Origin: Brachybacterium vulturis
GTDB taxonomy: Bacteria > Actinomycetota > Actinomycetes > Actinomycetales > Dermabacteraceae
Assembly (NCBI RefSeq): GCF_002407185.1
Contig: NZ_CP023563.1
Location: forward strand, 1,612,001-1,676,000
DNA length: 64,000 nucleotides
Direction of reading: 5' to 3'
A program made the position numbers and the translations under genes. Positions 1 to 64,000 of the stretch are shown here, piece after piece (position 1 is the first letter of the stretch; each line of letters opens with the position of its first letter). Under the pieces are notes generated by a model. That model made no database searches, had not been told where the DNA came from, and saw only the letters and a program-made list of their open reading frames with translations.

Positions 1-40
1 TCGCCCGACACCCCTCACCACGAGGGCACCCTGCACGACG

Positions 41-84
41 AGAAGGCCCCCGCCCCGGCAGCAGCCGGTCGCGGGGGCCCTCTC
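41..84 (-). terminator. Candidate intrinsic terminator downstream of greA
   Basis: A 9-bp perfect stem (GGCCCCCGC at 45-53 paired with GCGGGGGCC at 71-79), partly extended on both sides, lies about 35 nt beyond the greA stop. There is no clear U-tract, which is common in high-GC actinobacteria. Confidence 0.55.
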
Positions 85-116
85 CTGCGCGCACTGCTGG
101 TGCGGGCAGCGGCGGC

Positions 117-608
117 TCAGACCTTGTAGGGCGAGGCCTGGAGGATCTCGATCGGGAAGGACTTCCCGTTCGGGGCCGTGTAGTCGACGGAGTCCCCGAC
201 CTTGGAGCCGTGGATCGAGCTTCCCAGCGGCGACTCCGAGGAGTACACCTCGAGGGTGTCGTCGCCGTCGGCGATCTCGCGGTTGCCCAGCAGGAAGGTG
301 CGCTCCTTGCCGGCCATCGAGATGACCACGACCATGCCGGGCTCGACGATGCCGTCGTCCTTCGGCGCCTCGCCGACCACGGCGTTCTTCAGGAGTCGCT
401 GGAGGTCCGAGATCCGGGCCTCCATCTTTCCCTGCTCCTCACGAGCGGCGTGATAGCCGCCGTTCTCCTTGAGGTCCCCTTCGTCGCGAGCCGCGGCGAT
501 GCGCTCGGCGATCTCGGTGCGTCCCGGGCCCTCGAGCTCTGCGAGCTCCTTGGCAAGGCGGTCGTACGCGTCCTGGGTGAGCCAGGCGCCATTCGGCTGG
601 CTGCTCAT
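117..608 (-). CDS. greA: Transcription elongation factor GreA
   Basis: 163 aa, the usual GreA length. The protein binds in the RNA polymerase secondary channel and stimulates cleavage of backtracked transcripts. The N-terminal coiled coil carries the conserved acidic tip region (ARDEGDLKENGGYHAAREEQ, roughly residues 39-58), where the usual 'AEYHAA' reads 'GGYHAA'. The C-terminal FKBP-like domain ends in SPLGSSIHGSKVGDSVDY and SFPIEIL. Its neighbour upstream on the same strand is a DUF4307 gene, and the divergent mca follows, an arrangement shared with mycobacteria (Rv1080c-Rv1082, from memory). A candidate terminator lies just downstream. The 609-882 gap contains no gene that I can see. Confidence 0.97.
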   Translation of the reverse strand: MSSQPNGAWLTQDAYDRLAKELAELEGPGRTEIAERIAAARDEGDLKENGGYHAAREEQGKMEARISDLQRLLKNAVVGEAPKDDGIVEPGMVVVISMAGKERTFLLGNREIADGDDTLEVYSSESPLGSSIHGSKVGDSVDYTAPNGKSFPIEILQASPYKV

Positions 609-811
609 GGGTTCACTCCTGTCGTCCTCAGTAGTGCGCAGGGGAGCGAAGAGCCCCCGATACGCGAATCACGGGGCACATGTCCTCATGCGCCCCGTGT
701 GCGGGTGATGATGATCGGCGAGATGCCGGTTCCGCAATACTTTACACCGCGCAGAACCCTTTCCTGGGGACCCGAGGGCGATTTCGCGGATCGAGTAATC
801 CGGGGCGACGG

Positions 812-829
812 GCCGACAGAACGGTCGGC
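812..829 (-). terminator. Possible terminator after the DUF4307 gene
   Basis: Small hairpin GCCGAC (812-817) / GTCGGC (824-829) with a 6-nt loop, about 55 nt past the stop of the DUF4307 gene. It is the only structured element I can point to in the 609-882 gap apart from a 7-bp stem at 671-698 (ACGGGGC/GCCCCGT). Weak support. Confidence 0.3.
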
Positions 830-882
830 GTCGCAGGCGAGGGGCGCACGACGGCGTCGGGAGGAGTGGCGGGCGGGCGGCC

Positions 883-1275
883 TCAGCGGGTCGTGCAGTC
901 GATGATCTCCGCGGAGACGGCATCGCCCTGGGTGGAGATCTCGACGTGGTGCGCGCTGCGACGGGTCTCCTGCGCAGGAATCTCCGTCTCGACGAAGCCG
1001 ACCTGGGCCCGTCCCTTGTTCAGCGCCTGGATCGTGCACGTCGCCGCGGTGCCGGGGTCCATCGTCACCTGGAAGTCGACGGCGATCACGTCGTCGGCAA
1101 GATGGTCGTACGCGAGGAGCTCCGAGCGGACCGGGTTCTGCGAGACCTGCAGCCCGACGTAGACCACGACCGCCAGGAACGCCGCCGCGCCGAGTGCGAG
1201 GAGCACGCGGGCCGTGCGTCGGCTCACGAGCGGCCCCCCGTAGCGGTCCGCGTGGCGATCAGTGGCATCGTTCAT
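883..1275 (-). CDS. DUF4307 single-pass membrane protein
   Basis: 130 aa from the ATG at 1275 (MNDATDRH...). A longer frame upstream is low-complexity and not needed. A cytoplasmic N-terminus of about 25 residues is followed by one transmembrane helix (VLLALGAAAFLAVVVYVGL) and an extracytoplasmic beta-rich domain with two cysteines (near ATCTIQ and IIDCTTR) that could form a disulfide. This is the layout of the DUF4307 family, whose function is unknown. It sits between greA and the divergent mycothiol amidase gene, the conserved position of this family in actinobacteria. No promoter was identified. Confidence 0.85.
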   Translation of the reverse strand: MNDATDRHADRYGGPLVSRRTARVLLALGAAAFLAVVVYVGLQVSQNPVRSELLAYDHLADDVIAVDFQVTMDPGTAATCTIQALNKGRAQVGFVETEIPAQETRRSAHHVEISTQGDAVSAEIIDCTTR

Positions 1276-1391
1276 GGGCCCAGTCTCCCAGACCGGGGCC
1301 GAGAACTTCCTCCGAGCCGGCGGCCCGGCCACCGAGCCCGCCGCGGTCACGGCCCCCGCCTCCTCCCAGGTGCTGACAGGTGCCGGTGGCG

Positions 1392-1397
1392 TAGGAT
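1392..1397 (+). promoter_or_regulatory. Candidate -10 element upstream of mca
   Basis: TAGGAT at 1392-1397 matches an actinobacterial -10 hexamer. It would give a 5' UTR of about 80 nt ahead of the GTG start at 1488. No convincing -35 lies at 17 nt. Confidence 0.35.
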
Positions 1398-1487
1398 CTG
1401 ACGCTGGTGCGCCGTGACCGCTCCCGCGCGCGACGCATGCACCAGCCCCGTGGGATCCGTCCCCTCCCGCCGTCTCCGAGGAGTCCC

Positions 1488-2399
1488 GTGACCGTCCAGC
1501 TGCCCACCCCCGATGAACCTCTGCGGATGGTGGCCGTCCACGCGCACCCCGACGACGAATCGTCTAAGGGCGCCGGGTCGACTGCGCGCTATGCGCGCGA
1601 GGGCGTCCAGGTCACGGTCATCACCTGCACCGGCGGGGAGCGCGGCGACGTGCTCAACCCGCGCCTGCGCGACGATCCGTCCATGACTCCCGAAGCGCTG
1701 CCCGGGATCCGCCGCCAGGAGATGGAGCGGGCCCGGGAGATCCTCGGTGTGGATCACGAATGGCTGGGCTTCATCGACTCCGGCCTTCCCGAGGGCGACC
1801 CGCTGCCGCCGCTGCCGGCCGGCAGCTTCGCGACGCTCCCCGTCGAGGAGGCCGCCCGGCAGCTGGTCGAGGTCGTGCGTCGGCTGCGTCCCCACGTGAT
1901 GACCACGTACGACGAGAACGGCGGCTATCCGCACCCGGACCACATCCAGGTCAACCGCATCAGCCTGGCCGCCTTCGACCTCGCCGCGGATCCCGCCTTC
2001 GCCCCCGAGCTCGGCGAGCCCTGGGCGATCGCGAAGCTCTACTACGTCAACGGCTTCCACCGGCAGCGGTTCTCGGCGGTGAGCAGGCATCTGCGGGAGG
2101 AGGGCACTCCGAACGAGATGCTGGAACAGATGCTGCAGCACTACGACGAGAGCAGGGACCGGGTGCTGACCACCCGTGTGGACGTGCGCGACTTCCTGGC
2201 GATCCGGGATGATGCGCTGCGCGCCCACGCCACCCAGGTCGATCCCGAGGGACCGTTCTTCCGCATCTCCCACGAGGCCGAGATCGCCGCCTGGGGCACC
2301 GAGGACTTCGAGCTGCACCTCTCCCGCATCGGCGTGAAGCTGCCCGAGGACGACCTGTTCGCCGGTCTGCGCCACCAGCACGTGGAGGCCCGGCCGTGA
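1488..2399 (+). CDS. mca: Mycothiol S-conjugate amidase
   Basis: 303 aa from GTG 1488, chosen because GAGGAG at 1478-1483 precedes it; the frame is open further upstream but without homology. LmbE/PIG-L zinc hydrolase: the metal-binding AVHAHPDDE motif lies near residue 16 and a second HPDH motif in YDENGGYPHPDHI. It cleaves mycothiol-toxin conjugates to a mercapturic acid and GlcN-Ins, and so belongs to mycothiol-based detoxification. The paralogue MshB shares the fold. The greA/DUF4307 neighbourhood and the length favour Mca. The next gene starts inside the stop codon (GTGA), so the two are translationally coupled. Confidence 0.9.
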   Translation: MTVQLPTPDEPLRMVAVHAHPDDESSKGAGSTARYAREGVQVTVITCTGGERGDVLNPRLRDDPSMTPEALPGIRRQEMERAREILGVDHEWLGFIDSGLPEGDPLPPLPAGSFATLPVEEAARQLVEVVRRLRPHVMTTYDENGGYPHPDHIQVNRISLAAFDLAADPAFAPELGEPWAIAKLYYVNGFHRQRFSAVSRHLREEGTPNEMLEQMLQHYDESRDRVLTTRVDVRDFLAIRDDALRAHATQVDPEGPFFRISHEAEIAAWGTEDFELHLSRIGVKLPEDDLFAGLRHQHVEARP

Positions 2400-2827
2400 G
2401 CGGCGCGGGGATTGTGTTCGCCCTCGGCGAGCTGCTGGCCGCCCCGAGCCCCTCGGACGGCGAGGAGTTCACCCCGGTCTCCGTCTCCCCGGGTCTGGCC
2501 GGATTCTTCGCGATGTTCGTGCTCGCAGTGGCCGTCGTGCTGCTGGCGGTCGACATGACCCGACGTACGCGCCGGGTGCAGGCCCGGGCGCGGGTGCAGG
2601 AGCGGATGGCGGCCGAAGAGCGCCGACGGGAGGACGCCGCTGAGCACGAGCGGGCCGACGGTACCGAGCGCGAGCGGACCGACGCCGCTGAGCACGAGCG
2701 GGCTGACGCCGCCGAGCGCGAGCGGACCGACGGCACCGGGCGCGGGCGGACCGATGGCGCGGACGCCGCGGACGCCGACGACGCACCCACGGGCGAGGAC
2801 ACGCCGCCCGCTGACGACCAGCGCTGA
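2396..2827 (+). CDS. Small membrane protein coupled to mca (Rv1083-like position)
   Basis: 143 aa from a GTG that overlaps the mca stop by 4 nt. A short N-terminus is followed by one predicted transmembrane helix (LAGFFAMFVLAVAVVLLAV). The rest is a long, highly charged cytoplasmic tail of repeated HERAD/ERERTD segments, probably helical or disordered, ending in an acidic region. The tail is encoded by a 48-bp direct duplication. The gene occupies the place of Rv1083 in mycobacteria, an uncharacterised protein. Function unknown. Confidence 0.75.
   Translation: MSGAGIVFALGELLAAPSPSDGEEFTPVSVSPGLAGFFAMFVLAVAVVLLAVDMTRRTRRVQARARVQERMAAEERRREDAAEHERADGTERERTDAAEHERADAAERERTDGTGRGRTDGADAADADDAPTGEDTPPADDQR
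2633..2745 (+). repeat. 48-bp direct repeat inside the charged tail gene
   Basis: A unit beginning GACGCCGCTGAGCACGAG starts at 2633 and again at 2681. A third, degenerate partial unit follows. It encodes alternating HERAD and ERERTD peptides and is in frame (48 = 16 codons), so copy number could vary without breaking the gene. Confidence 0.75.
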
Positions 2828-2887
2828 CCCCCGCCCGGCACGCACCTCCGCCCGGTGCTGAGGTCAGTGCAGCGCTGATCATCGGCT

Positions 2888-2931
2888 CAGTGCAGTGCAG
2901 TGCAGTGCAGTGCGGTGCGGTGCGGTGCGGG
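2888..2931. repeat. Pentanucleotide microsatellite between convergent genes
   Basis: About five CAGTG units pass into about four CGGTG units. The tract lies between the end of the mca operon (2827) and the end of the convergent hlyIII gene (2943). It contains no reading frame of interest. Confidence 0.8.
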
Positions 2932-2942
2932 GCCTCGCGTGT

Positions 2943-3920
2943 TCAGGCCACGGCGACCGCGACCGCCGCGAAGTGGCAGCCGAAGCCGATCAGCGTGCCG
3001 GCGTGGAAGATCTCGTGGAAGCCGAACCAGGCTGGTGAGGGATTGGGCCGCTTCAGCGCGTACATGACCGCGCCGGCGGTGTAGGCGAGGCCGCCGATCA
3101 CCAGCAGCCAGACCACGGCCCAGCCCCCGGTGACCTGCAGCTGGGGCATGTAGAAGACAGCCACCCAGCCCAGTGCGATGTATGCGGGGACGTAGATCCA
3201 GCGCGGGGCCCCGGTCCAGAACACCCGGAAGCACACGCCGATCGCGGCACCGCCCCAGGCGATCGCCAACAGGGTGAGCGCTTGGCGCGGCGCCAGCAGT
3301 GCGATGGCCAGCGGGGTGTAGGTGCCGGCGATGATCAGGAAGATGTTCGCGTGGTCGAACCGACGCAGCATGATCGCCCGCTGCGGGGACCAGGTGCCGC
3401 GATGATAGACGGCGCTGACGCCGAACAGCATGCCGGCGGTCAGCACGAACACCGCGCAGGCCAGCCGGATCTGCAAGGTGTCACCGAGGGCGACCAGTCC
3501 CAGCCCGGCCACCACGGTGGCGGGGAAGGCGATCAGATGCAGCATCCCGCGCAGGCGCGGCTTGGGCAGCTGCAGCCCGAGCTGGGTGGCTCGCCGCGCC
3601 ATGGTGCGGGTGAGCGTACGCGGGGCGAAGGGGAAGTTCTCGGCGGTGGGCAGCTCGTCGTCGGCCGGCATCCTGGTGCCGCCGCTCTCCGCGACCGCCG
3701 CCGCGGTCTCGGCGGCGGCGCGGGGGGTGCGGGGGTCGGGCGTCGCGCTCGCCTCTGCCGGCCCGGCCGGGTCGCCGGGTTCGCCTGCCGGTCCGGTCGG
3801 GTCACCGGGGTCACTGGGGTCGCCGAGGTCGCCGGGGTCGCCGGGTTCGCCGGGACCGGCGTGGTCGGGGCGTCGCGGGCCGGGCTGCTCTGCGGCGACG
3901 CGGTGGGGTCCGGAACTCAT
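2943..3920 (-). CDS. Hemolysin III / PAQR-family membrane protein
   Basis: 325 aa. The C-terminal ~220 residues form a seven-helix PAQR/hemolysin III protein with the family signatures SAVYHRG (helix 2), RFDHANIFLIIAGTYTP (helix 3) and FGFHEIFHAG (helix 7); these Ser/His/Asp residues bind zinc in the family. The N-terminal ~105 residues are unusual: a Gly-Asp-Pro-rich stretch (GEPGDPGDLGDPSDPGDP...) coded by an imperfect 9-bp repeat at about 3770-3860. It looks disordered or collagen-like and is absent from typical family members. A start nearer TAENFPFAPRTL cannot be excluded. A palindromic operator-like element abuts the start. Confidence 0.88.
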   Translation of the reverse strand: MSSGPHRVAAEQPGPRRPDHAGPGEPGDPGDLGDPSDPGDPTGPAGEPGDPAGPAEASATPDPRTPRAAAETAAAVAESGGTRMPADDELPTAENFPFAPRTLTRTMARRATQLGLQLPKPRLRGMLHLIAFPATVVAGLGLVALGDTLQIRLACAVFVLTAGMLFGVSAVYHRGTWSPQRAIMLRRFDHANIFLIIAGTYTPLAIALLAPRQALTLLAIAWGGAAIGVCFRVFWTGAPRWIYVPAYIALGWVAVFYMPQLQVTGGWAVVWLLVIGGLAYTAGAVMYALKRPNPSPAWFGFHEIFHAGTLIGFGCHFAAVAVAVA

Positions 3921-3926
3921 GGGTTC

Positions 3927-3948
3927 ACCGTAACCTACGGGACCGTAA
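3927..3948 (-). promoter_or_regulatory. Candidate repressor operator at the hlyIII start
   Basis: Two direct ACCGTAA motifs (3927-3933 and 3942-3948) are spaced 15 nt apart, and the palindrome TACGG-GA-CCGTA sits at 3936-3947. All lie within 28 nt of the ATG. The symmetry suggests a TetR-type regulator; no regulator gene is adjacent. Confidence 0.45.
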
Positions 3949-4139
3949 GTTCATGGTGTGCATGCTGTGCCGATCCGGTGTCGATTTCCGCCGAACGTTC
4001 GGGGAGGGCGCGATGGTCGTCGATAATGGGTGAGCGGGCCGACGGGGTCGGTCGCGACGCACTGCACCGGCGGAGAGCGCCGGTCCGACGCCGCGGCGGG
4101 CAGGTCCGCCGCGACCATCACGAGGGGAAGGACGGCGCG

Positions 4140-4898
4140 ATGGACGACGACGGCCTTCTGTACCGCGTCTACGAGAGGCGCCTCCTCCGCGAGCTCGAGA
4201 GCTTCGAGCTCCCGCAGCACCTGGGCGTGATCGTGGACGGCAACCGCCGCTGGGCGAAGGAGGCGGGGGAGACCACCGAGCACGGCCACCGCGTCGGCGC
4301 CGCGAAGATCCTCGAATTCCTCTCCTGGTGCGATGACCTCGACATCCCGCTGGTCACCGTCTGGATGCTGTCCACCGACAACCTGCGCCGACCGCTCGAG
4401 GAGCTCACCGCTCTCTACGAGATCATCGCCGCCACCATCGGCCGGATCATCGAAGCCGGCTACTGCGTGCGGCTGACCGGGAACGCCGAGGAGCTGCCGG
4501 AGGCGATGCGCGCCGACATCTCCCGCGCACAGGAGCGCACCTCCCCGGAGTCCCAGCTCACGGTCAACGTGGCGATCGGCTACGGCGGGCGCGAGGAGAT
4601 CGTCGACGCCGTGCAGGAGCTGGTGCGGGACCTGGCCGCGCAGGGCCTGGACGGCGAATCCATCGCCGCGGCGGTCAGCATCGACTCCATCGCCGAGCAT
4701 CTCTACACCCGTGGGCAGCCCGATCCGGACCTCATCATCCGCACCTCGGGCGAGCAGCGCCTCTCAGGATTCCTGCTGTGGCAGTCGGTGCACTCCGAGT
4801 ACTGGTTCTGCGAGACCTACTGGCCCGGATTCCGCCGCATCGACCTGCTGCGCGCCCTGCGGAACTTCTGTCTGCGCGAGCGGCGGTTCGGCGCCTGA
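4140..4898 (+). CDS. Short-chain (Z)-isoprenyl diphosphate synthase (UppS family)
   Basis: 252 aa from ATG 4140, preceded by AGGGGAAGGA with about 8-nt spacing; the frame is open far upstream but as a shadow of hlyIII. Cis-prenyltransferase motifs: HLGVIVDGNRRWAKE near residue 28 (catalytic Asp binding diphosphate), a WMLSTDN segment, IGYGGREEIVDA and the C-terminal PDPDLIIRTSGEQRLSGFLLWQ. It condenses isopentenyl diphosphate onto an allylic primer. The position next to hlyIII is that of Rv1086, the Z,E-farnesyl diphosphate synthase feeding decaprenyl phosphate. Product chain length cannot be read from sequence. Confidence 0.9.
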   Translation: MDDDGLLYRVYERRLLRELESFELPQHLGVIVDGNRRWAKEAGETTEHGHRVGAAKILEFLSWCDDLDIPLVTVWMLSTDNLRRPLEELTALYEIIAATIGRIIEAGYCVRLTGNAEELPEAMRADISRAQERTSPESQLTVNVAIGYGGREEIVDAVQELVRDLAAQGLDGESIAAAVSIDSIAEHLYTRGQPDPDLIIRTSGEQRLSGFLLWQSVHSEYWFCETYWPGFRRIDLLRALRNFCLRERRFGA

Positions 4899-5138
4899 GC
4901 AGTCGGCGCTGCCCGGCCGGGTACCGCGTTCGCGCCGCACCGTCCGCCTCTGCGAGGACACTCCCGCCCGCCTCCCCGGAGGTCCGTGTGACCGGTGGCA
5001 CACTGGGGGCATCGGGAGTCCGGCAGAACTTCCGATGACGATCGGGTGAACGTCGGCCCCGCATCCGGTGGGGCTCGCCCGATCGCGGGCGCCCACCGGG
5101 CTAGGGTCCAGGCATCCGCGCGATTCCGGGAGGCTCCC

Positions 5139-6599
5139 ATGGACGAGACGACCATTGCTCGCGAGACGATGCCCGCCGCCGACGGCACCACATCGCTCCC
5201 GCCCACCCGCAGCCCGGAGGCGATCGGGGCTGCGAACCCCGACGGTGCCCCCGTGGTGCCCTCGCTGCTGCCCGGTGCCGCGCAGCAGATGCTCGCCGAT
5301 GTCGAGACGGGCGTGATCACCTACGTCGTGGACACCTCGGTGCTGCTGTCCGACCCGCAGTCCCTGCACCGCTTCGCCGAGCATGACATCGTGCTGCCGA
5401 TCGTGGTCATCACCGAGCTGGAGGCCAAGCGCCACCACCCGGACCTCGGCTACTTCGCCCGTCAGGCGCTGCGAATCCTCGATGACCTCCGCGAGCTGCA
5501 CGGCAACCTCTCCCAGCCGCTACCGATCGGCAAGGACGGCGGCCACGTGCACGTCGAGCTCAACCACATGAGCACCGCCTCCCTGCCGGACGGCTTCCGG
5601 CTCGGCGACAACGACACCCGTATCCTCGCCGTCGCGAAGAACCTCCAGCTCGAGGGCAAGAACGTGGTGCTGGTGTCGAAGGATCTGCCGATGCGCATCA
5701 AGGCCTCGGCCACCGGCGTCCACGCCGAGGAGTACCGGGCCGAGCTCGCCCGCGACCGCGGCTATACCGGCATGGTCACCGCCTCGGTGGATGAGCAGAC
5801 CATGAGCGATCTCTACGACGGCCAGACCGTCGAGGTCCCCGAGGTCGCCCACCATCCGGTGCACACCGGGCTCACCCTCACCAGCCCGCGCGGCTCCGCT
5901 CTGGGCCGGGTCACCCGGGACAAGCAGGTGCGGCTGGTCCCGGGGGACCAGACCGTCTTCGGCGTCTCCGGCCGCTCCGCGGAGCAGCGGGTCGCGATCG
6001 ACCTGCTGCAGGACGAGTCCGTCGGCATCGTCTCGCTCGGCGGTCGCGCGGGCACCGGCAAGAGCGCCCTGGCGCTGTGCGCGGGACTCGAGGCGGTCCT
6101 CGAGCGCCGCACCCAGCGCAGGATCATGGTGTTCCGCCCGCTGTTCGCCGTGGGTGGCCAGGAGCTCGGCTACCTGCCCGGCGACCAGGGCGAGAAGATG
6201 GGCCCCTGGGGTCAGGCCGTCTTCGACACCCTCGGCTCGATGGTCTCGCAGAACGTCATCGATGAGGTGCTCTCCCGCGGCATGCTGGAAGTGCTCCCGC
6301 TGACCCACATCCGCGGCCGCTCCCTCCACGACGCCTTCGTGATCGTGGACGAGGCCCAGTCCCTGGAGCGCAACGTGCTGCTGACCATGCTCTCCCGCAT
6401 CGGCCAGAACTCCCGCGTGGTGCTCACCCACGACGTCGCCCAGCGCGACAACCTCCGCATCGGCCGCTACGACGGGATCGCCTCCGTGGTCGAGGCGCTC
6501 AAGGAGAAGGACCTGTTCGCCCACATGACGCTGCAGCGCTCCGAGAGGTCCAAGGTCGCCGAGCTGGTCACCCACGTGCTGGACGAGCCGATCCCCTGA
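5139..6599 (+). CDS. PhoH2-type PIN-PhoH ribonuclease/helicase
   Basis: 486 aa from ATG 5139 with GGGAGG at 5128-5133. The N-terminal PIN domain begins [13 protein letters not shown] (first acidic residue) with ITELEAKR and [10 protein letters not shown] supplying further acidic positions. The C-terminal PhoH ATPase has Walker [12 protein letters not shown] near residue 305 and Walker B VIVDEAQS, followed by the conserved [14 protein letters not shown]. Characterised mycobacterial PhoH2 proteins unwind and cleave RNA in an ATP-dependent way. Here the gene appears monocistronic, with no upstream phoAT antitoxin-like gene visible. Confidence 0.9.
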
Positions 6600-6779
6600 G
6601 GGTGGTCGGGCGGGAGCGCCGCCGCGGGGCAGAGCGGGTCGAGCGGAACGGAGCCCGGGACGGGGTGAGCGTGCCGTGGCGTTGACGGGCGAAGTGGCGC
6701 CGGGCCCGGGACGGATGGGCGTGCCGTGGGGCTGGTGGGCCCGGGTCCGCCACGGGGCCCGGTTCGCGGCGGGGACTCG

Positions 6780-6852
6780 GCATCCGGTGGCGCTCAGCCA
6801 GCATGCGGGGGCCGTATGCGGGGGTGCGTGCTGGCAGAGCGCCAGTGGATGC
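6780..6852. repeat. 75-bp palindromic repeat, copy A
   Basis: Imperfect inverted repeat with 24-nt arms: GCATCCGGTGGCGCTCAGCC... pairs with ...GGCAGAGCGCCAGTGGATGC, about 21 of 24 positions matched. The arms enclose a ~25-nt loop containing CCGTATGCGG. A second copy with the same arms and loop core lies at 8901-8975. It sits in the 6600-7101 gap downstream of phoH2. Its role is unknown: a REP-like element, structured RNA or strong terminator. Confidence 0.8.
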
Positions 6853-6910
6853 AATCGGCCTCCCGGCTCAGGTGTCGTCCTGGCCGGTGAGCGGGTGCGG
6901 ATGGGTCTGC

Positions 6911-7000
6911 CTGAGGGCGGGTGTGCTGAGGGCGGGTGTGGTGAGGGCGGGTGTGGTGAGGGCGGGTGTGCTGAGGGCGGGCGTGCTGAGGGCGGGCGGT
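6911..7000 (+). repeat. Six 15-bp tandem repeats
   Basis: Six head-to-tail units of the type CTGAGGGCGGGTGTG, with changes only at the first position and in the last five bases of later units. They lie in the 502-bp gap between phoH2 and the DUF559 gene. The rest of the gap (6600-6780) holds a diverged duplicate of a CCCGGGACGG...GCGTGCCGTGG motif, 53 nt apart, and no gene. Confidence 0.85.
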
Positions 7001-7101
7001 GCCCACTCCGGGTGCGGTCACCTCTCCTCCACAGCGCCGGTCGGTCCACAGTGCTGGCCGTACGCCGACCCCGCGACGGCGTCGATGCTTCCCTCTCTGG
7101 C

Positions 7102-7992
7102 ATGGAGCTCAGGGGCATTCGGCACAAGACACTCCTCCACGCGGACGGAGTCTCTCAGCATGCGGTCCGGCGCTGGTTGGCGAACGGCACGATGAGAAGC
7201 GTCCAACCCTGGTACGTCACGGCGGAGGCGCCGCTGGGCCTTGTCCGGATCCTGCACTTCGGGGTGCGGCCCACCTGTCTGGACGCGGCATCACTGCACG
7301 GGCTGTGGACGCCGCCGCACACCGGCTTCCATGTGTTCCGTCCGCGGCTGCTGCGTGTCGGTGAGGAGCTGCGGAATGCCCGCGCGCACCCTGTGCGGCG
7401 CATGGCGGGGAAGATCATCACGCTGGCCGAGGAGCAGGAGATCATCCTGCACGGTCCCGCGCTCCGATCCTGGCCCGGCTTCGACCCCGTCCCCGCCCTC
7501 GACCTCGTCCTCACCCATGCCGCACACTGCCTCCCCGTAGAGAAGACGGCCGTGCTCTTCGAGTCCGGGCTGCACCGGCGGCTGCTCTCCCGGCGTGAGG
7601 CGGACCGGATCCTGGCCTCGCTGCCGCAGCGGATCCGTCGACCCCTCACCAGGGTCCGGGCGGACGCGGAGTCCGGGACGGAGACGACGGTGCGCTGGTG
7701 GATGGAATCCCGGCACTTCCCCGTGAGACCCCAGGTGCTGTTCCCGGACGGCCGGCGACGGATGGACCTGCTGGTGGGCAGGAGCTGGGTGATCGAATGC
7801 GATGGCCGCGAGTTCCACGACGATCCGCTCAGTTACGACGCGGACCGGGCGCGGGACCTCTACCTGACGTCGCGCGGGTACCGCGTCACGCGGCTTTCCT
7901 GGGAACAGGTGTTCCTGCGCTGGGAGGAGACGCAGGCGATGCTTCTCGCCATCCTCCGCCGCGGGGAGCATCTGGACCCGCCGCGTCGCTGA
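7102..7992 (+). CDS. DUF559/Vsr-like endonuclease-domain protein with AbiEi-like N-terminus
   Basis: 296 aa from ATG 7102; an in-frame GTG at 7051 is an alternative, and neither has a clear Shine-Dalgarno. The N-terminal ~60 residues (GVSQHAVRRWLANGTMRSV.. YVT) resemble the winged-helix part of AbiEi-type antitoxin proteins. The C-terminal ~90 residues have the PD-(D/E)XK-like pattern MDLLVGRSWVIECDGREFH followed by YDADRARDLYLTSRGYRVTRLSW, typical of the DUF559 group. These proteins are very common in actinobacteria and uncharacterised; a DNA-processing role is inference. No partner toxin is next to it. It lies in an accessory patch between two palindrome copies. Confidence 0.75.
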   Translation: MELRGIRHKTLLHADGVSQHAVRRWLANGTMRSVQPWYVTAEAPLGLVRILHFGVRPTCLDAASLHGLWTPPHTGFHVFRPRLLRVGEELRNARAHPVRRMAGKIITLAEEQEIILHGPALRSWPGFDPVPALDLVLTHAAHCLPVEKTAVLFESGLHRRLLSRREADRILASLPQRIRRPLTRVRADAESGTETTVRWWMESRHFPVRPQVLFPDGRRRMDLLVGRSWVIECDGREFHDDPLSYDADRARDLYLTSRGYRVTRLSWEQVFLRWEETQAMLLAILRRGEHLDPPRR

Positions 7993-8022
7993 GGACGTAG
8001 TGACCAGATGGCGGGGCCGCGG

Positions 8023-8415
8023 TCACCGGGGGAGCGGGGTATCCGGCCACGGCTCCCCCGAATCCAGTTCGTCACGCCACTGACTGAGCAGGTCACGTGC
8101 CTCCTGCAGGGCCTTCTCCTTCTCGTCCAGCAGCGCCTCGAGCCCGTCGATGCTCGCGCGGGCAGCGTCGATGCGCGCCCTCACCGAGTGGGTGGAGCTC
8201 TTGGCGGCGAGGAGATCACGAACCTGGTCCAGCCCGAATCCGAGTCCTCGCAGGGTGGAGATCACCTGGAGCTGGTCGAGCACCGCGGGGTCGTAGCGTC
8301 GGGCGCCGCCGCTGGTGCGTCCCGGCACAGGGAGGAGCCCTTCGCGCTCGTAGAAGCGCAGGGTGTCCGGGCTCAGCGCGCTGCGGCGGGAGACCTCACC
8401 GATGGGCAACGACAT
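8023..8415 (-). CDS. MerR-family transcriptional regulator
   Basis: 130 aa. N-terminal MerR helix-turn-helix (PIGEVSRRSALSPDTLRFYE), the wing (ARRYDPAVLDQL) and a C-terminal coiled coil (residues ~75-115) for dimerisation. There are no metal-binding cysteines, so it is not a SoxR/CueR-type sensor; a small-molecule ligand is more likely. It overlaps the end of the upstream membrane-protein gene by 20 nt. The operon promoter has the stretched spacer and palindrome that MerR proteins twist, so autoregulation of the pair is likely. Confidence 0.88.
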   Translation of the reverse strand: MSLPIGEVSRRSALSPDTLRFYEREGLLPVPGRTSGGARRYDPAVLDQLQVISTLRGLGFGLDQVRDLLAAKSSTHSVRARIDAARASIDGLEALLDEKEKALQEARDLLSQWRDELDSGEPWPDTPLPR

Positions 8416-8773
8416 ACATCGAGTACAACACGAGACAGCCGGCCACGATCGCCGCCCGCACCAGATGATGGTTGAGGTGGAACTCCCCGATCGTGCTGCC
8501 CCACAGCAGCGGAGCGGCGCAGATCAGCACACCGCCCAGCACTCCCAGTCCGATCAGAGGCCCCGGAGCGCCCGGCTCCGCGATGCGGGCGGGGACGGCG
8601 GCGAGGCCCGCGGAGCCGAGGCTCAGCATCGCCGCCGCGAGGTAGGCGAGCAGCGGTACGCCCAGCGCTGTCGCGCCGGGCTGGGCGGTCGGCGCGGCCT
8701 GGGCGAAGGCGACGAGGGCGAGGAGCTGGGAGAGAGCCAGCAGGGCGTAGGGCACGAGAAGCAGGATCGACAT
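8396..8773 (-). CDS. Four-helix membrane protein under MerR control
   Basis: 125 aa from ATG 8773 (MSILLLVPYALLAL...). An upstream ATG at 8800 is rejected because it falls inside the operator/promoter. Four predicted transmembrane helices: ~3-25, 38-60, 72-93 and 100-122. No family recognised with certainty. The last 20 nt overlap the MerR gene, so the two form one transcript; the protein may be an exporter-like or stress-related target of that regulator. Confidence 0.7.
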   Translation of the reverse strand: MSILLLVPYALLALSQLLALVAFAQAAPTAQPGATALGVPLLAYLAAAMLSLGSAGLAAVPARIAEPGAPGPLIGLGVLGGVLICAAPLLWGSTIGEFHLNHHLVRAAIVAGCLVLYSMYVVAHR

Positions 8774-8779
8774 GCGCCG

Positions 8780-8810
8780 AGCCAACACCCTGGAGTGCAC
8801 TCCAGATCAA
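8780..8810 (-). promoter_or_regulatory. MerR-type promoter with 19-bp spacer and palindromic operator
   Basis: On the minus strand, TTGATC (8810-8805) and TTGGCT (8785-8780) are 19 bp apart, and the spacer holds the perfect 16-bp palindrome CTGGAGTGCACTCCAG (8805-8790). An over-long spacer with a central palindrome is the hallmark of MerR-activated promoters. The -10 ends 6 nt before ATG 8773, implying a leaderless message. Confidence 0.65.
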
Positions 8811-8900
8811 GGTCGTGGAGCTGGGCGCGCGGGGCGCACGTCCAGAGGGCCGGAGCCGGGCAGGGTGGAGGGGGCCGAGGGCCGGGTCCGGAGTGACGAC

Positions 8901-8975
8901 TGCATCCGGTGGTGCTCAGCCAGCACACGGGCTCCGTATGCGGCCCCGCATGCTGGCTGAGCGCCAGTGGGTGCA
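8901..8975. repeat. 75-bp palindromic repeat, copy B
   Basis: Second copy of the element at 6780: 25-nt arms TGCATCCGGTGGTGCTCAGC... (8901-8925) and ...TGAGCGCCAGTGGGTGCA (8951-8975), with a 25-nt loop sharing CCGTATGCGG. The arms have co-varying changes relative to copy A, so pairing is kept. It lies in the 8801-9092 gap between the membrane-protein promoter and the 3' end of fumC. Confidence 0.8.
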
Positions 8976-9060
8976 CCCGGGAACCGCACGGGGTGGCCCA
9001 CTGGGCAGTGGAGCGCCCGCCCCGGCCCGCCCCTCAGGCCGTCCGAGCGGACGGCACCGG

Positions 9061-9105
9061 GGTCAGGCCTTCCGGGGTCAGGCCTACCGGGGTCAGGCCT
9101 TCGGA
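9061..9105. repeat. Three 15-bp tandem repeats at the fumC 3' end
   Basis: Units GGTCAGGCCTTCCGG at 9061, 9076 and 9091. The third contains the fumC stop codon (TCA at 9093-9095 on the plus strand), so the gene's terminal 15 nt appear triplicated downstream. Confidence 0.8.
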
Positions 9106-10508
9106 GCCGTCATCGACAGCACGTCCAGCGCCTCGTCCAGCTGCGCCTCGGTGAGCTCGCCGCGCTCGACGAAGCCCAGCGCGATCACGGCCTCGCGCAC
9201 CGGGACCCGCTCGGCGACGGCGTGCTTGGCGATCTTCGCCGCGGACTCGTAACCGATCAGCTTGTTCAGCGGGGTGACGATCGAGGGGGAGGCCTCGGCG
9301 TAGAAGCGGGCCTTCTCCTCGTTGGCGACCAGACCGTCGACGGTCTTGTCCGCCAGCACGGTGGAGGAATTGGCGAGCAGGCGGACCGATTCCAGCAGGC
9401 TGGTGCCCATCAGCGGGATCTGCACGTTCAGCTCGAAGGAGCCCTGTGCACCGCCCCAGGCGATCGCCGCGTCGTTGCCGATGACCTTCGCGCACACCAT
9501 CAGCACGGCCTCGGGGATCACGGGGTTGACCTTGCCCGGCATGATCGAGGAGCCCGGCTGCAGGTCCGGGATGGAGATCTCGCCGAGCCCCGTGTTCGGG
9601 CCGGAACCCATCCAGCGCACGTCGTTGCAGATCTTGGTGAGGGAGACGGCGATGGTGCGCAGGGCACCGGACATCTCCACCAGGCCGTCACGGCCCGACT
9701 GCGCCTCGAAGTGGTTGCGGGCCTCGGTCAGCGGCAGGTCGGTCTGCTCGACCAGGTTCGCGATGACCTTCTGGGGGAAGCCGAGCGGGGTGTTGATGCC
9801 GGTGCCCACTGCGGTGCCGCCCTGGGGGACCTCCGCGGTGCGGGGCAGTGCCGCCTCGACGCGCTCGATGCCGTAGCGGATCGAGGCCGCGTAGCCGCCG
9901 AACTCCTGGCCGAGGGTGACCGGGGTGGCGTCCATGAGGTGGGTGCGGCCGGACTTCACCACGGCCTTCCATGCCTCGGCCTTCGTCTCCAGGGACTCGG
10001 CGAGGTGGGCGAGCGCGGGCAGCAGCTGCTCGACGACGCCCTGGGTGACCGCGACGTGCACGGAGGTGGGGAACACGTCGTTCGAGGACTGCGAGCAGTT
10101 GACGTGGTCGTTGGGGTGGGTGTCCACACCGGCGTTCGTGGCGAGGGTCGCGAGCACCTCGTTCATGTTCATGTTCGAGCTGGTGCCGGAACCGGTCTGG
10201 TAGGTGTCCACCGGGAACTGGTCGTCGTGCTCACCGGCGATCACGGCATCGGCGGCGGCGACGATCGCGTCGGCGATGGTCCCATCCAGCACCCCGAGCT
10301 CCTGGTTGGCGCGGGCGGCGGCCTTCTTCACCTGGGCGAGGGCGTGGATGTGTGCGGGCTCCAGGCCCTGGCCGGAGATCGGGAAGTTCTCCACCGCACG
10401 CTGGGTCTGTGCCCGGTACAGGGCCGAGGCGGGAACTCGGATCTCACCCATGGTGTCGTGCTCGATGCGGTAGCCGTCCTGCTGCGCGGCGGGCGTGGAC
10501 TGGTTCAT
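9093..10508 (-). CDS. fumC: Class II fumarate hydratase
   Basis: 471 aa, standard length for the class II (oxygen-stable, iron-independent) enzyme that interconverts fumarate and malate in the TCA cycle. Superfamily motifs: [14 protein letters not shown] (region 1), [21 protein letters not shown] (catalytic His) and the signature [11 protein letters not shown] near residue 325. A homotetramer in the family. It lies 107 nt downstream of a PfkB-type kinase gene on the same strand. In mycobacteria the fum gene also sits between phoH2 and xseBA. The 3' end is embedded in 15-bp tandem repeats. Confidence 0.97.
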
Positions 10509-10615
10509 GAAGCGGCCTCCTCAGGTCGTGGTGCGGTGGGTGGATGTCCGGGAACGGACGGGGGAGTCAGGTGCTGCGGGGGAAGCGCCGACCAGCGCGC
10601 ACGTCCGCCGCAGGA

Positions 10616-11527
10616 TCAGGCGAGCTCGTGGCTCCACGGCGGATTGGCGCCGGCCCGGGAGACGGTGATCGCTGCGAGGGCTGCGGCGCGCTGCAGCACG
10701 TCGGCGATCTCGTCGTTGGGCAGTGCGGCGAGGGCAGGGCGCTTCTCTGCGCCCAGCAGGCCCTTCGCCGCCAGCGCATCGAGGATCCCGGCGGAGAACG
10801 TGTCCCCGGCACCGACGGTGTCGACCGCGTCGACGATGACGGGGGAGACCTGCACACGGCCGCTCGGGGAGAAGCCGACGGCACCCTCGGCGCCGCGAGT
10901 CAGGACGGTCAGCGCCGGTCCCAGCTCGCGCCAGGAGTCGACGACGTCCTCCACGTCGTCAGTGCCGTACAGCCAGGCCACGTCCTCGTCGGAGGCCTTC
11001 ACCACGTCGCTGAGCGCGATGCTCGCCTCGATCTCGGCGCGCACGAGCTCCGGGGCGCCCATCAGGGTGGGGCGCGCATTGGGGTCGTAGCTGATGGTGG
11101 CGGTCTCCCGGTACCGGCGCAGGGTGTCGCGCACCGTCGCGGCACCGGGCTCGAGCACCGCGCCGATCGATGAGATGTGCACGGCGTCGACCCGTTCGGG
11201 CAGGCCGACGGGCTGCGGATCCCAGACGAGGTCGAACTCGTAGGTCGCGGCGCCGTTGGCATCGAGCCGGGCCAGGGCGGTCGACGTCGGCGCCGCCACG
11301 GAGCTGCCCGGGGTGAGGCGGACTCCGGAGGCCTCCAGGTGTTCCCGGATCGCGTCTCCGCGAGCGTCATCGCCGATGCGGGTGAGCAGCTGGGCATCGT
11401 GACCGAGGCGGCTGAGCGCCACGGCCACGTTCATGGGGGATCCGCCGGGGTGCTCTCGATGCGCGCCGTCGACGTCGACGACGATGTCCGTGAGCGCTTC
11501 TCCGACGATGAGGAATGTCGTGGTCAC
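10616..11527 (-). CDS. PfkB-family carbohydrate kinase (fructokinase-like)
   Basis: 303 aa from GTG 11527; the frame is open further upstream but only as a shadow of the divergent gene. Ribokinase/PfkB fold: N-terminal GEALTDIVVDVDG and GGSPMNVAVALSRLG (sugar binding), then the C-terminal signature DTVGAGDTFSAGIL with the catalytic Asp. The GGSP...N segment is typical of fructokinases, but ribokinase or 2-keto-3-deoxygluconate kinase activity cannot be excluded. It precedes fumC on the same strand. It stands where mycobacteria have glpX, which is not found in this window. Confidence 0.85.
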   Translation of the reverse strand: MTTTFLIVGEALTDIVVDVDGAHREHPGGSPMNVAVALSRLGHDAQLLTRIGDDARGDAIREHLEASGVRLTPGSSVAAPTSTALARLDANGAATYEFDLVWDPQPVGLPERVDAVHISSIGAVLEPGAATVRDTLRRYRETATISYDPNARPTLMGAPELVRAEIEASIALSDVVKASDEDVAWLYGTDDVEDVVDSWRELGPALTVLTRGAEGAVGFSPSGRVQVSPVIVDAVDTVGAGDTFSAGILDALAAKGLLGAEKRPALAALPNDEIADVLQRAAALAAITVSRAGANPPWSHELA

Positions 11528-11648
11528 CGCTCGATCATCGCAGGTTTCCGCGGAAGGGGCGAACGGGGAGCCGAGGTCGGAGTCGCGCTGTGGCGCGGTC
11601 GACGCGGTCCGATGGGGGCGGCTGGGAGCGGCACGGAGGCTGAGCGGG

Positions 11649-11654
11649 GACAAT
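11649..11654 (+). promoter_or_regulatory. Candidate -10 of the DUF4245 gene
   Basis: GACAAT ends 6 nt before ATG 11661 and there is no Shine-Dalgarno, consistent with leaderless transcription. Confidence 0.4.
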
Positions 11655-11660
11655 GGGCGC

Positions 11661-12317
11661 ATGCACGATGCCGACCACGAGACCCCCGAGGCGCCGGAGC
11701 GGACGCCGGCCGCGCGGACCGACGAGCCCGGATCACCGATCGACGAGCCCGCCCCGCAGCCGAAGTCCGCGTACGAGCTGCCGTCGAAGAAGAACACCGT
11801 CCTGCGCAACATGGTGTGGGCGCTGCTGTTGACGATGGCGGTGGTGGTCGTGGTCGGTATCGCCTTCTTCGGCGTGGGCAGCCAGCCCGAGCGGGAACCG
11901 CTGGCGAACTCCGAGCTGGACGTGGCCGCGAGCGCGGAGCGCGCCCAGGCCGTCGCACCCTTCCCCGTCGCGGTGCCCGCCGTGGGGGAGGAGTGGACCG
12001 AGCGCTCCGCCCGGTTCACCGCAGGGGCGAATCCGCGGTGGACGATCGAGTACACCTCGCCGGACGGTCAGCTGGTGACGCTGGTCGAGGAGTCCGAGCT
12101 CGGAGCCTCGATGCTCTCGGCGGCGATCCCGGGCAGCACCGTCGAGGAGGAGCTCGAGCTCGGGGGCGCCACCTGCAGCCTGCTGCGCGGCGAGCAGGCT
12201 ACCGCAGAGCGTGGCATCGCCTGCGAGGGCGCGGAGTGGGGCTTCGTGGTCCACGGGAACGCGGACCGGGCAGCGCTTCAGCAGATCGCGAGCGCGGCGA
12301 TCACCTCGCTCGAGTGA
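11661..12317 (+). CDS. DUF4245 membrane-anchored protein
   Basis: 218 aa from ATG 11661. An acidic, proline-rich cytoplasmic segment (~50 residues, including YELPSKKNTVLRNMVWALL, the family's characteristic lead-in) is followed by one transmembrane helix (LLTMAVVVVVGIAFFGVG) and an extracytoplasmic domain of ~130 residues. Two cysteines (ATCSLL and GIACEG) could form a disulfide. DUF4245 proteins are actinobacterial and uncharacterised; the family occupies the same position next to xseB/fum in mycobacteria (Rv1100, from memory). Divergent from the kinase gene. Confidence 0.85.
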   Translation: MHDADHETPEAPERTPAARTDEPGSPIDEPAPQPKSAYELPSKKNTVLRNMVWALLLTMAVVVVVGIAFFGVGSQPEREPLANSELDVAASAERAQAVAPFPVAVPAVGEEWTERSARFTAGANPRWTIEYTSPDGQLVTLVEESELGASMLSAAIPGSTVEEELELGGATCSLLRGEQATAERGIACEGAEWGFVVHGNADRAALQQIASAAITSLE

Positions 12318-12332
12318 GGTACCCGCGGCGGA

Positions 12333-12659
12333 CTACTCCGCCGCGGAATCCGCAGAGCGGCGGGCTGCCACCGCATCGTCCAGCCGCTCCCGAGCACCAT
12401 CGAGCCACTGCTGGCAGCGGCGGGCGAGCATCTCCCCGCGCTCCCACAGCCCGATCGAATCCTCGAGCCCGCCCTGCCCGGACTCCAGGCGCCGCACCAC
12501 CTCGACGAGCTGGTCGCGGGCGGACTCGTAGGACAGCTCGGCGATGTCCGCGGGCAGCGGCTGCGCGCCCTCGGCAGGGGTGACGGTGCCGGACTGCGCG
12601 TCGCGGGGATCGCCCTCGACGGCGGTGAGATCGTTCTCGGGGCTGCTGGTCGGGGTCAT
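12333..12659 (-). CDS. xseB: Exodeoxyribonuclease VII small subunit
   Basis: 108 aa. The C-terminal ~60 residues carry the XseB helical hairpin (SYESARDQLVEVVRRLESGQ, then SIGLWERGEMLARRCQQWL). The N-terminal ~40 residues are a non-conserved extension. It assembles with XseA into the exonuclease that degrades single-stranded DNA to oligonucleotides. The ATG shares one base with the xseA stop (TGATG), so translation is coupled. Confidence 0.95.
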   Translation of the reverse strand: MTPTSSPENDLTAVEGDPRDAQSGTVTPAEGAQPLPADIAELSYESARDQLVEVVRRLESGQGGLEDSIGLWERGEMLARRCQQWLDGARERLDDAVAARRSADSAAE

Positions 12660-14026
12660 CAGGACTCCTCGGTGGTCTCGGGCTGTGCGGTCTGTGGGGG
12701 CCGGTGCGACTGCTGCGGAGCAGCGGGCCGTGCCGGCGGGGAGTACGGATCGGTCGCGGTGCGCTCCACTCCGAAGCGGCCCCCGGCCACCCGCACCGAG
12801 AGCGGCTGGCCGATCTGCGGCTGCTCGGGGGAGCGGACGATCGAGCCGTCCGCGTCCTGGACCACGGCGTAGCCGCGCTCGAGGGTCGCCAGCGGGCTGA
12901 GCGAGCGCACCTGAGAGCCCAGATGGTCGATCTCATCGGCTGCGCGATCCAAGCGGGACCCGATCAGGGTGCGCGCCAGGGCGATCCGTGAACGGATCTC
13001 GTCGGCCCTACCGGCGAGGATCGTGGAGGGGTTCTCCAGCACGGGCCGGGAGCGCGTCGCGTCCAGCGCCGACTGCTCCCGCTCGATCCGGGCCCGGATC
13101 GCGGCCCGCAGCCGGGTGCGGCCCAGCTCCAGCTGCTCGACCTCGGCGACGATGTCAGGGACCACGCGCTTGGCGGCATCGGTGGGGGTGGAGGCGCGCA
13201 CATCCGCGGCGAGGTCGATCAGCGGGGTGTCGACCTCGTGGCCGATCGCGGAGACGATCGGGGTCCTCGCCCCCGCGACCAGGCGGGTGAGCTGCTCGTC
13301 GGAGAAGGGGAGCAGGTCCTCGAGGGAGCCGCCGCCGCGGGAGATGATGATGACGTCGACGTGCTCGAGCCCGTCCAGCTCGCGCAGCGCCGCAGAGACC
13401 TCCCGCACCGCCTTCGTGCCCTGCACCGCGACCTCGCGGATCTCGAACTGCACCGCTGGCCAGCGCCGCCGGGCGTTGACGACCACGTCGCGCTCCGCAG
13501 CGGATTCGCGCCCGCAGATCAGCCCGACGGTGCGCGGGAGGAAGGGCAGCTGCTGCTTGCGGGAGGCGGCGAACAGCCCTTCGGCGGAGAGCACGCGCTT
13601 GAGCTGCTCGAGCCGGGCCAGCAGCTCGCCCAGCCCCACCGGGCGGATGTCATCGGCCTCGAGCTGGAGGCTGCCGCGCTTGGTCCAGAAGGTCGGCTTC
13701 GCATGGACCACCACGCGCGCCCCCGGGACCGGCTCGACGGGCAGGGCGCGCAGCACGTGCTCGCGCACCGGGACCGAGAAGGACATGTCCACGTCGATGT
13801 CGCGCAGGGTCATGAAGCTCAGCCCGGCTCCGGGACGTCGGTTGAGCTGGACGATCTCGCCCTCGACCCAGAGCGGCGACATCCGCGCCACGTACTCCCC
13901 GACCTTCACCGACAGCTGCCGCAGGGGCCAGGGATTCTCCGCCGTGGTCTGCGCGGCGGTGGCGGCTGGGGCAGGCCGCGGCGTCGCGGCGCTGTCCGCA
14001 TCCGGGCCGGAGGAGGTCTGCGTCAT
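12659..14026 (-). CDS. xseA: Exodeoxyribonuclease VII large subunit
   Basis: 455 aa. An N-terminal OB-fold ([24 protein letters not shown], residues ~55-80) is followed by the catalytic core with [30 protein letters not shown] and [27 protein letters not shown], then a coiled coil (residues ~290-375) that binds XseB subunits. The C-terminal ~35 residues are Pro/Gln-rich. It is first in the xseA-xseB operon and divergent from ispH. Confidence 0.96.
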
Positions 14027-14149
14027 GGGTCCACTCTGGCACGAGCTCCCGACAGCTCGCGGACGCCGGGCGGCGCTGTGGAGGGGACTGCCCTGTGGAG
14101 GGATGGTGAGTCTTGACCCACCGGCCTGTCAGCAGGGCGCTTCCGCTCC

Positions 14150-14155
14150 TACGAT
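14150..14155 (+). promoter_or_regulatory. Candidate -10 of ispH
   Basis: TACGAT, followed 7 nt later by the GTG start at 14163; a weak -35 (TGTCAG, 14127-14132) lies 17 nt upstream. GGGAGG at 14156-14161 is too close to GTG to serve as a Shine-Dalgarno, so a leaderless message is favoured. Confidence 0.45.
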
Positions 14156-14162
14156 GGGAGGC

Positions 14163-15167
14163 GTGAGCACCGGAACAGTCCTTCTTGCCGAGCCGCGCGG
14201 CTACTGCGCGGGAGTCGACCGCGCCGTCGTCGCCGTCGAACGCGCCCTGGAGCACTACGACGAGACGATCTACGTGCGCCACGAGATCGTGCACAACAAA
14301 TTCGTCGTGGACCGCCTGAAGGAGAAGGGCGCCGTGTTCGTCGAGGAGGTCGACGAGATCCCCGAGGGTGCGCTCGTCATCTTCTCCGCCCACGGCATCT
14401 CCCCGAAGGTCCGCGAGATGGCCGAGGAGCGCAACCTGCGCACCATCGACGCCACCTGCCCCCTGGTCACCAAGGTCCACAAGGAGGCGGTGCGCTTCGC
14501 CCGCCAGGACTACGACATCCTGCTGGTGGGCCACACGGGCCACGAGGAGGTCGAGGGCACCGCCGGCGAGGCCCCCGATCACGTGCAGGTCGTCAACTCT
14601 CCCGATGACGTCGACAAGGTGACCGTCCGCGACCCCGAGCGGGTCGTGTGGCTCTCGCAGACCACCCTGAGCGTCGACGAGACGATGGAGACGGTCGACA
14701 AGCTCCGCGAGCGCTTCCCGACGCTGCAATCCCCGCCCAGCGACGACATCTGCTACGCCACCCAGAACCGTCAGGTCGCGATCAAGAAGATCGCCCCGGA
14801 CGCGGATCTGGTGCTGGTGGTGGGCTCGCCGAACTCCTCGAACTCCGTGCGACTGATGGAGGTCGCCAAGGAGGCCGGGGCCAGGGCCTCCCACCGCATC
14901 GACTCGGTCCACGAGCTGCGCGACGAGTGGTTCGATGGCGTCGGGACCGTGGGCGTGACCTCCGGTGCGTCGGTGCCGGACGTCCTGGTCCAGCAGCTGC
15001 TGAATGTCCTCGCCGAGCGCGGCTACGGGGACGTGAAGCCGGTGCGCACCGCCACCGAGGACCTCATGTTCTCCCTCCCGCGCGAGCTGCGCCAGGAGAT
15101 GAAGAACCGCGGCGCCGTCGACAGCCGCACGAAGCCGACCGGCCAGGCCGCCACCGCGGAGTCCTGA
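14163..15167 (+). CDS. ispH: 4-hydroxy-3-methylbut-2-enyl diphosphate reductase
   Basis: 334 aa from GTG 14163 (an in-frame ATG at 14154 is possible). The last enzyme of the MEP isoprenoid pathway, giving IPP and DMAPP. The three iron-sulfur cluster cysteines are visible in [23 protein letters not shown] and [13 protein letters not shown]. The substrate-site motifs [18 protein letters not shown] and [15 protein letters not shown] are intact. This gene is the left flank of the Wadjet insertion, and a hairpin terminator follows at once. Confidence 0.97.
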
Positions 15168-15196
15168 GGCCGGCGGGTCCCTACGGGCCGTCGGCC
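15168..15196 (+). terminator. Terminator hairpin after ispH
   Basis: Beginning at the last base of the TGA stop region, GGCCGGCGGGTCCC pairs with GGGCCGTCGGCC across a TAC loop (one mismatch, a 2-nt bulge). It insulates ispH from the jetA operon. Confidence 0.6.
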
Positions 15197-15261
15197 GCCG
15201 CCGCCCTGCTGTTCATCGAAGGGCTCGAGAAGCGTCAGAGCCCCGTGGCAGGATCGGAGGC

Positions 15262-16938
15262 ATGAAAGATCCCGCGCCCGATACGGAGTCAGAGGCCGGC
15301 ACCTCCCGCGCCGAGAGCGGACCGGTCGACTACGGACCCTTCGCGTATCTCAGCACACCCAACGCCGCGCTGTACCGGCGCATCATGCGGGTGCTGATGG
15401 CTGAGAAGGAGAGGTTCACGGTCCACGTCCGTCCCGAGCAGGTATCCGCCGCGCTCGCACGCGACGGCGCCGATCCCGTCGAGGAGGACATGGTCGGCGA
15501 GGCGTTGGAGAGGCTGGCCCAGCCGGCATGGGGCAATCTGCTCGGCTTCCCCGACTCGAGCCGCGTCACGGCGCTGGAGGACTTCTATCGGCGGCGGATG
15601 CTGTACCAGCTCTCGCACGAGGGTGAGGCGGCGGAGCGTGCCCTGGTCCAGTACGACGCTGCGCTCGGCACTCGGGGCGCGCTCCAGTCGGTCGCGCTGG
15701 AGGACATCGTGGTGCTCCTGACCAATCTCCGCGACACCGTCAGCGCCCAGGAGGCCGACCGGCCGGTGGACGCGGCCGTCGCTCACCAGACGCTGCGCAG
15801 CCTGCGGGAACGATTCGTCGAACTGGCCGAGAACGCCATGGCCTTCATGGGATCGATGCAGCGCACCATCGACCTGCACGACGCGGATGTCGAGGCCTTC
15901 CTCGCCTACAAGGAAGAGCTCATCGCCTATCTGGAGCGGTTCATCCATGATCTGCTCACCCGCGGCGCCCGGATCAGCGAGCTGCTCGACGCGATCCCGG
16001 AGGAGGGCGTGCACTTCCTCGCCGGCCTCGCCGCAGACCGTGAATCGGCCGATGCCGCGCCGGGAGCGGCGCAGGTCGAACGCGCACGGATCCGCCGCAC
16101 ATGGCTGCGGCAGTGGTCGGGCCTGGCCGAATGGTTCGTCAGCACGCCCGTGCGGGAGAGCGAGGCGAAGCTGCTGCGGGCCCGTGCCCGCGCCGCCATC
16201 CCGGCGCTGCTCGCCGTCGTGCGTGCCCTGCACGAGAGGTCCGGCGGTCGCACCGATCGGACCCAGGACTTCCTCACCCTGGCGACGTGGTTCGCAGCGC
16301 TCCCCGCGGATGAGGACCGGCACCGGCTATGGCGCTCCGCCTTCGGCCTGGCACCGGTGCGGCACCTGAGCCTCACCTCCGCCACCGAGGATGCCTGGGC
16401 GGAGGCCGAGCTGAGCACCACGACCCCATGGGCGCAGGCCCCACCGGTGGAGATCAGCCCGCAGCTGCGGCGGAGCGGATCCTACGAGCGCCGTGGCAGG
16501 GCGACGCGGGTCACCGACCGGACCGAGGCGAAACGGATGCTCGCGGAGCGGGCGCGCCAGGAGGCGGAGCAGACGGCGGCGGCGCGCCGCCGGATCCTCA
16601 CCGCCGGTCCCCGGCCGATGTCCGCCTTCGGCGAGCTCGAGCCCGATGCGTTCCGGCTCTTCCTCGGCCTGCTCGGGGACGCCCTGGCCGCGATGGGGCC
16701 GACGGCCACCACCGCGCAGGTGCACACCTCCGACGGGGAGCTCACGGTCATCCTCACCCGGCTCCCCGGCGCCGCCACCATGGAGATCTCCACGCCGGAC
16801 GGCGAATTCTCCGGGCCCGACCATCTCGTCGACATCGCCTCGACGCTCGACGTCGGCGAGGTCGGCGACGGGTGCCTGCCTGCCGGCGGTGTCGACCCCT
16901 CCGCTCTCGAGGCTCACGCCCGGGAGGTCTGCGCATGA
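15262..16938 (+). CDS. jetA: Wadjet type II JetA (DUF2397, TIGR02677 family)
   Basis: 558 aa from ATG 15262. It has the TIGR02677/DUF2397 opening DYGPFAYLSTPNAALYRRIMRVLMAEKERF and a helical body. From family knowledge, JetA is the kleisin-like subunit that bridges the heads of the SMC-like JetC. Wadjet complexes recognise and cut circular plasmid DNA after loop extrusion. A CAGGAT hexamer at 15249-15254 lies 7 nt upstream; no distinct -35. It is first of four genes, each overlapping the next by 4 nt (ATGA), so subunit synthesis is coupled. Residues ~430-450 are charged and Ala-rich, and the C-terminal ~90 residues are less conserved. Confidence 0.88.
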   Translation: MKDPAPDTESEAGTSRAESGPVDYGPFAYLSTPNAALYRRIMRVLMAEKERFTVHVRPEQVSAALARDGADPVEEDMVGEALERLAQPAWGNLLGFPDSSRVTALEDFYRRRMLYQLSHEGEAAERALVQYDAALGTRGALQSVALEDIVVLLTNLRDTVSAQEADRPVDAAVAHQTLRSLRERFVELAENAMAFMGSMQRTIDLHDADVEAFLAYKEELIAYLERFIHDLLTRGARISELLDAIPEEGVHFLAGLAADRESADAAPGAAQVERARIRRTWLRQWSGLAEWFVSTPVRESEAKLLRARARAAIPALLAVVRALHERSGGRTDRTQDFLTLATWFAALPADEDRHRLWRSAFGLAPVRHLSLTSATEDAWAEAELSTTTPWAQAPPVEISPQLRRSGSYERRGRATRVTDRTEAKRMLAERARQEAEQTAAARRRILTAGPRPMSAFGELEPDAFRLFLGLLGDALAAMGPTATTAQVHTSDGELTVILTRLPGAATMEISTPDGEFSGPDHLVDIASTLDVGEVGDGCLPAGGVDPSALEAHAREVCA

Positions 16939-18182
16939 GCCGCTTGGACATCGCGCCCAGCATCGCGGGCGCACTGGAGGCCCGGGACGCCGAGGGCCGC
17001 CGCCGCGTGCTGCGGGCGCTGCTGGCCCGCCCCGTCCTGCGGGCACAGAGCCACGGCGAGCTGTTCCGCGCGGCCCGCCGCCACGCTGACACGCTGAGGA
17101 CGTGGTTCGAGCGCGAAACCGGATGGCGGCTGGTGCTCGAATCGCAGACCGTCCGCCTGCAGACCTCCTACGTCCCGCACGGGCCCACCGCCGTCGCCGT
17201 CGCCGAGCGGCACCCGGCCCGCGGCCGCAGAGGCGATCCGCCCTTCACCCGGCGCCGGTACGTCCTGCTCTGCCTCGCCCTGGCCGTCCTCGAACGTTCC
17301 GATCCGCAAATCTCCCTCGGACGACTCGCCGAACAGATCATCCTCGCCGCCCGCCAGCCCGGACTGGGCGGTCTGGAGTTCACCCTCGGCACCCGGGAGG
17401 AACGCTCCGATCTGGTCGCGGCGATCCGGCTGCTGCTGGGCTACGGGGTGCTCGCGCGGGTCGCCGGTGACGAGGAGTCCTATGTCGCGGCCGGCGGCGA
17501 CGCGCTGTACGACGTCGACCGCCGGGTGTTGGCGACCATGCTCTCGACCACCCACGGTCCCGGCCTGGTCGGGGCCGCGCTCGGTCCGACGCCCTCGATC
17601 GAGCAGATCGAGACCGCGCTGCACCAGCCGCCCCCGGCATACACGGACGAGGAGACCACCAGGCGCCTGCGTCACGCCGTCACCCGTCGTCTGCTGTGCG
17701 ACCCGGTGGTGTACTACGACGAGCTCCCCGAGGACGAGCGCAGCTATCTCGTCGGCCAGCGCGTCCAGCTGACCCGCCGACTGGCCGCCGCGACCGGGCT
17801 GGTGCCCGAGATGCGCGCGGAAGGCATCGCTCTGGTCGATCCTGAGGACCAGCTCACCGACGTACGGATGCCGGAGCAGGGCACCGACGGGCACGCCACC
17901 TTGCTGCTCGCCGAGCAGCTGGCCGCCTCCGGCCCGGCCGACGTCGCCACCCTGCGACGCCGAGTGAAACGACTGGCCGAGGAGAATGCGACCTACTGGC
18001 GCAGGACGACCCAGGAGCCCGGTGCGGAGACCACGATTGTCACCGGTGCGCTGGACCGGCTGGTGGGCCTGGGGCTGGTACGGGTCACCGGCGAGGGCGC
18101 CGAGGCCCTCGTCGAGCCGTTGCCGGCGCTGCGACGCTTCGCCGTGACCGCCCCGACCATCACGAACAGGAACCCCCGATGA
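16935..18182 (+). CDS. jetB: Wadjet type II JetB (DUF2398, TIGR02678 family)
   Basis: 415 aa from ATG 16935, overlapping the jetA stop. DUF2398/TIGR02678 features: HADTLRTWFERETGWRLVLESQTVRLQ near residue 50, RRYVLLCLALAVLERSDPQISLGRLAEQI, and the late LLCDPVVYYDELPEDERSYL. In Wadjet this subunit plays the KITE-like winged-helix part that binds JetA and the JetC neck. The frame is intact and of normal length for the family. It ends in an ATGA overlap with jetC. Confidence 0.87.
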   Translation: MSRLDIAPSIAGALEARDAEGRRRVLRALLARPVLRAQSHGELFRAARRHADTLRTWFERETGWRLVLESQTVRLQTSYVPHGPTAVAVAERHPARGRRGDPPFTRRRYVLLCLALAVLERSDPQISLGRLAEQIILAARQPGLGGLEFTLGTREERSDLVAAIRLLLGYGVLARVAGDEESYVAAGGDALYDVDRRVLATMLSTTHGPGLVGAALGPTPSIEQIETALHQPPPAYTDEETTRRLRHAVTRRLLCDPVVYYDELPEDERSYLVGQRVQLTRRLAAATGLVPEMRAEGIALVDPEDQLTDVRMPEQGTDGHATLLLAEQLAASGPADVATLRRRVKRLAEENATYWRRTTQEPGAETTIVTGALDRLVGLGLVRVTGEGAEALVEPLPALRRFAVTAPTITNRNPR

Positions 18183-21100
18183 CCGATACGGATCAGCCCC
18201 CGGTGCCGCAGCCCGACGTGCCGAAGCCCGACGTGCCGAAGCCCGACGTGCCGAAGCCCGATGTGCCGCAGAGCCCCGTGCCGCAGAGCCCTATGCAGGA
18301 GCCCGCCCCGGCCGGAGCGCCGCCGCGCCCCACCTCCGAACGCTGGCAGCCGCTGCGCCTGGGACTGATCGACCTCTTCTACTACGACGATGAACAGTTC
18401 TGGTTCCACGACGGCCGGCTGCTGCTGCGGGGCAACAACGGCACCGGCAAGTCCAAGGTGCTGGCACTGACTCTGCCGTTCCTGCTGGACGGCTCCACCG
18501 CCCCGCGGCGGGTGGAACCGGATGCGGACCCCAAGAAGCGCATGGACTGGAACCTGCTGCTGGGCGGGGCGCACCCGCACTCGGAGCGCACCGGCTACTC
18601 ATGGGCCGAGTTCGGACGGGTGGACGCCGACGGCACGGAGCACTTCACGACTCTGGGGATCGGCCTGAAAGCTGCTGCCGGCAGGGGCGTCGTGAAGACC
18701 TGGTGGTTCACCAGCACCCGGCGGATCGGAGATCTCCGCCTCCTGGACGAGAGCCGCATCGTCCTCACGCAGGAACGGCTGCGGGACGAGCTGGCATCCA
18801 CATCAGCCGGTCAGGTCCACACCACCCAGGCGGCCTATCGGCGGGCGGTGGACGAGGCACTGTTCCGGCTGGGGGAGGAGCGCTACGGCGCTCTGATCGA
18901 TCTGCTGATCCAGCTGCGCCAGCCCCAGCTGTCCAAGAAGCCGGACGAGAAGGCCCTGTCCGCGGCGCTGACCGAGGCCCTCGCACCGCTGGACCAGGCG
19001 GTGGTCGCCGATGTCGCCGAGTCGTTCCGGTCACTGGAGGATGAACGCGACGGGATCGCTGCGGCCAAGGACACGCTCGGCGCGGCCGAGGCATTCCTGG
19101 GCCATTACCGGGACTACGCCAAGGTGGCCTCCCGGCGCCACACGACCACGGTGCGGCTGGCGAACTCGGCCTATGAGCAGGCGGGCCGCGACCTCCGTGA
19201 GGCCGAGGAGCAGCTGAGCCGCGCCACGACCGAGGTCGAGCACCTGGCTCGACGCCAGCTCGACGCCGAGGAGCGCCGGAGCACGCTGCAGGGTCAGGAA
19301 CAGGCACTGCAGGCCAGTCCGGAGATGCGCGAGGCCGACCGTCTCGACGAGGCGGATCGCGACGCCAGGGAGGCGGAGCGGAATGCGGCGCAGGCCGGTG
19401 AGGAGGCCCAGCAGGCGGCGGCCACCGCCCGCCGGGAGACCGAGGAGGCCGCCGCGGCGGCACGGCACGTCGAGGCGTCCCGCGCCGACGCCGACCGGCA
19501 CGAGGTCGCTGCGGGCCGGCAGGCAGGTCCCGCCGGACTGCAGCCCGAGCACGCGGACATCGCCGGGGACGAGGAGACCGCCCGGCGGGCCCTGGCCCGG
19601 CGGCGCGAGCGGATCCGGCACGTCCGAGGGCTGATCGAGGCGGCGCAGCGTGCGCGAACGATCGCCGATCACCAGCGGACGGTGCTCGACACGGCCCAGT
19701 CCGAGGAGGCCGAGCGGGCGGAGACGCTGCGGGCCGTGCACGAGCGGGTGGAGACAGCTGTGGCGGCCTACGGGGAGGCGGTCCAGGCGCACCTCGGAGG
19801 CCTGGAGCTGATGGAGCTGGACCGCGGCATCGATGAGCTCTCCGAGCTCTCCCACCACTGGGCACGCAGCGTGGTGGGCACGCCGCCCGTGTCGGCCGCC
19901 CTTGACGCCGCAGCGGCGACGGCCCGTGATCGTATCGGTCGAGAGCGCGCCGCGGCGGCGCACGCGGCCGGGCGGCTGTCCGAGGAGCTGGATGCCGTCC
20001 GCACCCGAATCGCTGAGCTGGAGGCCGGGCGCGCCCCGGAGCCGCCGTCAGCCTCGAGCCGCGACGCCCACCGCCGGGACGACCGGCACGGCGCGCCCCT
20101 GTGGTGGCTGGCCGATTTCGCCGATGCCGTCCCAGAGGGCGACCGGGCCGGAGTGGAGGCCGCCCTGCAATCGGCCGGACTGCTGGACGCCTGGGTGTTC
20201 CCCGATGGGACCATGGCCGCCGACGGGGACGTGGTCCTGGGCCCGGCGGGTCCGGAGTCGACCCCCTCCCTGGCCGAGGTGCTGGTGCCCGCAACCGGTC
20301 CCGAGGAGTCGGTCGGCGCGGAGGCCGTCCGCGCCGTGCTGAGCCGGATCGGATGGGGCGAGGTATCGGGAGCTGGCTGGTGGATCGACGGCCAGGGACG
20401 ATGGGGCGCGGGACCGGCACGAGGGTCCTGGACCAAGGACCGCGCGGAGTACCTCGGTGCCAGTGCGCGCGAGGCGCACCGTCGAGAGCTGCTGGGCGAG
20501 CTCCGCGGTCGGGCCGCGGAGCTGGAGACCGAGTGCACGGCTCTCGCGGACCGGGTCGCCGCGGCGGATGAACAGACCCGGCAGGTCGAGCGGGAGCGAG
20601 CCGGATACCCAGCTGCCCGGGAGCGCGAGCTGAGCTCAGTCCATGATCGCGCCGTGGCCGCGCAGCAGGAAGCGGACCTGGCGCAGGCCAAGGTCGATGC
20701 GGCCCTGACCGTCTGGGAACGGGCGGCTGACGCCGCCGACTGGGAGGCCCGGGAGCTCGATGAGCAGGCCTGGGAGCTCGGAGTGGGCACCACGACTGCC
20801 CAGACCGATGACGCGCTGGCCGCCGTGAGCGCGTACGAGGTGACTCTCGTGGAGGTACGGCGGGCAGCACGCGCGGTCGTCGATGCGGCCACCGCGCAGG
20901 AACGGGCCGACCGCCGCGCCGCCGAGGCGACCGCGCTCCAGGAGCGTCGAGAGGTGACCCATCGGGACCTGCGCACCCGGGCGGCGGCCGGGCGCGCGAG
21001 ATACCAGGCCCTTCATGAGACCGTCGGCGCATCGGTGGCCGAGCTCCAGGCCCGGCTCGGCGAGGCCACCGCCGCGCTGGAGGCCACGGCCGCGGAGCTG

Positions 21101-22387
21101 AAGACGGTCGGCACGGAGCAGCTGACCGCCGCGAGCACCCAGGGGCGCCTGGAGGAGAACGTCCGCGACCTCGGCCGGCGTCGTGGCGAGATGGCAGCGG
21201 AGCGTGAAGGGACGATCGAGGCCCTGCGAGCGTTCGCCGAGACCGGATTGCTGCGCGTGGCATTGCCGGACCTCGCCTTGCCGGCCGCCGAGGACCCCGA
21301 GGGATGGAGCCTCACCGCCGGCCTGGGGCTGGCTCGCAGTGCCGAGCAACATCTGCACGAGATCGCGGAGACCGACGAGGCCTGGGCGAGCGTTCAGCAA
21401 CGGGTCTCCGGCGCGACCACGGAGCTCTCCCAGCAGATGAGTCGGCACGGGCACACCGCCTTCACGGAGCAGCGCGGCGACGTGCTCCTGGTCCGGGTGC
21501 GGTGGGTGCACGAGGAGGTGGACATCGACCACCTGGTCGAGCGACTGGACCAGGACGTCACCGACCGTGAACGGTTGCTCAGCGCCCGTGAGCGAGAGAT
21601 CCTCGAGAATCATCTGGTCAATGAGGTGGCGGGTCACCTGCATGAGCTGCTGCTCACCGCCGAGGGGCAGATCGACCGGATGAACCGCGAACTCGCCGAA
21701 CGCAGGACGTCCACCGGGATGCAGCTGCGGGTGCGGTGGCGCGAGCATGGCGACGCCCCTGCCGGACTGGCAGCGGCGCGAAGGCTGATGCTGCGCTCCG
21801 ACGCCACCTGGACTCCGGAGGACCGCACTGCGATCGGCGAGTTCCTCCAGGCCCGGATCGCCGAGATCCGGCAGTCCGACCCGACCGGGGCGTGGCAGGA
21901 GCACCTGGAGCAGGCGCTGGACTACCGGAAGTGGCACACCTTCGTCGTCGAACGGCGACAGAACGGCCACTGGCGCTCGGCCTCCGGGCCCGCGTCCGGC
22001 GGGGAGAGGGCGCTGGCCGTGTCGGTGCCGCTGTTCGCTGCGGCCTCCGCGCACTACAACTCCGCGAGCGACCACGCCCCACGGCTCATCCTGCTCGACG
22101 AGGCCTTCGCCGGCATCGACGACGACTCGCGCGCCAAGTCGCTGGGCCTGCTCGCGACCTTCGATCTCGACGTCGTGATGACCAGTGAGCGGGAGTGGGG
22201 GTGCTACCCCGAGGTGCCCGGTCTCTCGATCGCGCAGCTGTCCCGGATCGAGGGGATCGACGCGGTGGGCGTGACCCGTTGGCGCTGGGACGGCCGGCGC
22301 CGACACCGCCAGAGCGAGGTGGCAGACTCCGCCCGCGCCGGTGCCCGCACGCCGCCGACCTCCGACGGCGAGACCCTGTTCGGATGA
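18179..22387 (+). CDS. jetC: Wadjet type II JetC, SMC-like ATPase (TIGR02680 family)
   Basis: 1402 aa. Walker A LLRGNNGTGKSK lies near residue 85. Long Ala/Glu-rich coiled coils flank a central hinge-like region (~600-770) containing the conserved PLWWLADFADAVPEGDRAGVEAAL. ABC signature ASGGERALAVS lies near residue 1274 and Walker B LILLDEAFAGIDDDSR near 1303. It is the motor of the complex: ATP-driven loop extrusion on DNA. The first ~45 residues are a disordered extension coded by six 15-bp repeats (VPKPD units) not expected in the family, where homology starts at ERWQPLRLGLIDLFYYDD. Start taken at the ATG overlapping the jetB stop. Confidence 0.9.
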   Translation: MTDTDQPPVPQPDVPKPDVPKPDVPKPDVPQSPVPQSPMQEPAPAGAPPRPTSERWQPLRLGLIDLFYYDDEQFWFHDGRLLLRGNNGTGKSKVLALTLPFLLDGSTAPRRVEPDADPKKRMDWNLLLGGAHPHSERTGYSWAEFGRVDADGTEHFTTLGIGLKAAAGRGVVKTWWFTSTRRIGDLRLLDESRIVLTQERLRDELASTSAGQVHTTQAAYRRAVDEALFRLGEERYGALIDLLIQLRQPQLSKKPDEKALSAALTEALAPLDQAVVADVAESFRSLEDERDGIAAAKDTLGAAEAFLGHYRDYAKVASRRHTTTVRLANSAYEQAGRDLREAEEQLSRATTEVEHLARRQLDAEERRSTLQGQEQALQASPEMREADRLDEADRDAREAERNAAQAGEEAQQAAATARRETEEAAAAARHVEASRADADRHEVAAGRQAGPAGLQPEHADIAGDEETARRALARRRERIRHVRGLIEAAQRARTIADHQRTVLDTAQSEEAERAETLRAVHERVETAVAAYGEAVQAHLGGLELMELDRGIDELSELSHHWARSVVGTPPVSAALDAAAATARDRIGRERAAAAHAAGRLSEELDAVRTRIAELEAGRAPEPPSASSRDAHRRDDRHGAPLWWLADFADAVPEGDRAGVEAALQSAGLLDAWVFPDGTMAADGDVVLGPAGPESTPSLAEVLVPATGPEESVGAEAVRAVLSRIGWGEVSGAGWWIDGQGRWGAGPARGSWTKDRAEYLGASAREAHRRELLGELRGRAAELETECTALADRVAAADEQTRQVERERAGYPAARERELSSVHDRAVAAQQEADLAQAKVDAALTVWERAADAADWEARELDEQAWELGVGTTTAQTDDALAAVSAYEVTLVEVRRAARAVVDAATAQERADRRAAEATALQERREVTHRDLRTRAAAGRARYQALHETVGASVAELQARLGEATAALEATAAELKTVGTEQLTAASTQGRLEENVRDLGRRRGEMAAEREGTIEALRAFAETGLLRVALPDLALPAAEDPEGWSLTAGLGLARSAEQHLHEIAETDEAWASVQQRVSGATTELSQQMSRHGHTAFTEQRGDVLLVRVRWVHEEVDIDHLVERLDQDVTDRERLLSAREREILENHLVNEVAGHLHELLLTAEGQIDRMNRELAERRTSTGMQLRVRWREHGDAPAGLAAARRLMLRSDATWTPEDRTAIGEFLQARIAEIRQSDPTGAWQEHLEQALDYRKWHTFVVERRQNGHWRSASGPASGGERALAVSVPLFAAASAHYNSASDHAPRLILLDEAFAGIDDDSRAKSLGLLATFDLDVVMTSEREWGCYPEVPGLSIAQLSRIEGIDAVGVTRWRWDGRRRHRQSEVADSARAGARTPPTSDGETLFG
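18203..18292 (+). repeat. Six 15-bp tandem repeats in the jetC 5' end
   Basis: Units GTGCCGAAGCCCGAC (variants CAG for AAG, later AGCCCC) at 18203, 18218, 18233, 18248, 18263 and 18278. They encode V-P-(K/Q)-P-D / V-P-Q-S-P pentapeptides in frame; gain or loss of units would keep jetC open. Confidence 0.88.
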
Positions 22388-23934
22388 CCGAGGACGGAGC
22401 AGCGGGCAGCCGGCGAGCGGGGGGCGGGGCGGCAGCGCGAGCGGGGGACCGGGCGGCGCTGGACCGATTGCTGGGCGATCCCGCGATGGAATGGCTGGTC
22501 ACCCGGGTGCGGAAGCGGATCCCCGGTGCCGGGGAGGCACTGCTGAGCGGGACGGTCCAGCTCAGCGGACCCACGGCTGAGCAGCGAGCTGCCGCCGTGC
22601 GAGTGGTGGGACCGCCGCGACGAGCCGGGACCGCGCTGCGGGTGGATCTGGCCGTCGTCGAGGAGATCCTGCGGCGCGGCCCCTGGCCCGCGGGCCTGGC
22701 TGACGCCGTCGAGACCCTCACCGGACCGGTGGTCGACCGCCGGGTCCAGCAGGTCCGGGAGACGGCCGCATGGGAAGCGGCCCGTGATCGGCTGGCCCCG
22801 GTGATCGCGCATTTCCCGAGGCTTGCCCGGTGGTGGGGGCCCTGGTGCGCAGCCGGCGGCCTGAAGCGGGTCACCTCAACCGAAGCGGCCCGGATCGGTG
22901 CTCCGGTCACCCCGGCGCTGGGCGCGGACCTGGTGAGCAGGGCGGCAGCGGTAATGGACCGGTTGCCGGCCGTGCAGCAGCCGCTCCCGGTCCTCGCCCG
23001 GGAGACGATGGGCGATGCGCACGGTCTGGATGCGGACCGGCCCCTGGGCCGGCTGATGGTCGCGGTGGCCAGGGCGGCGTTCATGCCCGACGCGGAACCC
23101 GAGGAACTGTCCCGGCGTGATGTCTGGGCGTCGGCCGGAGTCATGCTGTCCACGGTCTCCTCGACCGCCCTGGTCCTGGGAGTGGCCGGCGCGTCCTCGC
23201 CCGATCCCGGCTACGGTGCTCGGAGGGCGAGAGCCGCGACGGCGACGGCGACGTCCTTGGAGGCGATGCGGGAAGCGCGCATTCCGCTGGTGCTGACACT
23301 TGATCAGGTGCGTTCGGGGGGAGTGCGGGCGATGCCGCGAGGCAGCGTCGTCCATGCCTGCGAGAACCCGACCATCGTCGAGGTGGTGGCCGAACGCTGG
23401 GCCCGCCAGCGCGCCGAAGCCGAGCGCGAGGCGGCTTCCACCGGCGGACAGCCCGATGAGGCCCTCGGCGACGCCGCGGGACCGGTGCTGGTGTGCATCT
23501 CGGGCCAGCCGAGCGCGGCCGTGGTCGAGCTGCTGCAGATCCTGACCGCCGAGGGGGCGGCGCTGCGGTATCACGGCGACTTCGACTGGGCCGGACTGCG
23601 GATCGCACGGAGCCTTCTCACGCAGGTGGAGTGGGTGCCGTGGCGCTTCACGGCCACGGACTATGTGCAGGTCGTGCGGGAGGGGCGACCCTCGCGGGAC
23701 CTGACGGGGAGACCGGCGCTGTCGCCGTGGGATCCGCACTTGGCGGAGGTGATGGTCGAGTGGGACCTCGCGGTCGAGGAGGAGGCGGTGGCGGACCTGC
23801 TGGCGACCGACGTGATCGGTCCGGAAACGCTCAGCCGACGCGGTCCTCGGGCTCGGAGCGAGTCGTCGGCCGCGGTGCCGGGGCGGCCAGCTCGGCGATC
23901 TCCGTCTCGTCCAGGGTGCGTGCCCGGCGGGTGA
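22384..23934 (+). CDS. jetD: Wadjet type II JetD, Toprim nuclease subunit (DUF2399/DUF3323, TIGR02679 family)
   Basis: 516 aa from the ATG overlapping the jetC stop. The N-terminal DUF3323 part is followed by a C-terminal topoisomerase VI-like Toprim domain: CENPTIVEVVAERW near residue 327 supplies the metal-binding Glu, VLVCISGQPSAAVVELL follows, and YHGDFDWAGLRIA near 396 supplies the Asp-x-Asp pair. These residues cut DNA in characterised Wadjet nucleases. The last ~34 residues (after about 23831) are antisense to the rmuC 3' end and are Arg/Pro/Ser-rich, so the original jetD terminus may have been replaced at the insertion junction. The catalytic core is intact. Confidence 0.87.
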   Translation: MTEDGAAGSRRAGGGAAARAGDRAALDRLLGDPAMEWLVTRVRKRIPGAGEALLSGTVQLSGPTAEQRAAAVRVVGPPRRAGTALRVDLAVVEEILRRGPWPAGLADAVETLTGPVVDRRVQQVRETAAWEAARDRLAPVIAHFPRLARWWGPWCAAGGLKRVTSTEAARIGAPVTPALGADLVSRAAAVMDRLPAVQQPLPVLARETMGDAHGLDADRPLGRLMVAVARAAFMPDAEPEELSRRDVWASAGVMLSTVSSTALVLGVAGASSPDPGYGARRARAATATATSLEAMREARIPLVLTLDQVRSGGVRAMPRGSVVHACENPTIVEVVAERWARQRAEAEREAASTGGQPDEALGDAAGPVLVCISGQPSAAVVELLQILTAEGAALRYHGDFDWAGLRIARSLLTQVEWVPWRFTATDYVQVVREGRPSRDLTGRPALSPWDPHLAEVMVEWDLAVEEEAVADLLATDVIGPETLSRRGPRARSESSAAVPGRPARRSPSRPGCVPGG

Positions 23935-25045
23935 GCTGTTCAACCTCGTCCAGCGCCGTGCCCGCCATCCCCAGCTCCTCGAAGCGGCGTGCGGTGACCA
24001 TCACCCGCGACTGCAGGGAGCCCACCGCCTCGTTGAACGCGGCGACCGAGGAGTCCAGCGAACGGCCCACCTTGCCCAGGTGGGAGGTGAAGGTGCCCAG
24101 TCGGTGGTGCAGCTCGCGGCCGGCGTCGAGCACCTCGCGGGCGTCGCGGTTCAGGGCGTCGGTGCGCCAGGTATGGGCGACGGTGCGCAGCAGAGCGACC
24201 AGGGTGGCGGGGGAGGCGATCACCACGTCCCGGGCGAAGGCGTCCTCCAGCAGCGCCGGATCGGTCTCCAGCGCCGCGGCCAGCACCCCGTCGCTGGGCA
24301 CGAACAGCACCGTGAACTCCGGGGTGTCCCCGAGCGCCTTCCAGTACCCCTTGGCCGAGAGCACGCCCACGTGGTGCCGCAGCGCCTTGGCGTGAGCCTT
24401 CCGCCGGGCCGCGGCGCGCTGGGGATCGAGCTCCTCGGTGGCGTCGAGGTAGGCGTCCATCGGCGCTTTCGCATCGATCACCACCTGCCGGTCCCCGGCC
24501 AGGTGCACCACCAGGTCGGGGCGCTGTCCGTGCTCGCCGTCGGCCCGGGTGCCGGCAGTCTGCTCGGAGAAGTCGACGTGCTCGAGCATCCCCGCGGCCT
24601 CGACGATGCGCCGCAGCTGCACCTCGCCCCAGCGGCCCCGGGCGGTGGGCGCCCGCAGCGCGGCCGTGAGCGCGCTGGTGCCGGTCTCCAGGGACTGGGC
24701 GCGCTGGGCGAGCTGTGCGAGATGGGAGCGCAGCGCCCCCTCGGCATCGATCCGAGCGGCCTCCGAGCGGGCCAGGGACTGCTCCAGATGGGTGAGGGTC
24801 GCCGTGATGGGCGCCAGGGTGCGCTGCAGCTCGGCCTCCCGCTCCTCCTCGGCGGCGTCGCGCCGGGCGGTGTCCCGCTCGTACCGCTCATCGGCCAGAC
24901 GCAGCAGCTGCGCGGAGGCATCCGCCGCGGTGCGCCGGCGCAGTTCGGCGACGCGCGCACGCTCGCGCAGCAGCAGCCAGGTCAGGACGGCGCCGAGCGC
25001 CGCGCCCAGGAGCATGCCCAGCAGGAGTCCCGATGTTCCGCTCAT
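23831..25045 (-). CDS. rmuC: DNA recombination protein RmuC homologue
   Basis: 404 aa from ATG 25045 (MSGTSGLLLGMLLGAALGAVLTWLLL). An N-terminal membrane anchor precedes a coiled coil (residues ~30-130) and the RmuC domain: RGRWGEVQLRRIVEAAGM, DLVVHLAGDRQVVIDAKAPMDAY, SAKGYWKAL, TVLFVPSDGVLAAAL and VVIASPATLVALLRTVAHTW. The fold is PD-(D/E)XK-like; in E. coli it limits inversions between short inverted repeats. It overlaps the convergent jetD gene by 104 nt. I believe rmuC next to ispH/ychF is common in Micrococcales, which makes it the right flank of the Wadjet insertion. Confidence 0.93.
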   Translation of the reverse strand: MSGTSGLLLGMLLGAALGAVLTWLLLRERARVAELRRRTAADASAQLLRLADERYERDTARRDAAEEEREAELQRTLAPITATLTHLEQSLARSEAARIDAEGALRSHLAQLAQRAQSLETGTSALTAALRAPTARGRWGEVQLRRIVEAAGMLEHVDFSEQTAGTRADGEHGQRPDLVVHLAGDRQVVIDAKAPMDAYLDATEELDPQRAAARRKAHAKALRHHVGVLSAKGYWKALGDTPEFTVLFVPSDGVLAAALETDPALLEDAFARDVVIASPATLVALLRTVAHTWRTDALNRDAREVLDAGRELHHRLGTFTSHLGKVGRSLDSSVAAFNEAVGSLQSRVMVTARRFEELGMAGTALDEVEQLTRRARTLDETEIAELAAPAPRPTTRSEPEDRVG

Positions 25046-25173
25046 GGTCACAGCACACCACGGGGGTGGGACGGACGACCGTCGCCACGCCCGCGGCGGA
25101 ACGCCGCCGTCGGCCGACGGTGAGGCATTCTGTGTGACACGCGAGGATGAGGGGAACCGATGGGGAGCAGCAG

Positions 25174-25962
25174 ATGACCGGTGCGCGCGGTGCGCGCGGT
25201 CCGTCCGGGGGCCGGCGGATCGGCCGACGGATCGGGCAGATGCTGCTGGCCCTGCTGCTGGTGTTCCTGCTGATCTGGGGGCTGCTGTTCCTGCGCGCCC
25301 TGGTGCTGCGGCCGCATGCCGCCCAGCAGGAGGCCACTGCGGGCCTGGAGTGGGCTCGGGCAGAGCTCGCCGGGCTGAGCGCAGAGGACGCCGCGGCACT
25401 GGATGCGGAGTTCGGGCAGCGGCTGGGCACCACACGGACGGTGCACTGCGGAGTGGAGCCCTCGGATGCGGGGTGGTGGACGGTGGACCATCGCAACACC
25501 TGCACGCTGCGGGAGATCGAGGTGCGCGCCGTGCCCGCGGCGATGGAGGAGCCGGCCGGAGTCGCGACGGCACTGCTGGCCGACGTCTCGGCATGGCAGG
25601 GGGAGCCCGCGTACCTGGTGGTCCCGGACCCGCGCTGCGATCCCGCGGCGGAGGCCCGGGTGGAAGCCGATGCGCAGTCCGCGCCCTTTCGCTCGGACAT
25701 CGACCTCGCCGCCGTCGTGGTCGAGGGCCTTCCGGCGCTGCGCGAGGGTTGTCTGGACGAGCCCGGGCCCAGCCATCGTGCTGTCGGTGCGGTGAGCCTC
25801 GAGCTGCCGGAGTCCGCACCGCCCGCGGAGGGTGCGGGAGCCCGCCTGGTGGTGGTGCGGGAGGCGCGGCTGAGCGATACCTCTCTGGGATGCCTGCCGC
25901 TGCCGATCTTCTGCCAGCCGGCGGTCGATGAGCCGCAGCTCCCCGACGCCCTGAAGGGGTGA
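25174..25962 (+). CDS. Membrane-anchored protein of unknown function
   Basis: 262 aa from ATG 25174, chosen for GGGGAG about 8 nt upstream; an in-frame ATG at 25147 is the alternative. A basic N-terminus (RGARGPSGGRRIGRRIG) is followed by one long hydrophobic helix (MLLALLLVFLLIWGLLFLRALVL), then an extracytoplasmic domain of ~210 residues with at least six cysteines (TVHCG, NTCTL, DPRCD, EGCLD, LGCLP, IFCQP), suggesting three disulfides. I do not recognise the family. It lies between rmuC (divergent) and ychF. A hairpin overlaps its stop codon. Confidence 0.7.
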   Translation: MTGARGARGPSGGRRIGRRIGQMLLALLLVFLLIWGLLFLRALVLRPHAAQQEATAGLEWARAELAGLSAEDAAALDAEFGQRLGTTRTVHCGVEPSDAGWWTVDHRNTCTLREIEVRAVPAAMEEPAGVATALLADVSAWQGEPAYLVVPDPRCDPAAEARVEADAQSAPFRSDIDLAAVVVEGLPALREGCLDEPGPSHRAVGAVSLELPESAPPAEGAGARLVVVREARLSDTSLGCLPLPIFCQPAVDEPQLPDALKG

Positions 25963-25980
25963 GACCAGAGGCTCACCCCC
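25955..25980 (+). terminator. Terminator hairpin overlapping a stop codon
   Basis: GGGGTGAG (25956-25963) pairs perfectly with CTCACCCC (25972-25979) across an 8-nt loop, extended by A-T at the base. The TGA stop of the upstream gene is inside the stem. Confidence 0.65.
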
Positions 25981-26009
25981 TCAGCTCCCGCACGCGCGGC
26001 CGCGCCCCG

Positions 26010-26015
26010 TAGAAT
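26010..26015 (+). promoter_or_regulatory. Candidate -10 of ychF
   Basis: TAGAAT, a good -10 match, ends 8 nt before the GTG start at 26024; there is no Shine-Dalgarno. Leaderless geometry. Confidence 0.5.
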
Positions 26016-26023
26016 CACCTCCC

Positions 26024-27109
26024 GTGGCTCTTACTATCGGAATCGTGGGACTGCCCAACGTCGGCAAGTCCACCCTCTTCAACGCCCTGACCCGCGCCGA
26101 GGTCCTCGCCGCGAACTACCCGTTCGCGACGATCGATCCCAACATCGGCATGGTCCCGCTGCCCGACCCGCGGCTCGCCGAGCTCGCGACCGTGTTCGGC
26201 AGCCAGAAGCTGCTGTCGGCGACGGTGTCCTTCGTGGACATCGCCGGCATCGTCAAGGGCGCCAGCGAGGGAGAGGGCCTGGGCAACAAGTTCCTCGCCA
26301 ACATACGCGAGGCCGACGCGATCTGCCAGGTCACCCGCGCATTCGCCGATCCCGACGTGACTCGCGTGGAGGGCTCCGTCTCTCCGTCCGACGACATGGA
26401 GATCATCGCCACCGAGCTGATCCTCGCCGACCTCCAGACCATCGAGAACTCGATGCAGCGACTGGAGAAGGACACCAAGCGCGGCTTGGTCGACCCCGCC
26501 GTGCTGCCGAACGTCATCAAGGCGAAGGCTCTGCTGGAGACCGGAGCAACGCTCTACCAGGGTGCAGAGGGCGCCGGCATCGACGTGGCCGCACTCCGCG
26601 AGCTGCAGCTGATGACCGCCAAGCCCTTCATCTACGTCTTCAACACCGACGAGGAGGGTCTCGCGGACACCGCCTCGCAGCAGGCGCTGCGGAACCTGGT
26701 CGCTCCCGCCGAGGCGATCTTCCTCGATGCGAAGTTCGAGTCCGAGCTGATCGAGCTCGACGAGGACGAGGCCGCCGAGATGCTCGAGTCCACCGGTCAG
26801 GAGGAGTCCGGGCTGGCCCAGCTGGCGCGCGTCGGCTTCGACACCCTGGGCCTGCAGACCTACCTCACCGCCGGTCCCAAGGAATCCCGGGCCTGGACCA
26901 TCCCCAAGGGAGCCACCGCCCCGCAGGCCGCCGGCGTCATCCACACCGATTTCGAGCGCGGCTTCATCAAGGCCGAGATCGTCTCCTTCGACCAGCTCAT
27001 GGAAGCCGGCTCCATGGCCGAGGCCAAGGCCAAGGGCAAGGTGCGCATCGAGGGCAAGGACTACGTGATGCGCGATGGCGACGTGGTGGAGTTCAGGTTT
27101 AACGTCTAG
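26024..27109 (+). CDS. ychF: Redox-/ribosome-associated ATPase YchF (OLA1 family)
   Basis: 361 aa from GTG 26024. G1 loop GLPNVGKSTLFNALT, then the family hallmarks NYPFATIDPNIG, FVDIAGIVKGASEGEGLGNKFL and ADAICQVTRAF. The N-[KT]-x-E-type specificity motif is replaced by FNTDEEG, consistent with ATP rather than GTP preference. The C-terminal TGS domain (QAAGVIHTDFERGFIKAEIV) ends DGDVVEFRFNV. The gene is complete. Its 3' end is the sequence echoed by three repeats downstream, and a TA module starts immediately after its stop. Confidence 0.97.
   Translation: MALTIGIVGLPNVGKSTLFNALTRAEVLAANYPFATIDPNIGMVPLPDPRLAELATVFGSQKLLSATVSFVDIAGIVKGASEGEGLGNKFLANIREADAICQVTRAFADPDVTRVEGSVSPSDDMEIIATELILADLQTIENSMQRLEKDTKRGLVDPAVLPNVIKAKALLETGATLYQGAEGAGIDVAALRELQLMTAKPFIYVFNTDEEGLADTASQQALRNLVAPAEAIFLDAKFESELIELDEDEAAEMLESTGQEESGLAQLARVGFDTLGLQTYLTAGPKESRAWTIPKGATAPQAAGVIHTDFERGFIKAEIVSFDQLMEAGSMAEAKAKGKVRIEGKDYVMRDGDVVEFRFNV
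27080..27109 (+). repeat. ychF 3' end: native copy of the repeated sequence
   Basis: Last codons of ychF, ACGTGGTGGAGTTC then AGG TTT AAC GTC TAG, encoding DVVEFRFNV-stop. Related sequence recurs at 28545-28594, 29616-29664 and 30366-30426. The native copy lacks the CCGGAAC arm that makes the first two downstream copies fold into hairpins. Confidence 0.8.
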
Positions 27110-27136
27110 CGTTAATGACGCTCTGCGTTATATGCT
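27109..27136 (+). promoter_or_regulatory. higBA promoter and operator
   Basis: Inverted repeat GCGT-TAATG-ACGC (27109-27121) directly after the ychF stop and a -10 TATGCT (27131-27136) that ends 6 nt before the higB GTG. Placement fits autorepression by the HigA antitoxin. Confidence 0.5.
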
Positions 27137-27142
27137 GGTCTC

Positions 27143-27424
27143 GTGATCAGATCGTTCGGGAGCAAGGACACCGAACGCATCTGGCATGAGCAGTACGTCA
27201 AGCGCGTCGACCGGACGGTGCAGCGGGCGACCATGCGGAAGCTCGAACTCATCCACGCGGCCAAGGACGTGGGGGATCTCCGGATTCCTCCCGGGAACCG
27301 GCTGGAGCGGTTGGTGGGCGACCGTCGGGGTCAGCACAGCATCCGCGTCAATGCGCAGTGGCGTATCTGCTTCGTCTGGAGAGATGGAGGAGCAGAAGAT
27401 GTCGAACTCGTCGACTACCACTGA
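27143..27424 (+). CDS. higB: HigB-type toxin (RelE superfamily)
   Basis: 93 aa from GTG 27143. It has the HigB/RelE-like core RGQHSIRVNAQWRICFVWRDGG...VELVDYH that ends nearly all members of this plasmid-maintenance killer group. Such toxins cleave mRNA on the ribosome. Toxin-before-antitoxin order is typical of hig systems. It begins 33 nt after ychF and its end overlaps higA by 26 nt in another frame. A decayed relative of this toxin lies at 36256. Confidence 0.92.
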   Translation: MIRSFGSKDTERIWHEQYVKRVDRTVQRATMRKLELIHAAKDVGDLRIPPGNRLERLVGDRRGQHSIRVNAQWRICFVWRDGGAEDVELVDYH

Positions 27425-27719
27425 GAGTGACTTGATCGAGCCGATCCATCCCGGGGAGGTCCTCATGGAGGACTTCATTGAGGGGTTCGGGATCACGCAG
27501 AACAAGCTTGCTGTGTCGATCGGTGTGCCGCCGCGGCGGATCAACGAGATCGTGCACGGCAAGCGGGGCATCACGGCGGACACGGCGATCCGTCTGGCGC
27601 GGTACTTCGGGACGTCCGAGGAGTTGTGGATGAACCTGCAGTCGAACTACGAGTTGCGGCTCGGACGGCGGGCGTTGCGCGAGAAGGTCGCTGCGATCAC
27701 TCCGCTGCAGATCGCATGA
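27399..27719 (+). CDS. higA: HigA-type antitoxin (XRE helix-turn-helix)
   Basis: 106 aa from ATG 27399 with GGAGGAG six nt upstream. Opening motif IHPGEVLMEDFIEGFGIT, HTH LAVSIGVPPRRINEIVHGKRGIT, then DTAIRLARYFGTSEELWMNLQ, all diagnostic of the HigA/VapI family. It neutralises HigB and represses the operon. Its stop overlaps the start of a hydrolase gene (ATGA), so the hydrolase is part of the same message. Confidence 0.93.
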   Translation: MSNSSTTTESDLIEPIHPGEVLMEDFIEGFGITQNKLAVSIGVPPRRINEIVHGKRGITADTAIRLARYFGTSEELWMNLQSNYELRLGRRALREKVAAITPLQIA

Positions 27720-28540
27720 CGGGCGGCGTCCGTCGGACGGTCCGCCGCGATGATGTGGAGCTCTCCGTCACTGATCGTGGCGGCGATGGGCCCCCTCTCC
27801 TTCTCTTGCACGGGCTCGCCGGCAGCTCACGGGAACTCCTGCCCACCGCGGATGCGCTCACCGACTCCTTCCATGTTCTGCTCCTGGACCAGCGAGGTCA
27901 CGGTCTCAGCACGCGCCGACCGGTCGACCTGTCACGCAGGGCCTTCGTGGATGACGTCGTTGCAGTGCTCGAGCAGATCGTGTCCGGAGAGCCTTGGTCG
28001 CTCGTCGGACAGTCGATGGGTGCGCACACGGCATTCCTTGCTGCCGCTGCGCGCCCAGATATCGTCGGGCGTCTCGTGATGCTCGAAGGACACGTCATCG
28101 GCAGTGACGATCCGGGCGAGGCCGTGGGGCTGGGGAGGTATTTCGCGTCGTGGCCGGTGCCGTTCCTCGACGAGGCTGAAGCTCGCGTTTTCCTTGGAGC
28201 GGATGCGATCGTCGATGCGTGGGTCGCCGACCTCGAGGCGGCCCACGATGGGCTGCGACCGCGGTTCGACGCCGATGTCATGCAACGCACGATCGAAGCC
28301 GTGCACGAGCCGCGCTGGGAGGATTGGGAGGCGCTGAAGATCCCGACTCTCGCGATCTTCGCGAAGGACGGAATGTTCAGCGAAGCCGACAAGGACGAGC
28401 TGATCCTGCGTCGCCGGGCGACCGATCGCATCGATTTGTCTGCGGGGAGCCATGATGCGCATCTTGATGCCTCCGACGAATGGATCGGAGCGCTTCGCCA
28501 GTGGTTGCCCTCCGGCGCGGAGCCAGACGTTCTGCTCTGA
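27716..28540 (+). CDS. Alpha/beta hydrolase coupled to higBA
   Basis: 274 aa from the ATG inside the higA stop. Alpha/beta fold: oxyanion region LLLLHGLAGSSRELL, LDQRGHGLST, nucleophile elbow VGQSMGAH (Ser near residue 105), a helical lid with FLDEAEARVFLGADA, and a terminal SHDAHLD for the catalytic His. Substrate unknown; related proteins include esterases and haloperoxidase-like enzymes. A metabolic hydrolase as the third gene of a hig operon is unusual. The first ychF-end repeat begins 4 nt after its stop. Confidence 0.8.
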   Translation: MTGGVRRTVRRDDVELSVTDRGGDGPPLLLLHGLAGSSRELLPTADALTDSFHVLLLDQRGHGLSTRRPVDLSRRAFVDDVVAVLEQIVSGEPWSLVGQSMGAHTAFLAAAARPDIVGRLVMLEGHVIGSDDPGEAVGLGRYFASWPVPFLDEAEARVFLGADAIVDAWVADLEAAHDGLRPRFDADVMQRTIEAVHEPRWEDWEALKIPTLAIFAKDGMFSEADKDELILRRRATDRIDLSAGSHDAHLDASDEWIGALRQWLPSGAEPDVLL

Positions 28541-28544
28541 TCGT

Positions 28545-28594
28545 CAGATGGCTGTACGTGCCGGAACGTGGTGGAGTTCCGGTTCAACGTGTGA
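28545..28594 (+). repeat. ychF-end repeat, copy 1
   Basis: CAGATGGCTGTACG, then TG, CCGGAAC-GTGGTGGA-GTTCCGG (7-bp perfect stem, 8-nt loop) and TTCAACGTGTGA. In one frame it reads NVVEFRFNV-stop, the same C-terminus as YchF but with synonymous codons (CGG TTC AAC GTG TGA against AGG TTT AAC GTC TAG). It starts 4 nt after the hydrolase stop. Confidence 0.85.
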
Positions 28595-28650
28595 GCGCGC
28601 GCCCGCCCATCGTCCGCCCATGGTGACGGTCGTGGCGTGATCGTGCCGAC

Positions 28651-28656
28651 TATGGT
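28651..28656 (+). promoter_or_regulatory. Candidate -10 of the Imm-5-like pseudogene
   Basis: TATGGT ends 6 nt before ATG 28663; the gene behind it is broken although the promoter looks sound. Confidence 0.35.
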
Positions 28657-28662
28657 CGAGGC

Positions 28663-29033
28663 ATGGCATCGATCCAGACCTTGAGTGATTCGGCTCGGCG
28701 CGTGTTGGCGCGCTGGGCGCTGTCATGCGCTGAGCGAGTGCTTCCGCGGCACGGGCAGTGGGTCAGGCGGCCGCGGTTGCGCACATGGGTGCCCGCGCGC
28801 TGGGGGCTGCCGCCTACGCTGGGAAGGCCGTCTCGCTTGCTGAGCCACGTCGACCGGAAGCCGTGCAGGAAGAAGTGCGCTGGCAGATCTCGGATCTCAC
28901 TGACCGTGAGCGCGAGGCGCTGCGTCGGCTTCCGTCCCTCGGGGCTGACTCATCTGGACCGCTCGGGGAAGGTCTTCTGTCGCGCGGCGTGCTCGGCTCA
29001 GTGATCCGGCAGATCCAGGCGGAGATCGGCTAG
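28663..29033 (+). pseudogene. Broken Imm-5-like immunity protein gene
   Basis: The first frame reads MASIQTLSDSARRVLARWAL then SCAERVLPRHGQW, the usual start of the actinobacterial putative immunity (Imm-5-like) family. Around 28758 homology moves to another frame: AAAVAHMGARALGAAAYAGKA ... RRPEAVQEEVRWQ, the family's second half. The intervening ~60 residues (RP...AIEAxRAW segment) are missing, so the gene suffered an internal deletion with frameshift. Family assignment is from memory of its conserved words. It sits in the TA array between copy 1 of the ychF-end repeat and the next TA module. Confidence 0.6.
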
Positions 29034-29088
29034 AGATCGCCCATGGGGCCTCGGGCAGTGTCGGCCGCGACGTCTCGGTTTCCCCGAT

Positions 29089-29110
29089 AATGTACATTTT
29101 GGGGTACTCT
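29089..29110 (+). promoter_or_regulatory. Promoter/operator of the first Phd/YefM module
   Basis: Perfect 10-bp palindrome AATGTACATT (29089-29098) with the TGTACA core known for YefM operators, then a -10 TACTCT (29105-29110) ending 6 nt before ATG 29117. Confidence 0.6.
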
Positions 29111-29116
29111 TGAGTC

Positions 29117-29359
29117 ATGGAGATCACCGCAACCAAGGCACGCGACCAGCTCGGTCGGCTCATCGACCGAGCGCACAGCGAGCCCGTGTACCTCACTCGC
29201 CACGATCGGCGGGTGGGCGCGATCGTGGATGCCGACACGCTCGATCGGCTGATGGAAGCGGCCGAGGAACTTGACGACATCGCGGCCTATGACGCGGCGA
29301 AGGCCGAAGGCGGAGAGAGCGTCACGCTGGATGAGCTCCGTCGCGAGCTCGGTCTATGA
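29117..29359 (+). CDS. Phd/YefM-family antitoxin
   Basis: 80 aa. Opening MEITATKARDQLGRLIDRAH and the beta-strand VYLTRHDRRVGAIVDADTLDRL are the Phd/YefM DNA-binding and dimerisation fold. The acidic, less ordered C-terminus (EGGESVTLDELRREL) would wrap the toxin. It represses its own promoter through TGTACA-type palindromes. The stop overlaps the toxin ATG. Confidence 0.9.
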   Translation: MEITATKARDQLGRLIDRAHSEPVYLTRHDRRVGAIVDADTLDRLMEAAEELDDIAAYDAAKAEGGESVTLDELRRELGL

Positions 29360-29613
29360 CCTATGCGGTTCGAATCGCGTCTGCCGCGGGTCGTCAGATC
29401 CGTAGGCTCCCGCGTGATGGTCAGGAGCGAGTCGCCGCCGTACTCGTCCTGCTGGCCGACGAGCCTCGGCCGCCAGCGTCGAAGAAGCTCACCGGCCGTG
29501 ACGCCTGGCGAGTTCGCACGGGGAACTGGCGAGTCATCTACGAGATCCACGATGACGAACTCCTCGTCCTGGTCGTCGCGGCGGGGAACAGGCGTGACGT
29601 CTACCGGCGCTGA
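29356..29613 (+). CDS. RelE-family toxin
   Basis: 85 aa from the ATG overlapping the antitoxin stop. RelE/ParE fold: RIASAAGRQIRRLP, PPASKKLTGRDAWRVRTGNWRVIYEI and the terminal AAGNRRDVYRR. RelE proteins cut ribosome-bound mRNA. The second ychF-end repeat starts 2 nt after its stop. Confidence 0.92.
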   Translation: MTYAVRIASAAGRQIRRLPRDGQERVAAVLVLLADEPRPPASKKLTGRDAWRVRTGNWRVIYEIHDDELLVLVVAAGNRRDVYRR

Positions 29614-29615
29614 CG

Positions 29616-29664
29616 CACATGGTCCTACGTACCGGAACGCGGTGGAGTTCCGCTTCAACGTGTG
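29616..29664 (+). repeat. ychF-end repeat, copy 2
   Basis: CACATGGTCCTACGTA, then CCGGAAC-GCGGTGGA-GTTCCGC and TTCAACGTGTGA. Reads YRNAVEFRFNV-stop. The stem keeps 6 of 7 pairs. 48 of ~50 positions can be aligned with copy 1 with about eight differences. Confidence 0.85.
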
Positions 29665-29802
29665 AATCCAGTCCCGGTTCGGCGGGCTGGTGCACAAGCA
29701 GGCCACGTCAGGCTGTCTCCACAGCGAGTGTCGGTCCATGGGCGGAGTTGAGGTGCTCGGCATGACTTGGTCGCCGCGTGCTGTGCGACCCGCCGTCAGG
29801 AG

Positions 29803-29823
29803 TGGTACCGTGAAGTTGTACCA
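29803..29823 (+). promoter_or_regulatory. yefM operator
   Basis: Inverted repeat TGGTAC (29803-29808) / GTACCA (29818-29823), 9 nt apart, 25 nt before the yefM ATG. Related to but distinct from the TGTACA palindrome of the preceding module. Confidence 0.6.
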
Positions 29824-29847
29824 TCGATCCGAACGGGGGCCCTCATC

Positions 29848-30108
29848 ATGTCCATCAGCGCAAGCGAGGCGCGCAAGACCCTCTTCCCTCTCATCGAGCG
29901 CGTGAACGAGGACCACGAGGCCGTCGAGATCGTCTCTCGCAAGGGCAACGCGGTTCTCATGCCGGCCGACGAGTACGCCGCGTGGCAGGAGACCGCCTAC
30001 CTGTTCCGCTCGCCGGCCAACGCCCGCCGCCTGCTCGATGCCTACGACCGTGCCCGCGCCGGAAAGGTCGAGGTCCACGACCTCGATCGCGCAGACGAGG
30101 AAGCCTGA
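29848..30108 (+). CDS. yefM: YefM antitoxin
   Basis: 86 aa from ATG 29848 (the frame is open 27 codons further up). MSISASEARKTLFPLIERV and AVEIVSRKGNAVLMPADEYAAWQET are canonical YefM; the tail YLFRSPANARRLLDAYDRAR is the segment that binds YoeB. The next gene starts at the base after its stop. Confidence 0.95.
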   Translation: MSISASEARKTLFPLIERVNEDHEAVEIVSRKGNAVLMPADEYAAWQETAYLFRSPANARRLLDAYDRARAGKVEVHDLDRADEEA

Positions 30109-30363
30109 GTGCGTCTGGTCTGGGACGAGTCGGCGTGGGAGGACTACGAGCACTGGCAGACCGCCGACCGGAAGATCCTGAAGCGCATCAACTCGCTGAT
30201 CGACGCCTGCCTGCGCGAACCGTTCTCCGGGATCGGCAAGCCCGAGCAGCTGAAGTACGGAGCGCAGGGTGCCTGGTCGCGGCGCATCACCGATGAGCAC
30301 CGGCTGGTCTGCCTCGTGGACGACGAGGACCTCGTGATCCTGCAGGCCCGCTATCACTACTGA
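30109..30363 (+). CDS. yoeB: YoeB toxin
   Basis: 84 aa from a GTG immediately after the yefM stop. YoeB features: VWDESAWEDYEHWQTADRKILKRIN, PFSGIGKPEQLKYG, WSRRITDEHRLVC and the C-terminal ARYHY whose His/Tyr take part in catalysis. A ribosome-dependent mRNA interferase. The third ychF-end repeat starts 2 nt after its stop. Confidence 0.96.
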   Translation: MRLVWDESAWEDYEHWQTADRKILKRINSLIDACLREPFSGIGKPEQLKYGAQGAWSRRITDEHRLVCLVDDEDLVILQARYHY

Positions 30364-30365
30364 GT

Positions 30366-30426
30366 CAAATGGCCCTACGCGCGGGCACGTGGTGCGCGGG
30401 CACGTGGTGGAGGTCCGTTTCACCGT
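30366..30426 (+). repeat. ychF-end repeat, copy 3 (degenerate)
   Basis: CAAATGGCCCTACGCGCGGGCACGTGGTG..., with an internal tandem duplication of the 15-mer GCGCGGGCACGTGGT, then GGAGGTCCGTTTCACCGTG. Reads HVVEVRFTV without a stop. The most decayed copy, with only weak stem potential. Confidence 0.75.
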
Positions 30427-30584
30427 GCAGTGCACGGATGCTGTCCTTCCTCCGCGGAAGCCGGCTGGCCGACGCCACATGAGGTATTGCCAGGTGGCTC
30501 AGGCCGTCGGGCCTCATCAGTTCAGATCGGCGGCGGAACGGCCGTGCTGGGGTGAGCAGCCGTGCCTATCGGCACCGTCGCCGG

Positions 30585-30590
30585 TATCCT
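30585..30590 (+). promoter_or_regulatory. Candidate -10 of the MNT/HEPN module
   Basis: TATCCT ends 6 nt before ATG 30597; no Shine-Dalgarno. The rest of 30427-30584 shows no gene. Confidence 0.4.
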
Positions 30591-30596
30591 GGCGGC

Positions 30597-30926
30597 ATGC
30601 CTGAGATCGCCGTGACGCCAGAGACGCTCGCCCTCCGCGAGCTCCTTGACGCGCATCGCGATGAGTTCCTGGCGATCCTGGACCGGTACGGCGCCACCAG
30701 CCCGAAGCTGTTCGGCTCCGTTGCCCGGGGCACCGCCCACCCGGGATCAGACATCGACATCCTGGTCGAGATGGACCCTGCGGAGGGGAATCTGCTCATG
30801 CGGGCCTCCGGGCTGATGGAAGAGACCCGAGCGCTCTTCGGCCGCGACAACATCGACGTGTTCTCCGTCCAGCTGCTCAAGCGGCCGATCTCGGACTCGG
30901 CACTGATCGACGCGGTCGCACTGTGA
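30597..30926 (+). CDS. MNT-type nucleotidyltransferase antitoxin
   Basis: 109 aa from ATG 30597. Minimal nucleotidyltransferase signature KLFGSVARGTAHPGSDIDILVEMD (GSx10DxD) and a later acidic IDVFSVQLLK strand. In HEPN-MNT systems such proteins inactivate the HEPN ribonuclease, often by AMPylation. Its stop overlaps the GTG start of the HEPN gene. Confidence 0.9.
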   Translation: MPEIAVTPETLALRELLDAHRDEFLAILDRYGATSPKLFGSVARGTAHPGSDIDILVEMDPAEGNLLMRASGLMEETRALFGRDNIDVFSVQLLKRPISDSALIDAVAL

Positions 30927-31190
30927 GCCGAGGCCCTGCGCAGCGCATCGCCGATGTCCTCGAGGCCATCGAACGCTGCCGGCGATATGTCGCCGCTCTT
31001 GACGGTGATGCGGACATGGCAGAGATGGCAGAGGACGCGATCGAGCGCAATCTGCAGATCATCGGCGAAGCCGTGAACCATCTCCCCGCCGAGATCACGG
31101 ATGCGCATCCGGACGTCCCCTGGCCGCAGATCCGAGGCTTCCGCAACATCCTCGTCCACCAGTACTTCTATCGCGCCCCGATCCCAGCCC
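30923..31190 (+). pseudogene. HEPN (HepT/DUF86) toxin, 3'-truncated
   Basis: Starts at the GTG inside the MNT stop. Residues 1-82 are a normal HepT-like HEPN domain with ERNLQIIGEAVNHLP and the catalytic R-x4-H motif FRNILVHQYF (Arg74, His79). Immediately after QYF homology stops, and the final ~25 residues of the domain are absent. The frame has no stop of its own: it continues through the vapB region in the wrong frame and runs in phase into vapC, ending at 31984. The end coordinate marks the approximate limit of recognisable or plausible sequence. A functional short toxin is uncertain. Confidence 0.65.
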
Positions 31191-31294
31191 GAATCACAGT
31201 CATGCGCCGCCCCGGTCGCCTCGTCGAGAGGCGGTCGAGGCGGTGTCGTATCGGAGGAGCTGTACAGCATCGGGCGCGAGTCGAGGCAGCGGCG

Positions 31295-31310
31295 CTATCA
31301 TGCTTGATAG
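31295..31310 (+). promoter_or_regulatory. vapBC operator and -10
   Basis: Inverted repeat CTATCA-TGCT-TGATAG; TATCAT (31296-31301) can act as -10. Followed by an exceptionally strong Shine-Dalgarno, AGGAGGTGATC (31314-31324), before ATG 31329. Autorepression by VapB is the likely use. Confidence 0.6.
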
Positions 31311-31328
31311 CAGAGGAGGTGATCGCTG

Positions 31329-31562
31329 ATGTCATCCATCATCGTTCGCGGGCTCGACGAAGCAGTGAAGAAGCGGCTCGCCGCGCAGGCGAAGGAGCAC
31401 GGCCGTTCCATGGAGGCCGAGGTCCGCGAGATCCTGACCCAGGCCTCGCGACGGCCGCACATCGGAATGGCGCTGCTGTCCGCGGCGCAGGATGCCGGCG
31501 GAGTCGAGGACCTGCCGATCGCGAGGCGCGACGACGTCGCACGGTCCGTGGAGTTCGAGTGA
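31329..31562 (+). CDS. vapB: VapB/FitA-type antitoxin
   Basis: 77 aa. N-terminal ribbon-helix-helix SSIIVRGLDEAVKKRLAAQAKEHGRSMEAEVREIL, which binds the operator as a dimer, and a C-terminal VapC-binding tail (DDVARSVEFE). It carries the strongest ribosome binding site seen in the island. The stop overlaps the vapC GTG. Confidence 0.92.
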   Translation: MSSIIVRGLDEAVKKRLAAQAKEHGRSMEAEVREILTQASRRPHIGMALLSAAQDAGGVEDLPIARRDDVARSVEFE

Positions 31563-31984
31563 TCGTCCTCGACACGAACGTCATCTCGGAGATCTTCCGG
31601 CCGTCGCCGGAGGTGCGCGTGGTCGATTGGCTCGCGTCGTTGACGGGTGATGTCGCGATCACGTCCGTCACGCTCGCGGAGCTGCTGGCTGGTGTGCGGC
31701 GACTCCCGGACGGTCGGCGCAAGGATGAGTTGACCAGGCGCATCGAGGTGGCGCTCGAGCCGTATCGGGGGAGTCGCTCGGTGCTTCCGTTCGATGGCTC
31801 GGCGGCCGAACGTTATACCGACGTCCTCGTTGCTCGGGAGAGTGCGGGAGCACCGATCAGCACGGCCGACGCGCAGATCGCCGCGATCTGCCTGACGCAC
31901 GGAGCGACCTGCGCGACGCGCAACGTCAAGGATTTCGCGCATACCGGCATCGAGCTGGTCGACCCGTGGAGCGCCACCGGGTGA
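31559..31984 (+). CDS. vapC: VapC/FitB-type PIN ribonuclease toxin
   Basis: 141 aa from the GTG overlapping the vapB stop. PIN residues: VIVLDTNVISE (first Asp), TSVTLAELLAGVRRLP (Glu), ISTADAQIAAICLTHGATCATRNVKDF (two later Asp). It cleaves structured RNA, often tRNA, with Mg2+. The same frame is open upstream all the way to the HEPN gene at 30923, so a 353-residue HEPN-x-VapC polypeptide is formally possible. Confidence 0.93.
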   Translation: MIVLDTNVISEIFRPSPEVRVVDWLASLTGDVAITSVTLAELLAGVRRLPDGRRKDELTRRIEVALEPYRGSRSVLPFDGSAAERYTDVLVARESAGAPISTADAQIAAICLTHGATCATRNVKDFAHTGIELVDPWSATG

Positions 31985-32160
31985 CGCATCCGTCGATCGA
32001 CGTCGTTGCCGACGAAGAGTTCGTTGACACGGACCTCGCCGAGCTCCGGGCGCTCTTCGACGGCGAGCAACGCGATGACTTCGACGCTCTTGGGTGGGGA
32101 GGCTTTCGGTTGCTTCCCGCGCCGGTCGGTCCTATTCGCAGGTATCGCAGATGCCGGTAG
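31966..32160 (+). CDS. Short reading frame after vapC, unknown
   Basis: 64 codons from GTG 31966, overlapping the vapC end. HPSIDVVADEEFVDTDLAELRALFDGEQRDDFDALGW looks protein-like (acidic amphipathic helices) and may be the start of a truncated acetyltransferase-like gene, but no motif proves it. The last ~30 nt overlap the convergent gene. Probably a fragment. Confidence 0.3.
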   Translation: MERHRVTHPSIDVVADEEFVDTDLAELRALFDGEQRDDFDALGWGGFRLLPAPVGPIRRYRRCR

Positions 32161-32707
32161 CGGGAAGCGCCATGAAGCAGGTTGGACAGGTTGCGATCGC
32201 ACGTCGAGACGTCGCTTCGCTCGTTCGCCGTCGGTCGGTCCGGATCCGCAGGCTGTACACGGGCGGCTTGGTCGGCCGGTCGGACATCGTCCGCAGTTCA
32301 TGGCCCGCCGACGCCGGATCTACGAGGACGGCGGAGAACTCGCCCGTCACCTCGTTCAGGTCGATCAGCTTCATCATGAAGTGTTCCTCGGGATACCGGC
32401 CTGCGATGGTCCAGGGGTTCTCCTCGAGGTTGCGTGCGGTCACCCAGATGACATGGAACAGGGCATCGCAGTTGTCGCGAGCGATCTGCAGATTCCGGAT
32501 CCGCTCCTGATTGCCAGGCTTCGACGTCCAGGTGGTCAGACCTGGATCGCCGAAGCAATCGATCGATCCGTCGTCGCCGACCTCGTGCTCCCAGATCGTG
32601 ACGGCGACCGTCTTCGAGTCGGGACTCACGGCCGACCAGGACCAGCGGGGGTTGTCCGGGTAGGTGCTGAAGAACGAGAACGCCGCGGCGAGCGTGGTGG
32701 TCTTCAT
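32132..32707 (-). CDS. Hypothetical protein with C-terminal zinc-ribbon-like CxxC pair
   Basis: 191 aa from ATG 32707, preceded by AAGAAGGCAGG; a GTG five codons upstream is possible. Not recognised. Sequence words such as WSWSAVSPDSKTVAVTIWEHEV and NPWTIAGRYPEEHFMMKLIDLNEVTGEFSAVLVD suggest a mixed alpha/beta domain. The end CPTCFMALPATGICDTCE has two CxxC motifs, likely a zinc finger. It lies in the accessory island between the TA array and the PadR module. Composition is less GC-biased than the core genes, consistent with transfer. Confidence 0.6.
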   Translation of the reverse strand: MKTTTLAAAFSFFSTYPDNPRWSWSAVSPDSKTVAVTIWEHEVGDDGSIDCFGDPGLTTWTSKPGNQERIRNLQIARDNCDALFHVIWVTARNLEENPWTIAGRYPEEHFMMKLIDLNEVTGEFSAVLVDPASAGHELRTMSDRPTKPPVYSLRIRTDRRRTSEATSRRAIATCPTCFMALPATGICDTCE

Positions 32708-32816
32708 CCTGCCTTCTTCCACGGCGCGGGCTCGCTGACTCCGGTCAGACTACCGGGACATCGGCGCTTCAGCTCGACCTCATCGACGCGGTGAGCACGC
32801 TTTCAGCGGATCCCGG

Positions 32817-33593
32817 TCAGAACTGTTCGACGATCGCCTGGAGCAGCCAGGAGAAGCCGATCATGGCGATGGTCGCGACAGGGAAGATCAGGACCGCGAC
32901 CAGACCTGCTCTGGATCTGACAGGCTGCTCACCCGGGCCGACGATCGGATCCTCCTGCACGCGACCGCGGAGGTGGGCGCGGAGTTGCAGGAGGAGACCG
33001 ACGGCGAGCAGGATCCCGGCGATGACCAGGGCGCTCACGACACCGATCTCCCCGACCGGCTGAGGTAGGAGCAGTAGCGCGCCGACCATCCCGGCGAGCA
33101 GCAGCATCCAGCCGACCCAATTTCGCATCGGGAACTGTGCGAGCGCCCGCATGAGGACGGGCGTAGTGAGAAGGACGAGCGCGGCCGACCCCGCAACGAT
33201 CGCGAGCACGACGAGAAGTCCGACGGTCACATGGAGAGAGGATTCACCGGAGAATGCAGCCTGAGCGCTGAAAGTGCTCAGCAGCATGCCTGCCAGACCG
33301 AGAACGATGCCGAGGCTCCAGCCCCGATCAAGGCGATCGGGGGATCGCTCGCTCTGCTCCGGTGCGTCCTCCTCGGCGTATCTCCGGGGGTCACCGAATG
33401 CGGCCTCGGCGCTCTCGCCGGATTCGACCACATGACTCTCCACGAGCGCCAGGGAGTCGCCGATCCGACTCCCCTGAAGACCGAGGAGGCGCTGCTCGAG
33501 GACGAACTGCTCGGCCCAGCCCTTCTCGACATTCGGGGCCAGCCGCGTGTAGGCGTCCAGGGTGCCGAAGCTCCTCGTGCTGTCCTTCCCCAT
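32817..33593 (-). CDS. HAAS-domain membrane protein paired with a PadR regulator
   Basis: 258 aa from ATG 33593 (AGGAACGGAG upstream); a GTG at 33623, 1 nt after the padR stop, is the alternative. An N-terminal ~75-residue helical domain (WAEQFVLEQRLLGLQGSRIGDSLALVESHV...EAAFGDPRRYAEE) resembles HAAS/DUF1700-type domains commonly encoded next to PadR repressors. Six predicted transmembrane helices follow. Such pairs are thought to form sensing units; the ligand is unknown. Confidence 0.75.
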   Translation of the reverse strand: MGKDSTRSFGTLDAYTRLAPNVEKGWAEQFVLEQRLLGLQGSRIGDSLALVESHVVESGESAEAAFGDPRRYAEEDAPEQSERSPDRLDRGWSLGIVLGLAGMLLSTFSAQAAFSGESSLHVTVGLLVVLAIVAGSAALVLLTTPVLMRALAQFPMRNWVGWMLLLAGMVGALLLLPQPVGEIGVVSALVIAGILLAVGLLLQLRAHLRGRVQEDPIVGPGEQPVRSRAGLVAVLIFPVATIAMIGFSWLLQAIVEQF

Positions 33594-33624
33594 CGTGGCT
33601 CCGTTCCTGTTCATGGTGGTCACG

Positions 33625-33978
33625 TCAGTTGCTCTCTTCGTATGCGAGTGCGCCGTCGGTGAGCTCTCGGGTCGTGGCGGTGAAGGCGGCCCATCGGTCC
33701 GCCAGGGACCGGGCGTGTGTGCGTCCCTGATCGGTCAGTGAGAAGTACTTCCGGCCAGGCCCGCCATCTCCTGGGCGCCACTCGACCTCGACGTGTCCGG
33801 CCTGCTCGAGACGCCCGAGCAGAGGGTAGAGCGTTCCGCCCTTGACGTCTCCCAAGCTGGCTGCGGCGAGATGTCGGGTGATCGCGTATCCGTAGCTCGG
33901 ACCGTCGAGCAGCGCCCGCAGGACGCAGACCTCGAGCGCTGCTCTGACCCACTCTCTGGGCCACTGTTCCGAGCTCAT
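33625..33978 (-). CDS. PadR-family transcriptional regulator
   Basis: 117 aa from ATG 33978. Winged helix with the PadR words VLRALLDGPSYGYAITRHL, GTLYPLLGRLEQAGHVEVEW and GPGRKYFSLTDQGR. First gene of a two-gene unit with the membrane protein downstream. Paired ACTAGT motifs lie just upstream and probably mediate autorepression. Confidence 0.93.
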   Translation of the reverse strand: MSSEQWPREWVRAALEVCVLRALLDGPSYGYAITRHLAAASLGDVKGGTLYPLLGRLEQAGHVEVEWRPGDGGPGRKYFSLTDQGRTHARSLADRWAAFTATTRELTDGALAYEESN

Positions 33979-33997
33979 GACTAGAGCGTATGCGTGA

Positions 33998-34018
33998 CTA
34001 GTGGTAGTGGCAACTAGT
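33998..34018 (-). promoter_or_regulatory. Candidate PadR operator
   Basis: Two ACTAGT palindromes (33998-34003, 34013-34018) 15 nt apart, about 20 nt upstream of the padR start; a related ACTAGA half site lies at the start itself. Confidence 0.5.
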
Positions 34019-34079
34019 GCGCGCACCGCGGTGACGGAATCTTGAGGCCGTGCCGGAAGTGTCCCCATCAGCCCCGTAC

Positions 34080-34099
34080 TAGGGTTGTCCATATGGACA
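34080..34099 (+). promoter_or_regulatory. tetR -10 and start-codon operator
   Basis: -10 TAGGGT (34080-34085) ends 7 nt before ATG 34093. The perfect 14-bp palindrome TGTCCATATGGACA (34086-34099) spans the presumed transcription start and the start codon, an ideal place for autorepression. Confidence 0.6.
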
Positions 34100-34701
34100 G
34101 TCCAGATGGAAAGGGCGGTGACGGTTCGTCGACGCGTCGTCGGCTTCTGGTCGCCGCAGCCGGTCTCATTGCTGAGTCCGGTTGGGGCAGGGTCACGACC
34201 CGCGCCGTCGCGGAGCGCGCGGGCCTGCCGCACGGGACCGTGAGCTACCACTTCCGTGGGAAGCAGTCGATGCTGGTCGAAGCCGCCGCGACGGCGGTCG
34301 AGGAGATGTTCCCCGACTCCGAGCTCGCGGCGATGCAGTCGGTCGAGCATCTCCTCGCATGGACGAGCGCCGCGGCGTCGGAGGTCGGTGCGTGCTCGGC
34401 GCAGGCCGGTGTGCTGCTCGAGGCGATGCGCGAGTCCTCCCGGGACGACCGGCTGCGCGAGCGGATCGTTGAGGTTCTTCGCCGGCTCCGCCATCGGGTC
34501 GCCGACCTCGTCGCCGCGGAGCACGGTCAGCGTGCCGACCCCGCAGGACCGTCGGCGTCCGCCATCGCGACGGTGATCATCGCCGCGGGAGACGGCCTGT
34601 GGCTGCACAGCCTGCTCGACCCCGACCTCGACGTCTCCGGAGCAGTCGCAGCGATGAGCGGTCTCATCAGGCCGAGAGCTGAGGAGGAGGCAGCGTCATG
34701 A
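34093..34701 (+). CDS. TetR-family transcriptional regulator
   Basis: 202 aa from ATG 34093. N-terminal TetR helix-turn-helix: LLVAAAGLIAESGWGRVTTRAVAERAGLPHGTVSYHFRGKQ (residues ~18-58). The C-terminal helical ligand-binding domain is unspecific. It overlaps the MFS transporter gene by 4 nt (ATGA), so it regulates itself and the exporter from one promoter. Confidence 0.94.
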   Translation: MDSPDGKGGDGSSTRRRLLVAAAGLIAESGWGRVTTRAVAERAGLPHGTVSYHFRGKQSMLVEAAATAVEEMFPDSELAAMQSVEHLLAWTSAAASEVGACSAQAGVLLEAMRESSRDDRLRERIVEVLRRLRHRVADLVAAEHGQRADPAGPSASAIATVIIAAGDGLWLHSLLDPDLDVSGAVAAMSGLIRPRAEEEAAS

Positions 34702-36107
34702 GCGACGCCGGCTCGAGCAGGACGGACACGGTCCGGCCGCAGGGAAGGGCGGCCGCACGGTCGCTGCTGCTCGGCGCGGCGACCTTTGTCGTGGTGCTGG
34801 ACCTGGCCGGGATCGTCATCCTCCTGCCGTCCGTTCAGGCCGAGTTCGGCTCCGGCATCGCCGGATCGACGTGGGTCGTCGCCGCGTTCATCATCGCGGC
34901 AGCGACGACGATCCCGGTGGGCGCGCGGGCAGCGGACATCTACGGTGCCCGCGGAGTGCTGCTGGCCGGGCTGGCCGCCTTCGGACTGGCGTCGGCCGCC
35001 GCCGCGTTCGCCCCCTCCGTCGCGGTGCTCATCGCCGCTCGCGTCGGGCAGGGCCTGGGAGTCGGTCTGATCGAGCCCGCCGTCCAGCGCCTGGTGCGCG
35101 CCGACGGGCACGGCCGCGATGCGAAGCGGGATGCGCAGGTGCAGGGCCTGGCGGCACTGCTGGCGGCCGCGCTGGGCCCGGTTCTCCCGGCCGCGCTGGC
35201 GACGGCGGTGAGCTGGCGCATCCAGTTCGGTCTCGATGTCGTGCTCGCGGCCGTGGTCGCCGCCGCGGCGTGGAGGACTCTCGGGGCGACACGTCGGAAG
35301 GCCGGCGCCTCCCACGATCTGCTGCGCGATGGGCTGCTGGCCGTCGTGGCCGCTGCAGCTGTGGGTGGGCTGTTCTTCGCAGTGATCGAGGGCCCATCCC
35401 TTGGTGCGGGCCCCGCCCCGGCTATTGCGGCGGCGATCGCCGCACTCGCGCTTCTGTCGGTGCTGCTGGTCGTGGAGATGCGACGTCGTCGCCCGCTGTT
35501 GGCGCTGCGGCTGCTGCGCCGTCGGCGCTTCGCCGCTGGCAATGCCGTCAGGGGACTCACGGAGTTCGCCAGTCTCGGGGTGTTCTTCCCGCTGTCCGGA
35601 TATCTTCAGGACGAGCTCGGGTACTCGCCCCTGATCGCTGGTCTGCTCCTGCTGCCCATCATCCTGGGCGCTCTGTTCACGGCGCCGGTGGCCGAGACGT
35701 ATGGCGCGAGCGTTCATGCGGCGTGGTTCCTCGTATCCGGGCTCGTGTGCACCGCAACCGGCGTCTTCTGGCTCGCGCACGTCGCCCCGGGGATGCCCTG
35801 GTGGTTCGTCCTGGCCCCGTTGGCGGTCGCCGGAGCCGGGATCGGAGCAGTCGAGACACCTGCCGAGCTCGTCGTATCCGACGACACTCCTGCCGGAGAC
35901 GAGGATGCGGCCTGGCCGCTGGAGCGCATCTTCTACCTCTTCGGCATCGGGGCCGGTGTCGCCGTCGTCTCGGCCGTCTGGCAGTCGGTCGGCGTCGGCA
36001 CCGCTTCCGGTGTCAACAGCGCCCTCCTCGTCTGCGCGGTCGCGGCGCTCATCGGTGCTGCGGTCGCGGCCGTGGGCACGATCGGGTCCTCACGGGCGCC
36101 GTCTTGA
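34698..36107 (+). CDS. MFS drug exporter (DHA2-like)
   Basis: 469 aa with about 14 hydrophobic helices. MFS words: motif D1-like LDLAGIVILLPSVQAEF, motif A region GARAADIYGARGVLLAGLAAFGLAS, and GVNSALLVCAVAAL near the end. DHA2-type proteins export lipophilic drugs with proton antiport. Under the preceding TetR regulator; substrate unknown. Confidence 0.88.
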   Translation: MSDAGSSRTDTVRPQGRAAARSLLLGAATFVVVLDLAGIVILLPSVQAEFGSGIAGSTWVVAAFIIAAATTIPVGARAADIYGARGVLLAGLAAFGLASAAAAFAPSVAVLIAARVGQGLGVGLIEPAVQRLVRADGHGRDAKRDAQVQGLAALLAAALGPVLPAALATAVSWRIQFGLDVVLAAVVAAAAWRTLGATRRKAGASHDLLRDGLLAVVAAAAVGGLFFAVIEGPSLGAGPAPAIAAAIAALALLSVLLVVEMRRRRPLLALRLLRRRRFAAGNAVRGLTEFASLGVFFPLSGYLQDELGYSPLIAGLLLLPIILGALFTAPVAETYGASVHAAWFLVSGLVCTATGVFWLAHVAPGMPWWFVLAPLAVAGAGIGAVETPAELVVSDDTPAGDEDAAWPLERIFYLFGIGAGVAVVSAVWQSVGVGTASGVNSALLVCAVAALIGAAVAAVGTIGSSRAPS

Positions 36108-36255
36108 GCGGGTCTCCGTCTCGGCACTCGTCCACGCTGTCGCACTGTGAATCGAGACCCTGCTCCACGCGGCCCATTCACGGAGTCGTCAGGTTCAGAC
36201 TCGTTCGGAGGCCGGGAATAGGTCAGAACTTGACGACTGTGCTGGCCGACGGATC

Positions 36256-36430
36256 GCCGATGTTCAGCTCTGGCAGACTGGCCGGACGGTGCAGCGGGCG
36301 AGCTTGCAGAAGCTCGAGCTGATCTCTGCGGCGAGGACTTCGGGATCACGCTGAGCAAGCTCGCTCTGGCGATCGGGGTGCCGCCGCGGCGGATCAACGA
36401 GATCGTGCACGGCAAGCGGGGCATCACCGG
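36256..36430 (+). pseudogene. Decayed higB-higA relic
   Basis: Reads DVQLWQTGRTVQRASLQKLE (HigB part; compare the RTVQRATMRKLELIHAA stretch of the gene at 27143), then jumps straight to DFGIT, LSKLALAIGVPPRRINEIVH and GKRGIT (HigA part; compare 27399). About 240 nt covering the HigB C-terminus and HigA N-terminus are deleted, and the two parts are in different frames. Nucleotide identity in the HigA segment is very high. It marks the right end of the accessory island; the rest of 36108-36491 shows no gene. Confidence 0.8.
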
Positions 36431-36491
36431 CGGAGCGTCACGTCTCCACCGCGAAGATGGCACGATCCGGGGCCCCGCAGCCGTCATTCCC

Positions 36492-37259
36492 TCAGAACAG
36501 CGGCCACGGCACCGCCGGCGTCGCGCCGCTCGGGGCCGGGAACCGCCCGTCCGCACGCAGCTCGGCGCAGCGCGCGGTGAGCGCTGCGACCTCGTCGGCG
36601 CTGAGCAGCTCCCTCAGCTGCTGGCCCAGCTCGCCGTGCAGCCCTTCGTTGACACGGTCGATGCCGTCGCGCTCATTGTCCGTCAGAGCGTCTCCCCGCC
36701 ATCCCCAGAGGACCGTGCGCAGCTTTGGGTCGCGATGGAAGGTGAGGCCGTGGTCGACCCCGTACCGATGTCCGTCGGCCATGGCGAGGATGTGGTCGCC
36801 TTTGCGATCGGCGTTGTTGATGATCAGATCGAACACCGCCATGCGTCGCAGCGCCGGCGAGTCCTCATGGACGAGGGTGATCCTGCGCCCGCTCTGATCG
36901 AGGCCCTCGAGAACGCTTCTCCAGCCCGTCGGGGGCAGGTGGTCGCTCGCGACCAGATCCACGGCGCGTCGGGCGCGGTCCGGCTCCTGCCAGAGCTGCA
37001 CCATCCCTGCGCCCAGCGGGCCGTCGCGCAACCAGGTGCGCGGCACGACGTTCCAGCCGAGGGCCTGCGAGATCAGGTAGGCGGCCACCTCCCGGCGGGC
37101 CAGGGTGCCACCGGGGAAGTCCCAGAGCGGAGCCTCTCCCGCCACCGGCTTGTAGACGACCGCCGCGTCGTCGATGCTGCCGAGGAACGTCGCGTTGGAG
37201 GCCGTCGTGATGCGGCCGGTGAGCGTCAGTTCGGCGGTCGCCGGGTCCGACGCGGTCAT
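36492..37259 (-). CDS. SCO1664-family protein (kinase-like fold)
   Basis: 255 aa from ATG 37259, sharing one base with the DUF3090 stop. TIGR03843/SCO1664 family words: NATFLGSIDDAAVVYKPVAGEAPLWDFPGGTLARREVAAY, FDLIINNADRKGDHIL and VDHGLTFHRDPKLRTVLWGW. The NNADRK and DHG segments resemble HipA/PI-kinase catalytic loops. Actinobacteria-specific, function unknown, nearly always linked to the next two genes. Confidence 0.9.
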   Translation of the reverse strand: MTASDPATAELTLTGRITTASNATFLGSIDDAAVVYKPVAGEAPLWDFPGGTLARREVAAYLISQALGWNVVPRTWLRDGPLGAGMVQLWQEPDRARRAVDLVASDHLPPTGWRSVLEGLDQSGRRITLVHEDSPALRRMAVFDLIINNADRKGDHILAMADGHRYGVDHGLTFHRDPKLRTVLWGWRGDALTDNERDGIDRVNEGLHGELGQQLRELLSADEVAALTARCAELRADGRFPAPSGATPAVPWPLF

Positions 37260-37807
37260 CAGTCCTCGGGAAGGGTGCAGATATGGCCGTCGGGGTCGAT
37301 GGGGTGGCCGCAGATCGTGCACAGGGGACGCCCGGCGTCCACGATCTCCCGGGTGCGCTGGGTGAACGCCCGCGCAGTGCCGACCGGCATCCGCACCCGC
37401 AGCATCTCGGAGTCCGCCGCAGCGCCGGCATCGAGCGCGTCGTCGTCGGCGGGGAGGGGGTGCGCCTCGATGAGCACCTGGGCCGTGGTGGGGTCCCAGC
37501 CGATGCCGATGGTCCCGGCGCGGAACTGCTCCTGGACGGCCTCGAGCGGATCATTGTCCACGAGCTCGACGGGAGTGCTGGTGGGGACGCTGTAGCGGTT
37601 GTCCTCGACGGCGATGAGCTGGTCGAGGATCTCGTCGATCTTCAGCGCGAGCAGTGCCGACTGCTCCTTCTCCAGGGCGATGCTCACGATCTGTTCCCCG
37701 GTGCGCGCCTGCAGGTAGAACGTCCGGGACCCGGGACGCCCGAGCATCCCGATGACGACCCGATCCGGCCAGTCGAACTCATGAACATGTGCAGGCACGT
37801 CGGTCAT
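37259..37807 (-). CDS. DUF3090 protein (TIGR03847 family)
   Basis: 182 aa. Family words: FDWPDRVVIGMLGRPGSRTFYLQAR, EQIVSIALEKEQSALLALKIDEILD. The C-terminal CTICGHPIDPDGHICTLPED is a zinc-ribbon-like end (three Cys and a His). Middle gene of a three-gene operon conserved in actinobacteria; function unknown. ATGA overlap with the upstream phosphatase. Confidence 0.92.
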   Translation of the reverse strand: MTDVPAHVHEFDWPDRVVIGMLGRPGSRTFYLQARTGEQIVSIALEKEQSALLALKIDEILDQLIAVEDNRYSVPTSTPVELVDNDPLEAVQEQFRAGTIGIGWDPTTAQVLIEAHPLPADDDALDAGAAADSEMLRVRMPVGTARAFTQRTREIVDAGRPLCTICGHPIDPDGHICTLPED

Positions 37808-38523
37808 GTGAGGAGTCTAGGCGTCCGGTCGCCCACGGCGGACGTGCCCGCACCGCCGCCCACCGCTGCATCGCCGGACCGGACAGCTGTCGAGAGCCAG
37901 GACAGATCACCGGAGTCGGTGTTGGTCGCCCAGACCCGCGGCCGGTTCGCGCCATAGCTCACGATCGACACGGAGGCGGGCCCCACCTCGAGCCGCTGGA
38001 ACAGGTCGAGGTGCATGCCGAGCGCGTCGGCCAGGATCGACTTGACGATGTCACCGTGGCTCACCGCCACCCACACCGCGCCCGGCCCGTGCTCGGCCTC
38101 GACGGCGGCATCGTGGCGACGGATCGCTGCCACCGACCTGGCCTGCATCCCCGCCAGGGACTCGCCGCCGGGAAAGACGACAGCGGACGGGTGCGACTGC
38201 ACGACCGGCCACAGATCCTCGGTCGCGAGATCGCTGAGCCGTCGGCCCTGCCACTGACCGTAATCGCACTCCGTGAGCTCGGGGTCGACCGACGACGGCG
38301 GTGCACCCTTCTGGCGATCGACGATGGTCCGGGCGGTCTCCGTGCAGCGCTCGAGAGGGCTCGACACCACCCGGACCGCCGGCACGTCCGCGATCCTGTC
38401 CCCGGTCCGCGTCGCCTGGTCCCGTCCGAGCCGGTCCAGGCTCACGCCGGCGGTCCGACCTGCCAGCAGTCCCGTCGCATTGGCCGTGGTGCGGCCGTGC
38501 CGCACGAGCAGTACTGTCGCCAT
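37804..38523 (-). CDS. MSMEG_4193-family histidine phosphatase
   Basis: 239 aa from ATG 38523 (GTG 38526 also possible). Histidine phosphatase fold: TVLLVRHGRTTANATG (catalytic His), SPLERCTETA, LTECDYGQWQGR and WVAVSHGDIVKSIL (second His). First gene of the phosphatase-DUF3090-SCO1664 operon (TIGR03848/03847/03843). Substrate unknown. Confidence 0.92.
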   Translation of the reverse strand: MATVLLVRHGRTTANATGLLAGRTAGVSLDRLGRDQATRTGDRIADVPAVRVVSSPLERCTETARTIVDRQKGAPPSSVDPELTECDYGQWQGRRLSDLATEDLWPVVQSHPSAVVFPGGESLAGMQARSVAAIRRHDAAVEAEHGPGAVWVAVSHGDIVKSILADALGMHLDLFQRLEVGPASVSIVSYGANRPRVWATNTDSGDLSWLSTAVRSGDAAVGGGAGTSAVGDRTPRLLT

Positions 38524-38624
38524 CACCCCAGCCTAGCGACCGGGTCGAGCTCGGTGCCGCTGGGCGCTCGTGCCGGACGTGAGAGGATCGACCGGCGCTG
38601 CCGAGGGTGACCCAGCTGGGGGCC

Positions 38625-39410
38625 TCAGGCGATGGCCAGACGACGGAACGCCTGGTCGAAGATCGTGAGTCCTTCGAGGCCCGGGATCCGCTGCATGCGC
38701 TGATCGAGCTTGTCGACGTCGTGCTGCATGCCGCCGAAGAGGTGCCCGAAGACGTGCCGGACCTCGTCCTCCTCCATGATCCCGGAGCCCACCGGGCGCC
38801 ACGCCTTGCTCAGCAGCAGGCGGACGAGCTTGCGCGCCTTCTCGGACGTCTCCAGGCGTGCCCGTGCCTGGGTCGTGTAGAAGGCGACGTGCCGGGTCTC
38901 CTGCTGAGCGATCCGCGTGACCAGGGCGGCCAGCGTGGGGCTGTCGGTCATCTCGGCGAGGCGCCGGTACCCGGCGGTGGCGGAGAGCTCGTTGGCCACT
39001 CCCCAGGTCATGTGCACGGCGACGAAGTCCTGGCCCACCAGGTTCGCCAGGGCGGACTGCTTCATGGACGACAGCGCGAGCTGCCACCCGAGCCCCAGCC
39101 GCTTGGCCTTCACCTCGTCGTAGTCGACGACGATCCCGTGGGCGGCCAGCACGGCAGCCAGGGCTTCCCCGTGCCAGAACTCCTCTCGGTTCCAGGTGGT
39201 CATGAACCCGGCCGATTCCTCCTCCCGGTGGGAGGGCGTGACCAGCAGATCTCGCAGGAAGCAGGTGGTGTGGTATTCGACGTCGCACATGTAGCGGACG
39301 GTGCGCAGGGTCTGCGGATCCAGCGGCTGATCGCGGAAGACCGTCATGTCGAGGTCGTCCCACCGCAGCGGTTCGGAGGTGTCGGTGAAGCGTTCGAGAT
39401 CAAAGGCCAT
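38625..39410 (-). CDS. Ferritin-like diiron protein (acyl-ACP desaturase-like)
   Basis: 261 aa from ATG 39410 with GGACCTCCC-complement Shine-Dalgarno (GGGAGG-like on its strand overlapping the previous gene). Helical diiron pattern: YMCDVEYHTTCFLRDLL, MTTWNREEFWHGEALAAV (Glu...His), WGVANELSATAGYRRLA and ARIAQQETRHVAFY-type ExxRH, i.e. two Glu/His pairs that could hold a diiron centre. Related annotated proteins are acyl-ACP desaturase-like or ferritin-like. Coupled by a 10-nt overlap to the next gene upstream. The real oxidation substrate is unknown. Confidence 0.75.
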   Translation of the reverse strand: MAFDLERFTDTSEPLRWDDLDMTVFRDQPLDPQTLRTVRYMCDVEYHTTCFLRDLLVTPSHREEESAGFMTTWNREEFWHGEALAAVLAAHGIVVDYDEVKAKRLGLGWQLALSSMKQSALANLVGQDFVAVHMTWGVANELSATAGYRRLAEMTDSPTLAALVTRIAQQETRHVAFYTTQARARLETSEKARKLVRLLLSKAWRPVGSGIMEEDEVRHVFGHLFGGMQHDVDKLDQRMQRIPGLEGLTIFDQAFRRLAIA

Positions 39411-40209
39411 GGGAGGTCCTTCCAGGGATCCGGTGCGGCGCCGTCCGGGGGCGGCGTCGAGAGGCCGGGAGCAGATCGTGCAGGATCGACGTGGCGCGGG
39501 CGAGGTCCGCACGGGCGTCGGGGGAGCGGAAGAGGCTGGAGCGGGCGCGGGATTCGTCGGGATCGGCCACCCCGACCACGCGCAGCGGCTCCCACCCGCG
39601 GCCGAGATGACGGCGTGCGGTGACCGCTTCTCGCCGGGAGCGGGAGATGCGGGCCTCCGCCTCGAGCCGGAAGAAGCGGGCACTGTGCTCCCGGCGTCGG
39701 AGGATCTCCTCGACGACGCGCGCCGACTCCCCGTGCAGTCGGGGCAGCACCGCTCGATAGGCGGCCTGCAGGGCGGATTCCTGGACGGCCAGGCGCGCCA
39801 TGTGACCGGCGACCACCGGCTCTCCCACCACGTGCGTCCAGACGGGGGCGAGCAGCGGCATGATCGTCTCGAGGTACGCGCTGCGGAGGTGGGAGGCGAC
39901 TGAGCGCCGACGCGGCGGGCGGATCGGCGGCCCGGTGGCGGCCAGCAGGTCCCGCATGGCGCGGCCGAGCTGATGACGGGCGAAGGCCCAGGTCGCCACG
40001 AAGGCCGTGATCCGGGCCTCGGTGGCGGTCCAGGTAGCCAGCAGAGCGCGCGCCTCCGACAGTCCGGCGCTGTCCAGACGGCAGAGGAACGCGAGATCGG
40101 CACGGATCTCCTCCGACAGGTCCTCGGCCGCGGCGGCCGTGGCATCGACGAGGATGCGCCCGTGGTCCTGGCGACCGTAGGCGGCGACATCGAAGTCCGT
40201 GAAGAGCAC
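39400..40209 (-). CDS. Unknown helical protein coupled to the diiron protein
   Basis: 269 aa if started at GTG 40209, which has no Shine-Dalgarno. The same frame stays open upstream to a perfect AGGAGG (40332-40327) followed by ATC ATC ATT in frame at 40323-40315, so a non-AUG start giving ~38 more residues (LPAPNSRR...PLPGYRAGRL) is plausible. All-helical; ATEARITAFVATWAFARHQLG, LAVQESALQAAY and RREHSARFFRLEAE could be ferritin-like Glu/His helices. Overlaps the diiron gene by 10 nt. I do not recognise the family. Confidence 0.65.
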   Translation of the reverse strand: MLFTDFDVAAYGRQDHGRILVDATAAAAEDLSEEIRADLAFLCRLDSAGLSEARALLATWTATEARITAFVATWAFARHQLGRAMRDLLAATGPPIRPPRRRSVASHLRSAYLETIMPLLAPVWTHVVGEPVVAGHMARLAVQESALQAAYRAVLPRLHGESARVVEEILRRREHSARFFRLEAEARISRSRREAVTARRHLGRGWEPLRVVGVADPDESRARSSLFRSPDARADLARATSILHDLLPASRRRPRTAPHRIPGRTSHGL

Positions 40210-40549
40210 GCTCAGATGGTCGGGGTCGGAGTGGAGACGTCCGGCGCGGTAGCCCGGCAGCGGTTCCGCGGCCGGTGCGGGGTGGGCGGCCCTGCGGGAG
40301 TTCGGGGCGGGAAGAATGATGATCGACCTCCTCAGGACTGGGATCGGCGCAGCAGGGCTGGCGCCGACCGGCGAGTGCGGAGGCCGTCAGCGCGATCTGG
40401 CCGCGTCAGGCGATCGTGGTGAGGCGCCCGTCCTGTATTCGGAGGGCCGAGGCGATCAGATTGGACCCGGCGTCAGCGGGTGCGCGGTGCCGGTGTTGTT
40501 GACTGCGGAGGCTGGCCGCAGCCCCGATGCCGCCCCGTGTGCTCGAGGC

Positions 40550-41770
40550 TCAGGACAGCTCAGCGGTCCGCGGGTGGGGGTACGCGGAGTCCCGGCCCTG
40601 GAACGCCAGGATGCTCGGATTCCTGACCTCGCCATCGTGGATCTCGATCGCACGGGAGATCGTCTGATCCGCCATCCAGGCGGGCGGTCCCTCGATCACC
40701 GTGCGAAGGAACGGCAGGAGGGCTTCGCTGATCTCCCAGGTGGCCGAGTTCCACAGATAGGACGGGCTGTGGTCCACGGCGTAGTAGTTCACGCCCTGCC
40801 CGACGGTGAACATCGGATCCTCGAACTCCGTGGGCCTGGCCCATTCGAAGCCCATCCCCTCGTCGCACGAGACATCGATGATCAGTCTCCCTGCGGGGAA
40901 CCTCTCCAGATCCTGGGTCCGCAGGTACGTCAGGGGTGCCGCCACGTCCTGGAGCGTGCAGTTGACGACGATGTCGTGCGAGGCCAGGAAGTCCGGGAGC
41001 AGGACATCGCCGTCCGCGGTGAGCACCGTGCTGAGGTGGACCGGGCCGTCGCCGGTGTTCAGCTGGGTGATGTGTGCGCTGTGGATCGGGGAGCCGACAG
41101 CCGAGACCCCACGCTGGGTGAGGACTTGGATGCCATGGATCCCCTGTGCCTTCAGGGCGGTGACCGCTCCTCGGGCCGTGGCCCCGAAACCGATCACGAC
41201 GGCGCTGAGTCGCGGCCCGTAGTCACCGGTGGATCCTCTGAGGCTGAGCGCATGCAGCACGGAGCAGTATCCGGCGAGCTCGTTGTTCTTGTGCAGCACA
41301 TGCAGGCTGAAATCTCCCCGACGGGTCCAGTGGTTCATGGCTTCGAAGGCGATGAGGGTGAGCCGGCGATCGATCGCGGTCTGGGTCATCTGCGCGTCCT
41401 GCACGCAGTGGGGCCATCCCCACAGGACGCGGCCCTCCGGGATCGCGGCGACGTCCGCCGCCTGAGGCTTCGGCAGCAGCAGGACGTCAGCGGAGGCGAT
41501 CACCTCGGCGCGCTCAGCGACCCGCCCCACCCGTGACTCGATGTACCCGGGATCCAGTTGAAAATCGGCGGCGTAGCCGCGCTCGACGATCATCCGCGCC
41601 CGCACGTCGGCGTCGATCCGGTCCAGGTGGTGAGGATGCAGGGGAAGTCGTCGCTCGTTCTCCATCGTCGATCCGGCGAGCAGTCCCAGAGTGAGGAGCG
41701 GAGGGGTCGACGCCGTGGTGTCCGACGAATGGTCGGAGCTGGCAGCGGGTGGTGGAACGGCGCCGGGCAT
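40550..41770 (-). CDS. Alanine dehydrogenase / N5-(carboxyethyl)ornithine synthase-like enzyme
   Basis: 406 aa from ATG 41770 (GGGAGG four nt upstream). The N-terminal domain TMENERRLPLHPHHLDRID and MIVERGYAADF matches the AlaDH/PNT N-terminal fold. An NAD(P)-binding segment AVVIGFGATARGAVTALKAQGI is followed by IDVSCDEGMGFEWARPTEF and YYAVDHSPSYLWN. Similar domain words occur in N5-(carboxyethyl)ornithine synthase, which reductively couples pyruvate to ornithine. Substrate uncertain; true alanine dehydrogenase is less likely because its usual glycine-rich and active-site words are altered. The 340-nt gap 40210-40549 downstream contains no other convincing gene. Confidence 0.7.
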   Translation of the reverse strand: MPGAVPPPAASSDHSSDTTASTPPLLTLGLLAGSTMENERRLPLHPHHLDRIDADVRARMIVERGYAADFQLDPGYIESRVGRVAERAEVIASADVLLLPKPQAADVAAIPEGRVLWGWPHCVQDAQMTQTAIDRRLTLIAFEAMNHWTRRGDFSLHVLHKNNELAGYCSVLHALSLRGSTGDYGPRLSAVVIGFGATARGAVTALKAQGIHGIQVLTQRGVSAVGSPIHSAHITQLNTGDGPVHLSTVLTADGDVLLPDFLASHDIVVNCTLQDVAAPLTYLRTQDLERFPAGRLIIDVSCDEGMGFEWARPTEFEDPMFTVGQGVNYYAVDHSPSYLWNSATWEISEALLPFLRTVIEGPPAWMADQTISRAIEIHDGEVRNPSILAFQGRDSAYPHPRTAELS

Positions 41771-41861
41771 CCGGCCTCCCATCGTCGGGGAACCAGGGTC
41801 AGCTCCGTGATGGACTGTACGCCGTGACCGTTTCAGGCCACTGTGCTCCCGCGGTGGCGCA

Positions 41862-42605
41862 CTACGACGCGATGACGGCCCGCGGCGTGAGGTCGGGCGC
41901 AAGCGCCTCGCGCTCATCGAAGACGAAGCACTCCCCGTCGTAGTGGTCCTGACCGATCTGCTCGAAGTAGCCGAGGATGCCGCCCTCGAGCTGGAGCGCA
42001 TCGATGCCCGCTTCGCGCAGGTAGATCGCGGCCTTCTCACAGCGGATCCCACCGGTGCAGAAGCTCACGACGGTCTTGCCCTCGAGCTCTTCGCGATGAG
42101 CGGATGCCGCATCCGGAAAGTGCGTGAACCGCGTGATGCGCCAATCGAGCGCGCCCTCGAAGGTGCCGTAGTCGACCTCGAACGCATTGCGGGTGTCGAG
42201 CATGAGGATGTCACGGCCGTCGTCATCGTGTCCCTGATCGAGCCAGCGCTTGAGAGTGCGCGGCGCCACCGCCGGCGCACGTTCCTCGGTAGGGCGGATC
42301 GTCGGGTGATCCATGCGGATGATCTCGCGCTTGAGCTTGACGAGCATCTTGCGGAACGGCTGCTCGGCCGACCAGCTCTCCGTCGTCGTCAGAGCGGCGA
42401 AGCGGGGGTCATCACGCAGCTCGTCGACGTACCCGCGCACTGCGTCGGCATCACCGGCGAGGAACATGTTGATGCCCTCCTCCGCGAGGAGGATCGTGCC
42501 CTTCAGCCCCGCTGTCTCCGCCCGGTCGCGCAGCACGGGGCGCAGCTGCTCACGGTCGGTGATCCGAGTGAACAGATACGCGGCGATGTTGAGGACGGCT
42601 TCCAC
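41862..42605 (-). CDS. trhO: tRNA uridine(34) hydroxylase, rhodanese family
   Basis: 247 aa. N-terminal domain [37 protein letters not shown], and a rhodanese domain with [19 protein letters not shown] and the active-site loop [14 protein letters not shown] (catalytic Cys). TrhO (YceA) makes 5-hydroxyuridine at tRNA position 34 without iron or cofactor. Monocistronic. Confidence 0.93.
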
Positions 42606-42766
42606 GGGGTGAGCCTACAGAAGGGCGGTCGGGCAGGATGCTCGGCCGCGTGCTGGCACGAGGGCCGTCGGCGTCCCGCAGGCCCGACCCCGGGGCCCTG
42701 CCCTGACCGTCTACGATGGTTGCCAGAGCAGCAGACCCGTTCGCACCCCCGTGAGGAGCCCTGACC

Positions 42767-43207
42767 ATGAGTTTTTCCGTCTATCTTTCCGGTGAGATCC
42801 ACACCGCATGGCGTGACGAGATCCAGCGCGGTGCGGAGGCCGCCGGGCTGGACGTGGTCTTCTCCGCGCCGGTGACCGACCACCCCGCGAGCGACGCCGC
42901 CGGCGACCACCTGGGGGCGAACGACAGCTCGTTCTGGCGCGATCATCAGTCCTCGAAGGTCAATGCCATCCGCACCCGCACCCTGATCGAGAAGAGCGAC
43001 CTGGTGGTGGTGCGCTTCGGGGACAAGTACAAGCAGTGGAACGCCGCCTTCGACGCCGGCTACTGCGCGGCGCTGGGCACGCCCTACATCACCCTCCACG
43101 ACGCGGACATCGTCCACCCGCTCAAGGAGGTCGACGCCGAGGCCCAGGCCTGGTGCACGACCACGGAACAGGTGGTGGAGACGCTGAGGTACGTGCTCGA
43201 AGCCTGA
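42767..43207 (+). CDS. YtoQ family protein
   Basis: 146 aa. MSFSVYLSGEIHTAWRDEI, VFSAPVTDHPASDAAGDHLG, SSKVNAIRTRTLIEKSDLVVVRFGDKYKQWNAAFDAGYCAALGTP. The fold is of the nucleoside 2-deoxyribosyltransferase-like type (YtoQ family); biochemical role unknown. A TACGAT -10 lies at 42712-42717. The following 43208-43445 gap holds nothing I can name. Confidence 0.88.
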   Translation: MSFSVYLSGEIHTAWRDEIQRGAEAAGLDVVFSAPVTDHPASDAAGDHLGANDSSFWRDHQSSKVNAIRTRTLIEKSDLVVVRFGDKYKQWNAAFDAGYCAALGTPYITLHDADIVHPLKEVDAEAQAWCTTTEQVVETLRYVLEA

Positions 43208-43445
43208 GCCGGCGGCCTGGTCGCAGCCGTCGCGGTCCGGTGCGGCACGAGCCGCTGGACGGCCGAGCTGCGCGCTGCGCTCCGGACGGGGCGAGGACGT
43301 CGAGAGAGCCACGGGGCTCGCGTGGTGGCAGGACAGATGTCCTGCTGGGCCGGGGACAGCCGGCTCTGCCGGGGAGGGCACCGGTTCCCTAGCGTCGGAG
43401 ACAGTCCTCATCGCCGGTGGGGATGCCGACCCCGAGGAGCAGACC

Positions 43446-43922
43446 ATGCATCATCCCTCCACCTCCACGACCACCTCGCCCGCACGGTCGCGGACCTCCG
43501 ACGCCGCTCTCCGGATCCGCGTGCCGGTCGCCACCGGCACCCTCGCCGCGGCGGCGCTCGCCGGGCTGCTGGTGTGGACCCTCGCCGTCCCCGTCGGTGA
43601 TCTCTCCCTCGAGCTCGCGGACGGTCGGACGGTCGGCCCGGGCGCGGTCGTTCTCGCCGCAGTGGCGGGCGGTGCCGCGGCGTGGCTGCTGCTGGCGCTG
43701 CTGGCCCGCACTCGGCGCGGCCGTGCCCGGTGGGCCATGATCGCGGTCGTGGTGCTGCTGCTGTCCCTGGGCTCTCCCGCCCTCGCGGGAGCCTCCGGGG
43801 GAGCGCTGCCGGTGCTCCTGCTGATGCATCTGCTCGTCGGCGGCATGCTGATCCTGGGGCTCCGTCGCAGCGCCGTGCCGCGAGCGGCCGGCGGGCGCAC
43901 GGTGAGCACGGAGGCCCCATGA
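43446..43922 (+). CDS. DUF6069-like membrane protein, first gene of a two-component operon
   Basis: 158 aa with four predicted helices (RIRVPVATGTLAAAALAGLLVW; VLAAVAGGAAAWLLLALLA; AMIAVVVLLLSLGSPA; VLLLMHLLVGGMLILGL). Looks like the DUF6069 family, function unknown. Its stop overlaps the histidine kinase start (ATGA), so it probably acts in the same sensory pathway or is its target. Confidence 0.7.
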   Translation: MHHPSTSTTTSPARSRTSDAALRIRVPVATGTLAAAALAGLLVWTLAVPVGDLSLELADGRTVGPGAVVLAAVAGGAAAWLLLALLARTRRGRARWAMIAVVVLLLSLGSPALAGASGGALPVLLLMHLLVGGMLILGLRRSAVPRAAGGRTVSTEAP

Positions 43923-45079
43923 GCACCGTCGCACGATCCGCACCGCCCCCGGACTGCGAGGAGGCCGCCCCGCCCCGCGTCGCCCGCCTGTCCGGCCGCT
44001 GGTACGCCGTGGCGTGGACCCCGGTGCTGCTGCTGGTGCCGGTGGTCGCGGCCGCACAGCGCTTCGACGTGCTGCAGCTGCTGGCCGTGCTCCTGCTCGG
44101 TGCCGTGCACGTCACGACCGCGATCATCGGCCGACGGGCCGGTGCGCGGAGGCTCGCGGAGGCGCTCGTGGCCGTCTCGGTGCTGATGGTGATCGCCTAT
44201 CAGCTGCTCTGGGACGAGCATCAGGTCTTCCTCTACCCGCTGCTCGCCCTGACCATGGCCGTCGGGGTGCGCCGCCGCCTCGCCCCGGGACTGATCAGCG
44301 GGATCGCGCTCAGCGGTGCGGTCGCCGCGGGGCTGACCAGCGCACGCCTCGCGGACGCGCTGGTCTTCGCCATCATCACGTACATGGCCGGTTTCAGTGC
44401 GGTCCTCATCGACTCGCTGAGCCAGAGCACGGTGGAGCTCGCTGCGGCCCGGGAACGTCTGGCCCGCTCCGCCGTGGCTGAGGAGCGCGCGCGGTTCTCG
44501 CGCGATCTGCATGACCTGCTGGGCCACACCCTCTCGGTGATCGTGGTGAAGGCACAGGCGGTGCGACGCTTCGCGGCGACCGATCCAGGCTTGACCGCCG
44601 AGCATGCCCGCGGGATCGAGGAGATCGGCCGGAACGCGCTGGAGGAGGTGCGCGAGGCCGTGGCCGGCTACCGCGAAGAGGTGCTGGCCGACGAGCTCGA
44701 CTCCGCGCGCAGCACGCTGAGTGATGCCGGCGTGCGGACCGAGATCCGCGGCACGGGAACGGTGCTGCCGCCGCAGATCGACCGTCTCTTCGCCTGGACC
44801 GTGCGGGAGGGGGTCACGAACATCCTGCGTCATGCCCCGGCGCGCAGCTGCGCGATCCTCGTCGAGCTCGCGAACGGCGTCGCCACGATCGAGATCATCG
44901 ACGACGGTCGGCCCGGAGGGCCGGCCGCCGAGGGCGCCGCAGCCCCGACGGGCTCCGGTCTCGCCGGGCTGCGGGAGCGCGCGGAGCGACTCGGCGGCGT
45001 GCTGGCCGCCGACCATGAGGCAGGCGGCTTCCGGCTCGGCGTGAGCGTGCCGGTGACGGAGACGAGGAGCGGGCCGTGA
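43919..45079 (+). CDS. NarL-type sensor histidine kinase (HisKA_3)
   Basis: 386 aa. Six predicted helices in residues ~30-165 (a DUF-type membrane sensor), then a coiled coil and the HisKA_3 dimerisation box ARFSRDLHDLLGHTLSVIVVKAQ with the phospho-accepting His near residue 199. The HATPase domain has VREGVTNILRHAPA (N box), EIIDDG (G1) and GSGLAGLRERAERLGG (G2). Coupled to the response regulator by an ATGA overlap. Confidence 0.93.
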   Translation: MSTVARSAPPPDCEEAAPPRVARLSGRWYAVAWTPVLLLVPVVAAAQRFDVLQLLAVLLLGAVHVTTAIIGRRAGARRLAEALVAVSVLMVIAYQLLWDEHQVFLYPLLALTMAVGVRRRLAPGLISGIALSGAVAAGLTSARLADALVFAIITYMAGFSAVLIDSLSQSTVELAAARERLARSAVAEERARFSRDLHDLLGHTLSVIVVKAQAVRRFAATDPGLTAEHARGIEEIGRNALEEVREAVAGYREEVLADELDSARSTLSDAGVRTEIRGTGTVLPPQIDRLFAWTVREGVTNILRHAPARSCAILVELANGVATIEIIDDGRPGGPAAEGAAAPTGSGLAGLRERAERLGGVLAADHEAGGFRLGVSVPVTETRSGP

Positions 45080-45705
45080 GCGCGCAGGAGCCCGCGCGGA
45101 TCATCACCGTGATGATCGCCGAGGACCAGACCATGATGCGGTCGGCGCTGGTGAGCCTGCTCGGGCTGGAACCGGATCTGCGCGTGATCGGCGAGGTCGA
45201 TCGCGGGGACGAGGTGGGTGCCGCGGTCGCCGCCCGTCGACCGGACGTCCTCCTGCTGGACATCGAGCTGCCCGGCCGCAGCGGCCTGGATGTGCTCGAG
45301 GAGGTGCAGGCGGTGAGCCCGGCGACCGCAGTCGTCATCGTCACGACCTTCGGCCGCCCCGGATACCTGCGCCGCGCCATGGACGCCGGCGCTCGCGGCT
45401 TCTTCGTCAAGGACCGCCCGGTCGAGGAGCTCGCCGACGCGATCCGCACGATCGCGGCAGGGGAGACCGTGGTCGATCCGAGCCTGGCGGCGCGGGCACT
45501 GCGATCCGGGCCCAGCCCGCTCACCGCCCGGGAGCGCGAGGTGCTGGCCGCCGCGGACGGCGGGGCCCCGATCTCCGAGCTCGCCACGACCCTCCACCTC
45601 TCGCCGAGCACGGTGCGCAACTACCTCTCCAGCGCGATCGGGAAGACCGGCGCCCGCAACCGGGCCGAGGCGCTGCGCACCGCTCGCGAGGCGGGCTGGC
45701 TGTGA
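45076..45705 (+). CDS. NarL/LuxR-type response regulator
   Basis: 209 aa. Receiver domain: MIAEDQTMMRSALVSLL (acidic pair), VLLLDIELPGRSGLDVLEEV (phospho-Asp near residue 61), VVIVTTFGRPGYLRRAMDAGARGFFVKD (Thr and Lys). C-terminal LuxR HTH: LTAREREVLAAADGGAPISELATTLHLSPSTVRNYLSSAIGKTGARNRAEA. Partner of the preceding kinase. Target genes not evident. Confidence 0.95.
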   Translation: MSAQEPARIITVMIAEDQTMMRSALVSLLGLEPDLRVIGEVDRGDEVGAAVAARRPDVLLLDIELPGRSGLDVLEEVQAVSPATAVVIVTTFGRPGYLRRAMDAGARGFFVKDRPVEELADAIRTIAAGETVVDPSLAARALRSGPSPLTAREREVLAAADGGAPISELATTLHLSPSTVRNYLSSAIGKTGARNRAEALRTAREAGWL

Positions 45706-45714
45706 CGGGGGCGC

Positions 45715-46275
45715 TCAGCCGCTCTCCGGTCCGGTGGCGCCCACGGTGATCAGCACGTTGCCGATCTTCTGCCCGGTCTCGACGTACCGGTATGCCGCGA
45801 CGATCTCCTCCAGCGGATAGCTGCGATCGACGAGCGGTCCGAACGTGCCATCGGCGAGGTGCGTGCGGATCTCCTCGACCACTGCCTGGTCGTCCTCCGG
45901 GAACGGGAAGACCACACGCCGTCGGCCGCGACGCACCGTTCCCAGCAGGGACAGCGGCAGATTCTGCCCACCGGGCCCCAGCTCGGAGGAGACGTAGACC
46001 CCGTCCGGCCGCAGCAGGTCCCGGCATCGGCCGAAGGAGGACTTCCCGACGGCGTCGACCACGGCATCGAAGCGGTCAGGCAATCGGGTGAAGTCCTCGG
46101 CGCGGTAGTCCACGATCTGCGCGGCACCGAGCGAACGCACCAGCTCGGCATGCTCCCCGGCGCACACCGCGGTCACGGCCACCCCCATCGCGGCGAGCTG
46201 CTGCACCGCGGCGGAGCCGATCCCGCCTGTGGCCCCGTTGACCAGGACCCGATCGCCGGACCGGACCCCGGCCCG
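45715..46275 (-). pseudogene. 5'-truncated zinc-type/quinone oxidoreductase (MDR family)
   Basis: The C-terminal ~187 codons of a medium-chain dehydrogenase: RSGDRVLVNGATGGIGSAAVQQL (NADPH-binding glycine motif), VDAVGKSSFGRCRDLL, SYPLEEIVAAYRYVETGQKIGNVLI. An in-frame TAG at 46278-46276 lies just before this part and the N-terminal GroES-like half is absent. The 46280-46592 stretch upstream holds no recognisable remainder. A start at ATG 46206 would lack the glycine motif, so the gene is almost certainly dead. Confidence 0.75.
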
Positions 46276-46592
46276 CTAGCCCGCGCACCCTCACCGCACG
46301 AGAGGTGGGCCGCCACGGCTCCAGGACGGCGCCGCGAGCGGTCACGGTCAGCTCCGCAGCACCCGCTCCAGCACCACGGCGGACGGTGTCCACCGTCATC
46401 TCGACTCGTTGAAGCACAGGGGCACGCCCGACGGGAGCACGGCGACGGTGTCGACGACCCGTTCGACGACCAGGGTCCACTCATAGGATGTCCTCAGCCC
46501 GGCGCCGATCTCCATGGCGTCGAGCGCGGTCCTTATCCCCACAACAGCGCTCGGGCGCCGAGGCCCGCTTCCCCAAGACGTCCTATGACGGC

Positions 46593-46612
46593 TAGGGTAA
46601 GCGCATGCTTAC
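46593..46612 (+). promoter_or_regulatory. GH29 gene promoter with start-codon operator
   Basis: -10 TAGGGT (46593-46598) ends 6 nt before ATG 46605. GTAAGC-GCAT-GCTTAC (46597-46612) is a perfect inverted repeat with a CG step, like operators of LacI-family sugar repressors, and it covers the transcription and translation start. Confidence 0.55.
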
Positions 46613-48383
46613 TTCAGGATCTTCCGCTCCCGGCCGCCCCTCCTCAGCCCCCGTGACCGACGAGGGAGCCGCCGTCGCCACCGCGGTGCAGCAGAGCGCG
46701 CTGGATCTTCAGCGGCGTCAGGCCTGGACCGATGCCCGCTTCGGCGTCATGGTGCACTGGGGAATCTCCGCGATCCCCGCCGGTGTCTGGAAGGGACGGC
46801 GTGTGGAGGGACTGACCGAGTGGATCCAGTACCGGGCGAGGATCCCCCTGGCCGAGTACCGGAAGCTGGCAGAGGACTTCAACCCCACGAACTTCGATGC
46901 TCGCGAATGGGTGCGCATGGCCGCGGAGGCCGGTGCCAAGTACTTCGTGTACACGGCCAAGCACCATGACGGCTTCGCCATCTACCACTCCCAGGTCTCC
47001 GACTACAACATCGTCGACGCCACCCCCTTCGACCGCGACCCGCTGGCCGAACTGGCCGAGGCCTGCGCCGAGCACGGGATCATGCTCGGCGTCTACTACT
47101 CCCAGATGATCGACTGGGAGGACCCGGATGCCGTGGGCCCGCAGCACAACGACGTGGACTTCGATCCGGCGACCGGGGACTTCCACTCCTACTGGCGGCG
47201 CAAGGCCGCCCCGCAGCTGCGGGAGATCCTCACCCGCTACGGCGACATCGGACTGATGTGGTTCGACATGCCCAGCGGCATCCCGGAGGACTGTGCGCAG
47301 GAGGCCTTCGACCTGGTCCGGGAGCTGCAGCCCGGCGCCGTGATCAACAGCCGGCTCGGAGGTGGGGTCGCCCCCGACTACACCTCCATGGATGACAACT
47401 ACTTCAACAACCTGCTCCCGGAACGGGACTGGGAGACGGCGGCGACCACCAATGACAGCTGGGCCTTCGCCGAGCGGGGAGCCGGTTGGAAGCCCGTGGA
47501 GGGACTGTGCGAGGCCCTGGCCTATACGGTCAGCCGCGGGGGGAACCTGCTGCTGAACGTCGGCCCCGATGCGACCGGCGCGATCCCGGCCCAGGCACGG
47601 GAGCAGTATGCGGGCATCGGCGAGTGGATGCAGCGGGCCGCTCCCGGGATCCGCGGAGCGGGCCGCCCGCCCTTCCCCGGGGGCTTCGCATGGGGCTACG
47701 CCACCGCGCGCGGCACCTCGCTCTATCTGCATGTGGCCGATCGCCGCGCGACCACGCTGGATCTGCCCGGGCTCACGGCCGGCCCCGAGGCGGTCCGGGA
47801 CCTGGCCACCGGCAGCCCGGTGCCGTTCACGACCTCCGAGCCGGAGGGCCTGGGCCGAGTGGTCAGCCTGGAGCTGGCCGCGCCGACCGATGAGCTGCCT
47901 CGGACGATCGAGCTGCAGTTCGCGGCCGCGCCGGAGACCACCGGCGGTCTCATCCAGACCCCGGGTGCCGACCTGCGGCTGGATATCTGGGCGGCCGAGA
48001 GCGGTGAGGACGGATCCCGGCGGTGGGAGTTCACCATGGCCACCCCCGGCGACTACCGCGTGGTCCTCCTGACCAAGGAGACCTTCAGCAACTCCGATCC
48101 CCAGTGGTGGGCTGACGGGCTCACCGGGACTCTCGTCACCGACCAGGCGCGGCAGTCGTTCACCCTGCGCCGGGACGGGGAGGAGCCGTACCCGATCGTC
48201 CATTACTGGAAGATCATCCGCAGCGAGATCGGCCAGCTGCATGTTGCCGCCTCCGGGACGCAGGAGCTGGTGCTGGAGGACCTGCCCGTGGTCGATTCGA
48301 AGTGGGACAGGAGCGGAGCGAATGTCGTCGCCCTCCGGCTGGAGCGGACCGATGGCGAGCGTGACGACGAGTCGGCCGAGTAG
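46605..48383 (+). CDS. Alpha-L-fucosidase, GH29 family
   Basis: 592 aa, no signal peptide, so cytoplasmic. GH29 words: WTDARFGVMVHWGISAIPAG, RMAAEAGAKYFVYTAKHHDGFAIYHS, GIMLGVYYSQMIDWEDPD, and the nucleophile segment GDIGLMWFDMPS (Asp near residue 221), then YTVSRGGNLLLNVGPDATG. C-terminal beta-sandwich ~440-590. It hydrolyses alpha-L-fucosides; exact linkage unknown. Monocistronic, with a LacI-type operator candidate over its start, suggesting sugar induction by an unlinked repressor. Confidence 0.92.
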   Translation: MLTSGSSAPGRPSSAPVTDEGAAVATAVQQSALDLQRRQAWTDARFGVMVHWGISAIPAGVWKGRRVEGLTEWIQYRARIPLAEYRKLAEDFNPTNFDAREWVRMAAEAGAKYFVYTAKHHDGFAIYHSQVSDYNIVDATPFDRDPLAELAEACAEHGIMLGVYYSQMIDWEDPDAVGPQHNDVDFDPATGDFHSYWRRKAAPQLREILTRYGDIGLMWFDMPSGIPEDCAQEAFDLVRELQPGAVINSRLGGGVAPDYTSMDDNYFNNLLPERDWETAATTNDSWAFAERGAGWKPVEGLCEALAYTVSRGGNLLLNVGPDATGAIPAQAREQYAGIGEWMQRAAPGIRGAGRPPFPGGFAWGYATARGTSLYLHVADRRATTLDLPGLTAGPEAVRDLATGSPVPFTTSEPEGLGRVVSLELAAPTDELPRTIELQFAAAPETTGGLIQTPGADLRLDIWAAESGEDGSRRWEFTMATPGDYRVVLLTKETFSNSDPQWWADGLTGTLVTDQARQSFTLRRDGEEPYPIVHYWKIIRSEIGQLHVAASGTQELVLEDLPVVDSKWDRSGANVVALRLERTDGERDDESAE

Positions 48384-48415
48384 CAGCGGCCGGGAACTCG
48401 GACGCGGGGCCGATG

Positions 48416-48670
48416 TCAGGCGGGGCCGTGCCTGCCGCCCAGCACCCGCTCCAGGGGGATGCTGCCGTCCTGCCAGGGCGTCAGCACCCACGCCACGAGG
48501 TAGGCCCCGACGCCGAGCACCGGCAGCAGGAACGAGGCGAGGAGCAGCGCGCGGGCGAGCCACAGGTTGAGGCCGAATCGGCGGGCGAGACCGCCTCCGA
48601 TGCCTGCGGCGAGGCGCTGGGGCCCGCGGCGGATCCCGGTGGAGCGGAGTGAGTCGAAGATCGAGTTCAT
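48416..48670 (-). CDS. PspC-domain membrane protein
   Basis: 84 aa from ATG 48670. PspC domain: RGPQRLAAGIGGGLARRFGLNLWLARALLLASFLLPVLGVGAYLVAWVLTP with one or two membrane helices, then a short tail. In other bacteria PspC-type proteins sense membrane stress; here it stands alone. Confidence 0.85.
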   Translation of the reverse strand: MNSIFDSLRSTGIRRGPQRLAAGIGGGLARRFGLNLWLARALLLASFLLPVLGVGAYLVAWVLTPWQDGSIPLERVLGGRHGPA

Positions 48671-48731
48671 GGCGTCGACGGTACGCAGGATCGAGCTCCG
48701 CCACAGTGGGGATGACCCCCGGAGGTGCCGG

Positions 48732-48929
48732 ATGACCTCCGGCACGGAGCGCGACGGCCCTCCCGGGGCCTCGCTCGTCGCCATCTTCGTGCTCGAGCTG
48801 ATCGATCCGGATATCGGCATCTGGGTGCTCATCGCCCTCGCGGCGTTCGGGTCCGTCATCCTGAGCGGTTATCTGGTCAGCACCAGCCAGCGTGACAAGC
48901 GTGAGCTGGAGGCGCTGCGCGGGCACTGA
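48732..48929 (+). CDS. Small single-pass membrane protein
   Basis: 65 aa from ATG 48732 with a strong GGAGGTG five nt upstream. Hydrophobic segment LIDPDIGIWVLIALAAFGSVILSGYLVS and a charged tail (SQRDKRELEALRGH). No family recognised. The good ribosome binding site and the clean helix make it likely real. Confidence 0.55.
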   Translation: MTSGTERDGPPGASLVAIFVLELIDPDIGIWVLIALAAFGSVILSGYLVSTSQRDKRELEALRGH

Positions 48930-49048
48930 CCGGAGGCGCCGTCGCGCCCCGCGTCACCCGGGGCCACTGCACGGCAGCGGTCCCCGGAATGAGAGGTTGG
49001 CCGCTCCGTCGCCTCCTCTCGGCCCCAGTCCCCATAGCCTTTTCCTCG

Positions 49049-49816
49049 ATGGTCGCCGACATGCACTCCCCGAGCGAGGCTCCCCTGGACTCCGGTCTGG
49101 CAGGGAGTCCCGCCAGAGGGCGTGAACGCACCCGGTGGGACCGGCTGACCTCGGCGCCCAGCCTCGCTGTCACCCTGGCCCTGGTGATCATCGTGGCCGC
49201 CGGCCCATTCCAGGACATCGACCTGTTCCTGGCCAAGCGCTGGCTGTACCGGCTGGACCCGTCCCTGCTGCCGTTCGCGCAGAACGTGCTGGACCGGATC
49301 GCCGGCCAGGCGGTCTGCCTGCCCATCCTGCTGGGAGTCGCGGCGGTGATCGCGCGGCGGCGGCGATCCTGGCGGCCGCTGCTCATCGCCGGGCTCGCCG
49401 AGCTGGGCTTCCTCGCCGGCGTGGGCGGGATGAAGGTGATCCTCGCCCGCGGGGTCACCTATGAGCGGGATCCGCGCTTCCTCGAGGCCGGACTGTTCGA
49501 GATGGGCGCCAAGGGGATCAGCTTCCCGTCGGGCCATGCCTCCGAGGCGGTGCTCATCTACGGTGCCGCGGTCTATCTGATCGCGCACTACACCGGTGCC
49601 ACGGACCGCCTGGTGCGGATCCTGCAGTGGGTGGTCGTGGCGATCACGATCAACTCCGTCGTGGTCTCCTTCCTCATCGGCTGGCACTGGGTCAGCGATC
49701 TCGTGGGCGGTGTCCTCGCCGGCGGGCTGTTCCTGCGCCTCCTCGTGGACTGGGATCGCCGCGCCCGGCCGCGGGCCGAGGAGTCGGGGCCGAGGTCGGT
49801 GCCCGCCAGTTCCTGA
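49049..49816 (+). CDS. PAP2-family phosphatase
   Basis: 255 aa from ATG 49049 (ATG 49061 also in frame). Six hydrophobic helices. PAP2 motifs: KVILARGVTYERDPR (motif 1 Lys/Arg), ISFPSGHASEAVLIYG (motif 2, PSGH) and SFLIGWHWVSDLVGG (motif 3 His and Asp; the usual SRxxxxxH Arg is replaced). Such enzymes dephosphorylate lipid phosphates, for example undecaprenyl diphosphate or phosphatidate, on the outer membrane face. Confidence 0.88.
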   Translation: MVADMHSPSEAPLDSGLAGSPARGRERTRWDRLTSAPSLAVTLALVIIVAAGPFQDIDLFLAKRWLYRLDPSLLPFAQNVLDRIAGQAVCLPILLGVAAVIARRRRSWRPLLIAGLAELGFLAGVGGMKVILARGVTYERDPRFLEAGLFEMGAKGISFPSGHASEAVLIYGAAVYLIAHYTGATDRLVRILQWVVVAITINSVVVSFLIGWHWVSDLVGGVLAGGLFLRLLVDWDRRARPRAEESGPRSVPASS

Positions 49817-49867
49817 GGACCTCCCGACGGGGACCGTGCGCGGACCCGGTCGGGATACCCGCGGCGC

Positions 49868-50713
49868 TCAGCGGGACGGTGCGTCGGCGGGCCAGGCGTT
49901 GGGCACACAGCCCTGCAGGTCGATCGACTGCTGGAGCATCACCGGTGACGCTTCTCCCGCACCGCCGCAGCGCGCATGGCTGTGCCCGAGGAAGTGCCCC
50001 ACCTCGTGATTGATCATGTAGGCGCGGTACTCGCTCAGATCGTCGTAGGTGGGGGTGGCGTGCAGCCAGCGATCCGAGTTCAGCACCACGTCGGGCCCGA
50101 CGCGACAGCTCCACAGCCCACCTGTCCTCGCCGGGAGGCACAGCTCGTCGACCGTCGGAGGGGAGGCCAGTGAGATCGTGAGCTCGGCGTCCTCGAGCGT
50201 CGCCACCTGCTGGAACGTCACATCCTCGAGGTCCTGCCAGCCGCGCGGATCGGCGAGGACCTCAGCGATCCGGGCCGCCGCCTCGTCGGCGCCGATCCCG
50301 GTCCCGCCCTCGACGCGCAGCGCGTAGGTGCGGACCGTGCTCCCTGCTGCGCTCTCGGCAGGGGCGGCGGCAGCTGCGGCGACGGTCCAGGTGCCGTCGC
50401 CCACCGTGCCGGAGCGGACGATCTCCGCGCTCTCGGCGGCCTCCTCCGCGGCGCCTGCCTCGGCCACGGGGGTGGGGGAGGGGCGTGCTGCGGGGCTGCC
50501 GTCCTGGCCCTCCCCGCCCCCGTCGCTCGCCATCGCCGACGGCGTGCTCGAGGCGGCGGCGCTGACGGGCTCGCCCTCACCGCCGAGGGTGCGCAGGACC
50601 AGGGTCAGTGCGAGGATCAGCAGGACGGCCAGCAGCAGCACCAGGCCGGAGCGGAGGAGGCGACCTCGACGGGTGAGCCGGAGCTGCGGACGAGGCGCTG
50701 TGGGGTGGGACAC
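49868..50713 (-). CDS. DUF3152 secreted metalloprotease-like protein
   Basis: 281 aa from GTG 50713; a GTG at 50758 is possible. Signal anchor LLRSGLVLLLAVLLILALTLVL, a disordered Ser/Pro/Glu linker (residues ~50-95), then the DUF3152 domain with GVDEAAAR-type helix (IGADEAAARIAEVL), LCLPARTGGLWSCRVG, VVLNSDRWL and the zinc-binding-like MINHEVGHFLGHSHARCGG (HExxHxxGxxH-like: HEVGHFLGH). Probably an envelope-anchored zinc peptidase; substrate unknown. Confidence 0.85.
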   Translation of the reverse strand: MSHPTAPRPQLRLTRRGRLLRSGLVLLLAVLLILALTLVLRTLGGEGEPVSAAASSTPSAMASDGGGEGQDGSPAARPSPTPVAEAGAAEEAAESAEIVRSGTVGDGTWTVAAAAAAPAESAAGSTVRTYALRVEGGTGIGADEAAARIAEVLADPRGWQDLEDVTFQQVATLEDAELTISLASPPTVDELCLPARTGGLWSCRVGPDVVLNSDRWLHATPTYDDLSEYRAYMINHEVGHFLGHSHARCGGAGEASPVMLQQSIDLQGCVPNAWPADAPSR

Positions 50714-50786
50714 CGCACCACGGTACGGGACTCCGGCGTCGATGACCGGCAGGAACACACGGTCCCCCGCCTGCGCTCGCGCTCAG

Positions 50787-50792
50787 TACCCT
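50787..50792 (+). promoter_or_regulatory. Candidate -10 of the DUF429 gene
   Basis: TACCCT ends 6 nt before ATG 50799; no Shine-Dalgarno, leaderless geometry. Confidence 0.4.
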
Positions 50793-50798
50793 GACTCG

Positions 50799-51548
50799 AT
50801 GCATCGCACGTACGTCGGCATCGATCTCGCCGCTCAGCCCCGCCGCACCGGCCTGGCGGTGCTCCGCGAGGACGGGGAGCGCTGTGTGCTCGACACGGTG
50901 CGGGTGGGGGCGGGGGACGACGCGCTGATCGGCGCGGTGTCCGGGGCCGCGAAGGCAGGGGTCGACGTTCCGCTGGGATGGCCCCGACGGTTCGTCGAGC
51001 TGCTCGCCGCGCACGCCGCGCTCGAGCTGTCCGCGCCGGAGTCCACCGGTGACGATTGGCGTCGTGACCTCGCGATGCGAGCGACGGATCGGGTGGTGCA
51101 CCGGCGGACGGCCCTGACCCCGCTGAGCGTCGCGACGGACCGCATCGCCCACCCGGCGCTGCGGTGGGCCGGCATCGAGGCCCGGATGCGGGACCTCGGT
51201 CTCGACGTCGCGCGCGACGGCTCGGGAACGCTCTGCGAGGTGTACCCGGCGGCGGCGCTGCGGATCTGGGGACTCGCCCATCGCGGGTACAAGGGCGACA
51301 AGAACCAGGTGCCGCGGGCTGCGCTGGTCGACACGCTGAGTGCGCGAGAGCCGTCGCTGGACTGGAACGGGCACCGTGCGCTCTGCGCGTCCGCGGACGA
51401 TGCACTGGATGCTGTGCTGGCGGCGCTCATCGCCCGCGAGGTCGACCACGGCCGTGCGGTCCCGCCGGACCCGGAGCACCTCGAGCTCGCCCATCAGGAG
51501 GGCTGGATCTGGCTCCCTCGCGAGACGCCGCAGGAGGTCGGTCTCTGA
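50799..51548 (+). CDS. DUF429 family protein
   Basis: 249 aa. RNase H-like fold of DUF429: YVGIDLAAQPRRTGLAVL (first acidic residue), AKAGVDVPLGWP (second), REATDRVVHR-like MRATDRVVHRRT, EVYPAAALRIWG and CASADDALDAVLAALIAREV (late acidic pair). Predicted nuclease-like; function unknown. Confidence 0.85.
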   Translation: MHRTYVGIDLAAQPRRTGLAVLREDGERCVLDTVRVGAGDDALIGAVSGAAKAGVDVPLGWPRRFVELLAAHAALELSAPESTGDDWRRDLAMRATDRVVHRRTALTPLSVATDRIAHPALRWAGIEARMRDLGLDVARDGSGTLCEVYPAAALRIWGLAHRGYKGDKNQVPRAALVDTLSAREPSLDWNGHRALCASADDALDAVLAALIAREVDHGRAVPPDPEHLELAHQEGWIWLPRETPQEVGL

Positions 51549-51567
51549 GCGGTCCCCCGCCTCGGGC

Positions 51568-52155
51568 TCAGCCGGCCGATGCTGTGCCCCCGCCCTCCTC
51601 CCGCAGGCGCGGTTCGACCCGCTTCGCCGGGCGGTAGCCGGCCTTGTCCGCGTAGTACGCACGGATGCGGTCCATATCCGCACCGATGTCCCCGCTCAGC
51701 TCGATGCTCGGTCCCAGGCCCGTGGTCATGGTGGTGCGATCCACGTAGCCGAGCACCACCGGCATCCCGGTGGCCTGCGCGATGCGGTAGAAGCCGGATT
51801 TCCAGTGGGCGTGCGCGCCGCGCGTGCCGTCGGGCGTGACCACCAGACCGAACCTCTCACCGGCGTGCAGCCGGGCCACCACCTCCTCGACCACCCGGCT
51901 CGGTGCCGAGCGGTCCACCGGGATCCCGCCGAGCGCCCGCATCAGCGGACCCCGCCAGGAGGTGAACAGGGTGTGCTTGCCGAGCCAGCGCATCGGCATC
52001 CGCAGCCTCCAGGAGATGGCCAGCATGATCACGAAGTCCCAGTTCGAGGTGTGCGGGGCCCCGATGATCACGGAGGGACGGCGCGGAGCGGGCTCGGTGA
52101 CGAGCTGCCAGGGGGCGACGGCCCAGAAGGCACGGGCGAGAAGGCGACGGAGCAT
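51568..52155 (-). CDS. 1-acylglycerol-3-phosphate acyltransferase-like (PlsC family)
   Basis: 195 aa. Acyltransferase motifs: IIGAPHTSNWDFVIML (HxxxxD), GGIPVDRSAPSRVVEEVV, and VVTPDGTRGAHAHWKSGFYRIA in place of the usual EGTRS. A short soluble-looking member with one hydrophobic N-terminal segment. Acts on lysophospholipids or related acceptors in membrane lipid synthesis; acceptor unknown. Confidence 0.85.
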   Translation of the reverse strand: MLRRLLARAFWAVAPWQLVTEPAPRRPSVIIGAPHTSNWDFVIMLAISWRLRMPMRWLGKHTLFTSWRGPLMRALGGIPVDRSAPSRVVEEVVARLHAGERFGLVVTPDGTRGAHAHWKSGFYRIAQATGMPVVLGYVDRTTMTTGLGPSIELSGDIGADMDRIRAYYADKAGYRPAKRVEPRLREEGGGTASAG

Positions 52156-52227
52156 GCGCTCAACCTAGGTGACCGGTGGTGCTCCACGGCGCGGAATCCG
52201 CAGGCCGGTGCGGATCAGCGGCGCGGA

Positions 52228-52668
52228 TCACTCGGAACCGGGCGGGCGCCGCGTCTGCTTGAGCACCGCTCGCCGTCGCTTCGCCTCCAGCCGCCGACGC
52301 TTCGATGCCCTGGTGGGGCGGGTCGCACGACGCGCCACCGGGGGAGCGACCGACTCGCGCAGCAGGGTGGCGAGACGTTCACGCGCCGCGCGACGATTCT
52401 GGTGTTGGGAGCGCTGTTCGGCGGCGGTGACGGTGAGGACGGCGCCGGCGAGCTTCCCGGCCAGGTGGGCGAGCGCGCGCGTGCGCTGGACCTCGTCCAG
52501 CGCCGTGGTGGTGGCCAGGTCCAGGCTCAGCTGGACCCGCGAATCGGTGGTGTTGACCCCTTGTCCTCCGGGGCCGGAGGCATGGGAGAACTGCTCGGAC
52601 AGCTCCGCGGCGGGCACGAGCAGGCCGTGCGGTGCGCCCGGGCCGGGGGTCACCCGCAGATCGTCCAT
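52228..52668 (-). CDS. arfB: Alternative ribosome-rescue factor / peptidyl-tRNA hydrolase ArfB
   Basis: 146 aa from ATG 52668. Class-I release factor core FSHASGPGGQGVNTTDSRVQLSLDL with the catalytic GGQ, and a basic C-terminal tail (ARRATRPTRASKRRRLEAKRRR) that enters the empty mRNA channel. ArfB hydrolyses peptidyl-tRNA on stalled ribosomes, backing up trans-translation. Confidence 0.94.
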   Translation of the reverse strand: MDDLRVTPGPGAPHGLLVPAAELSEQFSHASGPGGQGVNTTDSRVQLSLDLATTTALDEVQRTRALAHLAGKLAGAVLTVTAAEQRSQHQNRRAARERLATLLRESVAPPVARRATRPTRASKRRRLEAKRRRAVLKQTRRPPGSE

Positions 52669-52783
52669 GCCCCCAGTGTGGCCGACCGCGGTGCGCGACG
52701 GCGGCGGACGCGCACCGAGGGCACGACGGGGACATTCCGGGGACGGGGTAGCCGCGCGGCCCCGATCCGGGCACGATGGAGGC

Positions 52784-53098
52784 ATGGCTGATTCGAAGAA
52801 GACCCTGACCTCCGCCGAGATCGCCGAGGCCGCGCTCACCGACTGGCGTCAGGACGGCGAGACGCTCACCGCGCGTTTCGCCACCGGTGACTTCGCGACC
52901 GGCCTCGATCTCGTCGGCCGCATCGGAGCATCCGCCGAGGAGGCGAACCACCACCCCGACCTCACCCTCACCTATCCCGAGGTCACCGTGACGCTCTCGA
53001 GCCACGACGTCGGCGGGATCACCTCCCGCGACCTCGCTCTCGCACGCCGGATCAGCGAGCATGCCGCAGCTCTCGACATCGCGGCGACCTCCGCCTGA
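52784..53098 (+). CDS. Pterin-4a-carbinolamine dehydratase
   Basis: 104 aa from ATG 52784 (GATGGAGG upstream; CACGAT 6 nt before). PCD/DCoH words: LTSAEIAEAALTDWRQDG, FATGLDLVGRIGASAEEANHHPDLTLTYPEVTVTLSSHDVGGITSRDLALAR with the catalytic His pair. It dehydrates 4a-hydroxytetrahydropterin; no aromatic amino acid hydroxylase is in the window, so a molybdopterin- or folate-related role is possible. Confidence 0.93.
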   Translation: MADSKKTLTSAEIAEAALTDWRQDGETLTARFATGDFATGLDLVGRIGASAEEANHHPDLTLTYPEVTVTLSSHDVGGITSRDLALARRISEHAAALDIAATSA

Positions 53099-53349
53099 CC
53101 CCTCCCGCGCGTTCCGTCCCGGGACGAGGGAAGGCCGCACGAGAGATCCACGGCGGCGTCGAGGCTGTCGTGCGGGTCCTGCTGCCCGGACCGTTACTGC
53201 ACCGTTGCCTTGCCGGGCGCCATAAGTGGTGGCCAGATGCCCTGGATGTGGTGAGATGGGCCCATCCTGCCCGCAGAGTCCCCTCGGGGAGCTGGCGGGC
53301 ACCCGTACGAGCGTGGTCTGAACGACCTCGACGAAGAGGAGCGCACACG

Positions 53350-54348
53350 ATGAGAATCGGACGACGGACATTTGCGACGCTGGGCCCGCTGGCGGCCCTC
53401 GGCCTGCTGGCCGCCTGCAGCGACGACGGCGGCGGCAGCGACGGCGGCGGTGGTGGCGGCGAGGGTGACTTCGTCACCGACCTCACCTTCGGCACCGGTG
53501 GTACCGGTGGCGTGTACTACCCCCTCGGCGGCGAGTACGCGACCATCTACGAGGACAACATCGACGGCATCACCGTCACCTACACCGATTCCGGCGCCTC
53601 GGTGGAGAACATCGGCAAGATCTTCCAGGGCGAATGGCAGCTGGGCATCGCCCAGTCGGACACCGCCAACAAGGCGGTCACGGGCGAGGGCGAGTTCGAG
53701 GGCGCCCAGGTCGACAACATCGGCTGGATCGCCGGTCTCTACCCCGAGGCCGCCCACATCGTCACGCTCGAGGGCAACGGGATCGAGTCCCCGGCGGACC
53801 TCAAGGGCAAGAAGATCGCCGTGGGCGACGTCGGCTCCGGCACCCGTGCGGTCTCCGATGCGATCCTCACCGCCTACGGCATCGGCGAGGACGACTACGA
53901 GAAGTTCGAGCAGGACTTCTCCAGCTCGCTCGATCTCCTGCGCGACAACAACATCGATGCGTCGGTGTTCGTGGTCGGCACCCCGACCGGCTCGCTCGGC
54001 GACCTCGCCGCGACCAATGACGTCAAGCTGGTCTCGCTCGAGCAGGACAAGGCCGACAAGGTCGCGAGCGAGAGCCTCTACGAGGTCTACACGATCAAGC
54101 CCGAGGCGTACGAGTTCCTCCAGGAGCCGGTCACCACCCTCTCGGTCGCCGCGGCGCTGATCGCCTCGACCACACAGGTCAGCCCCGAGGTCGGGTACGA
54201 GCTCACCAAGGCGACCTTCGAGTTCGCCGACACCATCACCCTCCCGCAGGGCGACCTGATCGCCCACGACTTCGCGCTGACCGGTCAGGGAGAGGTCCCG
54301 CTGCACCCCGGCGCGAAGAAGTACTACGAGGAAGAGGGGCTGCTCTGA
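53350..54348 (+). CDS. TAXI-type TRAP transporter solute-binding lipoprotein
   Basis: 332 aa from ATG 53350. Lipoprotein signal with lipobox LGLLAACS near residue 20, a Gly/Ser/Asp linker, then the TAXI fold: LTFGTGGTGGVYYPLGGEYA, WQLGIAQSDTANKAVTGEG, GWIAGLYPEAAHIVTL and LKGKKIAVGDVGSGTRAVSDAIL. Carboxylate or amino-acid binding is typical. Two nt before the permease gene, so one operon. Confidence 0.94.
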   Translation: MRIGRRTFATLGPLAALGLLAACSDDGGGSDGGGGGGEGDFVTDLTFGTGGTGGVYYPLGGEYATIYEDNIDGITVTYTDSGASVENIGKIFQGEWQLGIAQSDTANKAVTGEGEFEGAQVDNIGWIAGLYPEAAHIVTLEGNGIESPADLKGKKIAVGDVGSGTRAVSDAILTAYGIGEDDYEKFEQDFSSSLDLLRDNNIDASVFVVGTPTGSLGDLAATNDVKLVSLEQDKADKVASESLYEVYTIKPEAYEFLQEPVTTLSVAAALIASTTQVSPEVGYELTKATFEFADTITLPQGDLIAHDFALTGQGEVPLHPGAKKYYEEEGLL

Positions 54349-54349
54349 G

Positions 54350-56353
54350 ATGAGCGCCGAGGACCACGAGAAAGCTCCCGGAGCCTCCTCTCTCGAGGTC
54401 GACGAGCAGGCGCAGCATGAGGCCGAGGCGAGAGCCGAGGAGCTGCTGCGCGAGCACGACGCATCCAGTCGAGTCCGCACGAAGCTGGGGCTGTGGGCCT
54501 GGGGGGTGGGCGGTCTCTCGATCGCTCTCACCCTGTTCCACCTCTATACCGGGATCTTCGGCTCCCGGCCCTCCCTGATCCAGGGTGCCATCCACCTCGC
54601 CGGCGCCACCTCGATCATCTTCCTGCTGTACCCCGCGGGCAAGTCCGTCGAGCGTCGCGGCGGCAGAGCCGGAATCCCCTGGTGGGACGTGGTGCTGTCG
54701 CTGGTCGCGCTCGCGGTCAACCTGTACATCGTGGTGCGGTACTCGCATCTGACCAGCAATCTCGTCCAGATCATGGGCTTCGAGACCCTCGACTACGTGG
54801 TCGCCAGCCTGGGCATCGTGCTCACGCTCGAAGCGACCAGGCGCTGCGTCGGCCTGCCGATCGTGATCATCGGCCTGACGGCGATCGGCTATTCGACCGT
54901 GATCGTCGGCCAATCCTGGCAGGACTACGCGGTCGGCACCTTCTTCACCTCTCGCGCCGGCATCTTCGGAACGCCGATCCAGGTCTCCTCCACCTTCATC
55001 TTCCTGTTCCTGCTGTTCGCCGTGGTGCTGATCCGCACCAACATCGGGCTGCTCTTCAACGACCTGGCCTTCCGCCTCACCGGGCGCTTCACCGGTGGTC
55101 CGGCGAAGGCCGCGGTGGCGGCCTCCGGCCTGCAGGGGATGATCTCCGGCTCGTCGGTCGCGAACACCGTCGCCTCGGGATCCTTCACGATCCCGCTGAT
55201 GAAGAAGGCCGGGTTCCGACCGCACTTCGCGGGCGCGGCCGAGGCCACCGCCTCCACGGGCGGGCAGATCATGCCGCCGATCATGGGCGCCGCCGCATTC
55301 ATCATGGCGGAGTACACCGGGATCCCGTACAACGACATCATCGTCATCGCGATCATCCCGGCGGCCCTCTACTTTCTGGGGGCGTTCGTCTCCGTGCACT
55401 TCGAGGCGAAGCGCATGCGGATCAAGGGCATCCCCGCCTCGGAGCTGCCCGGGTGGAAGAGCATCCTGGCGAGGCTGGACCTGCTGGCCCCGCTGGTGAT
55501 CATCGTGTTCATGATGCTGTCGGGCTTCTCGCCGGCGCGCGCCGCGCTGTGGGGTGTGGGAGTGGCCTTCGCCCTGAGCTTCCTGCGCAAGTCCACCCGG
55601 CTCTCGTTCACCGGGATCGTGGCGACGCTCGAGGCCGGCGCCCGCACCGCGCTCCCCGTGATCGCCGCCTGTGCGACCGCCGGCATCGTGGCCGGCACGG
55701 TCACCGGCACCGGCCTGGGCGGTCGGCTCGGCAACGCCGTCATCGACATCGCCCAGGGCAACTTCCTGCTGGTGCTGCTGATGACGATGATCGTCTGCCT
55801 GATCCTCGGCATGGGTCTGCCGACCACCGCGAACTACGTGGTCACCGCCACCGTCGCCGCGCCGATCCTGATCAACAACTTCGAGGTGCCGGTGATCGCT
55901 GCGCACATGTTCGTGTTCTTCTTCGGGATCCTCGCGGACGTCACCCCGCCGGTCTGCCTGGCCGCCTACGCCGGCTCCGGCATCGCGGGCTCCAATCCGC
56001 TCAAGACCGGCGTGACCGCGCTGCGGCTGGCGATCGCCGGCTTCCTCATCCCGTTCGTGTTCGTCCTGGAGCCGTCGCTGCTGCTCGCAGGCACCGTCGC
56101 CGAGCTGATCCCGGCTCTGGTGACGGTGATCCTGGGCATGGTCGCGATCGCGGCGGGCCTGGCCGGCTACTTCGTCACGGATGCCACGAAGATCGAACGG
56201 GTGGTGCTGGTCGTCGGCGGCGTGATGATGGTCTATCCGTGGATCGTCATCTCGGTGGTGGGCATCGTCCTGGCGGCAGCCGTGGTCGCGCTGCAGCTCA
56301 TCCGGCGCGGTCGGCACCGCAGCGACCGCGGCTCCGCCCCGGTCGCCGCCTGA
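54350..56353 (+). CDS. TRAP transporter fused 4TM/12TM permease (TAXI class)
   Basis: 667 aa with about 16-18 hydrophobic helices; the small (DctQ-like) and large (DctM-like) subunits are fused. An N-terminal charged segment of ~45 residues is followed by DctM words: GGPAKAAVAASGLQGMISGSSVANTVASGSFTIPLMKKAGF, AEATASTGGQIMPPIMGAAAFIMAEYTGIPY, and ILGMGLPTTANYVVTATVAAPIL. Na+-driven solute uptake with the lipoprotein encoded just upstream. Solute unknown. Confidence 0.94.
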   Translation: MSAEDHEKAPGASSLEVDEQAQHEAEARAEELLREHDASSRVRTKLGLWAWGVGGLSIALTLFHLYTGIFGSRPSLIQGAIHLAGATSIIFLLYPAGKSVERRGGRAGIPWWDVVLSLVALAVNLYIVVRYSHLTSNLVQIMGFETLDYVVASLGIVLTLEATRRCVGLPIVIIGLTAIGYSTVIVGQSWQDYAVGTFFTSRAGIFGTPIQVSSTFIFLFLLFAVVLIRTNIGLLFNDLAFRLTGRFTGGPAKAAVAASGLQGMISGSSVANTVASGSFTIPLMKKAGFRPHFAGAAEATASTGGQIMPPIMGAAAFIMAEYTGIPYNDIIVIAIIPAALYFLGAFVSVHFEAKRMRIKGIPASELPGWKSILARLDLLAPLVIIVFMMLSGFSPARAALWGVGVAFALSFLRKSTRLSFTGIVATLEAGARTALPVIAACATAGIVAGTVTGTGLGGRLGNAVIDIAQGNFLLVLLMTMIVCLILGMGLPTTANYVVTATVAAPILINNFEVPVIAAHMFVFFFGILADVTPPVCLAAYAGSGIAGSNPLKTGVTALRLAIAGFLIPFVFVLEPSLLLAGTVAELIPALVTVILGMVAIAAGLAGYFVTDATKIERVVLVVGGVMMVYPWIVISVVGIVLAAAVVALQLIRRGRHRSDRGSAPVAA

Positions 56354-56387
56354 GCAGCGCTGACGCGGCCCGGGGCAGGCCCCGGAT

Positions 56388-56416
56388 CCGCCACGACGTC
56401 TCAGCCGTCGTGGCGG
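56388..56416. terminator. Bidirectional terminator overlapping the dodecin stop
   Basis: Perfect 11-bp stem CCGCCACGACG (56388-56398) / CGTCGTGGCGG (56406-56416) with a 7-nt loop; the dodecin stop codon (56401-56403) is in the loop. A second small hairpin CCGGGG/CCCCGG at 56370-56385 precedes it. It can end both the TRAP operon and the dodecin gene. Confidence 0.7.
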
Positions 56417-56610
56417 AAGCCGATCTTGATCGTCACCTGCCAATCGGCGACGTAGCCGTCCTCGAGATGGCCACGGATGGACTGGACCTCGAACCAGTCC
56501 AGGTTCCGCAGGGTCTTGGATGCCTGGGCGAGAGCGTTCTTCACCGCATCGTCGCTGCTCTCCGGTGAGGTGCCGACGATCTCGGTGACGTTGTAGACGT
56601 GGCCTGCCAT
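56401..56610 (-). CDS. Dodecin flavin-binding protein
   Basis: 69 aa. VYNVTEIVGTSPESSDDAVKNALAQASKTLRNLDWFEVQSIRGHLEDGYVADWQVTIKIGFR; Trp39 and the Q/H positions around VQSIRGH form the flavin stack. Assembles as a hollow dodecamer that stores FMN or riboflavin. Convergent with the TRAP operon. Complete. Confidence 0.95.
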   Translation of the reverse strand: MAGHVYNVTEIVGTSPESSDDAVKNALAQASKTLRNLDWFEVQSIRGHLEDGYVADWQVTIKIGFRHDG

Positions 56611-56812
56611 GGTGACCTCCTGGTGGACGCCTGCGGGGCCGGACCCCGCAGGATCGGTGCGCTCACGCTACGCCGCAGGCGGCGCGGAGGCCAGGGCCCG
56701 GCGCCACGACAGCCGTGCTGGCGCGGTCCGGCAGCGAGCCCTCGGCGCGCCCCGACCAGGACCCTCGCCCCCGGAATCTGCCGAAAGGGTATGACCGGGG
56801 ATCGATCACGGC

Positions 56813-56818
56813 TAGGGT
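56813..56818 (+). promoter_or_regulatory. Candidate -10 of hppA
   Basis: TAGGGT on the plus strand, giving a 5' UTR of about 73 nt before ATG 56898, where GGAGG at 56887-56891 serves as Shine-Dalgarno. Confidence 0.4.
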
Positions 56819-56897
56819 GCCCGCATCAGGACGGCGCGCTCATCGACGAGCGCGGCCCTATGACGGAACCCAGAACCACGACGACGTGCGGAGGCCC

Positions 56898-59231
56898 CTC
56901 ATGACCCCGGAAGCCATCACCCTCTCCGCGGCGAGTCTCACCACGGTGGCCGTGATCGTGGTGATCTCCCTGATCGCCATCGCCATGGCGCTGAGATTCC
57001 GCACCGAGGTGCTGCGGGCCAAGACGGGGACCGACGCCATGAACGAGGTCGCCGGTGCCGTCCAGGAGGGCGCCGCAGCCTACCTGCGCCGACAGCTGCG
57101 CACCCTGGGCGTCTTCGCCGTCATCGCCTTCCTGCTGCTCCTGCTGCTGCCCACCCACGGCGCGAGCGGCACCGAGGGGATGCTGCTGCGCGCAGCGCGC
57201 TCGGTCGCGTTCCTGGTGGGAGCCGCCTTCTCCGGTCTGATCGGCTACCTCGGGATGTGGCTGGCGGTGCGGGCGAACGTGCGGGTCGCCGCGGCGGCGC
57301 ACGAGGTGGGCCGGGACCCGGCGATGCTCATCGCGGTGCGCACCGGTGCCTGCGTGGGGATGGCGACGATCGGTTTCGGCCTGCTCGGCGCCGGCATCGT
57401 GGTGCTGATCTTCGGCGGTGACGCCGCACTGGTGCTGGAGGGCTTCGGCTTCGGCGCCGCGATGGTGGCGATGTTCATGCGCGTCGGCGGCGGCATCTTC
57501 ACCAAGGCCGCCGACGTCGGCGCCGACCTGGTGGGCAAGGTCGAGCAGAACATCCCCGAGGACGATCCCCGCAATGCCGCGACCATCGCGGACAACGTCG
57601 GCGACAACGTGGGCGACTGCGCCGGGATGGCCGCGGACCTCTTCGAGTCCTACGCGGTGACCCTGGTCGCCGCACTGATCCTGGGCCGGGCCGCCTTCGG
57701 CGAGGCGGGGATGGTGTTCCCCCTGATCGTCCCCGCGATCGGGGTGCTCACCGCCCTGATCGGCATCTACCTCACCACCCCTAAGGACGGCCAGAGCGCC
57801 CTGACCACGATCCGGCGCTCCTTCCTGTACTCGGCCGTGATCTCCGCGGTGCTGTGCACCGTCGCGGCCTTCGTCTACCTGCCCGGCAGCTTCGCCGAGC
57901 TCGGCATCGAGGACTCGACCGCCGCGGTCGACGACCCGAGGATCATCGCCGCCGGCGCGGTCGCGATCGGCATCGCCCTCGGCGTGCTGATCCTCTACCT
58001 CACCGGCTACTACACCAGCACCGAGGACCGGCCCGTGCGCCAGGTCGCCGGCACCTCCCGCACCGGCGCCGCGACCGTGGTGCTCTCCGGCTTCTCGCTG
58101 GGCCTGGAATCCGCGGTGTTCACCGCCCTGGTGATCGCCGCGGCGGTGTTCGGCGCCTTCCTGCTGGGCGGATCCGGGATCGCCGGCCTGTTCGCCATCG
58201 CCCTGGCCGGCTGCGGCCTGCTGACCACCGTCGGCGTGATCGTCGCGATGGACACCTTCGGCCCGGTCACCGACAACGCCCAGGGGATCGCCGAGATGTC
58301 CGGCGATGTGGACGGCGAGGGCGCCCAGGTGCTCACCGAGCTCGACGCCGTCGGCAACACCACCAAGGCGATCACCAAGGGCATCGCGATCGCCACCGCC
58401 GTGCTCGCCGCGACCGCCCTGTTCGGCTCCTACACCGACGCCATCCACGAGGTGCTCGGCGACCGGTATCAGGCCTTCCTGGACCAGTCCGTCGTCTTCT
58501 CCCCGCAGACTCTCGTGGGCGTGATCATCGGCGCCGCGGTGGTGTTCCTGTTCTCCGGCCTCGCGATCAGCGCCGTCGGTCGCGCCGCCGGCGCCGTCGT
58601 CTACGAGGTGCGCCGCCAGTTCCGGGAGATCGCCGGGATCATGGAGGGCACCGCGAAGCCGGAGTACGGGCGCGTGGTCGACATCGTCACCCGCGACTCG
58701 CTGCGGGAGCTGGCCACCCCCGGCCTGCTCGCCGTGGCCGCGCCCATCGCGGTCGGCTTCGGGCTCGGCGCCCCGGCCCTGGCCGGCTACCTCGCCGGCG
58801 CCATCTCCACCGGCGTGCTGATGGCGATCATGCTCGCGAACTCCGGTGGCGCCTGGGACAACGCCAAGAAGATCGTGGAGGACGGCCACCACGGCGGCAA
58901 GGGCTCCCTCGCCCATGAGGCCACCATCATCGGCGACACCGTCGGCGATCCGTTCAAGGACACCGCCGGTCCCTCGATCAACCCGCTGATCAAGGTGATG
59001 AACCTGGTGGCCGTGCTGATCGCCCCCGCCGTGGTGGGGATGAGCGCGCTCAGCGGGGACGCGAACCCGATGCGCTACCTGATCGCCGGGGCGGCCGTGG
59101 CCGCGATCGCGGTGGCCGTGACCATCTCCATCCGCCGCGGCGTGGTGCTGGACACCGAGGACGTGGAGCCGGCCGGGAACCCGGCCGAGGCACCCAGCCG
59201 GGAGACGGCGCCGCGGCCGGAATCGCACTGA
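56898..59231 (+). CDS. hppA: Membrane-bound proton-pumping inorganic pyrophosphatase
   Basis: 777 aa from ATG 56898. About 16 membrane helices. PPi-site words DVGADLVGKVEQNIPEDDPRN, DNVGDNVGDCAGMAADLFESY, DNAQGIAEMSG and GDTVGDPFKDTAGPSINPLIKV are intact. GNTTKAITKG has Lys where K+-dependent enzymes have Ala, the signature of the K+-independent class. Couples PPi hydrolysis to proton export. Confidence 0.95.
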   Translation, partial: LMTPEAITLSAASLTTVAVIVVISLIAIAMALRFRTEVLRAKTGTDAMNEVAGAVQEGAAAYLRRQLRTLGVFAVIAFLLLLLLPTHGASGTEGMLLRAARSVAFLVGAAFSGLIGYLGMWLAVRANVRVAAAAHEVGRDPAMLIAVRTGACVGMATIGFGLLGAGIVVLIFGGDAALVLEGFGFGAAMVAMFMRVGGGIFTKAADVGADLVGKVEQNIPEDDPRNAATIADNVGDNVGDCAGMAADLFESYAVTLVAALILGRAAFGEAGMVFPLIVPAIGVLTALIGIYLTTPKDGQSALTTIRRSFLYSAVISAVLCTVAAFVYLPGSFAELGIEDSTAAVDDPRIIAAGAVAIGIALGVLILYLTGYYTSTEDRPVRQVAGTSRTGAATVVLSGFSLGLESAVFTALVIAAAVFGAFLLGGSGIAGLFAIALAGCGLLTTVGVIVAMDTFGPVTDNAQGIAEMSGDVDGEGAQVLTELDAVGNTTKAITKGIAIATAVLAATALFGSYTDAIHEVLGDRYQAFLDQSVVFSPQTLVGVIIGAAVVFLFSGLAISAVGRAAGAVVYEVRRQFREIAGIMEGTAKPEYGRVVDIVTRDSLRELATPGLLAVAAPIAVGFGLGAPALAGYLAGAISTGVLMAIMLANSGGAWDNAKKIVEDGHHGGKGSLAHEATIIGDTVGDPFKDTAGPSINPLIKVMNLVAVLIAPAVVGMSALSGDANPMRYLIAGAAVAAIAVAVTISIRRGVVLDTEDVEPAGNPAEAPSRETAPRPESH

Positions 59232-59319
59232 TCTCGGAGACGGCCCGGCGGTGACCGGTGCGGCGGTGACCCACGCCTCACCTGACTTTCGAAACACCAT
59301 CGTTCGACAAATCGCTGAG

Positions 59320-59334
59320 GATACCCTTAGTATC
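59320..59334 (+). promoter_or_regulatory. Inverted repeat in the efeUOB promoter region
   Basis: GATAC-CCTTA-GTATC (59320-59334), with TAGTAT available as a -10, about 80 nt before efeU. Iron-regulated (DtxR/IdeR or other) control would be expected for this operon, but the match to the DtxR consensus is weak. The remainder of 59232-59413 shows nothing else. Confidence 0.35.
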
Positions 59335-59413
59335 ACTCCGCGGCACTCGTCGTCACGCCCCCCGGCATCCGATGGATCCTCGGGACGACCTTGCACCACC
59401 ACCCGGAGATCCG

Positions 59414-60289
59414 ATGTTCCTCCCGAATCTGCTGATCGCCCTGCGCGAGGGGCTCGAGGCGACGCTCGTGGTGAGCATCCTCGTGGCCTACCTGGTGAAG
59501 TCCCAGCGCCGCGATGTGCTGCCGAAGCTGTGGATCGGCGTCGCGGTCGCGGCCGCGCTCCCGCTGCTCCTCGGCGCGGTGCTCACCTGGGGACCGAAGA
59601 CCCTCACGTTCCAGGCGCAGGAGATCCTCGGCGGCTCGCTCGCGCTGCTGGCCGTCGCCCTGACCACCGGGATGATCTTCTGGATGTCCAGGCATGCGCG
59701 CGGGCAGAAGCAGGGCCTCGAGGGCGAGCTGAGTCGGGCCCTGGCCCGCGGCGCCGGCTGGGGCGTGGCCCTGGTGGCGATCGCGGCCGTCGGCCGGGAG
59801 GGCCTGGAGACGGCGCTGTTCGTGTGGGCGACGGTGAAGTCCTCGGTCGAGAACTCGGTGGCCGCGACCACCGCCGGGCTCGTCGTGGGGCTGGCCCTGG
59901 CGATCGTGCTGGGCATCCTCATCTATCGCGGCGCCCTGCACCTGAACCTGGGTCGCTTCTTCACCTGGACCGGTGGTTTCCTGATCCTCATCGCCGCCGG
60001 GATCGTCGCCTACGGGATCGGTGACTTCCAGGAGGCCGGCGTGCTGCCGGGCCTGTACACACACGCCTGGGACCTCTCGGCCCTGCTGCCCGCGACCACC
60101 TCCCCGGTGTACTGGCTGTACGTCGTCGGCCAGGCGATGTTCCAGGTCAACGTGCAGCCGACGGTCCTGCAGGTGGTCGCCTGGCTGCTGTATGCCGTCC
60201 CGGTGAGCGTCCTGTTCGTCCGCCGCGTACGGGCCGGCGCCCCGCGTCCCGCTCGCGAGGCTGCGGTCCCCGCGACCGCCGCCGTCTGA
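59414..60289 (+). CDS. efeU: Ferrous/ferric iron permease EfeU (FTR1 family)
   Basis: 291 aa from ATG 59414 (GGAG upstream). Seven membrane helices with two REGLE iron-binding motifs: ALREGLEATLVVSILVAY near residue 10 and VGREGLETALFVWA near residue 138. Imports iron in the EfeUOB system. First gene of the operon, 61 nt before efeO. Confidence 0.93.
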   Translation: MFLPNLLIALREGLEATLVVSILVAYLVKSQRRDVLPKLWIGVAVAAALPLLLGAVLTWGPKTLTFQAQEILGGSLALLAVALTTGMIFWMSRHARGQKQGLEGELSRALARGAGWGVALVAIAAVGREGLETALFVWATVKSSVENSVAATTAGLVVGLALAIVLGILIYRGALHLNLGRFFTWTGGFLILIAAGIVAYGIGDFQEAGVLPGLYTHAWDLSALLPATTSPVYWLYVVGQAMFQVNVQPTVLQVVAWLLYAVPVSVLFVRRVRAGAPRPAREAAVPATAAV

Positions 60290-60350
60290 CCATCACGTCC
60301 CCCTCAGTCCGCGCCCTCGGGCGCCCCCGATACCCTTCCGGAGTCCGACC

Positions 60351-61679
60351 ATGACCCGCACCACCCTGATGCACACGGTGACCCGACCGCTCGCGATCGC
60401 CGCCGTGATCGCGCTGGCCGCCGCCGGCTGCACCGACAATCCGACCTCCGGCGCGAACGGGGCCGGCACCCAGGCCGGTGCCGGACCGGTCGGCGTCACC
60501 ATCACCGACGAGGGCTGCGCGGTCGCCAGCACCCAGACCCCCTCCGGCGCGGTCACCTTCTCCATCACGAACGAGGGCACCGTGCCCAACGAGTTCGAGA
60601 TCCTGGCCTCCGACAAGCTCCGGATCGTCACCGAGAAGGAGAACATCGGCCCCGGCACCACCGTCGAGCTGACCACCGGGCTCGAGAAGGGCGACTACTT
60701 CACCGCCTGCAAACCGAACATGGTCGGTGCGCTGGTGGGGGTCACCCCCTTCACGGTCACCCAGGGGGAGGCCCTCGCTGTCGACGAGGACATCCAGAAG
60801 CTGCGCGACGAGGCGATCACGGACTACACCGCGTACATCGAGGACCAGGCCGGGCAGCTCCTCGCCGCGACCGAGGACTTCCGCGACGCCTACCTCGCCG
60901 GCGACACCGAGCGGGCCCAGGACCTGTACGTGCTGGCCCGCCGCCACTTCGAACGGATCGAACCGACCGCCGAGGCCTTCGGCATCGAGGAGCCCGGCGA
61001 TCTGGACGCCGCCCTCGACCTGCGGATCCAGGACCTCTCCGCCGGGGCCGGCACCGCCGTGACCGATCCCGAGCTGCTGGCCCGGTGGACCGGCTGGCAT
61101 CGCATCGAGGCCGACCTGTTCAGCGACGACGAGGCCTTCCGGTTCCCGGACGCCGCGAGCCGGCAGCGGGTCGCCGATCAGCTGGTGGAGGACACCCAGA
61201 CCCTCTACGACCTGGTCACCGGAGCACAGGACACCGCCTCGGGTCCGTTCGAGGTCACCCTCGAGGACGTCACCCTCGGTGCCGGCGCCCTGATGGAAGA
61301 GGTCGCCACCGGGAAGATCGTCGGCGAGGAGGAGACCTTCTCCCACACCGACCTCGACGACTTCCAGGCGAATCTGGACGGAGCCCGCGTCGCCTACGGC
61401 AACGTGCAGAAGATCGTCGAGACGGAGGATCCGGACCTCGCCCGCGAGATCACCGACTCCTTCGCCGCGGTGCAGGAGGAGCTCTCCACCCACCAGGCCG
61501 GGGAGTGGGAGGACGGGACCCCCCGCTACGTCGACTACTCGACGATCGCCGCGGTCCAGGAGGATGCCGGACCGGCGCCGAAGGACAGCGAGTACACGGA
61601 CGCGCAGCGGAGCCTGTCCCTGGCGGTGACCGCACTGGCCGATGAGCTCGCACAGGTCCCCGCCGTCGTGCTGTCATGA
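60351..61679 (+). CDS. efeO: Iron uptake protein EfeO (cupredoxin plus M75 domain)
   Basis: 442 aa. Lipoprotein-like signal ending AALAAAGCTDN, an N-terminal cupredoxin-like domain (~45-135), then the M75/imelysin domain (EDFRDAYLAGDTERAQDLYVLARRHFERIEP) with the metal-binding GWHRIEADLF (HxxE) motif. It binds iron outside the membrane and passes it to EfeU. Its stop overlaps the efeB ATG. Confidence 0.94.
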   Translation: MTRTTLMHTVTRPLAIAAVIALAAAGCTDNPTSGANGAGTQAGAGPVGVTITDEGCAVASTQTPSGAVTFSITNEGTVPNEFEILASDKLRIVTEKENIGPGTTVELTTGLEKGDYFTACKPNMVGALVGVTPFTVTQGEALAVDEDIQKLRDEAITDYTAYIEDQAGQLLAATEDFRDAYLAGDTERAQDLYVLARRHFERIEPTAEAFGIEEPGDLDAALDLRIQDLSAGAGTAVTDPELLARWTGWHRIEADLFSDDEAFRFPDAASRQRVADQLVEDTQTLYDLVTGAQDTASGPFEVTLEDVTLGAGALMEEVATGKIVGEEETFSHTDLDDFQANLDGARVAYGNVQKIVETEDPDLAREITDSFAAVQEELSTHQAGEWEDGTPRYVDYSTIAAVQEDAGPAPKDSEYTDAQRSLSLAVTALADELAQVPAVVLS

Positions 61680-63052
61680 CCGGCCGGCGCGACCACCGCG
61701 AGGATGCCGAGCCCGCACCGGCCCCCGGGCAGGCCGGCGGGGGCGGGCCGGACGCAGCCCCGCGCTCCGTCGGCCGCCGCGGACTGCTGAGCGCCGCCGG
61801 CGCCGGGATCCTCGCCGGCGGGATGCTGGGTGGATTCGGCGGATTCGCCGGCGGACGGGCCAGCGCGGAGGAGCCGGCGCCCTCGGATCCCCTGGACCGT
61901 TCCTACCCCCTGCGCGGCGAGCATCAGCAGGGCATCACCACCCCTGCGCAGGACTACCTGTTCACCGCCGCCTTCGACGTCACCACGACGGATCTGGACG
62001 AGGTGCGCCGCCTCATGCAGCAGTGGCTGGTGGCCGCTGAGCAGATGAGCACCGGCGACCTGGTCGGCGGCACCCCGCTCGCCGATCTGCAGGCCGTCCC
62101 GCGCGACACCGGCGAGGCCTGGGGATACCCCGCCTCGTCCGTGACGATCACCGTCGGGGCGGGACGATCCTTCTTCGTCGATGCCGAGGGGAGGGACCGC
62201 TTCGGTATCGCGGAGCGCATGCCCGAGGCCCTGGCCGACGGCGTCCCGCGCTTCGCCGGCGAAGCGCTGCAGGCCGAGCGCTCCGACGGGGACCTGGTGA
62301 TCCAGGCCTGCGCCGACGATGCGCAGGTCGCCATGCACGCCATCCGCAACCTCACCCGGATCGCCGTCGGCACCGCGGCGCTGCGGTGGACGCAGATGGG
62401 CTACGGGCGCACGTCCTCCACCTCGACGACGCAGGAGACCCCGCGGAACCTGTTCGGGTACAAGGACGGCACCAACAACCTCAAGCAGGAGGACGGTGCC
62501 GAGGAGCTGGGGCGCCACGTGTGGATCGACCGGGCGGACTCCGGCGGGGAGCGCCTGGCCGGCGGCTCGTACATGATGATCCGCAAGATCCGGATGAACC
62601 TCGAGACCTGGGATCGGCTGCGATTGATCGAACAGCACGAGATCATCGGGCGCGACAAGCGCTTCGGTGCGCCGCTGACGGTGCCGGACCCGACCTCCGG
62701 CGAGGACGAATTCATCGACCCCGATCTCGCGGCCACCGAGGACGGCAGCCCGGTGATCCCCCGCGACGCGCATATCCGCGTCGTCTCCCCGCACACGAAC
62801 AAGGGCGCCAGCATGCTGCGCCGCGGCTTCAACTATACCGAGGGCAGCGACTCCCTGGGACGCATCGATGCCGGGCTGTTCTTCATCGCCTACGTGCGCG
62901 ACCCGCGAGAGTCCTTCTTCCCGATCCTGGAGCGGATGGTCAGCACCGATGCGCTCGAGGAGTACCTGCGCCACGTCGCCTCCGCGATGTTCGTGGTGCT
63001 GCCCGGCGTGGGCGCGAAGGACACCATGTTCGGGCAGGCGCTGCTGAGCTGA
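61676..63052 (+). CDS. efeB: Deferrochelatase/DyP-type peroxidase EfeB
   Basis: 458 aa. Twin-arginine signal VGRRGLLSAAGAGILAGG near residue 32. DyP peroxidase words: NLFGYKDGTNNL (distal Asp), AHIRVVSPHTNKGASMLRRGFNYTEGSDS with the proximal His, and a later GLFFIAYVRDPRESFFPI. A heme enzyme that takes electrons or releases iron from heme in EfeUOB. Complete; ends the operon. Confidence 0.95.
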   Translation: MTGRRDHREDAEPAPAPGQAGGGGPDAAPRSVGRRGLLSAAGAGILAGGMLGGFGGFAGGRASAEEPAPSDPLDRSYPLRGEHQQGITTPAQDYLFTAAFDVTTTDLDEVRRLMQQWLVAAEQMSTGDLVGGTPLADLQAVPRDTGEAWGYPASSVTITVGAGRSFFVDAEGRDRFGIAERMPEALADGVPRFAGEALQAERSDGDLVIQACADDAQVAMHAIRNLTRIAVGTAALRWTQMGYGRTSSTSTTQETPRNLFGYKDGTNNLKQEDGAEELGRHVWIDRADSGGERLAGGSYMMIRKIRMNLETWDRLRLIEQHEIIGRDKRFGAPLTVPDPTSGEDEFIDPDLAATEDGSPVIPRDAHIRVVSPHTNKGASMLRRGFNYTEGSDSLGRIDAGLFFIAYVRDPRESFFPILERMVSTDALEEYLRHVASAMFVVLPGVGAKDTMFGQALLS

Positions 63053-63068
63053 TCAGCGGCCCGTTCTC

Positions 63069-63401
63069 TCACCGGGCGGTGCGAGCCGCGGCGGCGTGGG
63101 GCGAGCGGACGTCCAGGGCCTCGAGGACTCGCCGGACCAGCTCGCTGAGGGTGCCCGTCTCGTGCAGCCGCGGGGTGTGCGGATGGGGGACCCCGAGCAC
63201 CCACCCGGCACCGGGCTCCGCATCGGTCTTCGCCACGAGCATGGTGGTGCCGTCCGTCAGCGGGATCCGCAGCAGCGGTCGATCCTCGTCGAGCACGAGC
63301 AGTCCCTCGAGGTCCGGGCGGGCATGCACGAGGGCGTGATGGATCTGTTCGCGTTCCAGCCAGTCGCCGAAAGCATCGGCCATGGGGCGGGTGAAGAGCA
63401 T
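63069..63401 (-). CDS. Hypothetical protein
   Basis: 110 aa from ATG 63401. Mixed alpha/beta (MADAFGDWLEREQIHHALVHARPDLEGLLVLDEDRPLLRIPLTDGTTMLVAKTD), no signal or membrane segment, no family recognised. Convergent with efeB, 16 nt apart. The 63402-63621 gap upstream shows nothing else. Confidence 0.5.
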   Translation of the reverse strand: MLFTRPMADAFGDWLEREQIHHALVHARPDLEGLLVLDEDRPLLRIPLTDGTTMLVAKTDAEPGAGWVLGVPHPHTPRLHETGTLSELVRRVLEALDVRSPHAAAARTAR

Positions 63402-63621
63402 GCATTTCCTTCCATGGGGACGGGACCGAGCGACAGCGGCTCAGGACGGCGCGAGAGGCATGCCTGCCGTCGCCGCGGGGACAGGTACAGCATGCCGTAC
63501 GAATCGGACATTTCCACACATTGTCCACGTGAGCGTCCTGCGTCCCAGGTATCTCGGGCGCGTGGCCCGGCCTCGTCCACGGGCGGGGCGGCGTCGGATC
63601 GAGGGCGCTCGCGGAGGGTGG

Positions 63622-63627
63622 GAGAAT
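63622..63627 (+). promoter_or_regulatory. Candidate -10 of the ABC-F gene
   Basis: GAGAAT ends 6 nt before ATG 63634; leaderless geometry again. Confidence 0.35.
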
Positions 63628-63633
63628 GCCGGG

Positions 63634-64000
63634 ATGACCGCCGCTCTCGTCGCCCACGGACTCTCCGGCGGGTTCGGCCACCGCGTCCTGTTCGAGGAGG
63701 TCGACCTCACCGTCGCCCCCGGCGACGTGATCGGGGTGGTCGGCGCCAACGGCGCCGGGAAGACCACGCTGCTGCGGCTGCTGGCCGGGGCCGGGATCCC
63801 GCATGCAGGGACGGTCTCCCTCTCCCCGACCGACGCCTTCGTGGGCTGGCTGCCGCAGGAGCACGAGCGCCGGGCGGGAGAGACCGTCGCCGGGTACATC
63901 GCCCGCCGCACCGGTTGCGCGCGCGCCACCGCCGAGATGGATGCCGCGGCGGCCGCGCTCGCGCACGCTGCGCCACGGGGTGGCCCCGATCCGGCCGACG
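63634..64000 (+). CDS. ABC-F family ATPase (N-terminal part, cut by window end)
   Basis: 122 codons visible from ATG 63634, open to the end. MTAALVAHGLSGGFGHRVLF then DVIGVVGANGAGKTTLLRLLAG (Walker A near residue 37), PTDAFVGWLPQEHER (Q loop) and TGCARATAEMDAA, the start of a duplicated ATPase without membrane part. ABC-F proteins act on the ribosome in translation or antibiotic protection; the subtype cannot be told from this fragment. Confidence 0.85.
   Translation, partial: MTAALVAHGLSGGFGHRVLFEEVDLTVAPGDVIGVVGANGAGKTTLLRLLAGAGIPHAGTVSLSPTDAFVGWLPQEHERRAGETVAGYIARRTGCARATAEMDAAAAALAHAAPRGGPDPAD

What the first reader, a model, noticed from the sequence alone, without database searches (positions are those of the whole stretch)
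15262..23934. Complete type II Wadjet operon inserted in an ancient core gene block
All four subunits are intact with nuclease (Glu, Asp-x-Asp) and ATPase motifs. They are coupled by ATGA overlaps and sit between ispH and rmuC-ychF, a stretch otherwise matching the M. tuberculosis greA-ychF order. Defence genes at both sides of rmuC/ychF (Wadjet left, TA array right) mark this locus as a defence hot spot. Homologous mycobacterial ept genes restrict plasmids, from memory.
Basis: partly seen in the sequence, partly recalled or inferred. Interest (0 to 1): 0.6.

Follow-up and report, generated by a model that had tools for sequence, protein, structure and literature searches.

The report
Type II Wadjet plasmid-defence operon
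This is an ordinary, complete anti-plasmid defence operon (type II Wadjet) that this bacterium alone among its sequenced family carries intact, in a gap between two housekeeping genes that different relatives fill with different, mostly non-defence genes.

Summary
jetA-jetB-jetC-jetD occupy 15262-23934, joined by three 4-base ATGA overlaps. Every subunit scores far above the curated cut-offs for the type II Wadjet families (TIGR02677/78/80/79; PADLOC JetA2-D2), with ATPase and Toprim motifs intact.

The insertion claim also holds. Among 47 family genomes only this one has jetC or jetD; in close relatives ispH and rmuC are adjacent or have other genes between them. JetC groups with Georgenia and Micrococcaceae proteins at 69-73% identity, pointing to horizontal acquisition.

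Corrections: (1) The insertion is not unique: a more distant congener (G015) keeps a broken jetA 5' fragment at this site. (2) The ispH-rmuC gap is a general variable site, not a demonstrated defence hot spot. Congeners hold a VWA-domain protein (9 of 33), transporters, or nothing, and none of the cargo tested is recognised defence. The toxin-antitoxin genes lie at a separate site 3.4 kb beyond ychF, with a relative there in Wadjet-less sister G003. (3) Mycobacterial Ept is MksBEFG (type I), a homologous but different type.

One oddity: the 3' junction replaced jetD's own stop, so JetD reads about 34 codons into antisense rmuC. New member of a known kind; low surprise.

The parts
15262..16938 (+). 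jetA (kleisin-like subunit, DUF2397/TIGR02677, 558 aa)
16935..18182 (+). jetB (KITE-like subunit, DUF2398/TIGR02678, 415 aa)
18179..22387 (+). jetC (SMC-like ATPase, TIGR02680, 1402 aa; proline-rich pentapeptide-repeat N-terminus)
   Evidence: repeat
22384..23934 (+). jetD (Toprim nuclease, DUF3323+DUF2399/TIGR02679, 516 aa; last ~34 codons are antisense rmuC)
23831..23934 (.). overlap of the jetD 3' end with the rmuC 3' end; right insertion junction close to 23831
15168..15261 (+). ispH-jetA intergenic gap (left side of the insertion)
14150..15167 (+). ispH, left flank (start approximate)
23831..25819 (-). rmuC, right flank (ORF limits; true start not determined)
26024..27109 (+). ychF

Best explanation
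A complete, probably functional type II Wadjet operon, acquired horizontally from another actinobacterial lineage and lodged in the tail-to-tail gap between ispH and rmuC. By analogy with characterised Wadjet, JetABC (kleisin, KITE, SMC) loads on DNA and extrudes loops with ATP. On small closed circles extrusion runs to completion and activates the JetD Toprim nuclease, which cuts the plasmid. Shown here: gene content, order, coupling, intact motifs, the empty site in relatives, cross-family phylogeny and a relic in a congener. Inferred: expression, complex formation, plasmid cleavage, and the gap being tolerated because no promoter lies between two converging stop codons.
For: Family membership. 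Motifs. Presence: jetC and jetD in 1 of 47 family genomes, jetA in 1 plus one relic. Empty or otherwise filled site in 32 of 33 congeners examined, one cut by a contig edge. The sister genome G003 (support 0.99) has no jet genes there, only a broken VWA remnant. The JetC tree places it among Georgenia, Micrococcaceae and other rows, and no ispH, rmuC or ychF lies in the stretches held around those operons. TIGR02680 is over cut-off in 19 of 396 genomes of the order. Plasmid restriction by Wadjet: PMC10586767, PMC12287153.
Against: No expression or activity data. JetD carries a ~34-residue non-homologous tail that could impair it. The review read here says most research has been on type I (PMC10586767), so loop-extrusion cleavage is extrapolated to type II. 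No target-site duplication or mobile element marks the route of entry.
Confidence: 0.93

Rival explanations
1. The operon is an old inheritance of the genus at this site, and all sampled lineages but one have lost it; G015 shows the last stage of loss.
For: The G015 relic lies at the same place and shares 22 bp upstream of the jetA start with the window.
Against: No trace in 31 other congener sites, several of which have a VWA gene there instead; it would need many independent losses. JetC nests among other families.
Confidence: 0.25
2. The operon is intact in sequence but not functional, because JetD lost its natural end and carries an antisense-rmuC tail.
For: Homologues end 1-14 residues after the conserved core; this one has about 34 extra codons.
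Against: The TIGR02679 model is complete (positions 4-382) and the catalytic residues are intact. Homologous C-termini vary, and no subunit has a stop or frameshift.
Confidence: 0.12
3. The ispH-rmuC gap is a defence hot spot.
For: Intact Wadjet here, a Wadjet relic in G015, TA genes 3.4 kb past ychF.
Against: Other occupants are VWA proteins and transporters. The TA genes are at a separate site.
Confidence: 0.1

Closest known systems
Type II Wadjet (JetABCD II; TIGR02677-TIGR02678-TIGR02680-TIGR02679)
   Same: All four subunits, order A-B-C-D, overlapping coupling, catalytic motifs, best model match for every subunit
   Different: JetD has a ~34-residue antisense-rmuC tail; JetC has a proline-rich pentapeptide-repeat N-terminus
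Operons of Georgenia ruanii JCM 15130 (L077) and Arthrobacter sp. (L076, L088)
   Same: JetA 78-81%, JetB 81-83%, JetC 69-73% identity, same order
   Different: No ispH/rmuC/ychF nearby in the stretches held; JetD ends normally in L077 and L088 (L076 stops at a contig end)
MksBEFG / EptABCD (corynebacteria, mycobacteria), type I Wadjet
   Same: Same architecture of kleisin, KITE, SMC and Toprim nuclease, and the same anti-plasmid role (literature)
   Different: Different type: the best type I JetC model gives 57 bits against 1349 for type II

Membership tests
Type II Wadjet | JetA of DUF2397/TIGR02677 | tested here: met
   491 bits, cut-off 165.85
Type II Wadjet | JetB of DUF2398/TIGR02678 | tested here: met
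   323.9 bits, cut-off 124.65
Type II Wadjet | SMC-like JetC of TIGR02680 with intact ATPase motifs | tested here: met
   1178 bits, cut-off 462.85; Walker A/B and signature present
Type II Wadjet | JetD of DUF2399/TIGR02679 with Toprim Glu and DxD | tested here: met
   248.6 bits, cut-off 196; E327, D399, D401 invariant
Type II Wadjet | Four genes adjacent in one operon | tested here: met
   Three 4-base overlaps; co-transcription itself not tested
Type II Wadjet | Restriction of small circular plasmids | not testable with these tools
   Needs plasmid transformation or conjugation of a deletion strain
Type I Wadjet (MksBEFG/Ept) | Best match to type I JetA-D models | tested here: not met
   Only weak JetC1 matches, none for the other subunits
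Defence hot spot | Site repeatedly occupied by different defence systems in relatives | tested here: not met
   Occupants tested are VWA proteins, transporters and the like; not every occupant was scanned

The most novel reading that the evidence does not exclude
The same type II Wadjet operon entered, or was exchanged at, precisely this convergent gap in at least two separate lineages of the genus (intact in G000, relic in G015), where other lineages hold a VWA gene. This would make the site an exchange point that works without a transposase, by homologous recombination in the conserved flanks.
Probability: 0.3. Interest if true: 0.3.

Novelty: new member of a known kind. Interest (0 to 1): 0.17.

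Why it matters
It documents gain and decay of a plasmid-defence operon at one defined chromosomal site within a genus, and it may explain differences in plasmid uptake between strains. It adds a rare type II Wadjet carrier in a family that otherwise lacks it. It does not change the understanding of Wadjet.

Tried and rejected
A second type II Wadjet in the genome: jetC has only one match. Of the three other SbcC-Walker-B matches, the one at 1122379 looks like ordinary SbcCD; the other two were not examined. A transposon or integrase route: no flanking inverted or target-site repeats stand out, and no such genes were seen among ten sampled flanking genes of related operons. Transfer of the operon from G015 together with its flanks: no raised identity in the adjacent ispH/rmuC DNA. 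Phage carriage: no JetC match in 50,697 phage records. Plasmid carriage: only distant JetC matches (under 60% identity) on 21 plasmids. A solved JetD relative: none by sequence. A fused HepT-PIN protein at 30923-31984: judged a read-through of a truncated HepT frame into a VapC frame. Structure prediction was not run because membership was already clear.

Full report
WHAT IS THERE. jetA 15262-16938, jetB 16935-18182, jetC 18179-22387 and jetD 22384-23934 are joined by three 4-base overlaps. Each scores well above the NCBIfam cut-off of one member of the type II Wadjet set (TIGR02677, 02678, 02680, 02679), and each has a PADLOC type II subunit as best model (JetA2 E 1.3e-178, JetB2 8e-129, JetC2 0, JetD2 1.9e-108). 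JetC and JetA match chains named JetC and JetA of PDB 9qe0. JetC keeps Walker A, the signature and Walker B. In an alignment of 11 JetD proteins the Glu of CENP (E327) and both Asp of YHGDFDW (D399, D401) are invariant.

SITE AND FLANKS. ispH ends 94 bp upstream on the same strand. rmuC lies downstream on the opposite strand, so the gap is tail-to-tail, and jetD overlaps the 3' end of rmuC by 104 bp. The TIGR02679 model is complete at residue 477, and ten homologous JetD proteins stop 1-14 residues after that point. This JetD instead runs on past the rmuC stop for about 34 codons of antisense rmuC. The simplest reading is that the insertion junction replaced jetD's own stop codon.

IS IT AN INSERTION? 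The genome is a single contig of 3.80 Mb. Among 47 genomes of the family, jetC (TIGR02680) and jetD (TIGR02679) occur only here, although 46 of 47 have rmuC. I fetched the rmuC region of 33 congeners and 7 other family members and mapped them. In 12 congeners ispH and rmuC are within about 300 bp. In four, xseA and rmuC are adjacent because ispH is absent. Nine have a VWA-domain protein of about 670 aa in the gap. Seven have transporters or related genes (ABC, amino-acid permease with Usp, sugar ABC with a phosphatase). One could not be judged because the contig ends there. A tree of flanking genes puts G003 as sister to the window's genome (support 0.99). G003 has no jet genes at the site but keeps a broken piece of the VWA gene. 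The window's copy therefore sits where close relatives have, or had, something else.

A RELIC. In G015, which falls outside the window's well-supported clade, the ispH-rmuC gap holds a decayed 5' piece of jetA with a stop codon and frameshifts. It matches the window at 75% DNA identity over 232 bp, including 22 bp upstream of the jetA start, where operons of other families do not align with it. The flanking DNA shows no sign of exchange with G015. Either the insertion is older and mostly lost, or the same unit entered this gap twice. The data do not decide.

ORIGIN. The nearest JetC proteins are from Georgenia (73%), Arthrobacter (69-71%) and Tersicoccus (69%). The JetC tree nests the window's protein in a supported group of nine rows (98/98) from at least two other families. 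No ispH, rmuC or ychF lies in the stretches held around those operons. In the order as a whole, 19 of 396 sampled genomes pass the TIGR02680 cut-off. This patchiness and cross-family nesting indicate horizontal transfer. Local G+C does not differ from the rest of the window, as expected for a donor of similar G+C. How it entered is unknown.

DEFENCE HOT SPOT? Not supported. The occupants tested with Pfam and PADLOC were not defence systems; the PADLOC matches of one ABC transporter cover mainly its ATPase motifs. The toxin-antitoxin genes (MNT 30552-30926, HepT-like and PIN 30923-31984) lie at a separate place, 3.4 kb past ychF. Relatives of the HepT/PIN frame follow ychF in G003 and several other congeners. 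A tail-to-tail gap without promoters is an ordinary permissive landing place, which would explain the variety of cargo (inference).

HOW IT WORKS. From work on other Wadjets: JetABC is an SMC motor; JetD is a Toprim nuclease; ATP is needed; circles below roughly 50-100 kb are cut and linear DNA is spared (PMC10586767). Deleting a native Wadjet raised plasmid uptake by conjugation in Clostridium cellulovorans (PMC12287153). In Actinobacteria, 42% of genomes encode some Wadjet against 7% elsewhere (PMC10482375), so carrying one is not unusual. For the present operon, function is inferred from intact motifs.

CORE BLOCK. ispH is absent from 16 of 47 family genomes. The same 16 lack ispG and all have HMG-CoA reductase. 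Differences between the MEP and mevalonate pathways within Brachybacterium are already reported (PMC13001223). The tools did not name the genus of the window; Brachybacterium is my inference from genome size, G+C and this pattern.

VERDICT. Real, complete, acquired, and ordinary: a new member of a known kind.

Noticed in passing
ispH site, window 14150-15167, and 47 family genomes: 16 of 47 family genomes lack both IspH and IspG, and all 16 carry HMG-CoA reductase; four more carry both routes, including the sister G003. This looks like repeated MEP-to-mevalonate switching; pathway differences within Brachybacterium are already reported (PMC13001223).
   Followed up: partly
L050:6799-8811, L074 and 7 other congeners at ispH-rmuC; remnant in L057: A 635-760 aa VWA-domain protein, with what looks like a signal sequence and a C-terminal membrane segment, is the commonest occupant of the ispH-rmuC gap; it has decayed to a short remnant in G003.
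   Followed up: partly
window 30923-31984: One open frame with a HepT-like domain (RNILVHQYF) and a PIN domain; probably a truncated or frameshifted HepT read through into a VapC gene rather than a real fusion, directly downstream of an MNT gene (30552-30926).
   Followed up: partly
window 18195-18284: A 15-bp tandem repeat codes proline-rich pentapeptides in the JetC N-terminal tail, outside the conserved domain; the copy number may vary between strains.
   Followed up: no
PLSDB plasmids: The 12 listed plasmids that carry distant JetC homologues are all very large (0.38-2.8 Mb), in keeping with Wadjet sparing large replicons; nine records were not listed.
   Followed up: no
L070:3745-8457 and L072:3322-8019: In another genus of the family a 1565-1570 aa protein (lamin-tail and calcineurin-like phosphoesterase domains in L070) sits between xseA and rmuC, at the same place.
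   Followed up: no
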